64,000 nt of DNA, taken from Tausonia pullulans. Its lineage: Eukaryota > Basidiomycota > Tremellomycetes > Cystofilobasidiales > Mrakiaceae. The position numbers and the translations under genes were made by a program. Below, piece after piece: positions 1-64,000 of this stretch. The stretch lies in NCBI GenBank assembly GCA_951802195.1, contig OX637628.1:496001-560000 (forward strand), given 5' to 3'. Under the pieces are notes generated by a model. That model worked only from the letters and a program-made list of their open reading frames with translations. It had not been told where the DNA came from and made no database searches. Each line of letters opens with the position of its first letter. Within the stretch, counting starts at the first letter, position 1.

Positions 1-39
1 CCCACCCGACTGAAGCCTAAATCTTTCCATTCTATATAG

Positions 40-3000
40 ATCTTTCGTCGGCGGCCTCCAAGAAGCGACCCGCCCCCTCGGGGGACAAAGAGAACAACGG
101 GACGACCGATGCCGATGCCGGTGAGTACGGTCTTGATCTGTCAGTCAAACTGACAGTCGACTGATCGGCCTCGGTATTCCTTTCGGGCTTGACTCTCGAC
201 CTTCTGATAGGCATCAAGTCATCGTTGTCGTCGACGACCGAGCAGAACAAACCGGGTGACGCGTCGGCTTCCAACGGGAGCGGTGCGTCCCATCTTTCAC
301 ATTTCCCCTTTCCCTCGGCTTCAGACTCCGGGCTGAGAGGCTCAAGCGAGTTGCGGCCTGAGACGGCGTGCTAGTCTGGGGTAGAAGACAATCCCCGTAT
401 CTTTGTCCCTCCCTCGTCCCCTCTTTCTCTTCTTCTCGTGGTCGTGACTCGGTAGAGCCGGGACAGGGGGCGACGTTGGATGAACGACGCGTCTCTCAGC
501 GCGACGCGATGGGGCCAATGAATTCTCAGAGCTGTCCCGTCCCTCGACCTCGTCGACAAATATCCCTCGAGGCCATGCCCTTTCGTTCTTCGCCCCGCTT
601 CTGCCTCCTCCATCCAAACACTGACTTCCCTCTCACTCTCGTGAACCAGCCTCCGCCCCGGTCTCACCCCCGAGGAAGAAAGCGCGCGCCACCTCTCCCT
701 CCACCTCCTCCACCCCTACCAAGACCGCAACTCCGATCCACCCTTTATTTTCCCCGAAGAAGAACGCTTCCCCCAAGAAGTCGACGCGGGCGTCCCCCGA
801 GAAGAAGAACAACAAGGCTTCCTCTTCCCCAGTGCCGGAGGATGAGGACGAGGAGGAGTGGGCAATCGGAGCGAAGCGCAAGTCCGCTTCAGCAAAGGGC
901 AAGAAGCGGGTTATTGAGGAGAGCGAGGACGAACAGCAGAGTGAGGGAGAGAATGAGAAGAAAGCCGTCAAGGGAAAGGAGAGGAAGATGTCCTCGGGCA
1001 AAGGGAAGAAGCAGGCGGCTGTTGCCGTGGCGGTGGAGGACGTGGAGGAGCCGCTCTCGGGCGAATCGGAGATTGGGAGCGAGGTGGATAGCGAACTTGA
1101 GAACGAGGTGGAGATCAAGGTACATGAGGTTTGATGGACTTCTTTGCTTGCGAGCGGATTGACTGATTCAGAGACATCTTCGCGGTCATCGCAGGCGTCT
1201 TCCAAGCTGTTCGTTCCGCAGACTCCTCGTCGCTATATTGCCGCTCACTTTCTGAACCTTCGCCCTTTCACTCATTAGTGCCGAGGCCGCTAACAAGAAG
1301 GTCTTCGCGGGAGCCAACGACTACCCCGTGTGGACCTCAGCGGATCCGTGAGGTGTTCTTTTTCTCCCGAAAGGTACCCCGCCGCTAAAGCTGTCCTCTC
1401 CCAAAGCGTCCCATACGCGGCGCTCATTCTCTGCTTCACCAAAATCGAATCAACTACCAAGCGACTCGAGATCCTCGCCTATCTCACCCAGTTCCTCGTC
1501 CTCGTCGCCAAACGCGCCGCCCCCGTCGCAGACCAGGGCGGAGGGCAAGAAGTTCTGAAGGTCGTCTATCTCTGTCTCAATCGAGTCAGTCCCTTCTTCT
1601 TGCTCTGTTTGTTCCCTGAGCCTACTTACTCACCATGACTTTCTACCAGCTCTGCCCGGACTACATGGGGCTCGAGCTCGGCATCGGCGAGTCGCTCTTG
1701 ATGAAGGCCATCGCCGAGAGTACCGGTCGCTCCCTCGCGACCATCAAGGCTGACCTCAAGAAGGAGGGTGATCTCGGACTTGTCGCCATGGTCCGTCTCT
1801 TCTCTCTTCTCTCTCGTATGTTGGTCTACTAACTCGCAGTGAGGCGCTTCCCTCAGAACTCGCGCAAGAGCCAACCGACCATGTTCAAGCCGAAGCCTCT
1901 CACAGTCCAGCACGTTTTTTCCAAGCTTACCGAGATCGCCAAGTGCACGGGCAACGCGGTATGTCGACGTCGGTTTCCTGTGTACTTGCTTCTCAACACT
2001 CACTTCTGCCCGCCTCAGTCCCAAGCGCGCAAGATAGGCATCATCAAGCAGCTCCTCTCGGCCTGCCAAGGCGTTGAAGCGAAGTTCATCATTCGCTCGC
2101 TCGAGGGCAAGCTCCGCATCCGTCTCGCCGAGAAGTCCGTCATAGTCGCTCTCGCCCATGCCATCGTTGAGGCCAAGAACGGTAAATCGTCGCCTTCCTC
2201 TCCTTGTCATGAGCAGCATCGTTGTTGACGGGCTAAGCTTGGTCGTGATCAGCGGACAAGAATCTCTCGCCGGACAAGTTGGCGATGAAGGCGCAGGAGG
2301 GAACCGAAATCGTCAAGGCTGTCTTCAGGTCAGTCCCACTCGAGCCTCGAGCCAGCAGAGCAGCATCTAACGTTGTGTATTCTCCATCCAGTGAGCTTCC
2401 GAACCTTGATCTCCTCGTTCCCGCGCTCGTCAAGGTTGGCACCGAAGGCCTCCGCGCGGAGTGCAAGCTCACCCCAGGTCCGTGTCGTTTCTCGTGTGGC
2501 GTCTGCTGCCCGCGGTCATCGGAAACTGACGGACGCCACCGAGTCTTACAGGCATTCCCCTCAAACCCATGTTGGCCAAGCCTACCAAGGCCATCACTGA
2601 GGTGCTCGACCGGTTCGAGGGTAAGAAGTTCACGTGCGAGTACAAGTACGACGGAGAGCGGGCACAGGTATGTGTGTTCGTTCTGTGAGTTTGCTTAGCT
2701 TGACTGAAGTCTGATGGCCATTTTGTCCCTCATTAGGTCCACCGCACGAGCGACGGCTCCTTCGCCGTCTTCAGTCGCAACTCGGAGAATATGAGCGCCA
2801 AATACCCTGATCTCGTCGAGCAGCTCCCGAGGGTGCGGGTTGCCTTGCCGTTGCCGTCGCCCTTTATACAGCGTCTGATCCCCTCTCGTTCCTTCCTGTA
2901 GTGCATCAAGGGGAACACCGTGGAATTTGTCCTCGACTGCGAGGCCGTCGCCTGGGACGCGGTCAACCGCAAGCTGCTCCCGTTCCAGGAGCTCTCCAAG

Positions 3001-4097
3001 CGCAAGCGCAAGGACGTCAAGACCGAGGACATCACGATCCGAGTTCACATGTTTGCGTTCGACATCCTGTACCTCAACGGCGAGGTACGCTCGATGTTCA
3101 TCCATCTGTTCACGGCCAGCAATGCTGATACGACTTGCTTCATCTTCCTGTCAGTCGCTCCTCCAAAAGCCCCTCTCGGAGCGTCGCGAGCTCCTCCGCG
3201 CGCACTTCCAGCCGGTTGAGGGCGAGTTCGCGTTCGCCAAGTCATCCGACGGCGAATCGTCCGAAGAGATTCAGGCGTTCCTCGAGGACTCGGTTAGGGA
3301 TGGTTGCGAGGGTCTTATGGTCAAGATGCTCGAGACGAACGACTCGACATACGAGCCTTCCCGGAGGTCGATGAACTGGCTCAAGGTGGACAGTTGAGCG
3401 CTGCTCTCGTCATTTCGCGCTCCGCTGACACTCACATTTCACCCCACCCCTTAGCTCAAAAAGGACTACCTCGACAACGTCGGTGACTCGCTCGACCTCG
3501 TCGTTGTCGGCGCCTACCACGGCAAGGGCAAGCGCACCAATGTCTACGGTGCCTTCCTTCTGGCGTGCTACGACCCGGAAACGGAAGGCTACCAGACGAT
3601 CTGCAAGATCGGGACAGGCTTCTCGGATGAAATCCTCGAGGAGCACCATGCGACACTCAAAGAGCTCGAGACTCCTTCGGGCCCGAGGAAGACAATCCAG
3701 CCTGGAGGAGCTAAGCCGGACGTGTGGTTCGAGCCGAGGATCGTGTGGGAGGTGTTGGCGGCCGATCTGAGCCTGAGCCCGATCTACACAGCTGCTCAGG
3801 GTATCGTGAGTGGCTCCCCTTGTCTTGGGCAACCCCGGCGAGTGACTGACTTCCTCCGCAGGCCGACTCCCGCGGCATCAGTCTTCGCTTCCCTCGCTTC
3901 ATTCGCATCCGCGACGACAAGTCGGCCGACGACGCGACTGCCGGCGAGCAGGTGAGTTCTCACGGTCTCTTTCTTTCTTCGGCCGTGGTGTGTTGATTCC
4001 TCGCCTTTCCATACCTCAGATCGCCGAGATGTACCAGGCTCAGGCAGTCGTCTCGGCCAACAAGAAGTCCGGAGGCTCGGCGGACGACTTTTGGTAA
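40..4097 (+). CDS. CDC9: ATP-dependent DNA ligase I (Cdc9-like), 5' end outside window
   Basis: Replicative ligase that seals Okazaki-fragment and excision-repair nicks in the nucleus. The first visible exon follows an intron acceptor near position 39, so the first exon(s), where a PCNA-binding motif would be expected, lie upstream. A lysine- and acid-rich disordered region (about 650-1119) precedes the DNA-binding domain ([16 protein letters not shown]; then a DLGLVAM segment near 1770). The adenylation motif YKYDGERAQ has its catalytic Lys at 2644-2646. Motif III is [11 protein letters not shown], motif IV is EGLMVK near 3310, and motif V is LKKDYL. The OB-fold end has [13 protein letters not shown], and the protein closes with ADDFW and TAA. 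At least ten short GT-AG introns are needed. Boundaries around 1195-1385 are the least certain; a 26-nt or a 44-nt intron near 1350 would both keep frame. All catalytic motifs are present. Confidence 0.93.
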
Positions 4098-4842
4098 TGG
4101 ACCGGGTGACAGGGCCAGTCATTCTTGCTCGCCAGGAGGGGGTGAGAGGGTGAGAGGAAGAGGGGGGGGGTCTCGTCTTCTTCTATATTTGAGGCAAGGA
4201 TCAAGCGGGGAGGACGACATGGCCCTATGAGAGAGACAGCGAGAGAGAGGAAGGGGAGAGAAATCTAGCGAGGGAGGAAGGAGGGAGGGAAGTGTACACA
4301 TTTCGATATTCTAGTGGTTCTTGCGTCTCAAGGTCTCTCGGTTCTCTTTTTCACGATCCAAGATCATTCACCACTCATCCATCCTCTCGGAGATAAATAT
4401 AGCATGCGACAATGGTGTCGCTGCTTCTCTGCTTCTCTTCCAGTCCAATGGCCGCCGTTGCAGCTCTGTCCCACCCTTCACCGCCCAGGCATGCCCTCCT
4501 TCTGTCAACTTGACAGTCCCACAAGCGAAAAGAGCAAACCGTTAGGGCCGAGTTGGCGAGTCCGGGTATCGAGGGGCGAGGACCAAGCCTTCAATGCATC
4601 GTGGGATGCCAGCCTGCCCCCGGATGGTGTTGTTGATGGTCGAGGGTGAAAAGACGAACGTTTGAAGAGAGGATGCTGGAACGGACGAACGGTGGGATGC
4701 GGGTCGGTCACTCCAGCGACGGCCATTCTCGTCTTGATGCCTTGATGCCTTGATGCCCCTTCCGTTCGTTTGAACCTCCATCGATCGTCGGGCGAGTGGA
4801 ATGGATCCCCTTCTTCCGCTCCATGTCGGATAACAACACGGC
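4098..4842. other. Intergenic stretch between convergent genes
   Basis: Holds the 3' flanks of the ligase and PX genes. I see purine-rich low-complexity DNA around 4135-4290 and no supportable gene. Confidence 0.5.
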
Positions 4843-6079
4843 TCAGAAGAGGAGCCACTCCTTGACGGCGCGCGAGCCGCCGAGCTCCTTTGGTTCAAAG
4901 TGTTCGGCTCAGCGCTGAGCTCCTTTCCCCGAGAGGATACAACAACAACGTGCGACTAACTGGGTGAAGGAGTACAACCCTGAGCCAGTCCTGGAGCCGC
5001 TCACGCCTATGCTCCAGGAAGGATGAGCGGAAACGAGCTAAGACGGGGCACGAGCATCAGCGATAGCAATCAGGAGAGTCGGCGGGCCAGGCCAGACGCA
5101 CAAAGAGCGCGCTTTGGAGGAAGCTCCGGGATAGTGAGGATGAGATGCTTGGGTACAGCAAACAGTCAGCAGTCGTGCTCGTCGACGTCAAGTAGAAAAC
5201 GTCTCACCGGCAACTCCCTACGCAGGACCCTTTTCAGCTCGACAAACTCCGAGTACCTCTTTCTCTCCTTAACAACCACCATCCTCGTCGACTTGGTGTC
5301 ATCGTCATTTTCTTCCTCGACGGCGACGCCGACCTGAAGCTCGTACACTACCCAACACCCGGGGTCAGGCGTGCAGTCCTCGCTGCCGCCGCCGGTCCCT
5401 TCGCGCTTATGCCCGCTGTGACTAGGGTCCCGCTTCGGGTTCGCCGTTTGCCCGACGATCAGGTACGATGGGAGGGCAACCGTCCGCGCAAACGCCCGTG
5501 GCTGGGGCTTGGTCGGTTCCGTCGACAACTGGAGGAGGGTCGTCGACGACGCGCCGCCTCCGGAGGAGACCGAGCGCGACGCCGCCGTATTGTCCTGGAG
5601 GAGGATGGGCGGTTGAACGGCCGGCCGAGAGCGTCGCTTGGGGTCGATGCGAGTCGTGAGTGATTTGGGAGAGAATGGAACATCCTGTGTATGTGAGAGC
5701 AGGTCTGAGGTCAGCCCGATGTCAGACCCTCTAAAGGTGGGCTGAGGGAGGACGGAGAAGGCGCGTTCTGGTGGGGACAAACGTCTTCGGGGAAGTCGGC
5801 GGGGTCGAGGTAGCCCGGGTCGCCTTCGCTCAGCTCTGAGTCTTCGTCCGGGCTGGAGGAGGAGGAGGATATGGTTCTAGTCGAGGATGTTGTCTGGAGT
5901 TGGGAGCGGCGGATGGGAGTGAGGACGGCTGAGGCCGAGTAGGACGACGACGACGACAACGGTCCAGACTGCGACTGGGCGAGGCTGTTGAGGGATAGAG
6001 GCAAGGAGGGTGCCTCCGGGGGAGTAAGAGGAGGGACGTCGTCATATGAGGGCGGTGGAGAGGCTGGTATGACGTCCAT
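4843..6079 (-). CDS. PX-domain phosphoinositide-binding protein
   Basis: The C-terminal half is a Phox-homology domain, which binds phosphoinositides (commonly PI3P) on endosomes or vacuoles. Readable parts are WVVYELQVGV, the core KRYSEFVELKRVLRRELP, a proline turn LPPKRAL, then FLEHRRERLQDWLRVVLLHP and ELGGSRAVKEWLLF followed by TGA. The last step needs an intron between HP and ELGG (GTTAGT...CAAAG), which restores the family motif HPELG. The N-terminal half is Ser/Pro-rich and disordered; it carries PPPSYDDV close to the start, a PPxY-type site of the kind bound by WW domains of Rsp5/Nedd4 ligases. An intron of about 98 nt probably joins FPED to DVPFSP. The protein is small with no other domain seen, so it resembles Ypt35-type PX proteins more than sorting nexins with BAR domains. 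The exact orthologue is not settled. Confidence 0.8.
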
Positions 6080-8513
6080 CGGAGAAACAGATAGAGTTGG
6101 AGGGAGGAGAGGAAGCGCGCTCGGGACGAGGGAGAGAGGCCAAGGCCTGTCCGAGGCCCACAGCGCAGTCCGTCAATTTGTTTCCGGAGACTTGGTTTAA
6201 AAAGATGTTGTGAAGTGTATTCAAGCGGGATGGAGATATGATTAGATGACACAAGTTAGCCTCTACAAATGGAGAGCGCGTGCTTTTGCCGAGCAGATGC
6301 TAGCGAATGCGGAGTCTTTGAGCTTGGGGCCTTGCTCACACTCACAGACAGGGAGAGGCTTTTTCAGTGCCTCCGCCGCGAGTCCTTGAATGTAGCTAGA
6401 ATTCTTATCTTCCATTAAATTCGTTCGCTGCGTTGTTTTGCTGGCGTGGGACAGCCCTTGGGCCACCGTTGCTTGCGACCGAAAAGGACAGGCGCAGACG
6501 ACAAGCTTGCTACGGATCTATCTGGTGGCAAACCCCACGTCGAGGAGGCTGGTGACGACGGTCACCCTGCTGTTGTCGAGTGCCGATGCAGTTGGCGTAG
6601 TGTTGTTCGTAACTTTCTGAGACGACCTTAAAGTATTCGCTACACAAGATCTGACGCTCGCTTCACGGTTTTGGGGAAGAACAACAGCACACTCGTCTAA
6701 GTCATCCTCATCCCCTTCGTTATTAGTCACGAAGTCGGGCCGCTCGTGTGACTAAGCTCGACCGATGTTAATTACCTCTCTAGCTCGATACAGGCTTATT
6801 CTGTCCCAGAACGTTCAACTCGCTTTTGGGACTAGGTGGCGGAGGAAAGCAGGACGCGAAGACGGTGGACAATGTACGCCAGCAGCGACCCCTCTTAGCC
6901 TTCGCCCATCCAGAAATTAAACTGATAATGGACTGTTCTTCTCACAAAGGGAAACGTTTCCCTCTACTCGGAACTCACGAGAGCTGTCGTGTTCTAGGTC
7001 TGGATCACATTCTTTCGCTGGCGCTTGCGACAGGTCTTGGGCTTCTTCGGATGAACAATATGCAACTCTCATCGTTCTCCTCTTCCCCTTTTTGAGCTCG
7101 AGCGTCAGGTTTGGTTTGACACAAGCGAATCGCTGACTGACAGGACGCCCCTCCCCCAGTTGCTCGCCTCCAACTGGTTCAATGAGGCCGCAGATTTTCC
7201 CGAGTTCGCCTGCGAGCTCGCTCCCAGCCCCTCCGTTCAACAATCGTCCGCCAGTCCTCGCATCTCTGGCCGCACCGGTTGCCTCCTGACTGACTTCTTT
7301 CTCGCAGCTTCCAATTTCTTACTGGCTTGCCCAGATTATGCGTCAGACCACCTGCATATCTCCCGACACCTGCTGGTCCTCCTCGACACAAGTCGGCTTG
7401 GCTCGTGGCTCATCGGCCCCTTATTGACTGGACGCGCTTCTCGCGCAACACTTGCGCCTTGTCACCTGATTCATTCTCCTCTGCGTCGCCATGGCCGTCT
7501 GGGGAGGTAACTATGCCTGCTGTCCAGGAGACTTGTGTGTGCCTCTCTTCCACCTCCTGACATGCTCCGTGAGCGTACTAACAGGAATATTTCCCCACGG
7601 ACAGACATTCGAGAGACGTAGATGCCCCCGACTACATCAAGGTTAGCGTCAGGGATTCTAAGTACGGGGGCTCTTGCTTCTGTACAGTGCTGACGGGCTT
7701 CTTGATGGCATATGGTAGTTGAGCGCCTATTGGATCGATCCTTGGAGCGAGATCGAACGACCTCCGACGGCTCGTGTTCTGTCAGTCTTCATCGCTCTGG
7801 TTCCGCGCTAACGCTCATTCCCGCTCTCTCTCTTCCCCCTCCCAAGACAGACTTCCATAAGGGCATCTAGTCGGCCGGAGCGGCCATCATGTTCTGTCTT
7901 AACGCCCAGAAGATCAGCTACATAGGAAAGCTCGCCTTTTCCTGGGGTCTTTGCATCGCAGTCTCAGGTTCCTCCTCCCAATGCTCTATATCCACGTCCA
8001 GGAGCACTCGATCGACGACCACTTGAACGCCAATGTCGCGGTGCGGCTTCCGCATGTCGTTGCAGAGAGAACTCGCAGGATGAGCCCAATAGAACTCTGC
8101 GGTGTCTCTTCTTTGTCTTGTGGTTTTCTTTCTCCCTCACGACGGACGGATAATGGACACTGTGTCATGTTTAATTTGTCAAGTAATGCAAATCTGATGA
8201 GGTAACAGCCTCCCTCTTCTCTTTTGCCGGCGAGTAGAAAATGAATGGATGTTTAAGCAAGCACCAATAAAAGGAGCGCCAGACTAGGTAATGGTTTTGT
8301 TTTAGTAAGGAGAGAAACACGGCGGAGCGGTTTTTTAGGTACGCAATGTCCGAGATTGGGCAGAGAAGATAGTGTAGTCCATGAAATGAATGATGAGAAG
8401 GAATCGGGAGGAAGAGCGCATGATGGGAGGGAACAAAGGAGTCAAGGGAATCCACAGAGTCGCGCGATCATGCGGTAACGGTCCAGGTTAGAGAAGGGTG
8501 TACGCAGGGCGTC
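6080..8513. other. Weakly coding stretch; possible unrecognised + strand gene at 7150-7870
   Basis: Less GC-rich than its neighbours. On the + strand between about 7150 and 7870 several short open segments are separated by plausible introns (GTAACT...ACAG, GTTAGC...GTAG, GTCAGT...ACAG). They give pieces such as SRDVDAPDYIK joined to LSAYWIDPWSEIERPPTAR, followed soon by a stop. I recognise no family. It may be a small lineage-specific gene, a decayed gene or chance. The rest (6250-7100 and 7880-8500) shows nothing I can support. Confidence 0.3.
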
Positions 8514-11500
8514 TTAAAGACGCTGAGGGCCGACGGAACGACGCTTGCGGGCGGACGATCCCGTGGTGGTCCAGATCTGGAGAGGGCGCACGGTTCAGTA
8601 CAGCCATCTAAACTCCTCACGTCTCCACAAGTAGACAGACCTGGTTCGTGTTGCCTCCCACACAGCTCCAAGTCTGTCCGTTGTTACCGCTGTCGAGGCA
8701 CTGAGTTCCTCCGGTGATAGCGACATGGTTGTCTGGAAGAAAGCGGAAGTAGAGTTAGCGCGGGGTCGTCGTGCCCTCTTGGTCATGTTCGTTCAGCGCA
8801 CCATCAGTGTAGTACCTGGGGGACTTCCATGTCAGTCTTGAGTCTGTGCAAAGGAGGATTGACAGCCTACTGACCAATTCTGCTGCGAGACGCTTAGGCA
8901 GCTGTAGATCTTGGACGGAACGCCGTTGGCAGGGTCTGGACGACCGCAACTGAAGTCAGATCAACTCTTGCATCCTTTGAGCGTTCACTGTTATGCTTAC
9001 TCGAGCCAGCATCAAGGCAGAAGTTAGTTCCGGAAAGCTTGACGGCTCCAGCCCCACGGCTGATGTCCCAGGCCTTCTTGAAGCCGTTGTCGGTGTCAGA
9101 GCACGAGTAGATGTGAACGGGAGCGTTGTTGGCGATCGTTCCCTTAACACCGAGGCACTTGCTGTTGTCGTTGTTGGCTACCGGGTCATATCGCGTTTTC
9201 TGTCAGTCTCTTACAGACGCGGGGAAGCAGAATCGATGAACAAGCACGCACGATGGATCTGGATGCCACTGCCGGAGGATCCACCGGATGACCCTCCTCC
9301 GCCAGAAGGGTTGGTCGTAGCCTCAGAGGTCCAGACCTGAAAAGATGTCGGAAATATAAGTCACCGAGAGCCTCCGAGTGTCACAACAACCCAACGGACC
9401 TGGTTTGTGTTGCCGCCCACACAGCTCCAAGTCTGTCCGTTGTTACCGCTGTCGAGGCATTGGGATCCACCGGTGATGGCGATGTGGTTGTCTGCGCGGC
9501 GTCACAGCCAGGTTTAGCGTCAATTCACCGAGGTCAAGGCCCCTGTCACAACTTCTGCTCACCACCAGTGTAGTACCTGGGCAGAGAGGACTTCCATGTC
9601 AGTCTTGAGTCTGTGCAAAGGAGGATTGACAGCCTACTGACCAATTCTGCTGCGAGACGCTTAGGCAGCTGTAGATCTTGGACGGAACGCCGTTGGCAGG
9701 GTCTGGACGACCGCAACTGAAGTCAGATCAACTCTTGCATCCTTTGAGCGTTCACTGTTATGCTTACTCGAGCCAGCATCAAGGCAGAAGTTAGTTCCGG
9801 AAAGCTTGACGGCTCCAGCCCCACGGCTGATGTCCCAGGCCTTCTTGAAGCCGTTGTCGGTGTCAGAGCACGAGTAGATGTGAACGGGAGCGTTGTCGGC
9901 AATCGTTCCCTTGACACCGAGGCACTGGAGAGCAAAGGAGGGTCATCAATGGTTTATCAAACGTGACGAGGCGGCTCTCTGCTTGCTCACCTTCGAGCTG
10001 TCGCCGTTCGGGTGAATCGCCTGAGCTATTTCGAGAACACCTGTCAGACCCGGAGTCCAGAAGGCATATAAAAGATCGCTGCTACCAACAGTTTCCGCCC
10101 GAAGTCGCGGGAGCAGATGGGGCGGGCGTCGGACCAGCGGCTCCAGTGTTGGTGATAGTCGGGACAGCCTGGCACTGAGACGTGGCACCGGCAGGGTGAG
10201 GCGCAGGAGTGGGGTTCTGGCCCTGGTAGAAGGTCGAGGTGCCGTAGATTCCGGCTGCGGAGAAGAGCAGAGTTAACGCCACGAGTTACTGAAACCAGAA
10301 GAAAAGAGAAGAAGCTAACGCTTCTCAGCCGAGTCGCCCTTGCAGTTGCTGTCGTGAGAGTGGACTTGTCAGCTTATGGAGTATGAGGACAAAAGGGCGC
10401 TGTCGAAATTCACTCGAAGCGACCAGAGCTGAAGTCACCGGGGATGGTGAAGCCACAACCGAGAACATCTGAGGGGTGGAGAGGGGGGGAGGGGATTACG
10501 ATCAGAGAGAGACGCCCCTCGTCGAGCAGAGAGTCAAAGCGCACCGTAGATCTGCCGAGGAGAACATGGCAGTCAGGCATTATCCAGGCAGCAGAAGACA
10601 GAAGATCGACTCACGTGCTGACACCACTGGGTAGCTCCATCGCCGACGCAAGCCCGGAAGCAGAATTCGCCGCTTGAGATGAAGGAGGTCCACTCGTGGA
10701 TCTGCTGGAGATCGCCACCGAATGCCGAACCTGTGTCACGAGTGTCAGAACCTTGCTCTGTACCTGCCTTCTGCTATTATTTTCCCGAACTGACTGAACA
10801 CGAGCCCTCCGATTGGGTTCCCTTGGAGAATTTGATTGAAAAATGAAGCCAGTGTCAGCCGGAGAGCGTTAGGCTGTGGGCGCAGCGAAATTGGCGAACC
10901 CAGTCCGTCCGCGCCGTGTGGGTCGAGCTCTCCTCCATCCTGTGTGCGTGTGGGGCGGAGCGTGTCAGCGGCTCGGCGAAGAGATGCAGTAGAGTGTTTG
11001 ATTTACATCTCCGGCAGGGATATTCAAATTTGTGAGCTGCCCGACGCCCGTGATTTGAATGTAGTTAGGAGTTTGAACAAAGTGCGCGCCCTTGATGGTG
11101 CCGTCGGGGATGACACGGGTGCCACGGCCACCCTGGGTGCACCAGGCGACGACGATGCGCTCGGCATTGCCGATACTTGAGTCTCCGTACTCGGTCGTGG
11201 TCGAAGGGGGCGCCCTGCGAGTCATGGGCAGACAGGGGGGAAGGAGATCGACAAAGAATGAAGGCGCTGACCCGGGTCAGCGCCGATGCATAACCGACCG
11301 GAAGATGAGAGGCCCGAGGGAGGAGAGAAAGGAAGGGGATGTAGCTCACCAGAGGCAGAAGTCCGTGACCGAGTTGAGATAAGCCTGTTTGAGATGAGAG
11401 AATAGAGGCAGAGGGAAAGGAAAGAAAACAGTCAGCATGACCTACATAAACAAAAGACGGCTAGCGCCGATCGCCAGGGGTAACAGGGACATACGTTCTG

Positions 11501-11771
11501 GCACATAGAGTCCTGGCTCGATCCGCTGCCACATCGGTTCGTGCCAGACTGTCCATTCTCAGTCTTGTCGGGAGTGTTGCCGGGTGTATCTGTGACGCAG
11601 CGGGGTGAGGGTGGGCGGCGGATGAGGGAAGAGTCAGAACGGAGGAACTTCCGCCCGCAAGGGGAAAAACAACACGCGAGCTTGGGAACCCTGGGACTGA
11701 CAGGTCGCCGTGTACTGGGCAAGAGCGGCGGAAGAACCCAGCGTAAGGAGTGCAAGGGCTGCGAGCGTCAT
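8514..11771 (-). CDS. Secreted MP88/macrophage-activating-glycoprotein-like protein with C-terminal ricin-type lectin repeats
   Basis: The start codon opens a signal peptide (MTLAALALLTLGSSAALA) followed by QYTAT, as in the basidiomycete MP88 mannoprotein family. The conserved body follows: TENGQSGTNRCG, DSMCQN, AYLNSVTDFCLW, the block around VAWCTQGGRGTRVIPDG, GGELDPHGADG, FISSGEFCFRACVGDG with WCQH, DVLGCGF, then IYGTSTFYQGQNPTPAPHPAG. A Pro/Ala linker leads to two beta-trefoil (CBM13/ricin B) modules with QCLGVKGTIA, KAWDISRGAGAVKLSG, SKIYSCLSVSQQNW and QTWSCVGGNTNQ(I/V)W. A Gly/Ser linker (PSGGGGSSGGSSGSG) separates them. The end IWTTTGSSARKRRSVGPQRL needs an intron just after NTNQ. A dozen or more short introns are required. 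MP88-type proteins are immunoreactive cell-wall or secreted mannoproteins; the lectin part suggests glycan binding. The function of the MP88 fold is not known to me. Confidence 0.82.
8821..9898. repeat. Tandem duplication of a lectin-domain gene segment (offset 767 bp)
   Basis: The segment from 8821 to about 9131 is repeated essentially base for base at 9588-9898. Similarity extends more weakly on both sides (8641-8735 against 9399-9493). The identical stretch crosses exon-intron borders, so both introns and exons match. It doubles the ricin-type module of the surrounding gene. Confidence 0.9.
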
Positions 11772-12443
11772 CTTGTGGGAGGAAAAGTCGAATTAGTGGT
11801 AAGTAGGGGGAAGGAGAAGAATGTGGTCTGGGTATGAGAGACCACGAGACTGATGGAGAAGAGAGGACCAATGCGACGAAGACAGCCGCTCTGTTGTTGT
11901 GCCCGCTTCCGCACTTGCCCGGGCCGTCGGGGGTGACCCGTGGCACACGGCCGGTGTGCGTCGCACCTGCCCTTCAGACAGGTGGTGAGTCAAAATAGAT
12001 TTCCAAGCAAAGTGAAGGGACAGATTGAACCTTGCGTAATGGTGAGTTACATACAGCAAGAGAGCGGCGAGGAGGGGAGGGAAACACCACCTCTCGACCG
12101 TCACTCACCTCCGTCTTTGGGAAACTTCAGTGGAGTTTTGAGGTCACTGGGCGGCTCCAAGCTTAGCTCATACATTACAGCGACTCTGCCGCCACCGACA
12201 AAGTGAGTCACGGCTCGGTACAAACCGTACATATGCCGAAGCGAGAGCCGGAGGAATTGCCGAATGATGGATGACGCAAACGTAGGACGACAATGCAAGC
12301 TGGGGCACACGCGGCCCAGCCTTGTCATCTCGTCGCAGCGTGCGACACCAGCAGCCCGTGCCGAGAAGGAGGAAGAATTCAAGTAACGCCGCGTATGGAC
12401 GGATGAACAAGCAGGCATTGACGCAGCCGGGTCAAAATTTCAA
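11772..12443. other. Upstream region of the MP88-like gene
   Basis: Non-coding as far as I can see. It would hold the promoter of the minus-strand secreted-protein gene and the 3' flank of tRNA-Leu. That flank has a short T-run on the minus strand near 12432-12438, suitable as an RNA polymerase III stop. Confidence 0.45.
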
Positions 12444-12538
12444 TGATCGGAATGGGATTCGAACCCATGCCCGTGAAGACTAGCGTGTTCATTGAATGAA
12501 CCTTAAGCTAGCGCCTTAGACCGCTCGGCCATCCGACC
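12444..12538 (-). tRNA. tRNA-Leu(AAG) with a 15-nt intron
   Basis: Read on the minus strand: acceptor GGTCGGA pairs with TCCGATC, discriminator A. The D arm is GCCGAGCGGTCTAAGGC, and anticodon stem CTAGC pairs with GCTAG. The loop starts TTAAGG, giving anticodon AAG. Fifteen nucleotides (TTCATTCAATGAACA) after position 37 form the canonical tRNA intron. An 11-nt variable region suits a class II tRNA. T arm ATGGG-TTCGAAT-CCCAT. A LINE-derived element begins 85 bp upstream of its 5' end. Confidence 0.95.
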
Positions 12539-12623
12539 ATGTTCGTTGTTGATGGGACGTTTCCTAAAACCATATATGATGTCTTTAGCTTTTGTTCGCC
12601 GACGATTTCTACCACGCCGTTCG

Positions 12624-13139
12624 AACCACCATCCCGGTGGTTCGACCACCCCCCCCCCCCCCCCTCTCACGGCGCCCATCACGCCGTCCGGCCAACCATC
12701 CCCAGTGGTTCGACCAACCCCCCCCCCCCCTCTCACGGCGCCCATCACGCCGTCCGGCCAACCATCCCCAGTGGTTCGGCCAACCCCCTTCCGGCCAACC
12801 ACCATCCCCGGTGGTTCGACCAACCCCCCCCCCCCCCTTCTCACGGCGCCCATCACGCCGTCCGGCCAACCATCCCCGGTGGTTCGACCAACCCCCTTCC
12901 GGCCAACCACCATCCCGGTGGTTCGACCAACCCCCCCCCCCCCCCCTCTCACGGCGCCCATCACGCCGTCCGGCCAACCATCCCCAGTGGTTCGGCCAAC
13001 CCTCTTCCCACGGCGCCTCGCCCGACGTTCTCGCGCTCGGTCATGTCCGCTCTCCCTCTATCTAGCTACAACTCGCTATCTCTCATAGGGTTACCTCGTT
13101 CTCCACGTATAACTCATGACTTAAATACAAAAAAAAAAA
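12624..13139 (+). mobile_element. Short LINE-derived element: tandem 5' repeats plus LINE 3' tail and poly-A
   Basis: Starts with AACCACCATCCCGGTGG, the same 5' end as the complete LINE in the right part of the window. It runs through several copies of a C-rich repeat carrying CGGCGCCCATCACGCCG and a GGTGGTTCGACC motif, with C-runs of up to about 14. A short unique block follows (CCTCGCCCGACGTTCTCGCG...), then the LINE 3' tail (TATAACTCATGACTTAAATAC) and an A-run. No ORF1 or ORF2 sequence is inside. The same unit (51523-51970) sits at the 5' end of the complete LINE. It could be a non-autonomous partner sharing both ends with the LINE. Confidence 0.8.
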
Positions 13140-13540
13140 CGTCCGGCCAACCATCCCCAGTGGTTCGGCCAACCCTCTTCCCACGGTGCCTCGCCCGACG
13201 TTCTCGCGCTCGGTCATGTCCGCTCTCCCTCTATCTAGCTACAACTCGCTATCTCTCATAGGGTTTACCTCGTTCTCCACGTATAACTCATGACTTGAAT
13301 ACAAATACAAAAAAAAAGATTTTGCTCTCCCTCTATCTAGCTTCAACTTGTTTTCGCTCGTAGGGTTAACTCGTTCTCTACATATAACTCATGACTCAAA
13401 TACAATACAAAAGGATTGAAAAATCTTCATGAATCCTCCTCTATGGTCCCCCCTCCCTCTTTAGCAAGGATCTCTCTTCCCTTCCTCCCTCTCGATATCT
13501 CTAATATAATCATACTATGAACTGAATGCAACAAAAAAAA
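13140..13540 (+). repeat. Stack of further LINE-tail copies with increasing decay
   Basis: Three more 3'-tail copies follow head-to-tail, each ending in an A-run: 13140 to about 13317 (starts inside the 5' repeat, near-identical tail), about 13318-13412 (several changes, e.g. CATATAACTCATGACTCAAATAC), and about 13475-13540 (only weakly similar, ends GCAACAAAAAAAA). Similarity to the intact LINE tail drops with distance from tRNA-Leu. Confidence 0.75.
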
Positions 13541-14192
13541 TGTTGACTGGACCTCCCCTTCCCCCTGGCCTATGACACACGAAACACTCCGCAATGTTTT
13601 CAATGGGCGCTCAAGGATGAGCTTCCTTTCTCCTCCATTCTTCTCCCAACACTACCCCCACCCTTTTCAAGCCCATTTGCATTACCAATGCCACTACCAC
13701 TCAAATCACCCCCGACAACACCGTACGCATTTCGTACAGCGCCGCAACCATCGTTCGCCATCCCCTTCCCAACAAGCTGCGACATCCCCTCCCTATGCCA
13801 TCACTTCTCTCGCCCATCTCCCTCTGTCCCCGAACCCGACATCATCCAGGCCAAGACTCCCGAGCATGTCATCAGGCGCCAAATATGTCTCGTCTTCTTC
13901 CATGATAGCCCTGAGAGTAGTGGCAACTGCAAGCCCGGCGTCGGATCTAGCGGCCAGTGTGTCAGGACCTCGCGGACTCACCACTCGGCTCCGCTGGTTT
14001 TTTCCCTGGCTAGCTCCGCCCCTGAGTAGCCTCTTCCCTGCTCGCCCAGCATTTCCTCTTAGCTATTCCCTCTTTCTCGACGTGGCCTCACGCTCCTTGA
14101 TTCGTTCTTATTCCCTCATTCCTCGTCGTCACTTGTCCCACATCCCATACTCTTTTGTTTCCTCGTCCTTCTTCCTCTTGCCCTGCCATGCC
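13541..14192. other. Non-coding stretch between LINE-derived repeats
   Basis: Pyrimidine-rich DNA with no recognisable gene. A long + strand frame crosses it but continues antisense through LINE remains, so I treat that frame as chance. Confidence 0.4.
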
Positions 14193-14979
14193 TCAAGTAT
14201 TGGGCCAACCCGAACACCGGGGGAATCTGCAGTCGAGGTCTTTGGACCTGCGGGCGGCGCAAGGTTGTTCAAGAGCATCGTGGGGTTCGTTATCGAAGTC
14301 GTCGAGGGGATGCTTGGCGCAGGGTATGAAGCGGTCAAAGTATACCATCTTCGGGTAGATGTGGTAGCCGACGAAGCTGCATCGAGCAGTGAGCGGGAGA
14401 TCCTGAAACGTGACAATGGCCGGGCGGGTCTTCTGGGTCTTGAACGACATCGGTCTAGACGCGACCCGCATCGGCGTCACCCCCACAAGGGAGGGACGCC
14501 CAGGATCGTGAACGACTCGGTCTGGACACACCAGGCGTGGTGCGTAGCTAGAGCGCGAAGATGCCGCGGCCAGAGTCGTGGCCCGAGAGAAGGCCCGCCC
14601 GTCTGGTCGATGTCGACGATCGAGCCGACGGCAGACAGCAGGGGGCTGTGTATGGCGAGGCAGAAGAATGCGGGCGGGCGTCTTCGTTGGGCAGGGGTAT
14701 GGGGCGGTGGTGAGTGATATTGTCCCGGTCGGCCTCCGTCTGGAAGAGGAGGAGGATGTGCGGCTCCTCGCACTGGGAAGCGGGGTGAGAGCCTGTCTCG
14801 GGTATGCGGTCCAGCAAGCGGAGGGAGGAAGGTCAGACGGACGGGAGGCGGCAAGGTCTTCTGGCGAACGACGGCTCGGTGGCGGAAAATGTGGCGGGGG
14901 GCGGGTGGTGGGTGGTGGGGGGTAGGGGGTAGGGGGTAGAGGGTAGGGGGTAGAGCGGTCGCACCACCCGGTGGTGGTT
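14193..14979 (-). mobile_element. Decayed Tad-like LINE, left copy
   Basis: Its 5' end, on the minus strand, is AACCACCACCGGGTGGTGCGACC at 14979, a relative of the intact LINE's first bases. Downstream are remains of the reverse transcriptase: PETG...EPHILLLF with DRDNI (against HLIFKKKGDRDQIANYRP), and DIDQTG with SGHDSGR (against DQTGFLPGRDSGR). A direct jump leads to WCVQTESFTILGVP (against WRVQTLSFDFLGVP), then QDLPLTARCSF and MVYFDRFIPC (against HDLPLLARCNV and IIYLDRFLPC). The RT core with the FADD box is missing and several frames are needed, so it is dead. It lies 74 bp upstream of tRNA-Asn. Confidence 0.82.
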
Positions 14980-15053
14980 GTAAAAACGTTGTCCATCAAT
15001 GTGGATCCGACTATGTGAAGTGCCTTTGGAACAGCACCGCCATGTGTCTCGTT

Positions 15054-15126
15054 TCTCGGCTAGCTCAGTTGGTAGAGCGTCAGACTGTTAATCTGTAGGT
15101 CGACGGTTCGAACCCGTCGCTGAGAG
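15054..15126 (+). tRNA. tRNA-Asn(GTT), left copy
   Basis: Acceptor TCTCGGC pairs with GCTGAGA, D arm GCTCAGTTGGTAGAGC. Anticodon stem TCAGA/TCTGT encloses CTGTTAA, giving anticodon GTT at 15087-15089. T arm GACGG-TTCGAAC-CCGTC. No intron. A T-run follows at 15132-15136 as a likely RNA polymerase III terminator. An identical gene sits in the right inverted-repeat arm. Confidence 0.96.
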
Positions 15127-15890
15127 ATCCCTTTTTGCCCGCACAAGAAACTTGAAGTGCATACCTACCTACATCCATACCTACATCCATACCTAGCTCC
15201 ATATCTCTGACAAGATGATGAGAAGAAGCTTGCGGGATGTCGAGCCTGCGTCCGGAGGGGTACGGAGGGGTCCTCGTCCACGCCAGAACGCAACCGAGGT
15301 CTCCGTGTGCCGTCGAACGGGCCGATATCGAGACTATGGAGAGCGACCTGAGCAATCTGCGAATTCATATTCTCATTCAACTCTAGCCATCGAACCACAC
15401 GCAACTCTGAGCTCAAACAGCCGTAGTCAAGAGGAGAGGAGACGTCGACCCGCCGATCTGGTGAGTTCTCAGGCTGCCTGTACAAGAGATCCTCTTCCAG
15501 GAAGGGTCGCTGAAGCCATCGCGCAGTCACGCATCAAGGCAGCAGATCTGCCTCCTCTCGGCCCTGGAATCTACCGAGTGAATGCGCCGACACAGAGGGG
15601 GACGGACTCGATGCCCAAGCCCGAGTAGAGGCATGGATCGTACTGCCACGACTGTCACTACTGCCACTACTGCCAAAGGTGCCGTGCAAATCGAGCTTCA
15701 GAGCCACGCAGGACGGCTCAAGCCAAGCTCAGGGCTCGGGACCAGCCCACCTGCGGTAAGGGCTCTTGGATCGGGACCCCCTGAGGCGCTGGCTCGTGCG
15801 TGAAGAAGGGAAGGAGGGGGAGCTGGACGATGGGGCTGGAGCGCTGCACCTCATATCGGTCACGTGCCTTTTCCCCGCTTGCCAACTGTG

Positions 15891-15955
15891 GCCTGTATGG
15901 GCCTGTATGCGCTTGTATGCTCCTGTATGCCCCTGTATGCCCCTGTATGCCCCTG
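15891..15955. repeat. Minisatellite, 10-nt unit, left arm
   Basis: Six to seven copies of a unit near CCCTGTATGC, with the earlier units diverged. The mirror copy lies in the right arm. Confidence 0.9.
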
Positions 15956-16310
15956 CCCCACCCCCCCATCATCTCCAGTATCAGTGACCTCTCCCTGCCT
16001 TCCCCCTCGCTCTCTCTCACCCTGCAGCTGTGCAAACTAGGCCGGTGGATCTCGTCCAGTGCTGCTCATCGCCTCATGTAGGCAGGTCGGCCATCTAGCC
16101 AGCGCCCGCCCTCGAAGCTTGGCTAGAGGCACCCAGCTTGGGCGACGACATGAGATGACACGATACGACTGGGACAGCCGGCCTGACACGGCTCGAGACG
16201 GAGCGGTGCGCCTGGAGGCAAAGAAACGGTCGCCATCTCCTCCCTCCCGTTTGTTTGGTATCTGCTCATCGCACTCGTGCCCTGCATCCTTATCCCTCTG
16301 TCCCCATCAA

Positions 16311-17004
16311 CACCAGGAGATTGAAGCCTTTCTCTCGTTGCCCTTGCTTTCGTCCTGGGCACAGGCGATGGAGGACACGACTATGTGCCGCTGAGATCTA
16401 TCCAGGCTCCAGGAGAATTCTGTCCAGCAAATCCTGATCTAATACTGCGCTCGTTGGCTGAGGCAGTTTGGTAGATTCAAACACAGCGCGACGGCCGAGG
16501 GTGAGAACGTCGGCCTGGCCTCGATCGAGGGAGAAAGGCGATGGTTCCTCAGAGCAGGGCACTGAATGAGGGCCGATGAGGTGCAGATTACTGGATCAGC
16601 GAATGCACTCGCTATACCTCCAACAACTCCACCCTGTTCAACCCCCTTGCACCAGGGCCCTTGCTTCCCATCCTCTTACCCTCCCTCTTCTCCACAACGA
16701 CAGGCCGACATCATTATCCAGCTATGTTCTTTGTAGTATCGCGCGGCATAATCCAGGTGATCATCCGGGGGTTGCTCAAGGCACCAAGCTCTCTGCATCT
16801 TTCAGCGACGCTTCACCAGCGTTATCGTCACCCAGAGCCGTCATCATAGAGCCGGTCGTGCTGATCATCCCACATCTTATGAAATTGCGAAAGACCCTGT
16901 CATTGGCATGATAAGAGAACATTTCAAGCTGAGTGTGAAACGGATGTACATATTCATGAGGATAAGCATTGTTTAGGGCCAAGAGGAAGAGACGGAGATC
17001 AGAG
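16311..17004. other. 3' flank of the ABC transporter gene
   Basis: Single-copy DNA between the inverted-repeat arm and the transporter stop codon. No gene supported. Confidence 0.5.
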
Positions 17005-20000
17005 CTAGCCTCGCGAGACCTTGAACTGCAAGGTGGCCCACGAGAGCACGCGCCAGCCGACCGTCTAAACAAAGGCATCCCTAGTCAGTCAGTCTGCGTT
17101 CAAAACCGCCCACCAAGAGAGAGGGAGGCACCCACCGAAGCGATCATAATGCCCATGAACTTGGACGTGTCCATGTCGTTGAACCCGAGCGCCGCGAGGA
17201 GCGAGTCGCCGGAGGTGGCGACGCAAGCTCCCGAGGTAATAGACGCTGCGTCGCAGTTGAACTGTCGAAAGATGAGAGTCAGTCTCTACAAGGTGGGTAG
17301 TGTTAGAAAGATCGAACGAACCATGAGGCCGCGGCATTCGTTGATGAACTGGATCTTGACGGCCGGCTTGAGCGGAGTAACCCAGGCGATGGCCGCGAGC
17401 CTGAATCAGAACAAAGCACATCAGCGGCATGACCCTGGAGAAAGAAAAGCAGCGCGTTCTCACCAGTTCGGCATACTGAGCGAGATGATACCGGAGATCT
17501 GACAAACGACGGCGAGCGCCGTGGAGACGAGCGAGACGGCGAATCCGACCTGAGTTGCAATAGACGCGAAGCAGATGGCGACCGACTCTACAAGGGAGAC
17601 GTCAGCGAAAGGACAAGGTATGGATATAAGACACGAGCGAATCACCTCCGAGAGACTGGAGGCAGAAGATGGAGATGGAGAACTCGAAATAGATTCGAAC
17701 AGACGTCTGCATCCCGACGGCAACGTGCCTTGGGGGGGAAGGACAGCGTGAGCCATGAGCGAGCGAGGTGTGAAATAAAAGAGATTTTACATGATGAGAG
17801 CATAGAGGAAACTCGCGACGAGGGTCATAGAAACCTCAAAGATTGTGTAAGCCGTGATGCTGAGTAAGGCAAGGACACAGCCGTCAATAGTCTTTCGAAC
17901 TACATAGCAAACGCGCGCACTCACAAGGTCGCCGCCGAGTACGCCGCAGCGGAATGGTGCTCGTGGAAGAAGATGTCGCGGTCCTGGGGGAAGATGGCGA
18001 TTCCGTTCAAGAGGCCGACAAAAGGCTGACAGAAGATTGCGATGGGAGAGATGATTGTCAGCCGATGAGGGAAGTCAAGGTAATTTCAAGATAATGCACG
18101 ATCGCGTTGACGTTCTCCATGGTGACACCAATGCGGTCTTGAGCTCCGGCAGGACCTTTGGTGAGACGAGTGTAGAAGAGGATGAACAAGGCGGCCAAAA
18201 ATGGGGCTTGCACGAGTCGGTTCCAGAAGGCCTAGAGACGACAAGCGATCCGTATCAGCAGCTCCTCGGCAGCATGTCTGATCGTCATGCAAGCACACCT
18301 CTCGTTGCCGCCAGAGGTTAAGGATCATTCGAGACAGGACGACGGGCATCGAAATATGGATCGAGGTGTACTTGCTGGCCGGAAGCTCCTCAGTGTTCCG
18401 CTCGGCCGGAGAAGCCTCAACGTCCTCTTCGAGCTCCATCTTAGTGACGTTCTCGGCCCAACGCAGTTTAAGGTCATTGACGCGCTGTTGAGAGGCAGCT
18501 TCGCGGCCAGGCCGGGTGTCGATCGAGACAATGTCAAGAATGTGGCTGGAGGACCGATCAATTGAGCGAGTCAGCGTCACTGACCAATGAGGTACCACTC
18601 AGGAAGAGACGAAACTCACTCCGCAGGATCTTCAGAAGCACGAGGGAATTAGAATAGTCAGCTACGGATAGAGTCGCGAGCGAAGCTTCATTCGCACGCA
18701 CTGAAGGCCTCAGTTGGCAGCGGGTGACCCTGAGCCTCAAACCAGGGGATCGAGAGGTCGTTCTTGCCCGAGTAGACGACATCACCCCCCTTAGCAAGGA
18801 CACAAAGATTATCGAAAGCCGTGACGATGTCAGAGCGGGGCTGGTGGATCGTGGCTAAGTGGCGAAGGAGAGTCAGGGCGGCATCGGCAGTGTCACTCGT
18901 AAGATGTGTCTCACCGATGACGGTTCGGCCGGTCCTAGCGATTTCAGTCTATCCGCAGGCGTAGCGCGGTCAGCCATATGTAAAAGGCTGAAAAGAAGAA
19001 AAGGCATGCACCAAGCACTGCATGACGTTCTGAGCAATAAAGGCGTCCAGGCCTGAAGTAGGCTATGAAAAAGGGGAAGGCTACAGTTAGATCCAGCACA
19101 TTGAACCACACAGACCCAAATCCTGACGCACTTCATCGATGACGAGAACCGACGGGTCGTTGATCATCTGGACTGCGAGAGATAGCCGGCGCTTCTCTCC
19201 TCCCGAGATACCCTTGATGAGGGGGCCGCCGCTGCAAAAGGCAAGCAAATGTTAGCCGACGGAAGTGAAGCACCGAGGAGGACAGGGAATAAAGATATGA
19301 TAAAGACGCACACAAGGACATTCGCACAGTCCTTCAAGCCGAGCATGAGGAGGACCCTTTCGATGAGAGAGTTGTTAGTTTTGACGGGTTGCGAAAGTGG
19401 CCGGGCCAATATCTATTCACTCTTCGGCGCGGGCTCTATCACATGAAGGAGACATCAGTATGTGGTCATAAAGGTAGGTAACATACAAGCTCGGGCGCGA
19501 CTAACTCCTTCTTCTTCCTGCTCATTGACTCGGGCAGTCGCAGAATCGCCGCATAGCGAAGCGTCTCGCGCACTGTGAGACCACTTAGTCCATTCATTGT
19601 CAGTCGCTAATATCATTAGCACTCCTTGTCCGTTCCGCGGCTCACCTGAGATGGTAGTCGTCCTCCTGCTCGACGAACGCAATGCTCGATTTGAGGTCTT
19701 TCGAAGCAGCCTCACCGTTAAATGTCATGCTGCCCTCGAGCGAGAAACTGCCAAATGCTCCAGCCTTCATCTCGCGATGGGCGAGAAGCTGAAGGATCGT
19801 TGATTTGCCAGCTCCACTGGGACCCTGGAATAGAGAGCGCAGTGGAGATGGGTCGTATTAACGGACGCCGAATATGAGAGTAGTGAGGGACGCACGATGA
19901 TGGCGGAGACCTCGCCTGCGGGAAAATACGCCGAGACATCGTTCAAGATCCGCTTCTTAGCCGCTCCAAAGAAAGGCCAGAAGCTCCGCCTCGACCACGT

Positions 20001-23000
20001 AAAAGAGAGGTGGTTGATCTGGCAATCAATTGGAGGATTAGCTTCGGAATAGGGTGTGCGATCAACATCATCTGCTCTGCCTTTGGCGGGTGACACGCAC
20101 CTCAACGTCGATCCGAGCTCGAGGGAAGTCCAGTTCGCCAGTGGCGGTGCTCTCCTTGCCACCGCGCTCGGCGCCGCCCTTTCCTGCGACACGAACACCT
20201 CCAGGATGGTGGAATTGGAGGAGGAGAGCGGCAAGAACGTGTTCCCTGCAGATTAAACAAGGCGTCCCTTCGTCAGCCAGCTTGGTTCTAATCGAAGTAA
20301 GAAGGCACGGCGGTAGGGAAGAAAACACAAACACGAGGAAGAGACTGAGAAGGCCGGCAAACCAGATGCCGATATTCTGGTTCGCAGAAATTTTAAGACC
20401 GTTCAGGACTTTGTTGCCATCACACTGCAGAAGAGAAGATTCAGTTCAGCATGTAGGGAGGGAAGAGAACCCTTTTAAACAATGAAGCAGACCTGATTGA
20501 TGAGGTCCCCAGTAACGCCCTGGCAGGCAAACCGCCGGTTGGCGAGCAGTGTCGGAGCAATGATACGGTCTGGGGTCAACGAAAGAGCCAGACCAGCAGT
20601 TAGATCGAAAACCCGACCGTAACACGCAAATCACCCACAGCCATAGAACTGAGGAGAGCTGGGGTCACAAGGAAGTGTCAGCACATGAGTCATGAAGTGA
20701 GAGAGAAGATTTCAGAGTGGCCATACATCCAGCGGAACCAAGCGACCCAGGGAGGGACAGATACGAGGACAAAGCCAGCGGAGAGGGTTTGGAACAGGGA
20801 AAGGGCATTCTGAAAGAATCAAGAGCCGGGATCAGGCAGGACATTGGCGAAAAGCTTTAAGAAATTTTGGAGCGAGGACGCACACAAATGATGCTGAGCC
20901 ACGAGAATGAAGACCGAACGTTGTCAGTAATTTCACTAATCTGAGTCAACTCATTCGGGAGACGCACGAAGCCTGGGCAAAATTTCTCTGTTACGATGAT
21001 CATCAGGTAGTATCAGCTACTTCCTACCAGAACAGAAGAAGCGAATGGATGCACAATGATCGAAGCAGACATGAGCGCGAGGCCTTGAGTCGCCCACTGA
21101 GTGGCGACGCTGACGGCTACGCAGGTGAACAAACTTGAGGCGTAAGGGTCCTCGCGGAGGCCAGCCATGGTATAAAGGATCTGAGACGAAGAGGGTGATC
21201 AGCAAGAGATGTGCAGACAAGACTGGAGCTGAGACATGTGCTCACGATGGTGCTGCGAGGAGTGATCCAGTGCCAGTGCTCAGCCCTGAGAAAGAGGAGT
21301 AATTAAGCAAAATTGACTCACTATGTAGCGGGAGTGACGATTGAGGGGATGAGCATGGAGAGGAACTCGGAAAGGACGTAGGGGACGACGCTCTGGAAGA
21401 AAATTCGGAACGGACGTCAGTTTCCGCGGTCGCCCCATGAGAGTGCTGAGGGACGGACGTAGAGGTTATCCTCCCGCTCTCGGTCGAAGATGGTTAGGCT
21501 GTTACAGTAGGTGTAGATCCAGTAGACTTGTGTGAGACTATTGGATGGAGCAGTCAACAAGGGCAATCTCCTCAAAATCGAAAGCGCTGCTCAACTTACT
21601 AGAAGTAGGCCGGAATAAACTGAAACGAGATGCTGCAGACAGATAGGAGAGTAGGGGCCGATCAGCTCGAGCGGAAGACTTGAAAGTGACGACGAGAGAG
21701 CCGCCAACTTTTTGATCGACTGGATGTCCGCAAGAGTCTCGCCGAGCTGGAAGAAAGTGAATCCCTGTTCGAACGAAAGACCCAGTCAACCGAAGTCTTT
21801 TATGAGAAGAACCTTTCAGCCCGTACAACAAGGGTTCCAATGATGATTGCCTGGGCGGCGAACCCAATGAGCTGGGTAAAGTTGCGATAAACGTTGAGAT
21901 GTCCACGCCTGAGCAGGACAATCGTCTGTGCGGCGAACCCAGGACGTCTTTGGTCGGCCTCGTTGCGCTCCTTGACCTCACTGGTGGCGGAGCGCGAATG
22001 GCTGACGGAGAGCCCGCCGCCGCCATTGTCTGGATTGATACCGCTAATGGCGGCTTTGTTGGCGGAATACGAATGCTTCTCGATGAGCTGGGACTGGGAG
22101 CGGGGAGAGGCGCGCCAGGCCATGATTAGGGAGTTGACACGCTCGCGGGACTGGAGGTAGAAATATAAACAATCAACAAAATGCTCAAATTCTGAAATGC
22201 ACACACAAGGCGGCGTACCTCTGCTTCCTTGTCAGGGTCTCGATTGTCGACGGAGGACACGTCGATGAGGAAGTCTGTAGAACGGCACAAGCTGAGTCAG
22301 CCATATTGAGGGCCACAAGATGACTCTGAACTACTGGCGACCCACCAAGTGGGTTGGTCCCCTTCTCAACGTCCCATCCCCGCTCATGGAACCACTCGAG
22401 ACTGTCCGCCGTCTTGCCAGAGTAGACGACGTCTCCCTTTGAGAGGAGGATGAGCCGGTCGAGCAAGGAGAAAGCGTCCGACCGGGGGGCGTGGAGCGAG
22501 ATGATAATGGTTCTATTGCGCTTGGCAAGGCGGGACAAGGTTTCGAGGAGCAGGTGAGCGGTGAAAGCATCAAGGCCTGAAACTAGTGTCAGTAAAACAC
22601 GCGGCGACGACAAATACTGAGGTAAAGGATTCTCACCACTCGTGGGCTCATCCAGCAAGAGGACCGAAGGCAGTGTCACCAGAACGCAGCCAATAGACAA
22701 CCGTCTTCGCTCTCCGCCCGAGATACCCTTACGAAGGGCGCCGCCTACGATGGTATCGGCGGCATCCCGAAGTCCCAGCTCCTCGATAGTTTGGTCGACG
22801 ATTGCGCGCCGCTCGTTCTCCGAGACGCTTCGGGGGAGGCGAAGGGCTGCAGCGAAGTTGAGAGTCTCTCGAACTAGGAGGACGAGAGCGAAGAACGACG
22901 ACGGTAGGGAGCAGAAGGGCAGGAACGCTCGATTAACGCTGCCGGCTGTTTCTTCCTTTGTTGTCCGGGAGAGAGTTAGAAGACATACCTGTGAGATGGG

Positions 23001-23966
23001 GTAGAAGATAATCCTGCTGCCTGACGAAGCCAATGATCCGACCTTTCTTCTTGCCCTCGATGACGGCCCCGGCCATGCCTCCGTCCTCGCCCGGCGAAGG
23101 CCGGAACTGGACGTCTCCCTCGAGGATTGGGAGCTTCCCGAGCCGGTTGGCGAGGGCGTTAAGGAGCGTCGTCTTGCCCGAGCCGGATCCTCCCAATAGT
23201 CCGAGGACCTCCCCAGAGTTACACCGGCCGACAACATTCCGGACGATGGTGCGCTTCCGGTGGGCTGAATTGGCCGTGAGACGCTCGTCAAGGACTGACG
23301 AGGCCGACTGGTTGCCCTCTCCCTCTCCCGAAGGAGCCTTGTCCTTCTTCTTGCTTCCAACCCCACCACAGCGCAGGAACGCCGGGATCCGCGACGGCCG
23401 GGAGGATGGAAGCCCGATGGTGAGGTTCTCAATGCGTACATCGAACGGCGCCGGCGGCGCGACCGCTAGGAGGAGGTTCTCGCGGTGATCGACGACAACG
23501 TCACCAGGGCCGGCTGTTTTCTCGTTCAGGAGGCCGTCGTTGTGGCGGACGGTGTTTGTGGGTGCCGCAGCTGTGAGCACAGCAACAGGAGCAGGAGTAG
23601 GGGCATTCGAAGAGGGTGCCGAAGTCGAAGATGTCAGAGCTGGAGGGGGCCTCTCGTCATGCAGGGGGCGATGAGAGGTGGTTGACGACGAGGATCGAGT
23701 AAAGGTGCGTGCCAGGGTGGGATGTTCCGGAGAGCGAGTCGAGGAGGTGGAGGCGACGATGGGGCCAAGCTCATAATCTAGGAGAGGCTCAATTACATCA
23801 GAATAAGTCCCCCTGCTCTGACCAAGACGAGAGACAGCCCTCTCTCAAGGATGCAGGAAAGAGGGGAGATCCGAACGGAGAACGACCACGACAACTCGCC
23901 TTGGGCGAAACCATCGAGGGGAGGGACCAGCGTTGCCTCCGGCAGGGGAGGAGAGGGCTTCCTCAT
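17005..23966 (-). CDS. Full-size ABCG (White/YOL075C-type) ABC transporter
   Basis: An integral membrane ATP-driven transporter with order NBD1-TMD1-NBD2-TMD2. NBD1 (about 23300-22330) has Walker A GSGSGKTT, signature ISGGERRRLSIG, Walker B VLLLDEPTSG and switch-His region TIIISLHAPRSD. TMD1 spans about 21900-20600. NBD2 (about 20000-18700) has GPSGAGKST, GISGGEKRRLSLA and VLVIDEP. TMD2 ends with TVGWRVLSWATLQFKVSRG and TAG. That last exon follows an intron (GTGGGT...TTTAG) that restores a typical ABCG C terminus. Both nucleotide sites look complete. The N terminus is Ser/Pro-rich; the start chosen gives MRKPSPPLPEATLVPP but depends on an uncertain first intron near 23800, so it could move. 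More than 20 introns are implied. The layout matches yeast Yol075c rather than PDR transporters, whose first Walker A differs. Substrate unknown. Confidence 0.87.
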
Positions 23967-25696
23967 GATAGGCCCTAGATGTTACTAGGTCTGGTGAGGG
24001 TTCGAGGGGAAAGCAAGAGAGAGCAGGCGACGGATGAGACTCCCACGAATGCACGAAACGGACGCAAGAGACGACGGACGGGGGTATTATGATGACCGCC
24101 GCCGGGCCGACTCGGCGGAGCCACGAGCGATCCAGTCATCGGCAACTGAGCAGCGGCCGTCACTTCTCTCCTCTCCTTTCTTAGTCACCAACCACCTCTT
24201 GCCATTGATTTGCCCCTTGATCCCCCCTCGCTCCTATTCCCTGAGCATGGATGCACGATAGACAGCCGATGCAGTCTGCTGGGTTTTGGAGAAGGGCGAG
24301 CTTATTGCCCTTGCGCGCGCCACTCATCTAATCTCTTGCCAGCAGTGGAATAAAATCGACGCTCGAGATGGTACATAGTAAGCCCATTAATGAGATCAAG
24401 AGAGCACCGAGCGTTGGAGAGATCTGAGAACGGACTCTGCACCGGGTGCTTCAAGTCTACCCCAACACTAGCAAGCGACTTGGAGATGCTGAGCGAGCTG
24501 GTGTCAGCATCTGAGCCAACAAAGGACATTCTCCAAAAGGTCGGTATTCTGTACATTTCTTGTCTCTACCGTCCCCTCATCACCCTCAACCGCCAACGTG
24601 AGTGCGCAAGGAATCAATCGGATGAGCCCTGGTACGACCTTTATTGAGCGTCCCTCCTAGCAGGCTATTGCCACAAGATGAGTCGCTTGCCGTCGAAGTG
24701 CCAGCCGCAATATAGGCCGTAGCCAGCGGAGAGACAAACGGCACGTCACTTGGCTTCACTCCCTTCGCGGATATTGCCGAAGCAGAAGCAATTCGGTCCC
24801 TTGCTCGACTGTGAGAGCGAAGATGGATAACAAGCGAGTGCCTCACATAGGAACGGATGATATGGAGGGCCTCCTTGGGCAAGCGAGACGAAGGGAGGTC
24901 AACGGCGTATGTGGAGGGCGACGTGCGCATCGGTCAGCCGACAGCCTTCCTGTCCGCCGTGTAGGGGGAGAAGGGAAAGCTTATGTCGCAAGCCATTTTG
25001 AAAATACACCTTGCCGTTAGTCTTCTTTGAGGTGCGATGCTTCTTTGTTCAAGCGGTGTAGAGACAAATCCGAGGAGCCGCGGACGGACAGGCGAGGCGG
25101 TCAACAACGCTTCAGGAAGCTAATAATCACCGCTAGACGCCGTAAAAAGACAAAGGAGAGATCCCTAACTCACTGGAGGCCATGTCAGGTGGAGGGAACT
25201 GACTTAGAGAGTCCTTTAGTCATGGGACGCTCGACGCAGTGCCATGGTGGTGCAATTGATGACACGAAGATCAATGATGAGAGGAAACTCATCTGGCTAT
25301 GGCCGAGCTGAGATAAAATCGATGAAGAGGTTCCCGGGGAAAAGGACGATAGTAAGGAAATGGGTGAAGCTGGGAAATTGAGGGGAACAAAGGGACCAGA
25401 CGCGTCCATCCTCTGATCTCAAGCTGATGCCTCGTGGAGCAGGACGGCGGTCAGTGTCTCCGTTCTCCACATTTATCGCGCAGCAGCATCATCTATTCTG
25501 TTCCAAACTGGGGTCGGATTTTGAGTGATCCTGCACTCTATCCCAACTCAAGATAAGGCACGCACTGTGTAGATGGATGAAAGGGCTACAGCGAGAGGGA
25601 CTTGACCGAAGATGTCGGCTTGCTCGCGTGAAGGAATCAGCAGGGAAGTGTCGGCATGCGTCCAAACTGGTCGGGCGAGCGGACCACCACCTCGCC
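23967..25696. other. Intergenic region between divergent ABC transporter and ARMH3-like genes
   Basis: About 1.7 kb. Small open frames are present on both strands but none has domain signal or convincing splice structure. Likely promoters for both flanking genes plus unexplained DNA. Confidence 0.4.
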
Positions 25697-28414
25697 ATGA
25701 TCTCTCTGGCCGAGTCGCTATTCTCCCAGCTCCTATCGGTCAGTCCTGACGCTCAATACTAAGTTGCGGCAAGCTTACACGAGAGCCTTCGACAGACGAG
25801 CCCGCCCGAGCCCGAGACTCTCACGGAGCGCTTCTGGCTGGAGCTCTTCTGTCTCACCCCGCCGGTCGCGTATCTGCACGATGTCCTCGCGAACCTCTCA
25901 TCTAGCAACGTCTTTGACCGTTATTCGGTCCGTCACGTATTCGTATGCTGTATCTGGGGCCATCGTTCAGGAAATCGCTAACGCCTGCCCAACCTCAATA
26001 CCGCCCGACCGCGTCGTCCAACCGCCGCGTCTACTCCAGTCTGCGATTCACGGCATCTTCCGTGAGGCTCTCGCATGCTTCCGGACCAACGATGAGCTTC
26101 GGAGAGCCAATGCTCTCGAAATCCTTCTCGTCGTCGGTCGAGGGGTCCTCGAGAAACGAGGGACTGAGAGCGAACTAATGCACACTCTCGGCGGCGGGCT
26201 CGACGCGTGCGAAGCCCACTTTACGGTCAGTCTTCCTGGCTGACTCTTGGGCCAGCAGCATAAGCTGTCATGATCCTGCCGCCTAATCCTCCACCTCAAT
26301 CAGAGCCTTGCGGAGGGTCTCCTCGAGGTCTTCACTTCCAAGGACGAGCCAGGTGCGCACTGAGGGGGAGGAATAGGGCTGTCACTAATGACTGACTGAC
26401 CCATGAATCCACTTGAGCAGCCGACCTGCGGCATCGCACTCTCCAGGCGACCATCATATTTGTCGCCAGCCTACGAGACTCGTCCATTGGTGCATACTTT
26501 CAGGGCCTCAAGTTTTACGAGGCGTCTTCGGAGGTGGCCGATGATTTCCCAGGGCCTGCGACATCGATGAACGCAAGCTAATCAACAAGCCCCTCTCTCT
26601 CAGTTCGCCCTGGACGCCGAGATGAGCGTATATGCGTACGAGGCCTTCCTTCTCATCGGACTCCTCGCAAACTACCGCAAGTTCGAGGTACGCTCGCCCA
26701 CTTCTTTGCTAGTTGACTGCAGTACAGCGCTGAGCTGGCTCCGCTCTAGTCCGCAGAGGCCAATCGGACTCTCGAGAGAATTGCAGACTCTACGTCCGAA
26801 CCGCTGCATCGCTGCCTCGTTAGCATTGTTTGCCTCACCATCGACCGTCTGCTCGACTCCTACAGGCTGGTCCAGCCAGACGACCCGCCCGCGGCGACGT
26901 CACTCGAGACTATCGCCTCCTATATCCCGCAGTGGCGAGACATGGTCCCCGTTCTCTACCGCCCAACACCGCCTCCCAAGAGAAAGCCGAAAGTCCCAGA
27001 ATGGGAGGACCTTCCGGACGAAAATGCTGTAATCCTCATGTGAGCCTCTTTGTACTCCTTCTCCATTCCTCAGGCTGATAGAGGATTTGATATCAGGACA
27101 GTCCACGAGTTCTCAAGCAACGCCGACTTTCGACGATTGCTCCGCGCCGAAATTGAAGACCTTCCACCCACCACAAAGGACTTCCCTGCCTCGAGTACGT
27201 TGCGCCCTCCATCGCTCGCATCACGGCCGACTAATCCAGGTTTGCTCCAGATCCAACCAATTCGCTCGGTCGATTGCTCTCGCTCTCATCCTACTTCCAC
27301 ACTCACTCCTCTGCTCCCGGTCTCGGCCATCGCCCACGCTACTATTCCCATCTCGCCCACCTCATCCTCCTCTCGCTTCTGGAGTCTCAATGCTTTCTTC
27401 TGCCACCGACATCGCTCCCCTTGCTCTTTCCGCCGATGCGGGCTTCAGTCCGGCTCTGTCGACAACGCGCACCAGAAGTCCCCTTCGTTCAAGGGAAACG
27501 GCGCATCGAGGAGATCATCCTCGATGTCGAGCTCGCGTTTTTGCTTCACAACCTTGGCAAGGCGTTCGATGTCGTCGGCTTTCGGTGAGTCGACCGCGAT
27601 GAGCATGGGTATGTGCTTCACTCTAACAAAGCCCACATCAAACTCATGGCCAGAATGTCGCTCCTGGTGATCCTCCAGGTCATTCACCACGTTTCTCTGC
27701 GTGATACTTTTCTAAGTGCGTATGGAGCGTCCTGAGCTGAACACCGCCAGACTAACTCCTATTCCCAGACTATCACTGGGACGAGCTCTACCGCGCGATC
27801 CTCTCCGTCCTGTCCTTTATCGCCCACCGCGTCGACGAGCTCAAGCAGATCCGGCGACTGGACGAGGTGGTTCAGTTGGTCAGTACCGCCTCCTTCAGCA
27901 CTCGATCGCTCTCGCTGAAGATACCACGACTCTCCAGTCCTTCCTCATTCTCTCGAAATGTGTGCATCTCTCGGAGATTCTCCTGCCCGATCAGCACATG
28001 CGGCTTCTCCTACTCGTTGGTCAATCTTTCTTCATCCTAATCAATGGCTCCTGACAAACATTTTTTTTCCACAAGTACGAACTCACCCGCTCCCAGGATC
28101 TCTTTGAAAGGCTCCTCGGCGTGCTTCCCAAGCTCTCGCCGACGGCCGAAACCGAGGTCTCCTCCCCACTTCTCAACTCGCTCCTCGGCATATCGAACCA
28201 CTACCATGGCCTTGCCCTCGCTGCACAGTGTACGTCAGCGCCCAAGGTCCTTGGTGTCATTCGGAAGGAAGTCGAGAAAGTCCAGGGCGTCTACCTCGGG
28301 GGTCTCAGCGAGACGGGCCTTGTGGACGAATCGCCCGAGTTGGCCGACGCCGACGAGGACGTCCGGTTCTTCAGGGTCGGGTGCGAGGATGCGCTGATAC
28401 TCATGCCGCGATGA
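25697..28414 (+). CDS. ARMH3 (C10orf76/DUF1741)-like armadillo-type helical protein
   Basis: Human ARMH3 is a Golgi-associated protein linked to GBF1 and PI4KB, so a secretory-pathway role is likely. Conserved landmarks appear in order: RFWLELFCLTPPVAYL (human RFWEELFLMKVNLEYL), VYAYEAFLLIGLLANYRKFES (human has LLALLVNYRKYES), a central helical part, then DYHWDELYRAILSVLSFI (human YTWRELWSALINLLKFL). The end is SNHYHGLALAAQ followed by GCEDALILMPR and TGA. About ten introns separate these blocks. The start gives MISLAESLFSQLLS; it is the ATG that best joins to the RFWLELF exon, but the first intron is uncertain. All-helical, no signal peptide or membrane segment seen. The next gene starts only 232 bp downstream on the same strand. 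Confidence 0.8.
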
Positions 28415-28646
28415 GAATGAATGAACGATGCGAGAGGGCATGAGGCATAGTGACAGGCAAGACAAGCATCAATGCGCCCCGACCTTTCTCCCCCGAGCAG
28501 CGCACGAGGCGACCTTCTCCCTCCCGATCGATGCCTTGCCCTCTTGCGGCCAAACAACCACCATCCTATTGGACCCGTTGCCCATTCCTTCCCCGATCTC
28601 TTGCTCCTTCCCTTCGCACACCACCCTTTAGATTGCCTCGGCTGTA

Positions 28647-30939
28647 ATGCCTCAGCCGAAACTCCCCGTCCCCCCGCCGGGAATCCGGAAGCCTCCCTTC
28701 AGGCTGAACCCCTACGGACCCGCTCACCACCCGCGCCATGTCGCTCTTGCAATCGGCGTCATCGCCGTTGGAGGAGCCCTCTGGCTCTCACGCGACGATC
28801 GGACAGTCCACGCCGAGCCGATAGGACCTCTCGATGAAGTCTTACCTCTCGCCGACGAGATCAAGGGCAAAGGCAAGGCAAGGCTGCCCAAGCTCGAGCC
28901 AAAGCGCCCGGACGACCTCAACTCGTTCGCCTGGGGGCATAACGGGTGCGCGTGGTCTTTGTGCCATTCTTCCTCATTACTAGGCCTTCATAGTCTAGCC
29001 CTTTGACCGTGAATTCTAGCTGACGACTGGCGTTCTTGCGGTTTCCCTTCTTCTCTTCAGCACCGGCGTCGCCGCGCCCTCCACCTCGACGTCGTTTGCG
29101 ACCATTAAGACCCCACGCCTCGTGCCGGCCTTCTCGGGGCCCGGTATCGCCCTCCGGGACGTCCATCTCGGTGAGAACTTTGGCGCCGTCGTTGATGCCC
29201 GAGGCGACGTCTACATGTGGGGCGAGGACATCACGGACGTCGAGACGGGCGACAGTCCGGCTGAGGGGCTGAAGAAATGTCTTGTCGACCTCGTACGTCT
29301 GGCTGCAGATGCTATCTGAGAGAAAGGATTCTTGCTAAGAGTGCCGATGCTTCTCCGTGTCCAGGATATTGTCGAGATCACGGCGTCGAAGCGCAAGCTC
29401 TTCGCGCTTTCCTCCAAGGGACGCGTCTACGCGCTCCCGACGACGACGGCCCTCCAAGCCCCGACGGCTCCGCGCTCCGTCTGGAACTACTTCGACCCAC
29501 TTCACGTCCTCACGAGCCGCCCTCAGCCCGTGGATTACACTGTTCTCGACGTCCGGACACTCCGCTCGCTTTCTCTCAACTGGGGCGAAGTTATCACCTC
29601 GATCAAGGCCGGCCAGGACCACCTCCTCGCTCTTTCCTCTCTCGGCCGAGTCTTCGGACACGCTATCTCCGAGTCAGCCAACTCGCACTGCCAGCTCGGC
29701 AACCTCGAGCTCATTGTCCTCCCCCGGCCCTCAACCCACCGGCTCAAGTTCGAGACAGGCAAGCGGCACTCACTCGTCACGCTCGCGATCCCAGACTTTA
29801 TCCGCAATGGTCGGATCAAGATGGCACCCGGGACGGACCCTTGGATCCTTCAGTCGCTCCCGCCCCTCCCGGAGGGAGAGACATACGCGTACCACGATCC
29901 GGCGATGCCTAGTGTCAAGACCGTCAAAACGGCGCGCGGGCTTCGACCCGAGGAGGACATTCACTGGAGCACGACTCTGTATGAGATCCCCGTCCTCGAG
30001 GGTGTCCGGGTTGATCAGATCGCTGCGGGCTTGAGGGCTTCGTACGTTCGTGTGGGCGGTCGCGTCCTCGGCTTTGGCGCGAACGAGTATGGGTGAGTGG
30101 GTCGCGTTTGCAGCTTGCTCCTTGCATCATCGTCTGACGATCCTTTGTTTCCAAGACAAATTGGTCTCGGCGCTGGCCTCTCGGCGGACAACGTTCACTC
30201 ACCGACCGAGATCATCCTCGCCAAGTCGCAAGGCTACAACGGCACGCACATGATCCAGTGCGAGGACATCACCGCCTCGGGCAACACGTGCTTCTTCACC
30301 GTTCGCCGGACGTCGCTCGACGATCCGGCCGAGTACATTGACCTTCTCTCTAGTGGGCACGGTACGTTCGGCGCTCTGGGTAATGGCACTTGGTGGCAGA
30401 TCAGCCCGGGTTGTGTCAGGGTCAAGAGCATCTCGGGACTTAGCGAGTGTGAGTCGGCGGTCCCCTCGCCTTGTGAAGGTTAGAGAGACTGACTTTCTGC
30501 CACAGACTCTGAGGACGAGAACCGCATCGTCCCCCTCGGCATTCACAAGGTTGTTGTCTCGCCCACCGAGAACGTCATGGCCGTCCTCGACACGTCTCCC
30601 CTCGCTCAGAAGGACGGCTCCTTCGTCTACGGCCGAGACCTCCTCGTCTGGGGTGCCAACGACAAGTCCCAGCTCGGCAACGGCAAGCGCAACAACCTAC
30701 CGGCCCCGCAACACCTCCCTCCCTTACCCTTTACGCCTTTGCTGGAGAACGTCGCGAAGGAGGCGAGGCTCCACTCGGGGACGGCTTCCCACATGCCCCA
30801 CTCAAGGCTTCAGTTGAACGAGGCGTATGTTCAGCTGAGGGATCTCCAGGGAAGGAAGGTCGGCTGGTCGAAGCACAAAGTCGAGCAGAGCGTGGTTGCC
30901 GGACACGGGACAGGGGCAGTGTTCTGGAAGGTTGTCTGA
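28647..30939 (+). CDS. FMP25: RCC1-repeat mitochondrial protein, Fmp25-like
   Basis: The N terminus is basic and Pro-rich, followed by one membrane segment (VALAIGVIAVGGALWLS), fitting a protein anchored in the mitochondrial inner membrane. The rest is an RCC1-type beta-propeller: FGAVVDARGDVYMWGED, KLFALSSKGRVYAL, HLLALSSLGRVFGH, RVLGFGANEYGQIGLG, GHGTFGALGNGTW and LLVWGANDKSQLGNG. Exons read well: 28647-28945, 29061-29292, 29365 to about 30093, then two more, each joint restoring frame. Yeast Fmp25 is a mitochondrial RCC1-like protein implicated in respiratory complex III assembly; the same role here is inference. It ends at VVAGHGTGAVFWKVV and TGA. A second RCC1 family is possible, but the membrane segment before the propeller favours Fmp25. 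Confidence 0.88.
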
Positions 30940-31705
30940 TGTGGACTGCCTCGTTCCTTTCTGTTTTTCTCTTTTCTCGCCATTCCAGTACTGTATTGTC
31001 GTGATTTCTCTCTGGTCGATGCCCACACCTTTCACCCTGTACCCTGCGCTCGACTGTCAACCCGCGTGTCTCGCCGGTCGTCCAGCGGCGGCTTTCGCAC
31101 TTCAAGAACGATGAGCAAAGCGAGACGAGCACAAAGCACCTTCTGGCAGTCTGGGTGGAGAGAAGGGAGGGGGGGAGGGGGGCCGAAGCGAGCAAAGAAA
31201 GGAGGGAAGACTTGAGCTGATGAAAGCTGGGCGGGAAAGGAAGGGGAAGCAGCGAAGGAGTAATCGACATTAACGCCAACGCCATTCGGAAGCTCAGTCC
31301 CTTCTTTCGCACGTCAAAGGAAGAACGCAATAAAGGAGTATTAAGAGGTCTTTCGAGGAAACGGCTCTCCTTTTTTTTGGTCTTGATCTTTCCTTCTTCT
31401 TCTTCTTCTTCTTCTACAGTACCTAGCAAAGGGAAGGGACACAAATGGGAAAGGAGAAAGGACAGGTAGATGGACGATGTGGAGGGTGGGAGAATCCGAA
31501 CAAGAATCAAGGAGGTGTCGAGAGCAGATGCGCGTGAAGAAAAACGAAGAAGGAAGGGGAAACAGAGACAGGAGAAAAGAGCGAAAACGAATGAACTTGT
31601 CGGCGCCGTGGGGTGAGACGATTGGACGATTTCATTGAATCCGAAGCGTTTGAAGTTGTGTTCGTCGTCGGTTTGGGAGGTGCGAGTGAGTACATTGCGT
31701 TTCGT
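30940..31705. other. Intergenic region between convergent genes
   Basis: 3' flanks of Fmp25 and PP2A. Contains a GAA/TTC-type triplet run near 31388-31415 and purine-rich low-complexity DNA. No gene supported. Confidence 0.5.
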
Positions 31706-33921
<2,216 letters not shown>

Positions 33922-34250
33922 AATGGTGAGGGTGAAGTTAGGGTGCTGGTGACAACGATAGTCCTGAAAGGCGGCCGAGGGCGAAGGAAGGACGACGATG
34001 GGAAAAAGGTTGAGTGGGAAGCGTGTGATGGTTTGGAGAGCAAGGGCGGCAGGGCGAGCGGCGAGAGGGGACGACGCCGCCAGCCAGCGCGAGGCTCATC
34101 TCGCCTCTGTTCTGTCCCCTCGGGCCCCCTTCTTCCCCCCGTCAGACGTCGACGCCCAAGCGTCTTGAGATGGATGTCATCATGCATGTCTACGTGTGCA
34201 TACAGATGGAGAGCGATTTGTAGCGAGTCGGACGCCATCTCGTCGTTACT
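33922..34250. promoter_or_regulatory. Shared intergenic promoter region of PP2A and MPC1 genes
   Basis: The only DNA between two divergent start codons. It must contain both promoters unless 5' UTRs overlap. No clear TATA box seen. Confidence 0.5.
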
Positions 34251-35985
34251 ATGAGGCGGCGGCCGTTGGGTCATCCCCCAATTACCATGAGGCGTCGCCC
34301 GCCGCCGTCCTTTTCCCGCCTCAACCACCAACGTCTCCGGCTCTTCCCCACGCTTTCTTCGCCATGGCCTCCCAATTCGTTAACTGGTATTTCCCCTCCC
34401 TATCTCATCTCCTTCTCCCTTGGCAGGCACGCTCACCCCACTATTCACGCCCTCAAGGATCAAGTCCCCGGCAGGCCGATCCTACTTCTTCTCGACCCAC
34501 TTCTGTTAGAGTCTCCTTGTCCTTGCTTCACTCTCGCTGCTCTGTCGCTCATCCTGACCTAACCCCGTCTCTCTCTCTCCTTCCTCCAGGGGGTCCCGTG
34601 CGTCTATATCTTGCGACCTGCGCTACCCCGGCAGTATGATCTTCTCCGAGGAGAGGTCTAACTGACGTCGTTCCCTGCACGCGGATGCCCTCTCGCGCTC
34701 TCAATCTCCCAGGTTGCCAATTGGGGTCTCCCCATTGCGGCGCTCGCCGACATGCAGAAGGACGAGAGCATGATTTCGGGTGTCATGTCCCCGACGATGG
34801 CTGGCTACTCGTCAGTCTTGCTTCATGCGCGTTCCCGTCGTCATCCTCCGTCCCGTCTGCGCGACGGATGGACGGAACGGAAGGCGCGAGCGACCCCACC
34901 TTGAGACCTTGAGGTCATATGCTGATCTCTTCTCTTATCTCTTGACAGGTCCGTGTTCATGGCGTTCGCTTGGCAGGTCCAGCCTCGGAATTAGTCAGTC
35001 GCGATCCGCTCTTGCTCGTATCGCCGTTCTTTCGATGTGAGCTGACAGTATTCGACGCTCGACTTCTATTAGCCTCCTCTTTGCCTGCCACGCTACCAAT
35101 GCGACGGCCCAGCTTATTCAGACCGGTCGCTTCGTTAACTACTGGTACCTCGGTGGTGAGTCCAGGCCTTTGGAATATCATCGTTTCACGAGCGACGGAC
35201 GGCGCTCGTGATCTCGACTCGTCTGGAACGAGTCCGTCTCCCACGGTCTCGTTCGACGCGCCCATATGCAAAGCAGCAGTTTCGGTGGGATAGTGGAAGG
35301 GTTTCCATCCTCCCTATCTGTGCATGCGTCCAATTTGGCTCAGAAGGGATGCGTCAACTGCATGGGGCTTGACCGCTTTGCTTGCTCTCTCTCTTTGCGA
35401 TGCTTCCCTACCTTCATATAAATCTCACGCTGACTGACTTTTTCTTCCTCTCTCAAAAGGCAAGGAGAAGTCGACCGAGCAGATTGCCACCATTGAGGGC
35501 TCCAAGGTCCTCTCGGAGCTCCAGAAGTCGTCCCAGCACGTCGCTTCCGCCGTCTCGAAAGAGGCCCAGGTTGCCTCTGCGGCTCTGACGACTGAGGCTG
35601 CCCGCCTGACCAACAAGGTCAACGATGGCGCCGTCCAGCTCGACAAGACGATCTCGGATGAGGCTGCTCTGATCAAGAGCAAGGGAGAAAGCCTTCTCCA
35701 CCAGGCGGAGAAGAAGGGTCATGAGCTCCTGGAGGTCGCTGAGAAGCAGGGTGCGTTACGTTTCCTCCCATCTATCCCCCCTTGTCGCCATTTCGTGGGA
35801 CTGACACTCTCTCAAACCCAACCCTTGCAGCCGCCGCCGCCAAAGCCCACGCCGCCGCCGGCGGCCAGGATGCCCTTGACCGGGCTCGCGCCATCGCCGA
35901 GCAGTCCAAGGTCGACCTTGGACTCGCCAAGGCCGAGGTTAAAGAGGAGGTCAAGGAGGTCAAGAAGAAGGGATGGCTCTGGTAA
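34251..35985 (+). CDS. MPC1: Mitochondrial pyruvate carrier subunit 1 with C-terminal extension
   Basis: Part of the inner-membrane carrier that imports pyruvate. The spliced core reads RSYFFSTHFWGP, VANWGLPIAALADMQKDES, ISGVMSPTMAGYSSVFMAF, AWQVQPRNYLLFACHATNAT and AQLIQTGRFVNYWYLGG, matching MPC1 across its length. The Trp-Gly-Pro of FWGP is supplied by an 8-nt exon at 34590-34597 (GGGGTCCC) between introns starting GTTAGA and GTGCGT. After the core the frame continues for about 165 residues of Lys/Glu/Ala-rich sequence (EGSKVLSELQKSSQHV..., ending EVKEVKKKGWLW), likely a coiled coil, which animal MPC1 lacks. The N-terminal start is uncertain: ATGs at 34251 or 34287 both fit, giving a basic, Pro-rich leader. 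Confidence 0.87.
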
Positions 35986-36611
35986 AGCAGAGACGGAGGA
36001 GATGGGGTGGATAGGGGGGGGGGGGGGAGATCTTTGAGTTGGAAACCCCGTTCATTCTTGTGTGGACTCGATAGAAATGCTTGGTCTGAGCTTCTAAAAA
36101 GAGGCTGATCGGTTCTCCTCTCTCAACTCAGTCGTCTGAGACAGGTCGCTTTGACCAAGGACTGAAATGTTGGGAGACGAGCGGGAAAGGGGCGGCTGAA
36201 GATGATGAGGTAACGATTTGGCACATGTTCGTCTCTCAAAGGAAGACTGACTCAGTTAGACAGAGATTAAGGAGGTTTGAAGAAAAGATAAAAAGGTGGG
36301 CAGGGAGATGATGGGCCAATGCCCTGCGCGCTGATTCACAGCTTCCTCGGAGCTTGCCTGTCTCCTCGAGTCTGCCAATCCCTCCACACCACCAGTTCGT
36401 TGATTTTGATGCTCTCGCGATAGTATTGGTAGATCTCAAAGGCATGTGCAGATCGGTTTTTTTTCACGCGGGAGTCGGGTCAACTTTCTGCTCGAGAAAG
36501 GCTCGTGTGTGCGAGAGCGAGCATAGGAAGCTGGCGCCAATGCAATCGGATCAACGTAAAGCATCCATGACAGCAGTGATCTGAGTCCATATATCCTGTC
36601 TCTCCCTCTAC
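35986..36611. other. Intergenic region between convergent genes
   Basis: Contains a G-run at 36016-36028 just after the MPC1 stop. No gene supported. Confidence 0.5.
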
Positions 36612-38472
36612 TCAAGCAAGCTGAACAACCCTCCCCACAATCCCTCCCTTCATCCTGATCTTGACACCCCTCGGGTGGTCACCTCGCGTAAGGACCTCCA
36701 TGACTTCGCCCTCGGTCGTTTTGCCCGTCGGCTGGTCTTGCTTCTGGACGACGAGCACCCGCGTGCCGGGAATAAGGAGCCGGATTGGGGGAGGATTGCG
36801 AGGGGAATACTTGGATGTCGAGACGGCAGAAGAGGACGAAGCAGGAGTCGAAGAAACAGACTGTTGCGGTTTGTCCCCTCTGGCCGCCGTGGTCGTTGTC
36901 CGGGGCGCACCGCGAGGTACAAAAGCGTCAGAGTCCGCTCGTCCGACATTGCCAGTGGTCTTGCGAGAAGAGGAAGGAGCAGGAGAAGGGCGCGCCTCCT
37001 CCACCTTCTCTTCCTCTTTTGCCGCCTGTTCCCAGCTCGCCAAAAGAGCCTTCTGCTCCCGAGAAGCCTTGGTCTCGGCGTCTTCTTCAGGCAAGACGCC
37101 CTCCGTTGTCACCGCCCCCGCCTGCTGAGCCTTCTCCTTGCCTTTGCCGCGGCTCCTCTTCTTGCCCTTCTTCCCTGATGAGGCCTCCCCAGCAGCAAGA
37201 GCAGCCAGGGTAGATGGCACAGGCTTGGGCGGAGGGACGTACGCCAGCTCGAGCCCACCAACATCGAGGAACCACCTCCCCTGGGCCTCACGCTCCGTAA
37301 GCACCATCCGAGCTCGGTCGGCCCGCCCCGAGGTAGAAAGGAACGTCATCCGTGGTGCGGCGATTCGGCTAGAGGGCTCCTCGGACTCGGTTGGGTTGTT
37401 GGACGAGGAGCCGGCTTCGTCCTCAGCGGAGGGAATGGAGGCGGGGCGGATTTGAAAGGATGTCATTTGGATCTGGGCAAGTGTCGTCAGCGCAAGATTG
37501 TGGCAAGTCAGTCGGTTCGACTCTCACCTTGCCCGTCTTGGGGTTAAGACTCATGACTCTCCTCGTCTTCGGCTCCTCCTTCTTGACGAGCCCACTAAGC
37601 AAGCTCGGGAATTTCCCCCCGCCTGACTCAGCCCAAAGCCGATCCGCCTCCTCTTGGGCGAGCCGCTCGCGCTCGAGGCGCTCCATATTGAGCTGCTCGG
37701 TGAGCTCGCGGTTGAGCGTGACGAGGAGGCGGGACCGGAGGGAGGGCGCGACGAGGAGTGAGGTATGGCAGGATGGGCAGGGGAGGTAAGGGAGTTGGAG
37801 GGCGCAGAGCGGGAGGGAGCAGGTCGGGCAGATAGGGTTGTACGTGTTGAGAGGGTGGATGCGAGCTGACGTGGAGAGGCGAAAGTCAGTTGTGAAGACA
37901 GGTCGGCGCGGAAGTGCTGCGCTGACGGGCGCTCCTGAGTGCCATCACACTCCAGCAAGTGAAGACAGCTTACCCTGACAAAAGCAACCTCCCTTCCCTT
38001 TTTTGAGTGCCCTCTTGCCCAAGCCCTCGCCACTCTCCCCAGTGAGCTCGACATCGCGGATCATCCGCTCGAGCCTTTCGACCTCGACGCTCTTGGGCAG
38101 CTGCTCCTCCGTCTTCGCCGAGGACGAAGACGACGCCGGAGCAGCCGCCTTGGCCTTGGTCGCTCCCTTGGGCGTAAGCAAGTCGGACGTAACCCCTCCT
38201 GCTCCAACGGCAGGCTTGGGCTGCTTGGCTGGGAGGATCTTGACGCCAGGCCTCATCGCCTGAATCGGCAAGGGCGTCGAGCGGCCCGAGACGGCTCCCG
38301 ATGCACGGCCGGAGGAGGAGGGGTCGTCTCGGTTCTTGATGTACGTTTGGCCAACGGGAAGGGCGTCAACTTGTCGGAGCTGAGGGGTGGAGGAGGCTGC
38401 TTGCTTGCCCTTAGCAGCACGCGAGGAGGGGCGGGACGTGGGAGGTGTGGTGGTGGGTGTACGGCGTGACAT
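36612..38472 (-). CDS. Rqt4/TRIP4-type C2HC5 zinc-finger protein with C-terminal YwbE-like domain
   Basis: Homologues (human TRIP4/ASC-1, yeast Rqt4) belong to the RQC-trigger complex that splits collided ribosomes. An N-terminal Ser/Pro/Lys-rich region leads to the zinc finger. The finger starts GCFCQ at the end of exon 1 and continues ARIHPLNTYNPICPTCSLPL with a final PYLPCPSCH, spacing that fits the C2HC5 finger. A charged helix (EQLNMERLERERLAQEEADRLW) and VMSLNPKTGKV follow. The last exon has a disordered middle and ends with TRVLVVQKQDQPTGKTTEG, HPRGVKIRMKGGIVGRVVQ and TAA. That end resembles bacterial YwbE (DUF2196), a small basic beta-rich domain. There is no ASCH domain as in animal TRIP4. 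The gene is divergent from RPS4, another translation gene. Confidence 0.78.
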
Positions 38473-39135
38473 GTTGGTGGGGCGAAGTGGCAGGATACAA
38501 TGTGAGGCTTGAAATCTTTGGTAAGAAGTGACCGGCCAAGAGCAATACAGGGCTGGGCGATGAGTTGGACGCGTAAGGGTCGGGAACGCGAACGTGAGGC
38601 CAACGGTGACGAGGTCAAGACCTAAGGCGAATGGGCGTTAAAGGGTCTTCAAGACCAAGTGGTCGTCTGCTAGGTGACTTTCGGCGAATCCGAGACGGGC
38701 TGGAGCACAACCAAGGGGACCAGGACGGAGTCAGACGACGTCTCGAAGTCATTCGTCACATCGAGAGAGCAAGCGAGCCTCCGCGACGGTCGAAGCGCGC
38801 ATCGGCCCTGGGAGGGCTGTAGGGTCCGACCTCTTGAGATGTGGTACCCATCGGCCCGGAACGCAGGCCCAAGTATATCCGCAGCCAAGCGTTTTAGGAT
38901 GATATACATGGTCTGATCAATCCTACGCTGTAGTGCGGGGGCCATTGCATGTTCTGAGGACAGATGGGCTGTATACACAGCAAGTCGGCCCTTGCACAGG
39001 AGTTGGACGGTCGCGCCGTTCTGGTTTCCTTGCGACGCCACAAGGAAGGGGCGAGGGAGGCGAGGCACCTATTCAAGGGAACTCTGCGTCTCGTCGCCTC
39101 CTCCCTTCCATCCTTGACCCTCAAGCTCGATCAAA
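38473..39135. promoter_or_regulatory. Divergent promoter region between Rqt4-like and RPS4 genes
   Basis: About 660 bp between the two start codons. Nothing coding is supported. A pyrimidine-rich stretch (about 39083-39130) precedes the RPS4 start, as is common for fungal ribosomal protein genes. Confidence 0.45.
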
Positions 39136-40741
39136 ATGGTACCTATTCCACTCACCCTCGCGCTCGCCGCGCTCTCCTTGTCTCTCCGACTGCTTATGCT
39201 GACATCCTCCCCTTCGCGACGTCCAGGCTCGCGGACCCAAGAAGCACCGTCAGTCGTTACATCCTCCCCGCACAGACTGAAAGATGTCGCTTTAAAGTCG
39301 GGGTTGGCATTGTATCCTGACCACCGCTTCATCATCAAACACTATGGATTCTTCTAGTCAAGCGCCTGGCAGCTCCCAGCTCGTGGCTCCTCGACAAGCT
39401 TTCGGGCACTTACGTGCGTCCATCCTTTGTTCGAGCGGTTATGCTGTCACGACAGGCGTCCCCCCTCTGGGCCCAAATTCTTCAGGGCCTTAGGGGGTCC
39501 GGACCATCTGGGCCTCTATACTCTGCCGCCTACTCTTTCGTCTGCTTGCAGCGGGGAGCTGTGGTCATTTGTAGAGGGACAGAGAAGGGAAGAGAGTCGC
39601 AGCAGGTTTTTTGAAGACCGCCGCGCGCCGCCTTCTTCCCTCGCGTCCCTGTCGCCCTTCCTTTCCTCTTGCGCCCCTCCCCCTATGCAAATGTCTGACC
39701 ACTCCTGCTCTCTCCTCACAGGCCCCTCGCCCGTCGCCTGGACCCCACAAGCTTCGCGAGTGCCTGCCGATGGTCATCTTCCTCCGCAACCGCCTGAAGC
39801 TTGCCCTCACCGGTCGCGAGGTCACTGCCATCCTCCAGCAGCGTCTCGTCAAGGTCGACGGAAAGGTGGGCACCAGTGCCACCGTGCTTCACGGTTTTAC
39901 GCGTTCCCATACTGACGCACCTGTTGGGCGAAGGTCCGCACCGACGACACCTTCCCCCTTGGCTTCATGGACGCTGTCACCATTGAGAAGTCTGGCGAGC
40001 ACTTCCGTATTCTTTACGACGTTAAGGGCCGCTTCACCATCCACCGCATCTCGGCGGAGGAGGCTTCCTACAAGCTCTGCAAGGTCCGCAAGGTCCAGCT
40101 CGGACCCCGCGGTGTTCCTTACATCGTCACCCACGACGGTCGCACCATCCGTTACCCTGACCCCCTTATCAAGGTCAACGACACCGTCAAGGTGAGTAAT
40201 TTCACTCATGTTGCGCTGGACGTGTGTCGTACTCGCGCGGTTGGCGCGCGTTAGCCCCAACGAGATCCGAATCTGACTCTGCATGAACAGTTCGACTTCA
40301 ACGAGAACAGGATCACTCAGATCATCAAGTTCGAGGCCGGAAACGTCTGCATGGTCGTCGGCGGACGTAACCAGGGTCGCGCCGGTGTCATCACCCACCG
40401 CGAGCGTCACCTCGGTGGCTTCGACGTAAGCTTATTTTTCTCTATTCGTTATTAAGTCTCAATCCACTGACGCTCATTCTTTATACTATTCAGATTGTCC
40501 ACCTCACTGAGTAAGCCCATTCACCCAGTGTACTCTTGTTTGACTTCGTCTTTCCCATCTGACTCTGTTCGTGCTTCCGCCCTTCAGTGTCCTCGGCCGC
40601 TCGTTCGCTACCCGTCTCTCCAACGTTTTCGTCATCGGAGAGGGCTCCAAGCCCGCTGTTTCTCTCCCCCGCGGCAAGGGAACTAAGTTGACCATCTCCG
40701 AGGAGCGTGACCAGAAGAGGAAGCAGAAGGCGGACGCTTAA
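39136..40741 (+). CDS. RPS4: 40S ribosomal protein S4 (eS4)
   Basis: Structural protein of the small ribosomal subunit. Exons, all with GT-AG borders: 39136-39138 (only the ATG), 39227-39248, 39358-39413, 39722-39865, 39934-40191, 40291-40425, 40494-40510 and 40588-40741. The protein reads [20 protein letters not shown], then [119 protein letters not shown] and [19 protein letters not shown]. Length and sequence are standard for eS4 (S4 RNA-binding motif, then eS4 central and KOW-like parts). The 308-bp third intron is the longest and may host regulation. Confidence 0.97.
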
Positions 40742-42247
40742 ACGATTGGTTCATCGTTGTCTGGCTCTTCCTGTGCGCGGAGGCATTTGATCCCATGTCT
40801 TCGCCTTCAATTTAACGAGTCCTAAGAAAGCAGGAGAATGCTGGGAACATGAAAATTATAGAGAAGATCGAGAGCTGTCGGGACAAATGGGTGTTAGGCG
40901 TGTGGTGGGCTTTGCGTGCTCGGTCCCATTTATCTCACCAGCCATGCTAGGCCGTAACACTTCTGCTGATATAGTGCTCAATCCTTCCAGTCTTACATTG
41001 TAATCTTACAGGTCCATTCGTCAGCGTGCGCACTGCCGTCAATCATTCATGTGGCTGGCAGGAGCATGTCGGAGACTGCACTCGAGCCTTTTCACAGCGG
41101 GACTTCATCACATCCCTTAAGATGAGTTCTAACCTGCCGTTGAAGAGCTCCATCTGAGATCACGGAAGAGTGAATGCTAAGTCTAAGCGGAAAGGATGTG
41201 GCGGCGAAGTCAATGAGGACGGTCGAGGTCCTGCTCGAGCTGGACCAGCGCCCCAAGTACGTGGCCGAGATCTAAGCTCCGCGAGACGCTCGCTTCGATA
41301 GAAGGTTTCGTTCCCAGGGTTTGATAACATGGCTTAGTTTCCACTTGGTCCGCCGTCCAGCTTTTGAGAGTGTGATCATCTTGTGATTTTGCGGAAGAGC
41401 GACAACTGGGCGGACAAGACGAGGAGGAGGCCATCAGCGCGACTCAGTGAGATCTACTTGCGGATGCTACGCTGCGTACCATATCCCAATTGCCCTCTCC
41501 TTTAAGCTTTCTTTCCACTAACGCTCGTGTGCTTGACTTGGTAGCTCATATTTTGTCTCCTATTAGATGATTGGCAATGTCTCTTCCCCGTGGGCTCTTT
41601 GGAGGTCTTTGACGAATTTCATCGTCCGCCCTCATCGGCCAACAGCTCTCCTGTGGCTGATCGGCCAAGTCTCCCTGTGCCCTCAAGAACGGAGCTTGCA
41701 AGACACCTCATCTCGCCACGAGCACCGGCACGTCCCTCCTCTCGAGACACATGTACGTTGCACTCTATAGAGGCCGTTTCTAGTCGTTCTCGGGCCCTGC
41801 CTGGCTGGCCATTGCGACATCTACGTCGGTTCTAATGAGCTGGATTTTTCCTTTGCCTCTAGCTTCTCTACGTACCCTAAGCATATCCCTTTGAGGCTCT
41901 CACCGCGCTTCGTGAGCACGTACAGTCCGTCGACGTCGACTCAACGAGCAACCGTCAGGTTTGTCCAACTCAGCGTAGGCTTGCTTGCTCGCGTCATCAT
42001 TGCGTCTCCTCTTGCTATGCCAGAGGAGCTGACGCACACGAAGGACAAAGAAAAAGAAAAAGAAAAAAAAAAGAGAATGGATGTCAAATAATCTTTGAGA
42101 TACCGGCCACACATTAAAAACAACCGAAGGAAGGAAGCCACACTCAAGGAAATATGTTGAACGACGTACAACGCATGAAAAAGCGAGGCTGACGAGGGAG
42201 ACAAAGTCCACACAGAAGTTCTAGCTAAGGAAAGCAGGACTGCCCAT
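40742..42247. other. Intergenic region between convergent genes
   Basis: About 1.5 kb, less GC-rich than the genes. Short frames on both strands lack domain signal. An A-rich run lies near 42050-42073. Nothing supportable. Confidence 0.4.
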
Positions 42248-43463
42248 TTAGATGGGGACAAAAGTGTACTTGACGGCGACGGTCGGGGCAGGGTAGCGGG
42301 CGACGAAGGCGGCGGTGTCGGCGGTGAAGTAGAAGGTGGTGGACTGGGTGAACTGCTCGATGACGGGGAGGGCTGATGGAAAAGAGTTAGTTCGGTGCGT
42401 TGTCAAGAACTTTAGGGAGAGCACTAACTCTCGTCCGGGTTAGTCCACTGAGGGAAGACCTCGCCAGAAACGGCGTCGACAGTCCACTGTTGTGATGAAA
42501 AAGAGATCAGAACGTTGCTCTTCATCAAAACGACATTAGAGACGTACAACGGCAGACTCGGAGGTGCGCTCAAGACCGGTCACGGTAGAGTAAGAGTTTC
42601 CGACGAAAACGGGGACAGAAGAGACGGGAGCTGGAGACGAGCAAATGGTCAGCGTGAGACTAAGATTGAAGAAGACGGTAAGACGCACTCTGGGCAGTGG
42701 CACCAAGGTAAAGGTAGCTGCAAAAGGACGACTCGTCAGAACCGGGACCCAAAGGACGACGACTGCAGGCTCACTTGTATGATCCGGCGGCGAGAGAGCT
42801 GTCGGTCGAGTCACGACCCTGGATGAGACCAAAGTAGGGGAAGCTGAAGCCCTATATATGAGATAGCTGGGTTAGAAACGAAGAAGAAAAGACACAAGGG
42901 GCAGCACACGACAACGCACATCGATCTGGAACTCGACGTCGGTGCCGGACTCAGCGCCGGTTGGGAGGTTGAAGCGAATGAGGAGGGCATCCTCGTCGAG
43001 CGTCTCCTGGAACCTCGGGTAGGCGCCGCCAGAGAGCCAGTTCTTGGAGATGAAGCCGATGTCCTCGTTGGTCTCGGCGTTGGAGACCTGGAGGTAACCC
43101 TGGAAGGTGGTCTGGGGGACGACCGACGGCGAGGCGTTGGCGCGCTTACCCTCCTCTGTTTGCGTCGTCAGCCAAGAATTACTGCGGAACAAAGGAAAAC
43201 AACCCACTGAAGAGACGGGAAGGACGGTTGACTGGGAGACCGCGAGAGATGCGCTCCGCGTTGGAAAGGTGGCGCTCGGAGAATGAGGAGGTCGCTTTGG
43301 CGGAAGGATCAGCGTTGAGCGCGGCCGTGAGGGCCTCGGCAGGCTGGCCGTAGCAGATCTCGGCGACGCAGAGGTCCTCAACGGAGGTCGGGGTCGGGGT
43401 CGCGTTGGCGACGAGGGAGGTGAGGGCGGCGACAGCGGCGACGGAGAGGGTGGAGAAGCGCAT
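42248..43463 (-). CDS. Secreted fungal protein of unknown function
   Basis: Starts with a clear signal peptide (MRFSTLSVAAVAALTSLVANA, cleavage near ANA-TP). The mature protein has two Cys close together (LCVAEICYGQ), a helical Ala-rich segment and RISRGLPVNRPSRLF. After an intron comes EGKRANASPSVVPQTTFQGY, then LQVSNAETNEDIGFISKNWL and VEFQIDVGFSFPYFGLIQGR. Further exons give SLAAGSYKYLYLGATAQTPV, VYSTVTGLERTSE-like sequence with AVWTVDAVSGEVFPQWTNPD, and the end VAVKYTFVPI with TAA. About five introns. The Gly/aromatic-rich C-terminal half looks all-beta. I recognise no enzymatic family or catalytic motif; fungal secreted proteins of this build are common. It may be a surface or matrix protein. 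Confidence 0.75.
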
Positions 43464-46400
43464 TGTGGCAAATAAGTAATGAAAGGAGTGTCGAGGTAAG
43501 GAATGTGGTTGGTGTTGAGAAGGAAACGAGAGTGAGGACTAGATAGATGATGGTTTGGAGGGAAGAAAATAGCCAGATCCGGCGGGGGGGGATGACGGGG
43601 CAGAGCCGAGGTGACCTCCTTTGTTGTTACGTCGATGACCCGCGGCGGGAAATCAGTCCAAAAGAGCAGAAGTCCGACCATTTGACGTCTGTAGGAGGAG
43701 TCGCACGCACATCCGTTTTTTAAGTGCGACATTCCCCCTTTTTCTGCGAACTAAAACCTTGTTAACAGAAGAGATCCTGTAAAGATAGGGATGCCCAGGC
43801 GGACTGGACGCCGAAGTCATCGGCAGCGAGAGTCTGAGGGCGAATGTGCCGCGAATACTGTCTCTCTTACCACTTCCTTTCTCTTCAAATGATCCTACCG
43901 ACCAAGCGGGAGGAGAAGAGTAGACGACTGACGTATGCGTGCCATTGTGCTATGTTCGCAAGTGCTATCAGTCGCACGACATTGAGGGCGACGAACATGA
44001 ATCATCCTGAAGGGCACTAATGATCAACATGATCGGCGGTTGGGAGGAAGAAGAGCACCCTTGAAGTGTGGATCCTTGGAGTTGGACTGTCGAGGCCGGA
44101 GGATCAGGGTCAGGAAGGAGGAAGCTAGAGGTCCCGAGTCAAGTCATGTGCAGATTATTTGCCTCCGCTGGATGACGCAGCCGGATCCTTACTTTGGGTA
44201 GGTTTCCGACCTCTCAAACTTCTTGCATCCATCAGAGTGAATTCGCAGGCCATCATCGCCCTGGGAATGGAGGGGAGACTCTGCGCTGACTCACCGTCCT
44301 AGCGCGTTGGGGGCGCTCCGGTGGCTCGGCCGAATCCGAGAACGCTTGAACGCGCGTCCTCACTTTGTTGTCTTCCAGCTCCCATTGCATCACTCATAGT
44401 TCAGCCTTCTGCGCGCACGCAGCTCACGACGAAGAAGAAGAGCGAGGAAGGTGCATGCCCGGTGTTGTTCGTCTAGAGCTGATAAGAACTACGTCCACGC
44501 TTTCCATCTGGTCCCCTACGAGAACTCTCAGGGGTTTGTCCATCTCTCTGCTAGCATGCTATCAAATCATATAATGAAATCGCAGGTACACTGATTGTCG
44601 CGCGCCCCGCCTTAAACCCCCGCCCGCCCCCCCTTTCATGATCAGCAAGACAAGTTCCACTCAGGTTCGAAGGACCTTATTGGCTAGCATCTAGATCGTT
44701 AGGCCCAAACCATCATCGCTCTGCTGATCGCCCTCTGAGGTCGCCATCTGTGTTGCTGCTGTTGCTGCTGAATACTCAGAGGAACTCGAGCGTTGACCAT
44801 ACCCCTGTTCATACTGTTTCCGGGACCCTTCGCACTTCCTTGCAAGCTCACGAGTATCTGAGCGGATCACCCAGGGTCGTTCCGATGGATTTCGGGTATC
44901 CTCACATACACGGTGCGCGTGAGCCATACAGCTTTCTTAAAGCGTGTCTACGTAGTTGAGCTGACCTCACTTCCACCAGGAGCGCATCTATGTGTTCAAG
45001 GCCCGCTTACCCCACTTCAGCGAAGTCTGGAACGATCTCTTCCGGGAGCACGTCCTGAAACCCACTTTGCGAGCTCGTCCTGCCGCCGGCTTTACTAAGA
45101 GGATGTTCAGCTCAAGCGCGTCGGTGGGGAATTCATCACGGATTGACGTGCGGTTCTGTGAGTCACGTTAAACATGCTCGCTATGCTTAGAGCCAAGACA
45201 GATATTGGTGTAAAGTGAGGAAGATAAAGAATAAGTACTCGGCGGAGGCGAAGAATCTGTACGAGATGCATCTGGAGGCGCATCCTTCTTTGAGGCAATA
45301 GAAGAGTGAGTATCTTGAGACAAAGGGGGTGGGTGATGTTGGACACGGGAGCTTGAGACGATGGCGTACCTCCAGCATGTGAGCTGGTCTCTTACTCACA
45401 ATTGACGTACAACGAGGCCCTGGTGATGCTGTCTCTCAGGTCGACGGTTCCTGGACATGGAGACGAACCTAAGCGAGTCGTATATCGCACCGCAGACGCT
45501 GACGGCGTTGCAGCAGGCTCTTTAGAAGCACCCTTCTCTCCTCCCGTCGCGGCACGCCCTCGACACCTCAGGTGAGTCGTTCTAAGCTCCATTATTTAGT
45601 TGTTATCATCGCTGTAAACCTCTTACACACCTTCGCTTTCACAGAACAATAACAATCCCAAATAAAACGTCGCTATCTTTACACGCTCAGCGAGCGTCAA
45701 AGCAGCCTCAGGCTGCCTGAGCCTGAATCATGACACCCGCCAGTTAAGCAGATGTTCAGCCTGACCCCTCTCGCATTCACATCTTCCGCACATGCGCCTC
45801 CCAAAGACGACCTGGAACTGGCACGAATTCGGCGCGCGCGAGTAGGGGATTCACCCACCACACTGCGTCGTGCCGAGGCGCACGTCTCCTTGAAGGAGCC
45901 GCCGCAAGGAGACGAATACTGATGGCTGGCCGTAAGAGTTTCGCAGCAGATGATGCAACGCTTCGCAGGTAGCGTGGTAGACAACAGCGCGCACTTGTAG
46001 ACTTTTGATCGCCTAACTCGTCGTCCAGAGGCATGGCCTGCTCTCAACCGTCCTTCTCCCTAGACGAGTTGAAGGAAGCATCCGAGCTCAGAATGTGCGA
46101 CCGGTCTATCCTACGAGGCGATCAACGCCGCTAACGCCACGTCAGGTGGACACTCATCAATCGTGCAGACGCCTGTCCGAACTGTCAATCTCCCGACCGA
46201 ACTTCCTTTCTTCCTCGCTTCTCACATGCCGGTCAGCTCAACATATCCCGAGTGATCATTGTCTGCGACTGCGACCCCGTTCAAGAAGGAAGAGTCACTG
46301 CTCCTTGGGTTCGAGAACCTTCCGAGGACAGCCCTGCAGGACTGGTGGCCCAAAAATGACCGGCTGCCGACGACTGAAAAGAATCAGCCACCGCTGCCGC

Positions 46401-46772
46401 TACGGCAACCGAAGGGACACGGGAAAGACACGGCAAGCTAATGAATGCGATGGCGGGAAAGGGCTAGCCACCCCGCCCGCACGTTGAGCTGTATTGCGAT
46501 GGTGACGGCCTTCAATTCGAAGAAGAAAAGAGCAGAAGAAAAAAGCTCGAGAGACTGGACTGAATGAAGAGCATGGCAACGACGGAAAAGAACGCGCGGA
46601 GTTGCCTGGTGGCCCGCCTCGGTCGGACTCCCGCGTGGCTGGCCACCTTCCTGAGCGCGCGCACGCTCTCGGCGCCCCTCAAGAAGGTGCCTTGGCTCTT
46701 CTTCACCAGTTCACCTCCATCCAACGCCCCATCCCTTTGACTCTCGCGCTCCCCCTCTCCTTCATCACCACC
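43464..46772. other. 3.3-kb stretch with no confident gene; possible gene remnant at 44985-45300
   Basis: It separates two genes for secreted proteins. On the + strand near 44985-45155 a segment reads ERIYVFKARLPHFSEVWNDL and continues FREHVLKPTLRARPAAGFTK. After a possible intron it continues RYWCKVRKIKNKYSAEAKNL before a stop. The first piece is vaguely like the start of a BTB/POZ fold, but I would not assign it. No start exon is visible. The rest shows only short frames. Confidence 0.3.
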
Positions 46773-48273
46773 ATGCTCTTCGTGCCCTACATTGCTGCCC
46801 TCTTCGCCATCTCGGTCGCCGTCGCCCAGGCCCCGAACACCATCACCGGTACGCCCCTCTTTCGCGGCTTGCCCGCCGCGATCTCCCCGTCGCCAGGGCT
46901 TCCCCTCGGTCCACGGCCCTCTTCTCTCTCTCGACCCTCCCCCTCAAACGTCGCTGACGCGTGGGATCGTCGCAACTCCCGCAGTTGTCACTCCCGGTTC
47001 GGCCGTCCAGTGTCAACCAACGCTTCTCGTATGTTATGGCTCTCTATTGCATGAGGAGGAGCGGAGTAGGAACGTTGGCTGGCCAATCGGCCCATCTCCC
47101 CAGCCTTCCCACCCTCTCCATTCTTCCGGCCTGCGGACTGATCAGCCTCGCCTGTGCTCGTTTGACCGCACAGCAATGGGGAGGAGGAAAGGCTCCCTAC
47201 TTTGTCACTATCAACGTCGGCGGCTCGGTCTCCCAGACCGTGAGTTCCAGCTCGCTGACTTCCATCCTCCGGTCGGGCGCGGGTCCACCACATCCTCGCT
47301 CTTCCTCCCCTTCTATCTCGCCCTTCCCCTGTGCACTCGTTTTGCTGATCCTAGTCTATCTTCGGCGTTCTTTTCACCCACAGCTTGAGACCATCCTCTC
47401 CGGAACGACCGAGACCTCGTACACTTGGAATGTCGACCTTCCTGCCGGTTTGTCCTGTGCCCTCCACCTGCGCCTCTTGACATCGTCTTGGCCCATCCCA
47501 TCCTTGGCTCCGTTCTGGTGACTTACAATCTCGGCCTTTTCGCTTGTTCATCATTTTCTTTCCAGGCACCTCCTTGTGAGTCCTACTGCCATGCCCTCTT
47601 CAAAGCTCGAGCCAACCGCCTTCCTCGGAGCGGGCTCCCGCCAATTATTAGACAGGCTCCTTGGGACCGGAGCTTCTCCCGACTGACCTGACTCCTTCCT
47701 CCCCTTTTTTTAGCACCCTTGCTATTAAGGACGCCAACGGTGACCAGAACTACTCCGCCCCAGTCAGCGTCGGCCGCAACCCTTCCGGTATCACCAACTG
47801 CCTGTATGTTTTGTTTTTGAGCGGTTGTATGCGCGCGGACTTACGAATCACTCCTCGCTGCCACAGTGCTTCTTCCCAGCCTTCGCAGGCTGCCGCGGCC
47901 GAGTCTACAACCGCTGCGGCGTCCGCTAACACTGCCGCGTCGTCCTCTTCTCTTGCGACCACGAACACTCCTACGACCACCACCGCTCCCGTCTCATCCG
48001 GCTTTTCGACCTCTAGGAGTAAGGCGCAGGCTGCCTTCACGCAACTATCTAACCTGGCCGCTGACCTCCTCTGTCTCCTTCTTCTCCTCATTAGCCAGCG
48101 CCGCCGCTTCCTCCGCCGCCGCTGGCACCAACTCCGTCTCCAGAGCCTTCTCGTCCGTCGTCGCTGCTGCCTCCTCGGCTGCTGCCGCCCCTGCTTCGGC
48201 CGGTCACCTCACTTACGGCACCTCTCTCGTCGCCCTCGTCGGCGCTGGAGCCGTCGCTCTCTTCGCTCTCTAA
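46773..48273 (+). CDS. Secreted Ser/Ala/Thr-rich, probably GPI-anchored cell-surface protein
   Basis: The start ATG opens a signal peptide (MLFVPYIAALFAISVAVAQA). A beta-rich ectodomain assembled from short exons follows: VTPGSAVQCQPTLL, QQWGGGKAPYFVTINVGGSV, LETILSGTTETSYTWNVDLP, TLAIKDANGDQNYSAPVSVG. Then comes a long Ser/Ala/Thr stretch (AAAAESTTAAASANTAASSS) and a hydrophobic C terminus, YGTSLVALVGAGAVALFAL. That is the usual layout of a fungal GPI-anchored, heavily O-mannosylated wall protein. The ectodomain motif belongs to the common basidiomycete Ser-Thr-rich membrane-anchored family (Kre9/Knh1-like fold). About six introns. No catalytic motif is visible; a structural role in the cell wall is inferred. 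Confidence 0.83.
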
Positions 48274-49756
48274 GCGAAGACGCCAGCGGGCATCCAATGA
48301 TCCAAGGCCGCCCCTTTGAGACGCTCTTCGAAACCCCCCGTCTCCCCTTCCCTCACCGAACCAACCTACATCTTCTCCTCGTTACGACACAACCCCCACG
48401 TTCCCATCTCTTTCTAGCTAGTTATCTCCTCTTCTCCCTGGGATCTTTCTACTCCGCGCTCCATCTCCCCCTTCCCTGATCTCTCCCTTCCCTTCTCTTT
48501 CTCTCGGGTCCTCTAATTCTCTGTCGGTTACTTCTGTTCTCTCTCTTTCGGTCTCCGCCCGCTGGGTGACGGCTCCGCTTCCCTTACGATTATACTCCCC
48601 AAGAGACAAGACAGGACTGATAGGTGGTTGCTCGTTTGAGTTCTTCGTACCCCCTGCCCTCTCTAGAGACCTCGCACACACGCGCTTTGCTGCTGTTATG
48701 CTCCCTATGATGACAAGGACTCTCCCCTGCTTGCGGAGCCCAATTACGAGACGCAGCTGAGGGAACAAACGACTGAACATCGTCTATCTCAACTGTCACG
48801 CAACCCAGCCGTCCAATCATCGTCCCCCTAGCCAACCCACCATCTCCGTTCCTTGGCCCAAGTACCCGTGCCCCATTGCCGCCAACGACGCCTCCCCTCC
48901 AACACCAACCTTCAGGCCGAACGTCTCCCTCAAATCCATCTCCTCTCACCTTAGCAATTACCTGATCGGGCAGAGCATGGGTATAATGAGCCCGGCTAGA
49001 CAGTCGACAGGCGTAAAAAGAGGGCCAGAAAGAGGGTGAGACTTCCGGCCTGATGTCGATGAAGAGAGAGGAGGCAGCCGAGGAATGGAGGTCAAAGGGG
49101 TACGGTGGCTAGGGAGGAAAGGGTGGATGGAGGGAGAGGGGAGATAGCTGGGATAAAAAAAAACCTTTGAGAACAAGATCCCTGACGAATCATCGCTGTA
49201 TGGTCTCTGTGGGCTTTCTGTGGACCTCAACCTCAGCTTCACCGTCCCAGGTCAACTGATGGTTTTCCACTCGTTTCCGACAGGCCACGCACGATGCGTC
49301 CCGCCTCTAGTCTTATGACTTCCCTCGGACCGTCAATGCCAAGTCAAACGCCTCATTCATATACATTGGCCATCGCCTAACACAATAACCGGCACTCAGC
49401 AGAGGGAGTGCAGGACATGACGGCGTCTCCTTTCCTACCTTGTCGGCTCTCTGAACCCACCACGTTCATGTTCCTGCGGGTCATTACTCAGGGGTAGAGG
49501 TCAAGACGACCAGAAACAAGGCTTCACTCTCACAAGAGAGGGGCCAACAGGGGAGAATCAACCCTCTCACTCTTGTTGCCTTCAGCTGTCCTCCTCTGAG
49601 TGGTGGTGAAGCCGCAAGCGTGGCATGCTCAAAACTCTTCAGGTGGAACGAATACGAACTATGTGTCCTGAGTTGAGCGAGCGTCCGCCGATTGAAACAG
49701 ACGGTGGGCGCGGGGTGATGAGGAAGGTTATACAAGACCCCTCAGCCTGGGCTCAA
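48274..49756. other. Intergenic stretch before the right inverted-repeat arm
   Basis: Pyrimidine-rich 3' flank of the GPI-type gene followed by DNA with only short frames. Nothing supportable. Confidence 0.4.
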
Positions 49757-50107
49757 CGGGGAGAAAGGGGTAAGGATGCAGAGCGCGAGTGCGATGAGCA
49801 GATACCAAACAAACGGGAGGGAGGAGATGGCGACCGTTTCTTTGCCTCCAGGCGCACCGCTCCGTCTCGAGCCGTGTCAGGCCGGCTGTCCCAGTCGTAT
49901 CGTGTCATCTCATGTCGTCGCCCAAGCTGGGTGCCTCTAGCCAAGCTTCGAGGGCGGGCGCTGGCTAGATGGCCGACCTGCCTACATGAGGCGATGAGCA
50001 GCACTGGACGAGATCCACCGGCCTAGTTTGCACAGCTGCAGGGTGAGAGAGAGCGAGGGGGAAGGCAGGGAGAGGTCACTGATACTGGAGATGATGGGGG
50101 GGTGGGG

Positions 50108-50172
50108 CAGGGGCATACAGGGGCATACAGGGGCATACAGGAGCATACAAGCGCATACAGGCCCATACAGGC
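50108..50172. repeat. Minisatellite, 10-nt unit, right arm
   Basis: Mirror image of the left-arm array (unit near GGGCATACAG), with about the same number of units. Confidence 0.9.
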
Positions 50173-51365
50173 CACAGTTGGCAAGCGGGGAAAAGGCACG
50201 TGACCGATATGAGGTGCAGCGCTCCAGCCCCATCGTCCAGCTCCCCCTCCTTCCCTTCTTCACGCACGAGCCAGCGCCTCAGGGGGTCCCGATCCAAGAG
50301 CACTTACCGCAGGTGGGCTGGTCCCGAGCCCTGAGCTTGTCCTGCCTAGCTCTGACGCTCGATTTTCATGGCACCTTTGGCAGTAGTGGCAGTAGTGGCA
50401 GTCGTGGCAGTACGATCCATGCCTCTCTTCGGGCTTGGGCATCGAGTCCGTCCCCCTCTGTGTCGGCGCATTCACTCGGTAGATTCCAGGGCCGAGAGGA
50501 GGCAGATCTGCTGCCTTGATGCGTGACTGCGCGATGGCTCCAGCGACCCTTTCTGGGAGAGGACTTCTTGTACAGGCAGCTTGAGTGTTCACCAGACCGG
50601 CGGGTCGACCATCGAACCAGGGGGGTCAAGGCTCGAGCGGACCGCTTTCCGCCATGGGAGCTCTCGATCCACTAGGATTCTTGGCGCCTCTACTCTCCTC
50701 TCCTCCCTATTCACGGCCGTTTTTCCTCGTCGGCTGGCGCCCAGACGTAGGCCGCGTTCACCGGTGGCCAGGCCGCATTCTCGCCTGACCGACCGGACGC
50801 TCGCTTTGGCATATGAAACTTAGATAAGGGAACGACTGGGCGTGAGACGGCACTCGAGTGCTTCGGACTCTGGTGTCTCACAGACACCACGGCTTAACAC
50901 CAATGTTAACTCTCTCTTTGCTGTCTCTCAAACGGCCATGTCATCCTTCTCTCTGATCCTTTCTTCCTGTTCACCTCTTGGCCTCTTTCGGGAGCACGCG
51001 CGCGTTAGCACGCTTCCCACTTCCCCTTCCGCCTCCTTCCATCCTCTTCCGCTCCCTTCCGCTCTCTCTCGTTGACTACGGCTGTTTGAGCTCAGAGTTG
51101 CGTGTGGTTCGATGGCTAGAGTTGAATGAGAATATGAATTCGCAGGTTGCTCAGGTCGCTCTCCATAGTCTCGATATCGGCCCGTTCGACGGCACACGGA
51201 GACCTCGGTTGCGTTCTGGCGTGGACGAGGACCCCTCCGGACGCAGGCTCGACATCCCGCAAGCTTCTTCTCATCATCTTGTCAGAGATATGGAGCTAGG
51301 TATGGATGTAGGTATGGATGTAGGTAGGTATGCACTTCAAGTTTCTTGTGCGGGCAAAAAGGGAT

Positions 51366-51438
51366 CTCTCAGCGACGGGTTCGAACCGTCGACCTACAGA
51401 TTAACAGTCTGACGCTCTACCAACTGAGCTAGCCGAGA
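51366..51438 (-). tRNA. tRNA-Asn(GTT), right copy
   Basis: Sequence identical to the left-arm tRNA-Asn, on the opposite strand. The LINE insertion point lies 84 bp upstream of its 5' end, and the element points away from the tRNA. Confidence 0.96.
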
Positions 51439-51512
51439 AACGAGACACATGGCGGTGCTGTTCCAAAGGCACTTCACATAGTCGGATCCACATTGATGGA
51501 CAACGTTTTTAC

Positions 51513-51522
51513 AACCACCACC
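51513..51522 (+). repeat. Target-site duplication of the LINE (5' copy; partner at 57775-57784)
   Basis: AACCACCACC directly before the element and again directly after its poly-A. The left arm has the single uninterrupted copy at 14970-14979 (reverse strand), proving the empty site. Confidence 0.92.
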
Positions 51523-51828
51523 AACCACCATCCCGGTGGTTCGACCAACCCCCCTCCCACGGCGCCCATCACGCCGTCCGGCCAACCATCCCCAGTGGTT
51601 CGACCAACCCCCTTCCGGCCAACCACCATCCCGGTGGTTCGACCAACCCCCTTCCGGCCAACCACCATCCCGGTGGTTCGACCAACCCCCCTCCCACGGC
51701 GCCCATCACGCCGTCCGGCCAACCATCCCCAGTGGTTCGACCAACCCCCTTCCGGCCAACCACCATCCCGGTGGTTCGACCAACCCCCTTTCGGCCAACC
51801 ACCATCCCCGGTGGTTCGACCAACCCTC
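51523..51828 (+). repeat. Tandem 5' UTR repeats of the LINE
   Basis: Alternating units of about 40 bp (CCTTCCGGCCAACCACCATC...) and about 60-65 bp (with CGGCGCCCATCACGCCGTCC). Each contains an imperfect palindrome ACCACC-N-GGTGGT followed by TCGACCAACC. The same units occur at the tRNA-Leu site. Tandem 5' repeats often act as promoter units in LINEs; that role here is inferred. Confidence 0.85.
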
Positions 51829-51995
51829 TTCCCACGGCGCCTCGCCCGACGTTCTCGCGCTCGGTCATGTCCGCTCTCCCTCTATCTAGCTACAACTCGC
51901 TATCTCTCATAGGGTTACCTCGTTCTCTACGTATAACTCATGACTTAAATACAAAAAAAAAAAAAAAAACAGGTCAATCCAGGTCACCCTACCTT

Positions 51996-53870
51996 ATGCC
52001 TAGTGAATCAACCCCCAAGCGACTCCAAGAAGCCCTCAAGGCTCCCAAGGATCCCCCAGACCCTCCCTCTCCAGCAAAGAGAAAGAGCGGATCCGATGAA
52101 ACCCCCAGCGTCCAGGACGCGACCAATACGCCCTCTCGCGTCGACGAACGTCCCCAAACGCTCGCCAACAAACCCACCCTCAGCCCACCTACCCATCCGA
52201 CCAGTCCTAGCACCCCTAGCACTCCTACCAACCCTACCAACCCTACCAACCCTACCACGCCCCACATCCATATCAGCCCCACGGCCCTCCTCTCTTCTCC
52301 CTCCCCCCTCCGCAGAACCCCTGCAACCCCCTCAACTCGCCGTATTACGCGGTCGAGCTCAGCCATCAGCGACCTCAATGCCGCTCTATCCTCAACGTCC
52401 GAAGTGACGCATCCCACACCGTCTCGCTCCACAGGCGAGACTCTCTCTCAACAACCTCTCTTCGTCCCCGGCGCCGCGTCGCCCGTGCCGGCGAACCCCG
52501 CCGACACTCGCACTCGCAATCGCGCCGCCGCGAAATCCCAGCCGAACGCCATCGGCCGCTCATATGCGCACGCCGCAAAACAGGCTCATTCTACAAACTC
52601 AGCTGCGAGGCAACGTGACTCGTCTAGCACCCAGCCCGGGTTCACCTTCGTCTTCGGAACCGATCAACAACCCCCGCAGGATAATACCCCAATCGCCCCA
52701 GCCTTGGCTACCGACCGCGGGAACTGTCTAGCCATCTCAGTCCCTCGAGATACCACTCCTTTCGAGATCTCTCTCGCAATCTCAAAGTGCGACGAACGAC
52801 TGTCTTTCATGATCCGTCCTGTCAAGGACCCAAAAGACAGAATGCTCCTTATAGTCAACTCCCGAGGAAATGCTCAAGACATCTTGACTCAACTACAGGC
52901 CCTCCCGCTGAATGTGAGAGGCGTCAAACCCCAGATCCACGCGTGCTACAATTCCCAAAACAAGCTCCTGCAAGAAGGTCTGCTGGTGAACTTCGAAGAC
53001 GAAGACGGAGTGGAGGAAGCTTTTCGCAAACAAGTAGAAGCTTCTGGAGACAGAGTCATCATATTCCAGCGTCAGTATTACGCCCGCCTACCCGGCGTCC
53101 CAACTGGCCGGGTTAGAGTCCTGCTCGACCTTTCTGGCTCCAAGACGATGCCAAGGGCGAATGCATTCCCTCAACAGCTACCCGGCTGGGTCAACCAACA
53201 TGTCATCTTCAAACCTGTCCAACCTGGCACTGGGACGAACTCTCCAGCTCGACCAGCCTCGTCATACTGCTATTACTGCCACTCATTTGAGCACGCTCGT
53301 GCCAAGTGTCCTACCGCTCCAGAGTGTGGCGGATGCGGATCGCACGCTCACCCATCGGCCCGATGCCCAGGTCGTCCAAAGGCAAATCTTCCAGCGAGTG
53401 CACGAGCACCAACCGAAGGACCCCCCCAACGACCTGTCGAACCGGGACCAGACCTGGATGGTTTCCAGCTTGTACAAAAATCCAAGAGGAGGTCACTGAA
53501 CAGGCCGACTGAAGCCATGACGGAGGTGACCACACCCCCTGCCCACGCCAGCCCCTCCCACTCCCACTCAGAGCAAGCACCGCGCAATGCGGGCTCGCAA
53601 CCCATTCGCACGCTGAGCGCCCTAGAGGAGGACAACGAGGGGGGTCTGGAGAGGACAGAAGACGGGATGCAGATCGAAGACGAGCATCCACCCCCCACTC
53701 CACCTCCCCTGTCACCATCGTCCCCCCCACCCCCATCCCCATCCCCGCCATCTTCGCTCCCCCTGAACCCACCCTCCACTCCTTCTCTCATCCCCTCCAC
53801 GCCGTCCTCCCAGGCATCCATCGAGCGCACCCTCGTGACCTTGGCTGAAGCCGAGGACATGGAAGAATAA
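51996..53870 (+). CDS. LINE ORF1 (Gag-like RNA-binding protein)
   Basis: A 624-residue protein. The first 250 residues are Pro/Ser/Thr-rich and disordered. A globular part follows with NCLAISVPRDTTPFEISLAI and a later LLVNFEDEDGVEEAFRKQVE that resembles the RNA-recognition fold of LINE ORF1 proteins. Two CCHC zinc knuckles follow: CYYCHSFEHARAKC and CGGCGSHAHPSARC, both CX2CX4HX4C. The tail is very Pro-rich and acidic. It would bind and package the element RNA. The frame is open upstream to 51732, but that part is repeat DNA; the ATG chosen is the first after the internal A-run. The stop codon shares its last base with the ORF2 start. Confidence 0.9.
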   Translation: MPSESTPKRLQEALKAPKDPPDPPSPAKRKSGSDETPSVQDATNTPSRVDERPQTLANKPTLSPPTHPTSPSTPSTPTNPTNPTNPTTPHIHISPTALLSSPSPLRRTPATPSTRRITRSSSAISDLNAALSSTSEVTHPTPSRSTGETLSQQPLFVPGAASPVPANPADTRTRNRAAAKSQPNAIGRSYAHAAKQAHSTNSAARQRDSSSTQPGFTFVFGTDQQPPQDNTPIAPALATDRGNCLAISVPRDTTPFEISLAISKCDERLSFMIRPVKDPKDRMLLIVNSRGNAQDILTQLQALPLNVRGVKPQIHACYNSQNKLLQEGLLVNFEDEDGVEEAFRKQVEASGDRVIIFQRQYYARLPGVPTGRVRVLLDLSGSKTMPRANAFPQQLPGWVNQHVIFKPVQPGTGTNSPARPASSYCYYCHSFEHARAKCPTAPECGGCGSHAHPSARCPGRPKANLPASARAPTEGPPQRPVEPGPDLDGFQLVQKSKRRSLNRPTEAMTEVTTPPAHASPSHSHSEQAPRNAGSQPIRTLSALEEDNEGGLERTEDGMQIEDEHPPPTPPPLSPSSPPPPSPSPPSSLPLNPPSTPSLIPSTPSSQASIERTLVTLAEAEDMEE

Positions 53871-56800
53871 TGGTGTACAACGATGTACAGATCGTCGCGG
53901 CGAACATCCAGAGGGTGTTCACGCGAGATCGCGCCCGCAGTCTCCTCCTCTCCCTCTATTCACGATCCAAGGCTGACATATACCTTCTCTCAGAAGTGGC
54001 ATGCACAACACCAGATCAGGTAGCGACCTGGACAGCCGAGTGTGAAGATATGGGCTTCGGCTCGATCTTTACGGTCGGCTGCCAGACTGCCATCCTCTGG
54101 CGGCATGCCTCTCGATTCCTCCCTCCCAATACCCCTCCGACTAGGATCAGATCCATCTCCCGCTCCTCCCCCATCCTACGAACCAACCTGACGGATGCCG
54201 TTTTTGTTATCGCCGGCGAAGCCGTCAGGGTGGCTGCAGTCTACGCCCCCTGCCGAGACAGCCAATCGAATGGCCGCTCGACAAAGGAGTTCCTCTCTAC
54301 TCTATCTCGCAAGATACCTGCCCACTCTGACATTCCTCTCCTCCTGGGCGGGGACTGGAACTGTGTGGAGGACAGCTACCTCGACGGGATGAGCCCATTT
54401 ACCCAGAACGTGGGGAAGGAGGAAATGTGCCGGCTGGTCCGGGACTTTGCCCTCTCCGACCCATACCGATCCTTATACCCGCTCCAGCGCGAGTACACTA
54501 ACTATACTGGCATCACGCGAGCAGATCGCCGCATCGATCGCTTCTACCTGTCCCCTCTACTCGCTAGCCGAGCCGTGCGACAGCGCTTCCTGCCACGCCC
54601 GACCGGCCATCTCTACTCTAGCCACAAGCCGATCGCACTCAGTCTCACCTTCCCCGGTGCAATAGAGCACGGTCCCGGATCGTACAAGATCGGAACACAC
54701 CTTCTGAAGATTACCGGTTTTGTTGAGTACTTCCTCTACCACGTTCCCAAGTGGTACCAAGATGCGCTCACCGAGATCAGGGACCCCTTCGAGGCCTGGG
54801 ACGAGACCAAGCTTCAGATAGCGGATCACGCGTCTGACATCTCAAGACACCTCGCCCGAATGAGCAGAGTGTCAGGCGGGGATCCACACAGGTCGATCCT
54901 CCATGGCCACGCTCTTCGAGCCCACCTCGAACCAGCCAACACAAGCGAGTATGCCGTCAAGCAGCGACTCAAGATCGTCCGCCAGGCCGACACTATCGCA
55001 GCCCTGCGGCCACTCGACAACCCAGCAGCCACAGCCATCGCAAACAACGAGAGCATTCTAGCTACAGCACACGCCTTCTACTCGACTCTCTATGAGACCA
55101 AGACGACGCCAGCTGCCGAGCACGCCAACGCCCTCCGATATGTCACCAACACACTCGACAACTCCCAGAGTCGGACCCTCGAGAAACCCTTCGAACTGGA
55201 CGAGCTCAGGCGGGCTACGTTCAGATCGAACCGTAACAAGACACCAGGAAGCGACGGGATCCCCGTCGAGTTCTACCAGGCCACTTGGGCTGTCGTCGGC
55301 CCGATCCTCCTCAGTCTGCTGAACCTCGTCCCGGAGACAGGCCTCCGATCCGCCTCACAGCGCGAGGCCCATATCCATCTCATCTTCAAGAAGAAGGGAG
55401 ATCGCGACCAGATTGCCAACTACCGTCCGATCTCGCTCATCAACGTTGACGCTCGCATCTTCTCCCTTGCCATCAACAGCCGCCTGCTCACCGTCGTGGA
55501 CACTCTCATCGACGGGGACCAGACAGGCTTCCTCCCTGGCCGCGACTCGGGTCGCAACATCTCCTCTCTCCAGCTCGCCATTGACGACGAAGACCTTTTA
55601 CCTGGCGTCCTCGCCCAAGTCGACTTTGAGAAGGCATACGACAGAGTATCGCACGACTTTGTTGGCCCCTGCCTCCGCCACATGGGGTTCGGTCCGCGCG
55701 CCGCCGCGTGGATCACCTCAACGATGACCTCCCAGACAGCTCGCCTCATGATCAACGGATGGATGGGCCAAGCCATCGACATCCGGTCTGGTGTCCGACA
55801 GGGCGATCCCGCAGCACCGACGATCTTCGCCCTCCTCCTGGAGCCGCTGGCATGTATGCTCCGCCATCGCCTCCCACCGGCCAATCCACCCCCTCTACAT
55901 GAGCGGAAGGTCCTTCTCTTTGCAGACGATCTAAGTATCCGGTGTCGGACCTGGTCGGAGGTCGATGAGGCGACGGTCTGCCTCCGAGAGTACGAGAAAG
56001 CCGCAGCAAGCAAGCTGAACTACCAGAAATCACTCCTTTATCCTCTAGGGTCATGCCGGACGGATGCACCAACGATGTACCACGAATGGCGCGTCCAAAC
56101 GCTGTCATTCGACTTCCTCGGCGTTCCATGCGGTCGCACGGTCAACGGTCCTGCTTGCTGGCGAGATGTCATCGGCAAGCTGAAGGCTCGTCTTGCTCGC
56201 ATCCCGCTGCACGACCTCCCTCTCCTTGCGCGATGCAACGTCATCAACCAGTACATCTACTCGAAAATCATCTACCTGGACCGCTTTCTACCGTGCCCAG
56301 ACGATATCCTGGAAGACCTCGAGGCAACGGCCTACAAGTCCCTCTACCGATCGAAACACCACGACGTCAGCAGGGAGCGTCTGGAAACCCCTCGAGACCT
56401 CGGCGGCTTCGGCTTCACGCCACTCCGATTCCGGCTCATCAAAGCGCGCGCCCAGTGGGCTGGCGATGTGCTCTTCCGACCGGAGCTTCCCGCATCGATC
56501 CGTATTCGCAAGCGGATCATCCATACCATGAGCCTCGACCCAGGGGCTTATAGAATGCTGACTCGCACCATCTTCAGGGATGGAGAGTTCATCAGTGGAC
56601 CCCGGCCCGCCAATTTCAGCTGGTTAGGCGTATTCCTTTCCCCAGTGGAAGGTCAATGGTTCTTCCCAGCCGTCTGGTGGAATGCCATCACAAAGCTCCA
56701 AGGAGCTCTCCCTGCACGATGGCAGGCTTACCTCCGGGCATGGTTCGAAGAAGTCAGCTTTGACATGAGTTACTGGAATCAAGACCGCTGGAGGAACGCT

Positions 56801-57544
56801 GTCCACTGGATGTCTACGTTCGGTACAGATGGCCAGTTGCGGATAGCTCTCCACCCTGGCCACACAAACCTGGGCCGGCTGAACGTTCCTCGTGAGCCCC
56901 ACGGCGCACACAGTCGTACTCTAGCCAACCGCGGCCTCATCATCCCAAAGGGGTGGCAAGACCACTTTCCGGCGCTTACCAAGATCGATTGGAAGCGTCA
57001 GTGGTGCTTGCTCAAGGCCGTGTCCCGAGCGTCGCCCGAAGACATCGACTTGGCCCATCGCTTCTCGCTGTACAGTCTCCACCCAGGGAAGCATACTGCT
57101 GCGCCATTCCTCGCCGACGGAACCGCTACGCCGCACAACAGGTCCAAGCGATGTGCGCTGTGCCTGACGGCCCCCGTTGAGTCCCTCTTCCACCTCTTCG
57201 ACGAGCCGTGTCCCGTCGTGGGCGCTATCTGGTCGGCTGCGGCAGCGCGTGCCTCTCCTTCACTCCCCTCCCATCCTCCGTCCCTCCAGACGCTTGTCTG
57301 CCCGACGCCGTCGCCGCCGAGGGCGACCTTCCTCTTCCACTGCATCTTTGTAGCCCGGACATGGCGATTCGTCCGGAGGCGGAGATACAGCAAGATCGCA
57401 GCCCTCGACCCTGTCACGGACGAGGAGATCCGCAAGATCGCGTCTACGATCCGGCAGACACACTGGCAGTCGAGCATGAGGTGGATGGCTGGCAGTGGCC
57501 AGATGGCTGGTACTGCTGTCGGTGCCGCCATCGATCCCGGGTGA
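53870..57544 (+). CDS. LINE ORF2: endonuclease and reverse transcriptase
   Basis: A 1224-residue polyprotein. The N-terminal endonuclease/exonuclease/phosphatase fold has AANIQRV, LLSEVA (Glu), YAPCRDS, LLGGDWNCV (Asp/Asn), RRIDRFYLSP and SSHKPIALSLTF (His). The reverse transcriptase has NKTPGSDGIPVEFYQATW, HLIFKKKGDRDQIANYRPIS, DQTGFLPGRDSGRNISS, QVDFEKAYDRVSHDF, SGVRQGDPAAPTIFALLLEP and LLFADDLSI with the catalytic Asp pair. A thumb region with DFLGVPCGR follows. The C terminus has a Cys/His cluster, RCALCLTAPVESLFHLFDEPC. No stop or frame break interrupts it. It would nick the target and prime cDNA synthesis there. The start overlaps the ORF1 stop (TAATG). Confidence 0.95.
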   Translation: MVYNDVQIVAANIQRVFTRDRARSLLLSLYSRSKADIYLLSEVACTTPDQVATWTAECEDMGFGSIFTVGCQTAILWRHASRFLPPNTPPTRIRSISRSSPILRTNLTDAVFVIAGEAVRVAAVYAPCRDSQSNGRSTKEFLSTLSRKIPAHSDIPLLLGGDWNCVEDSYLDGMSPFTQNVGKEEMCRLVRDFALSDPYRSLYPLQREYTNYTGITRADRRIDRFYLSPLLASRAVRQRFLPRPTGHLYSSHKPIALSLTFPGAIEHGPGSYKIGTHLLKITGFVEYFLYHVPKWYQDALTEIRDPFEAWDETKLQIADHASDISRHLARMSRVSGGDPHRSILHGHALRAHLEPANTSEYAVKQRLKIVRQADTIAALRPLDNPAATAIANNESILATAHAFYSTLYETKTTPAAEHANALRYVTNTLDNSQSRTLEKPFELDELRRATFRSNRNKTPGSDGIPVEFYQATWAVVGPILLSLLNLVPETGLRSASQREAHIHLIFKKKGDRDQIANYRPISLINVDARIFSLAINSRLLTVVDTLIDGDQTGFLPGRDSGRNISSLQLAIDDEDLLPGVLAQVDFEKAYDRVSHDFVGPCLRHMGFGPRAAAWITSTMTSQTARLMINGWMGQAIDIRSGVRQGDPAAPTIFALLLEPLACMLRHRLPPANPPPLHERKVLLFADDLSIRCRTWSEVDEATVCLREYEKAAASKLNYQKSLLYPLGSCRTDAPTMYHEWRVQTLSFDFLGVPCGRTVNGPACWRDVIGKLKARLARIPLHDLPLLARCNVINQYIYSKIIYLDRFLPCPDDILEDLEATAYKSLYRSKHHDVSRERLETPRDLGGFGFTPLRFRLIKARAQWAGDVLFRPELPASIRIRKRIIHTMSLDPGAYRMLTRTIFRDGEFISGPRPANFSWLGVFLSPVEGQWFFPAVWWNAITKLQGALPARWQAYLRAWFEEVSFDMSYWNQDRWRNAVHWMSTFGTDGQLRIALHPGHTNLGRLNVPREPHGAHSRTLANRGLIIPKGWQDHFPALTKIDWKRQWCLLKAVSRASPEDIDLAHRFSLYSLHPGKHTAAPFLADGTATPHNRSKRCALCLTAPVESLFHLFDEPCPVVGAIWSAAAARASPSLPSHPPSLQTLVCPTPSPPRATFLFHCIFVARTWRFVRRRRYSKIAALDPVTDEEIRKIASTIRQTHWQSSMRWMAGSGQMAGTAVGAAIDPG

Positions 57545-57774
57545 AAAGCAGGTCAGGGGTGGGGAAGTATGGCTGGTGGTACATCGCCAATGCTTGGTGT
57601 ATCTGGTCATCTTAATATCTTACCTTTTCTAATGGGCCTATGTCCATAACCCATCTTTTGTTTTCCTTCCATCCCTACTTTCATTTTCGCTTTCCTTCTA
57701 TCTAGCTACGAATCACCATCTCTCATAGAGTTACCTCGTTCTCTACGTATAACTCATGACTTAAATACAAAAAA
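57545..57774 (+). other. LINE 3' UTR and A-rich tail
   Basis: Ends with the block CTATCTAGCTACGAATCACC through TATAACTCATGACTTAAATAC and a run of A. This block recurs at 51880-51970 and four times with decreasing identity at 13060-13540, so it is the signature of this LINE family. Confidence 0.88.
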
Positions 57775-58317
57775 AACCACCACCGGGTGGTGCGACCGCT
57801 CTACCCCCTACCCTCTACCCCCTACCCCCTACCCCCCACCACCCACCACCCGCCCCCCGCCACATTTTCCGCCACCGAGCCGTCGTTCGCCAGAAGACCT
57901 TGCCGCCTCCCGTCCGTCTGACCTTCCTCCCTCCGCTTGCTGGACCGCATACCCGAGACAGGCTCTCACCCCGCTTCCCAGTGCGAGGAGCCGCACATCC
58001 TCCTCCTCTTCCAGACGGAGGCCGACCGAGACAATATCACTCACCACCGCCCCATACCCCTGCCCAACGAAGACGCCCGCCCGCATTCTTCTGCCTCGCC
58101 ATACACAGCCCCCTGCTGTCTGCCGTCGGCTCGATCGTCGACATCGACCAGACGGGCGGGCCTTCTCTCGGGCCACGACTCTGGCCGCAGCATCTTCGCG
58201 CTCTAGCTACGCACCACGCCTGGTGTGTCCAGACCGAGTCGTTCACGATCCTGGGCGTCCCTCCCTTGTGGGGGTGACGCCGATGCGGGTCGCGTCTAGA
58301 CCGATGTCGTTCAAGAC
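57775..58317 (+). mobile_element. Decayed Tad-like LINE, right copy (truncated by the inverted-repeat end)
   Basis: Right-arm counterpart of the left relic: the same GGTGGTGCGACC 5' end, the (CCCCCTA)-like run, the RT remnants PETG/EPHILLLF/SGHDSGR and then WCVQTESFTILGVP. It stops where homology between the arms stops, so the later LINE blocks seen in the left copy are absent. The younger LINE landed at its 5' edge. Confidence 0.8.
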
Positions 58318-58638
58318 CTGAAAGAATCCGTTCGACCCGTATCCCGCGGGATCCCTCCGTTTCTATCTCTCTCCCAACTTGGTCAATTCCCAGCTCTAAA
58401 TGACATGCATGCTTGCAAAGGGGAGGAAATGAATCACGAGAAGGATAGATGGAGTGAGGGGTGGAGTGGTGACGAGGTGTTTGAGGATCGTGGTGGTATA
58501 AAAGTACTGTTATACCTCCCCCTCTCTGGAGAGAAGGGTAGATAGGGCAATCCCGAGTGCGTATTCGTGGTACGATAAGGAGAGATCGGGGAGGGGCCAG
58601 GGGTTGGAGGAGGAGGTGAAGCGCGCCAATCTCCCCGT
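58318..58638. other. 3' flank of TIM23
   Basis: Single-copy DNA beyond the inverted repeat. No gene supported. Confidence 0.45.
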
Positions 58639-60076
58639 TTAGAGGAGCGTCTTGGCATAGTTCCAGGCAGCAGCGCCTCCGGCCATGACTCCAGCTCCGG
58701 CGATCATCGGTCGTCGGCCGGCTAGAGGTTGATCGAGTAGGCGAGAGGAGAGGAAAAGAGGCGAAAGGGAAGAAGGGAAAGGCGGGGGTAGGGGGGAAGG
58801 GAAGAGTCACGTCAACCCTATCCACGTCCAGATAGCAGCCTCAAATGCTTTGAACAGACAGACAGCCCATCTACTAAGGACAGCGCCTGTCTGCCTGTCC
58901 ATAAATGCAGGAGAGAGAACGCACCTCCCGCGTTCCAGAGCGCTCCGGAGAAGGCGGCGGCGCCCATGGAGGACCAAAGGTCCTGCTTTCCGTCGGGCCG
59001 GAGCATGGGAATAATGTTGTTTGAAACATTGTAGAAGATGGCTAAAGAGAAGAGATGGGTAGGGTGGGCGATGCAAGGTATCAGTCCGGTAGTCGAGGTC
59101 TGGTGAGCAGGCACGGGAAGGGACGACTCGTCATGCTTGAGAGCACCGTTCTTTGCGAAGGGCAACGCCCGCGTCTAGAGCGCTCTCTGGACTGAACCAG
59201 ACCAACTCGGAGGATAAAACATGCTCCACAGTCCCGTCGAAGGAGCTCGAGTCTCAAAAGAGCTTGAGAACACCTCCCAACGAGCCCACAGGCAAAACGC
59301 CGAATGCATGACGACGTGCCCGACAGCAGTACCAGGGCAGCAAGCAAGACGATTCGAAAGAAAACAGTGCCAGGGATATCGACAGCAACTCACCGAGAAC
59401 AGCGGCGCTGTTGGAGTAGTACATGCCCCGGGCGCCTCCGGCGTTGAGGGTCGCGTTCCACCTCAGCCGAAGGCTCGTTGCCGGCTGGCTCCAGCCCTTG
59501 AGACCACCGAGGACCGCTCCGAGGGCACCACCTGGGAGTGAGCACCAAGAAAGAAAGAGAACAGACAGCAGGTCGGACGAGCGAGTGTGTGAGCGAGCGC
59601 ACACGAGCAAGGAAGGCGCGGGAGACAGGCAAGAAGTGGAAACGAGTTCGCGTCAGCGAGAGCTGTCTTCCGTCTTCTTTGACCCATTCGACGAAGCACA
59701 TGCGCTACTGACCAGCAACGTATGCCGTTCCCGTTCCCGTCTGGACGTCGTCCCAGAACCCTCTGTTGCCGAGGCTGCCCTTGCCGCCCTCGAGGTTAGT
59801 CTTGTCGTCCTCGAGCGTGAGGTACTCGAGCCCGCCACCGCTGGCCTTGGAGAGGCTTGCGAGCGGGTGGAGCGCCGCCGGGTCGTACGCCGGGGTGGCG
59901 AAGAGGGACTCGGAGCTAGGCACGATCGTCGTAGGAGTTTCCGTCGTCGTCGAGGTGGAGGCGGCCGGGGCGTACGACGACGCGGGCTGCTGCTGCTGGT
60001 ACTCGCGCTGGGCGTTGGGATCGGGCGGCGGAGGCGGGCGGGAGCCGGAGCGGTCGAGGAAGGAGAAGAGAGCCAT
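58639..60076 (-). CDS. TIM23: Mitochondrial import inner membrane translocase subunit Tim23
   Basis: Channel subunit of the TIM23 presequence translocase. The N-terminal receptor part is Pro/Gln/Ser/Thr-rich (starts MALFSFLDRSG) and faces the intermembrane space. The Tim17/22/23 membrane domain follows: YLTLEDDKTNLEGGKGSLGN, RGFWDDVQTGTGTAYVAGG, LGAVLGGLKGWSQPATSLRL, RWNATLNAGGARGMYYSNSA, AIFYNVSNNIIPMLRPDGKQ, DLWSSMGAAAFSGALWNAG, with the end AGGAAAWNYAKTLL. Glycine-rich helix motifs and order match Tim23. Four to five introns. It is divergent from another mitochondrial-type gene with only 246 bp between starts. Confidence 0.95.
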
Positions 60077-60322
60077 GGTGAAGGGGCGGGAGCTGTCGTG
60101 GTGGTTGGTGGATGAGGTGTGGGTGTCGTCGACGTCGAGACGTTGTCGACTTCTCGGGCGGTCTCGCAAAAAACGGCTCTCGGCCGGAGACCAGCCAGCC
60201 CAGCGCGCAACACCCGACGACGAAAGACCAACACACGCGCCCCACCCGCCGCTCAACCGACCACCACCACCGCTTCGTTCGTCAGCTCTCGACAGCACCC
60301 CTCTTCAGTCTCTCGAGGAATC
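60077..60322. promoter_or_regulatory. Shared promoter region of TIM23 and the TPR-protein gene
   Basis: Only 246 bp separate the two start codons. A short direct-repeat-like GTCGTCGACGTCGAGACG stretch lies near 60126. Co-expression of the two mitochondrial-type genes is plausible. Confidence 0.5.
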
Positions 60323-61464
60323 ATGTCCCGCTTCACTCCCTCCCTCCTCGGCCGCTCCCTCCGCCGCGCCTCGGCCGTCGCCAGCTCCTCCGCCTCCACC
60401 TTTGTCCGCCCCATGGTGTCCGCCCGACCCTCCCGGGCCTTCTTCGCCTCGACGCCCTCCCGGCTGGCCGAGGAGACCCGTTCGCCGCACCAGGGAGATG
60501 GCGCCTTCTCTGCGGGCCCCTCGCCGAAGGAGCACGACGAGCTCGTCCACGCGGGGACGACCGCTGTCGAGCTGGGCGACATGGCCGAGGCGAGCCGATG
60601 CTACGCGGCGGCTCTCGAGATCAGCCGTTCTGCGGGGGTGCTCTTCAACCTGGGTGTTGTTCAATACTGCTTGAGTGAGTCCAGGGTTGGTGGGGTACCG
60701 GGTAGCTCGGGAACAAGGTGTCGTGGGATCGCTCGAATGAGGCTCGAGGGATTCCAACTGTTGCCCTTGAGGCCATGCGTCAGTCTATCAGCTCTGCTGG
60801 GCGCATATCCTGATTGGGAGAACGGCGAGCTGTGCAGGTGTTCGTTGAATGTGCTCGGGTCGAGGATCTGGGGATGCGTGGTCCGTTCCTGGCTTTTGAC
60901 GTGACGCAGGTGTCGTCGTCGTCCTCTTCCATATCCATGCCCATCGCGTCGTCCATCGATGCTCTCCCTCCGTCCCCGGGGGTCTTGCTTGAAGAACGCG
61001 CTCAAATGCTGACCTTGTGATCTTCTACGGCCCTCTAGAGCAACACGACGCCGCGATCTCTTCCTGGCTCGAGTGCATCGCCCTGGACCCGGAGAACTCT
61101 GACGCCCACACCAGTGCGTCCCTTCCTCTCACACACTCCCTTTCTCCCCTCTCCTCATCTTATCCCGTAGCTCACCCCTTCGTTCCCCACAGACCTCGCC
61201 TCCGCCTACATCCTCTCCTCGCCCTCCAAGGCCCCCCTCGCGGAGAAGCACCTTCGCGCCGCCCAGCGGCTCAATCCGCTCGACCCAGAGATCTCCTTCA
61301 ACCTTGCAGCGGTCCTCGAGGCTCGGGGTCAGCTGAGGGAGGCCCTGGACTTTTACGAGCGCGCGAGGGGGCTTGGTGTGGAGAGGGCCGAGCAGAATGT
61401 CAGGGCTGTCGGGGCAAAGATCGCGGCTGCTGCGGCTGGTGATGCCGGGGAAGAGAAGCAGTAG
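60323..61464 (+). CDS. TPR-repeat protein, probably mitochondrial
   Basis: The N terminus is Arg/Ser-rich without acids (MSRFTPSLLGRSLRRASAVA, then RPMVSARPSRAFFASTPSRL), a good mitochondrial presequence. Then come tetratricopeptide repeats: ELVHAGTTAVELGDMAEASR and CYAAALEISRSAGVLFNLGV; AAISSWLECIALDPENSDAH; NLASAYILSSPSKAPLAEKH, LRAAQRLNPLDPEISFNLAA and REALDFYERARGLGVERAEQ. Introns at 60675-61038 and 61114-61192 restore frame (CLKQHDAA and HTNLASAY). About 230 residues in total. TPR proteins bind partners; no enzyme domain is seen and the exact orthologue is not identified. Head-to-head with TIM23. Confidence 0.85.
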
Positions 61465-61635
61465 ATGAGAGGGCTCTTTCGTTTTTGTTTTGTTCCGTTT
61501 TGTCTTTGTTAGATGGGTTAGATGGACTTGCCCATTCGACCTGGGTAGATTAACACACCAGAGAAAATTTCATATCGCTCCTTTAGCTGTTCTCATTCTG
61601 TAACCGTCGTTCCCCGCCCCCCAACGAGCCCTTCC

Positions 61636-63391
61636 TCAGAGCCCAAGCCTTCCCATCCTACCCGCCAAGGTTCCCCCACCAGCGACATCCCAAATGACAA
61701 GCCTTCCATCGACGCCGCTCGTCGACACCTTGGTCACGTCCCCCTGGGCATCAAACTCGTAAGCCTTGACCTTGGTGATCGTGTTCTGGTGGATCGTCTC
61801 GAGCTCCGTCGATCCACCACCCGCCGCGGACGGTCCTCCATTGGAAGAAGCCGAAGGGCTCGAGGTGGCTCCCCGGGAATCCGCCGACCTAAACCGATTG
61901 AAGGCTTCCGAGTTCAATCTCCCCGTTCCCGAGGGCGTCAGGACCCCCGAGCTAGCAGCCCTCGATGCCTTGTCCGCATCGTCCAGAGAGCGCGTCAACG
62001 TCCATCCGTCCTGCTCGGTCCCTGTGAAGAGGACGGGCCGGCAGTCGTGTCCTGCGGCGACAATGGACGTCGCAGAGACCCAGATGAGAGAGACGTAGGG
62101 GAGGGAAGGGGTCCGGATCGCATGGACGGCCGAGGGGGGCTGATCGGGACCAGAGGGGTAGACGATGGTGATGGAGGAGTCGTGGCCTGGAGCCCAAGAA
62201 GAAGAGACGAGTGAGATGGGGAGAGAGGAACAGCAGGTTCAAGTAGCATGATGACGGACCACAGTAGGCGAGCGCGTCACCGTTGGGCGAGAATGCGACA
62301 TCATGGACCCATCCACCAGAAGGCGATCCCCACTCGCCACAGACGGCGTTGAAGGGGAGCTTGGCACCCCAGATGTTAGCTTGGGGCCTAAGGAGAGAAG
62401 CAGAGAAGGAGAAGTAGCGTTAGTTCATGAGTGATAGAAGTAGAGTAGAGGAAGCGACAAGAGCGCCCGATGCTTCCTTCTCTCCTAACTGCTAGGAAAG
62501 ACGACGACACACCTGCTCTCGATGTCCTTGATCCACGCCGAAAAGACGCGAGCCTTCATGTCGGCCGACCCGGCGGCAAGGAGGATGTTGTTCGGGTGCC
62601 AGTCGACTGAGAGGACGGTCGACCGGATGGGCTTCTTGAGGTGCTTAGCGACCCACCAGTTGTTCTCCTCATCGAATGAGCAGACGGCGATGGCCCTGGG
62701 ATTAGCCATCGAGTTAGGTCCACGGTCAGCGATGTCGAGGCGCGACTTCGGCAGAATGGATAACGACGACCAGCGCCTGGCTTGCAGCAGGCGTTGCCGC
62801 CCTTCGACGACCAACGACTCACCTCGCACCTGTGGAAACGGCAAACTTGTCCTCGTTCGGGGACCATTTGACGCCCGTCGCAGCCCTGTTGATCCTCAAG
62901 AGGACGAGCGTCGGCTTCCAGACGCCCTCGGGCGAGCGGGACCAAACGTAAGCGTTGCGGTCCTGCGAGCAGGTGACGATGCGATTCGTGTTGGGCGCCC
63001 AGTCAATGGCGGTGATGAGCTTGTCGTGCTACAGTGCCAAATGGGTGGGGGGTTCAGCGTCTCCAATTAAGAGAGCAAATGAGAGCGGGGGGAAAGAACC
63101 TCGGCGAGGGTGTCAGTCAGCTCGAAGCCAGACGCGGTCCGAGTGTAGATCTTGGCCACGTTGCTGTGCTCGCAGACGACGACCTCTGCGCGACCGATCA
63201 TGCTACATGTCAGTGGCTAGTTTTGATGAGGTGACCGAGTTCGTTCAGGCACGCACGCGAACGGTCAGGCGAGAAGGCGTGGGCCGTGAGGGGTCCGTTG
63301 GAGAGATGGAAGCTGGGGGGAGGGGAGTCAGCAGTTGTCGTCCTCTCAACTCAAAGAGGCGAGGCAGAGCTCACACTTCGGGGGATGTCAT
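61636..63391 (-). CDS. ARC40: Arp2/3 complex subunit 1 (ARPC1/Arc40), WD40 protein
   Basis: Beta-propeller subunit of the actin-nucleating Arp2/3 complex. Starts MTSPEV; the blades read [155 protein letters not shown] and [18 protein letters not shown]. The insert before the last blade has [16 protein letters not shown], the conserved helical insert of ARPC1. The last blade is [20 protein letters not shown] and [10 protein letters not shown]. The first exons after MTSPEV are short. Length is standard for the family. Confidence 0.94.
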
Positions 63392-63802
63392 GGTGAGAGG
63401 GGGTATGTGCGAGGACTCTAGCAGTCGACTCTGTAAGACAAGAGAGCGAGAGGGGATGGAGGTTGGGAGGAAGGAGAGGCTATCCGGGCGAGAGCGAAGG
63501 AGGGAGGCATCACCTCCGCGTCACCGCAAGACGACGCCGTCGTCCCCTTGGTGACGGGGGTCTCGGTTTGGGCAAGCCAGCTGCAATTTCGCAGCGCGCC
63601 GTTTTCAGAATGAATGAAAAAGGGACAGCAGTCCTCATCGGATATGGAGCATAATGACAATCGGCAGTCGCAAGAGGAGATAGCAAAACAAGACAACCTC
63701 GAACTCATTGGAAACTGGCAAACGAAAGAAAACGAGGACAAGGCGAAAGATACAGATACAGCGAAGGAGCAGAGAGAAGATAACCGCGAAGAGAAAAATC
63801 AT

Positions 63803-64000
63803 TCAATCAGCCCAGAGCGGGGGAGGCGCCGAGATGGGGTACCCCTTGCTCTCGCCATCGCCCTGCTTGATCTCGACGCGGATGTCGAACTGAAGCTCTC
63901 CGTTCGGGAGGAAGTCAACCTGGGTCCAATCTGAAGTAATCACCGGTCAGCGAATTGCAGAGAGCGCAAGACTTAAGGGATGGCATGTACTCCTCCGACC
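63803..64000 (-). CDS. C-terminal exon(s) of an unidentified gene running out of the window
   Basis: The last exon (63803-63930) reads WTQVDFLPNGELQFDIRVEI and continues KQGDGESKGYPISAPPPLWA, then D and TGA. It is preceded by an intron (63931-63990, GTACAT...TTCAG on the minus strand); only 10 nt of the upstream exon are inside the window. The sequence is coding-like and beta-rich but too short to name a family. Confidence 0.65.

Follow-up and report, generated by a model that had tools for sequence, protein, structure and literature searches.

Among the matches listed in the open-access literature, LINEs directed to tRNA genes were found in print in social amoebae only (passages of papers including the 2018 review PMC5911963). 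According to passages of PMC5391098 and PMC5911963, the non-LTR element TRE5-A inserts upstream of tRNA genes and can reach nearly all of them, its 5′ end strictly faces the 5′ end of the tRNA gene, and it produces target-site duplications. Excerpts of PMC5006619 place two further non-LTR elements distantly related to the TREs, NLTR-A of D. purpureum and NLTR-B of P. pallidum, upstream of tRNA genes. Elements of the Ty3-like type insert no more than about 10 bp from the start site, and Ty1 over about 1 kb (excerpt of PMC5911963). In the genome of Tausonia pullulans, target-primed reverse transcription very probably places a LINE and a short partner element upstream of tRNA genes, at a distance of about 83 bp; the element turns its 5′ end toward the gene, and we infer tethering by the Pol III machinery.

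Three tRNA genes were detected at the Rfam gathering threshold in the 64-kb window, which is the whole stretch of DNA analyzed, at 12444-12538 (−), 15054-15126 (+), and 51366-51438 (−), and the elements at all three point away from the tRNA. The features at these sites are the following:

12444-12538, − strand: tRNA gene, the first target (Rfam tRNA, 48.1 bits; ARAGORN)
12624-13139, + strand: short non-autonomous element with tandem repeats and a LINE-like tail, nearest the target tRNA (82% to 51523-51963)
13140-13319, + strand: second, truncated short element with a more diverged tail (sequence comparison)
13320-13412, + strand: third tail fragment in this array, with the greatest divergence among the three tails (sequence comparison)
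14436-14979, − strand: remains of a related, older LINE at −74 from tRNA-Asn, in the empty-site copy of the block (99.6% to 57775-58318)
15054-15126, + strand: tRNA-Asn(GTT) in the inverted-duplication copy that lacks the new LINE (Rfam)
51366-51438, − strand: tRNA-Asn(GTT) in the inverted-duplication copy that carries the new insertions (Rfam)
51523-51971, + strand: short non-autonomous element with the LINE-shared tail and poly(A) (sequence comparison)
57775-58318, + strand: older LINE remnant behind the new LINE, the same as 14979-14436 (43% protein identity to the ORF2 reverse transcriptase)

The isotype of the gene at 12444-12538 is uncertain, as it was read as Leu(TAA) by hand and as Val(aac) by ARAGORN with introns allowed. 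The motif AACCACC, which marks the element 5′ end, has its first base at 12624, 85 bp from this gene; near the tRNA at 51366-51438 it occurs twice, at 51513 (distance 74 bp) and at 51523 (84 bp), and the older remnant starts 74 bp from the tRNA-Asn at 15054-15126. A sequence-only reading had described three LINE insertions 74-85 bp from tRNA 5′ ends and pointing away; its distances and orientation hold, but the independence of the two Asn sites and the identity of the elements do not. The piece at −84/−85 is not the LINE body but a short element of ∼450-520 bp, and at the tRNA at 51366-51438 the LINE (51972-57773) sits behind this short element. Both tRNA-Asn sites belong to a single inverted duplication and are not independent, because 14436-14979 matches 58318-57775 at 99.6%, 14970-15438 matches 51522-51062 at 97.2%, and 15444-16305 matches 50609-49758 at 96%. 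The copy of the block at 15054 is without the 6.25 kb insert and represents the new LINE's empty site. The remnant at this site, previously taken for an older decayed copy of the same LINE, is a different, older relative found in both copies of the block, with 67% nucleotide identity to the LINE over 284 bases and 43% protein identity in the reverse transcriptase over 96 residues. Since the Asn sites are duplicated and the remnant is a separate older element, the window contains two independent loci and at least three insertion events.

The LINE itself consists of these parts:

51513-51522, + strand: AACCACCACC, the LINE 5′ end motif; the short element lies between it and the LINE body (sequence)
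51972-57773, + strand: LINE body with both ORFs open (sequence)
51996-53870, + strand: ORF1, 624 aa, with two CCHC motifs seen by eye
53870-57544, + strand: ORF2, 1224 aa, with an endonuclease-like region and a reverse transcriptase
57681-57773, + strand: conserved LINE tail, followed by an A run

The 5′ end motif AACCACCACC is also present at L012, L026, L058, and L063-L065, and the stop codon of ORF1 overlaps the start of ORF2 (TAATG). In the Pfam scan of ORF2 no RNase H domain was found, and Exo_endo_phos reached 21.8 bits, which is below the cut-off of 24.5; ORF2 also matched the L1 endonuclease structure weakly (E 0.0014). Among solved structures the reverse transcriptase is most similar to that of L1 ORF2 (E 1.8e-44 for human L1 ORF2p vs 2.9e-15 for R2). 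The nearest named relatives of ORF2 among 11 named rows are Microbotryum LINEs (BQ2448_3433 and others), with 32-39% identity, and in the tree they form one supported group with ORF2, apart from the RNase H-bearing rows. Tad1 elements carry RNase H. The lack of a detected RNase H and the grouping with Microbotryum LINEs do not support the initial description of the LINE as Tad-like; kinship to Tad1 was judged by these two features, and a named Tad1 sequence was absent from the ORF2 matches compared. No ORF2 relatives were found in viral contigs in a scan with ORF2. For one gene of the window, the search gave only a metagenome protein, at 100% identity, and the kin of ORF2 alone would place the host among basidiomycetes near Microbotryum.

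The tails of the short element and of the LINE are 90.6% alike, and direct repeats are found also at short elements, e.g., at L033 and L041. With a 3′ tail in common with the LINE and target-site duplications of its own, the short non-autonomous partner is SINE-like in these two features. The copy at 51523-51971 contains seven GGTTCGACC repeats, no TTTT, and no full B box. The GGTTCGACC repeats are similar to B boxes, and they may help this passenger in reaching or keeping the Pol III complex.

The relation of the elements to tRNA genes was then measured on a genome sample defined by the exact tail of the element, in which the 100 positions listed for contigs C1 to C5 gave 52 clusters, 51 of them resolved on the 5′ side. 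The data showed that 45 of the 51 resolved clusters were head-to-head with a tRNA called by ARAGORN, 38-133 bp from its 5′ end. In 56 tRNA-element pairs, representing ∼16 isotypes, the median distance was 83 bp (quartiles 73-89), and all 56 pairs within 140 bp, each formed with the nearest element match on the 5′ side of the tRNA, pointed away from the tRNA, so that the two 5′ ends face each other, in regions that were cut on the 5′ side of the elements and in which tRNAs beyond element 3′ ends were mostly out of view. Hence, the check that had been proposed for the window sites, the distance and orientation to the nearest tRNA, gave a sharp head-to-head peak when run on this sample. The best matches to window positions 51300-52500 were also head-to-head at eight of eight loci, 68-102 bp from a tRNA, for a query that itself contained tRNA-Asn and with L001 being the window site and L008 the same locus as L019. 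The pattern was present in 18 of 20 10-kb segments, which were cut on the 5′ side of insertions, as compared to a mean of 0.11 and a maximum of 4 in 20,000 random placements within the same segment. The length of tRNA introns did not correlate with the distance (Spearman −0.06, P 0.64), and the standard deviation of the distance was 15 bp from the tRNA 5′ end vs 26 from the 3′ end, which indicates that the distance tracks the 5′ end and not the 3′ end of the tRNA. The overlapping copies L001, L019, and L028, of the window site, L008, and L027, respectively, were left out of the distance, tail, motif, and repeat counts (only L001 and L028 in the junction reading), and pairs beyond 140 bp were left out of the flank, junction, tail, distance, motif, and direct-repeat counts. 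The tRNA-flank geometry is real and far stronger than the three window sites show, and the narrow upstream window together with the orientation places the LINE in the tRNA-gene-targeted non-LTR class, in the functional, TRE5-like sense.

These data also bear on the explanation that a few blocks of tRNA plus LINE were copied around the genome. Such duplication is true for the two Asn sites, for L029/L030, and for L048/L049, and several mirrored or tandem tRNA spacings in the tRNA list suggest it elsewhere. On the other hand, 54 distinct tRNA 5′ flanks were counted in 60 pairs, from ∼16 isotypes, and both the truncation points and the direct repeats differ, so copying does not explain the pattern and is refuted as its general cause, with a negligible probability left to it. 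The original reading, which pointed to two different tRNA families being hit, had named a larger duplicated block as grounds for refuting it; such a block is present for the two Asn sites only, and the flanks in the sample uphold its conclusion that copying of one locus is no explanation.

Six of the 51 resolved clusters did not fit the pattern on ARAGORN calls. At L018 no tRNA was found on the 5′ side, and at L013 there was no Rfam tRNA, only an A/B-box-like sequence seen by eye. L029/L030, one duplicated locus (97% over 684 bp), has tRNA-Asp at ∼260 bp, and L048/L049, likewise one duplicated locus (99.7% over 1746 bp), has tRNA-Ser at 565 bp and a sub-threshold tRNA-like stretch nearer than this gene. 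tRNAs without an insertion of their own in view were seen at L006, L031, L033, L035, L037, and L065. When counted from the tRNA side, in a list of 63 scored genes of 897 candidates, 14 of the 29 top-scoring tRNAs on C1-C5 had an exact tail on the 5′ side that pointed away and was no more than 7 kb distant, and two of 29 had one on the 3′ side. For 33 tRNAs of other contigs and one of C1, with C21:5794 left out, a listed element match was present within 2 kb on the 5′ side in nine of 34 (seven away and two toward), and on the 3′ side in three of 34. Because the element lists are incomplete, 14/29 and 9/34 are not occupancy rates. A composite pattern of B box, fixed gap, and element start was tried as a genome-wide count and rejected, as it gave nine matches at the expected gap vs seven at a gap 100 bp longer, and two for the LINE start; it is uninformative because introns and 5′ variants lose most true cases, while repeats of the short element feed the shifted control.

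The junctions describe the mode of insertion. Direct repeats of at least 7 bases between the two junctions were found in 14 of 48 loci, as compared to a mean of 2.9 and a maximum of 8 in 500 shuffled pairings of left and right ends from different loci, and they were not found in the other 34. The repeats at L021 (CTTTTGTC), L040 (ATCCCTTTTCAA), and L051 (CATCCAATTT) are examples, and their sequences vary between loci. The 5′ truncation is variable and A tails are present; together with the direct repeats, these features indicate ordinary, target-primed LINE insertion. It is very unlikely that the endonuclease recognizes a motif at −83 of tRNA genes. Many elements start with C-AACCACC, there is a weak bias at the last base of the flank (0.48 bits), and in some arrays AACCACC of older copies offers a landing site (L005). 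The base bias is, however, at the shuffle limit and may be the element's own, and the direct repeats vary by locus; the search to the left of 28 flanks gave no motif that the targets share (best column, 0.48 bits; null 95%, 0.477).

The order of copies within arrays is similarly regular, as the tRNA-proximal tail was less diverged in 12 of 17 adjacent pairs, with five ties and none reversed (P 0.0005). This observation is important for the explanation by survivorship, according to which LINE insertions would occur anywhere in a compact genome and selection would spare only those next to tRNA genes, where other genes are sparse. At 23.86 Mb the genome is small, and the flanks of tRNA genes are known to be safe for mobile DNA (passage of PMC5006619). 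Selection, however, would fix neither the orientation nor a peak at 73-89 bp, and older copies offer kilobases of harmless DNA, yet less diverged copies sit on the tRNA side of them, which leaves survivorship most improbable.

How the elements reach this position could be explained by tethering. The RNA-protein complex of the element would be held by the Pol III initiation complex, through TFIIIB or through TFIIIC on boxes A and B; this would place a non-specific endonuclease just upstream of the initiation complex, and the short element would ride on the LINE proteins via the common tail. Alternatively, the elements could enter DNA that is bent or free of nucleosomes on the upstream side of active tRNA genes, without touching TFIIIB or TFIIIC directly, which we regard as unlikely. 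Ty1, which uses the first nucleosome, is a precedent for chromatin-based entry, the spread of 38-133 bp is broad, and −83 lies beyond the TFIIIB footprint of the yeast 5S gene, −40 to +5 (excerpt of PMC5391098). What speaks against it is that a strict orientation is reported for TRE5-A too, whose ORF1 binds TBP in vitro (excerpts of PMC5391098); no observation here separates chromatin entry from tethering. Matches to U6 were found at C1:1926557, C1:1974943, and, weakly, C5:145573, and a 5S match at C5:1466238. Since no element among those listed lies beside them, with the sequence seen for C1:1974943 (L018) only, a generality for Pol III genes is without support.

The chances are about even that a fungal LINE lineage evolved Pol III-guided insertion independently, with a new distance of −83 and a target shared with a short passenger. 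A fungal case would show that LINEs, without an integrase, reached the safe haven of tRNA genes more than once, and it would offer a second system for how an endonuclease-reverse transcriptase complex reads the Pol III machinery. New copies tend to insert on the tRNA side of the previous copy, so that tRNA flanks would be ordered records of past insertions, and such arrays may permit relative dating of insertions at single tRNA genes.

Compared by placement, the LINE resembles Dictyostelium TRE5-A in being a non-LTR element on the upstream side of tRNA genes with the same orientation and target-site duplications. It differs in its host, in a distance of −83 with a wider spread of 38-133 bp, as compared to the TRE5-A peak at −47 (±3), and in the short partner with a shared tail that stacks before the LINE. 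NLTR-A and NLTR-B, at 2-6 bp and ∼50 bp, respectively, also lie at other distances from the tRNA than −83, and both elements carry RNase H (excerpts of PMC5006619), which was not found here. The comparison with the Microbotryum LINEs covers ORF2. The non-LTR elements Zorro3 of Candida and Cnl1 of Cryptococcus are likewise fungal and target-biased, but their targets are poly(A) tracts and telomeres (passage of PMC7175516), while here they are tRNA genes. The fungal elements Ty3 (yeast), Tj1, the Yarrowia elements Tyl6, Ylt1, and Tyl3, and Ty1 also insert upstream of tRNA genes, but these are LTR elements that rely on an integrase (passages of PMC5911963), unlike the LINE described here.

Three tRNA genes, with 5′ ends at 12538, 15054 and 51438, were found in the window by Rfam at the gathering threshold, at the positions named in the sequence-only reading, which had described three insertions of one LINE family 74–85 bp from these genes, all pointing away from them. 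This geometry was confirmed, but the count of sites was not, because the two tRNA-Asn sites belong to a single inverted duplication, with copies about 36 kb apart and three blocks 96–99.6% alike. Both copies also share, 74 bp from the tRNA, what remains of an older, decayed LINE, whose protein is 43% identical to ORF2 over 96 residues, and hence the two Asn sites do not count as two independent targets. A new insert of 6.25 kb is present in the copy at 51438 and absent from the copy at 15054, so that the window shows both a filled and an empty site. Three separate insertion times, those of the old LINE, the new LINE and a short element, are seen at the Asn sites.

The insert at 51438 consists of two elements, with the short element in front of the LINE:
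51523-51971: short element, with tandem repeats and a tail (conserved 3′ end) 90.6% like the LINE tail
51972-57773: LINE body
ORF1 of the LINE: 624 aa, with CCHC motifs read by eye
ORF2 of the LINE: 1224 aa, overlapping ORF1 as TAATG

A reverse transcriptase was detected in ORF2 (Pfam, 4.6e-25), the endonuclease match was weak and under the Pfam cut-off, and the nearest solved structure was human L1 ORF2p (1.8e-44). At other loci the LINE starts with AACCACCACCAGGTCA, while the short element starts with AACCACCATCCC. At the 51438 site the first ten LINE bases are located at 51513-51522, separated from the LINE by the short element. The LINE adjoins the tRNA without the short element at loci L012, L026, L058 and L063-L065, which suggests that each element moves on its own. 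The repeat GGTTCGACC, which resembles a B box, occurs seven times in the short element (51523-51971), where a TTTT terminator for Pol III is absent.

The genome sampled comprised 23.86 Mb on 21 contigs, in which a 25-mer from the tail had 425 matches at up to three mismatches, while the reversed control had none. The census was based on 100 exact tail places among the matches listed, on contigs C1 to C5:1042680, a sampling which favours young copies. These places formed 52 clusters, or 51 resolved clusters without C4:114681. The 5′ side was taken per cluster and reached only about 265–290 bp past the 5′-most tail, with any tRNA beyond the 3′ ends mostly out of view. At C2:1724831, C3:411600, C4:195046, C5:220047, C5:451749 and C5:888004 the pairing of the tail with the 5′ end relied on the span between them, across LINE body that was not retrieved; at C5:451749 this span falls about 600 bp below the length of a full LINE. 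The data showed that in 45 of the 51 resolved clusters, for the exact tails listed, a tRNA called by ARAGORN was positioned head-to-head with the element at 38–133 bp. The same arrangement was observed at all eight best-match loci for window 51300-52500 (68–102 bp). The targeted isotypes, as named by ARAGORN, include Asn, Asp, Lys, Pro, Phe, Glu, Ile, Ala, Val, Gly, Ser, Trp, Arg, Leu, Met and Cys. The genome sample upholds and much strengthens the proposal, made from the window, that this LINE is targeted to tRNA genes.

Six clusters were counted as misses (L013, L018, L029, L030, L048 and L049). L029 and L030 represent a single locus that is duplicated (97%) and has a tRNA-Asp at about 260 bp, and L048 and L049 another (99.7%) with a tRNA-Ser at 565 bp. 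Between this tRNA-Ser and the element, a stretch at L048:774-883 (-), also present in L049, scored 24.8 bits as tRNA-like (cut-off 29) and 31 bits as YrlA, a Y RNA-like family (cut-off 69); it may be a degraded tRNA or a Pol III gene that lacks annotation. The surroundings of the L018 insertion contained neither a tRNA nor a plausible Rfam match, and those of the L013 insertion no tRNA by Rfam or ARAGORN. By eye, a sequence resembling A and B boxes was noticed at L013:560-630 (+), about 60 bp from the insertion.

The distance was compared in 56 pairs of a tRNA gene and its nearest element (45 clusters, 6 further best-match loci and 3 pairs from the window, plus an additional tRNA from each of L027 and L065, with overlapping loci L019 and L028 represented by L008 and L027). 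The median was 83 bp, with quartiles of 73 and 89 and a range of 38–133. Intron length had no effect on the distance in these pairs, and the standard deviation was 15 when measured from the tRNA 5′ end versus 26 from the 3′ end, which places the origin of the ruler close to the transcription start or box A, and not box B. The arrangement was observed in 18 of 20 ten-kb segments, as compared to a mean of 0.11 of 20 under random placement in the same segments. A shared target motif was not found in 28 flanks. Each element match listed 3′ of a tRNA was either counted for another tRNA (L027, L028, L035, L037 and L065; at least 446 bp away) or 36 kb off (in the window).

The 5′ truncation points vary among copies, and the tail is followed by an A run. 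At least seven bases were common to the left and right junctions in 14 of 48 loci (mean 2.9 and maximum 8 in 500 shuffled pairings), while at five bases the numbers were 35 versus 14.4 loci, so the shortest junction repeats are partly due to chance. These features are consistent with target-primed reverse transcription. Among 17 adjacent pairs in arrays, from 14 loci, the tail closer to the tRNA was less diverged in 12, more diverged in none and tied in five (P 0.0005); in three of the 12 the difference is one base and may reflect LINE versus short-element type rather than age, and the remaining nine all point in the same direction. The far side of arrays was less covered than the near side, a bias which opposes this result. 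In these arrays, therefore, a new copy tends to enter at the same position as its predecessors, displacing them outward.

Several duplications were noticed alongside. At C2:363999-400571 LINE tails are spaced exactly 6096 or 6286 bp, with short-element matches repeating in step, which is probably a tandem array arisen by duplication and not separate insertions. Mirrored or tandem tRNA sets with equal inner spacing were seen at C6:687292-709442, C6:991766-1002694 and C2:1653098-1734362, and likewise in the window (14436-16305 and 49758-58318), with L029/L030 and L048/L049 as two more duplicated pairs; perhaps such sets arose by recombination between targeted repeats. The window also contains a direct repeat of about 530 bp (8635-9159 and 9394-9926, 89% alike).

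In a quick tree, ORF2 grouped with LINEs of Microbotryum and with unnamed ones from metagenomes (support 100), separately from the rows that carry RNase H; it sits on a long end branch, and its best identity is 37–40%. ORF1 had one close relative, the metagenome protein P0071 (78% identical overall); by eye, the two ends of P0071 look near-identical to those of ORF1 (51996-53867), and its middle part clearly diverged. The non-LTR cases of tRNA targeting named in passages of a 2018 review are dictyostelid elements (PMC5911963), and no tRNA-targeted fungal LINE was found in those passages or in searches of open-access papers; one may have been described elsewhere.

On the simplest reading, a protein would tether the element to the Pol III initiation complex. 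The Dictyostelium element TRE5-A is described as having the same orientation relative to the tRNA as this LINE, a peak at -47, a need for the B box, and binding of ORF1 to TBP in vitro (PMC5391098), while the peak observed here is at about -83. A cut at -83 is farther out than the TFIIIB footprint on the yeast 5S gene, given there as -40 to +5 (PMC5391098), and thus the determinant of the distance may be TFIIIC, a larger complex or the first nucleosome. In its way of working this LINE is like TRE5, a likeness that implies no assignment to TRE or Tad.
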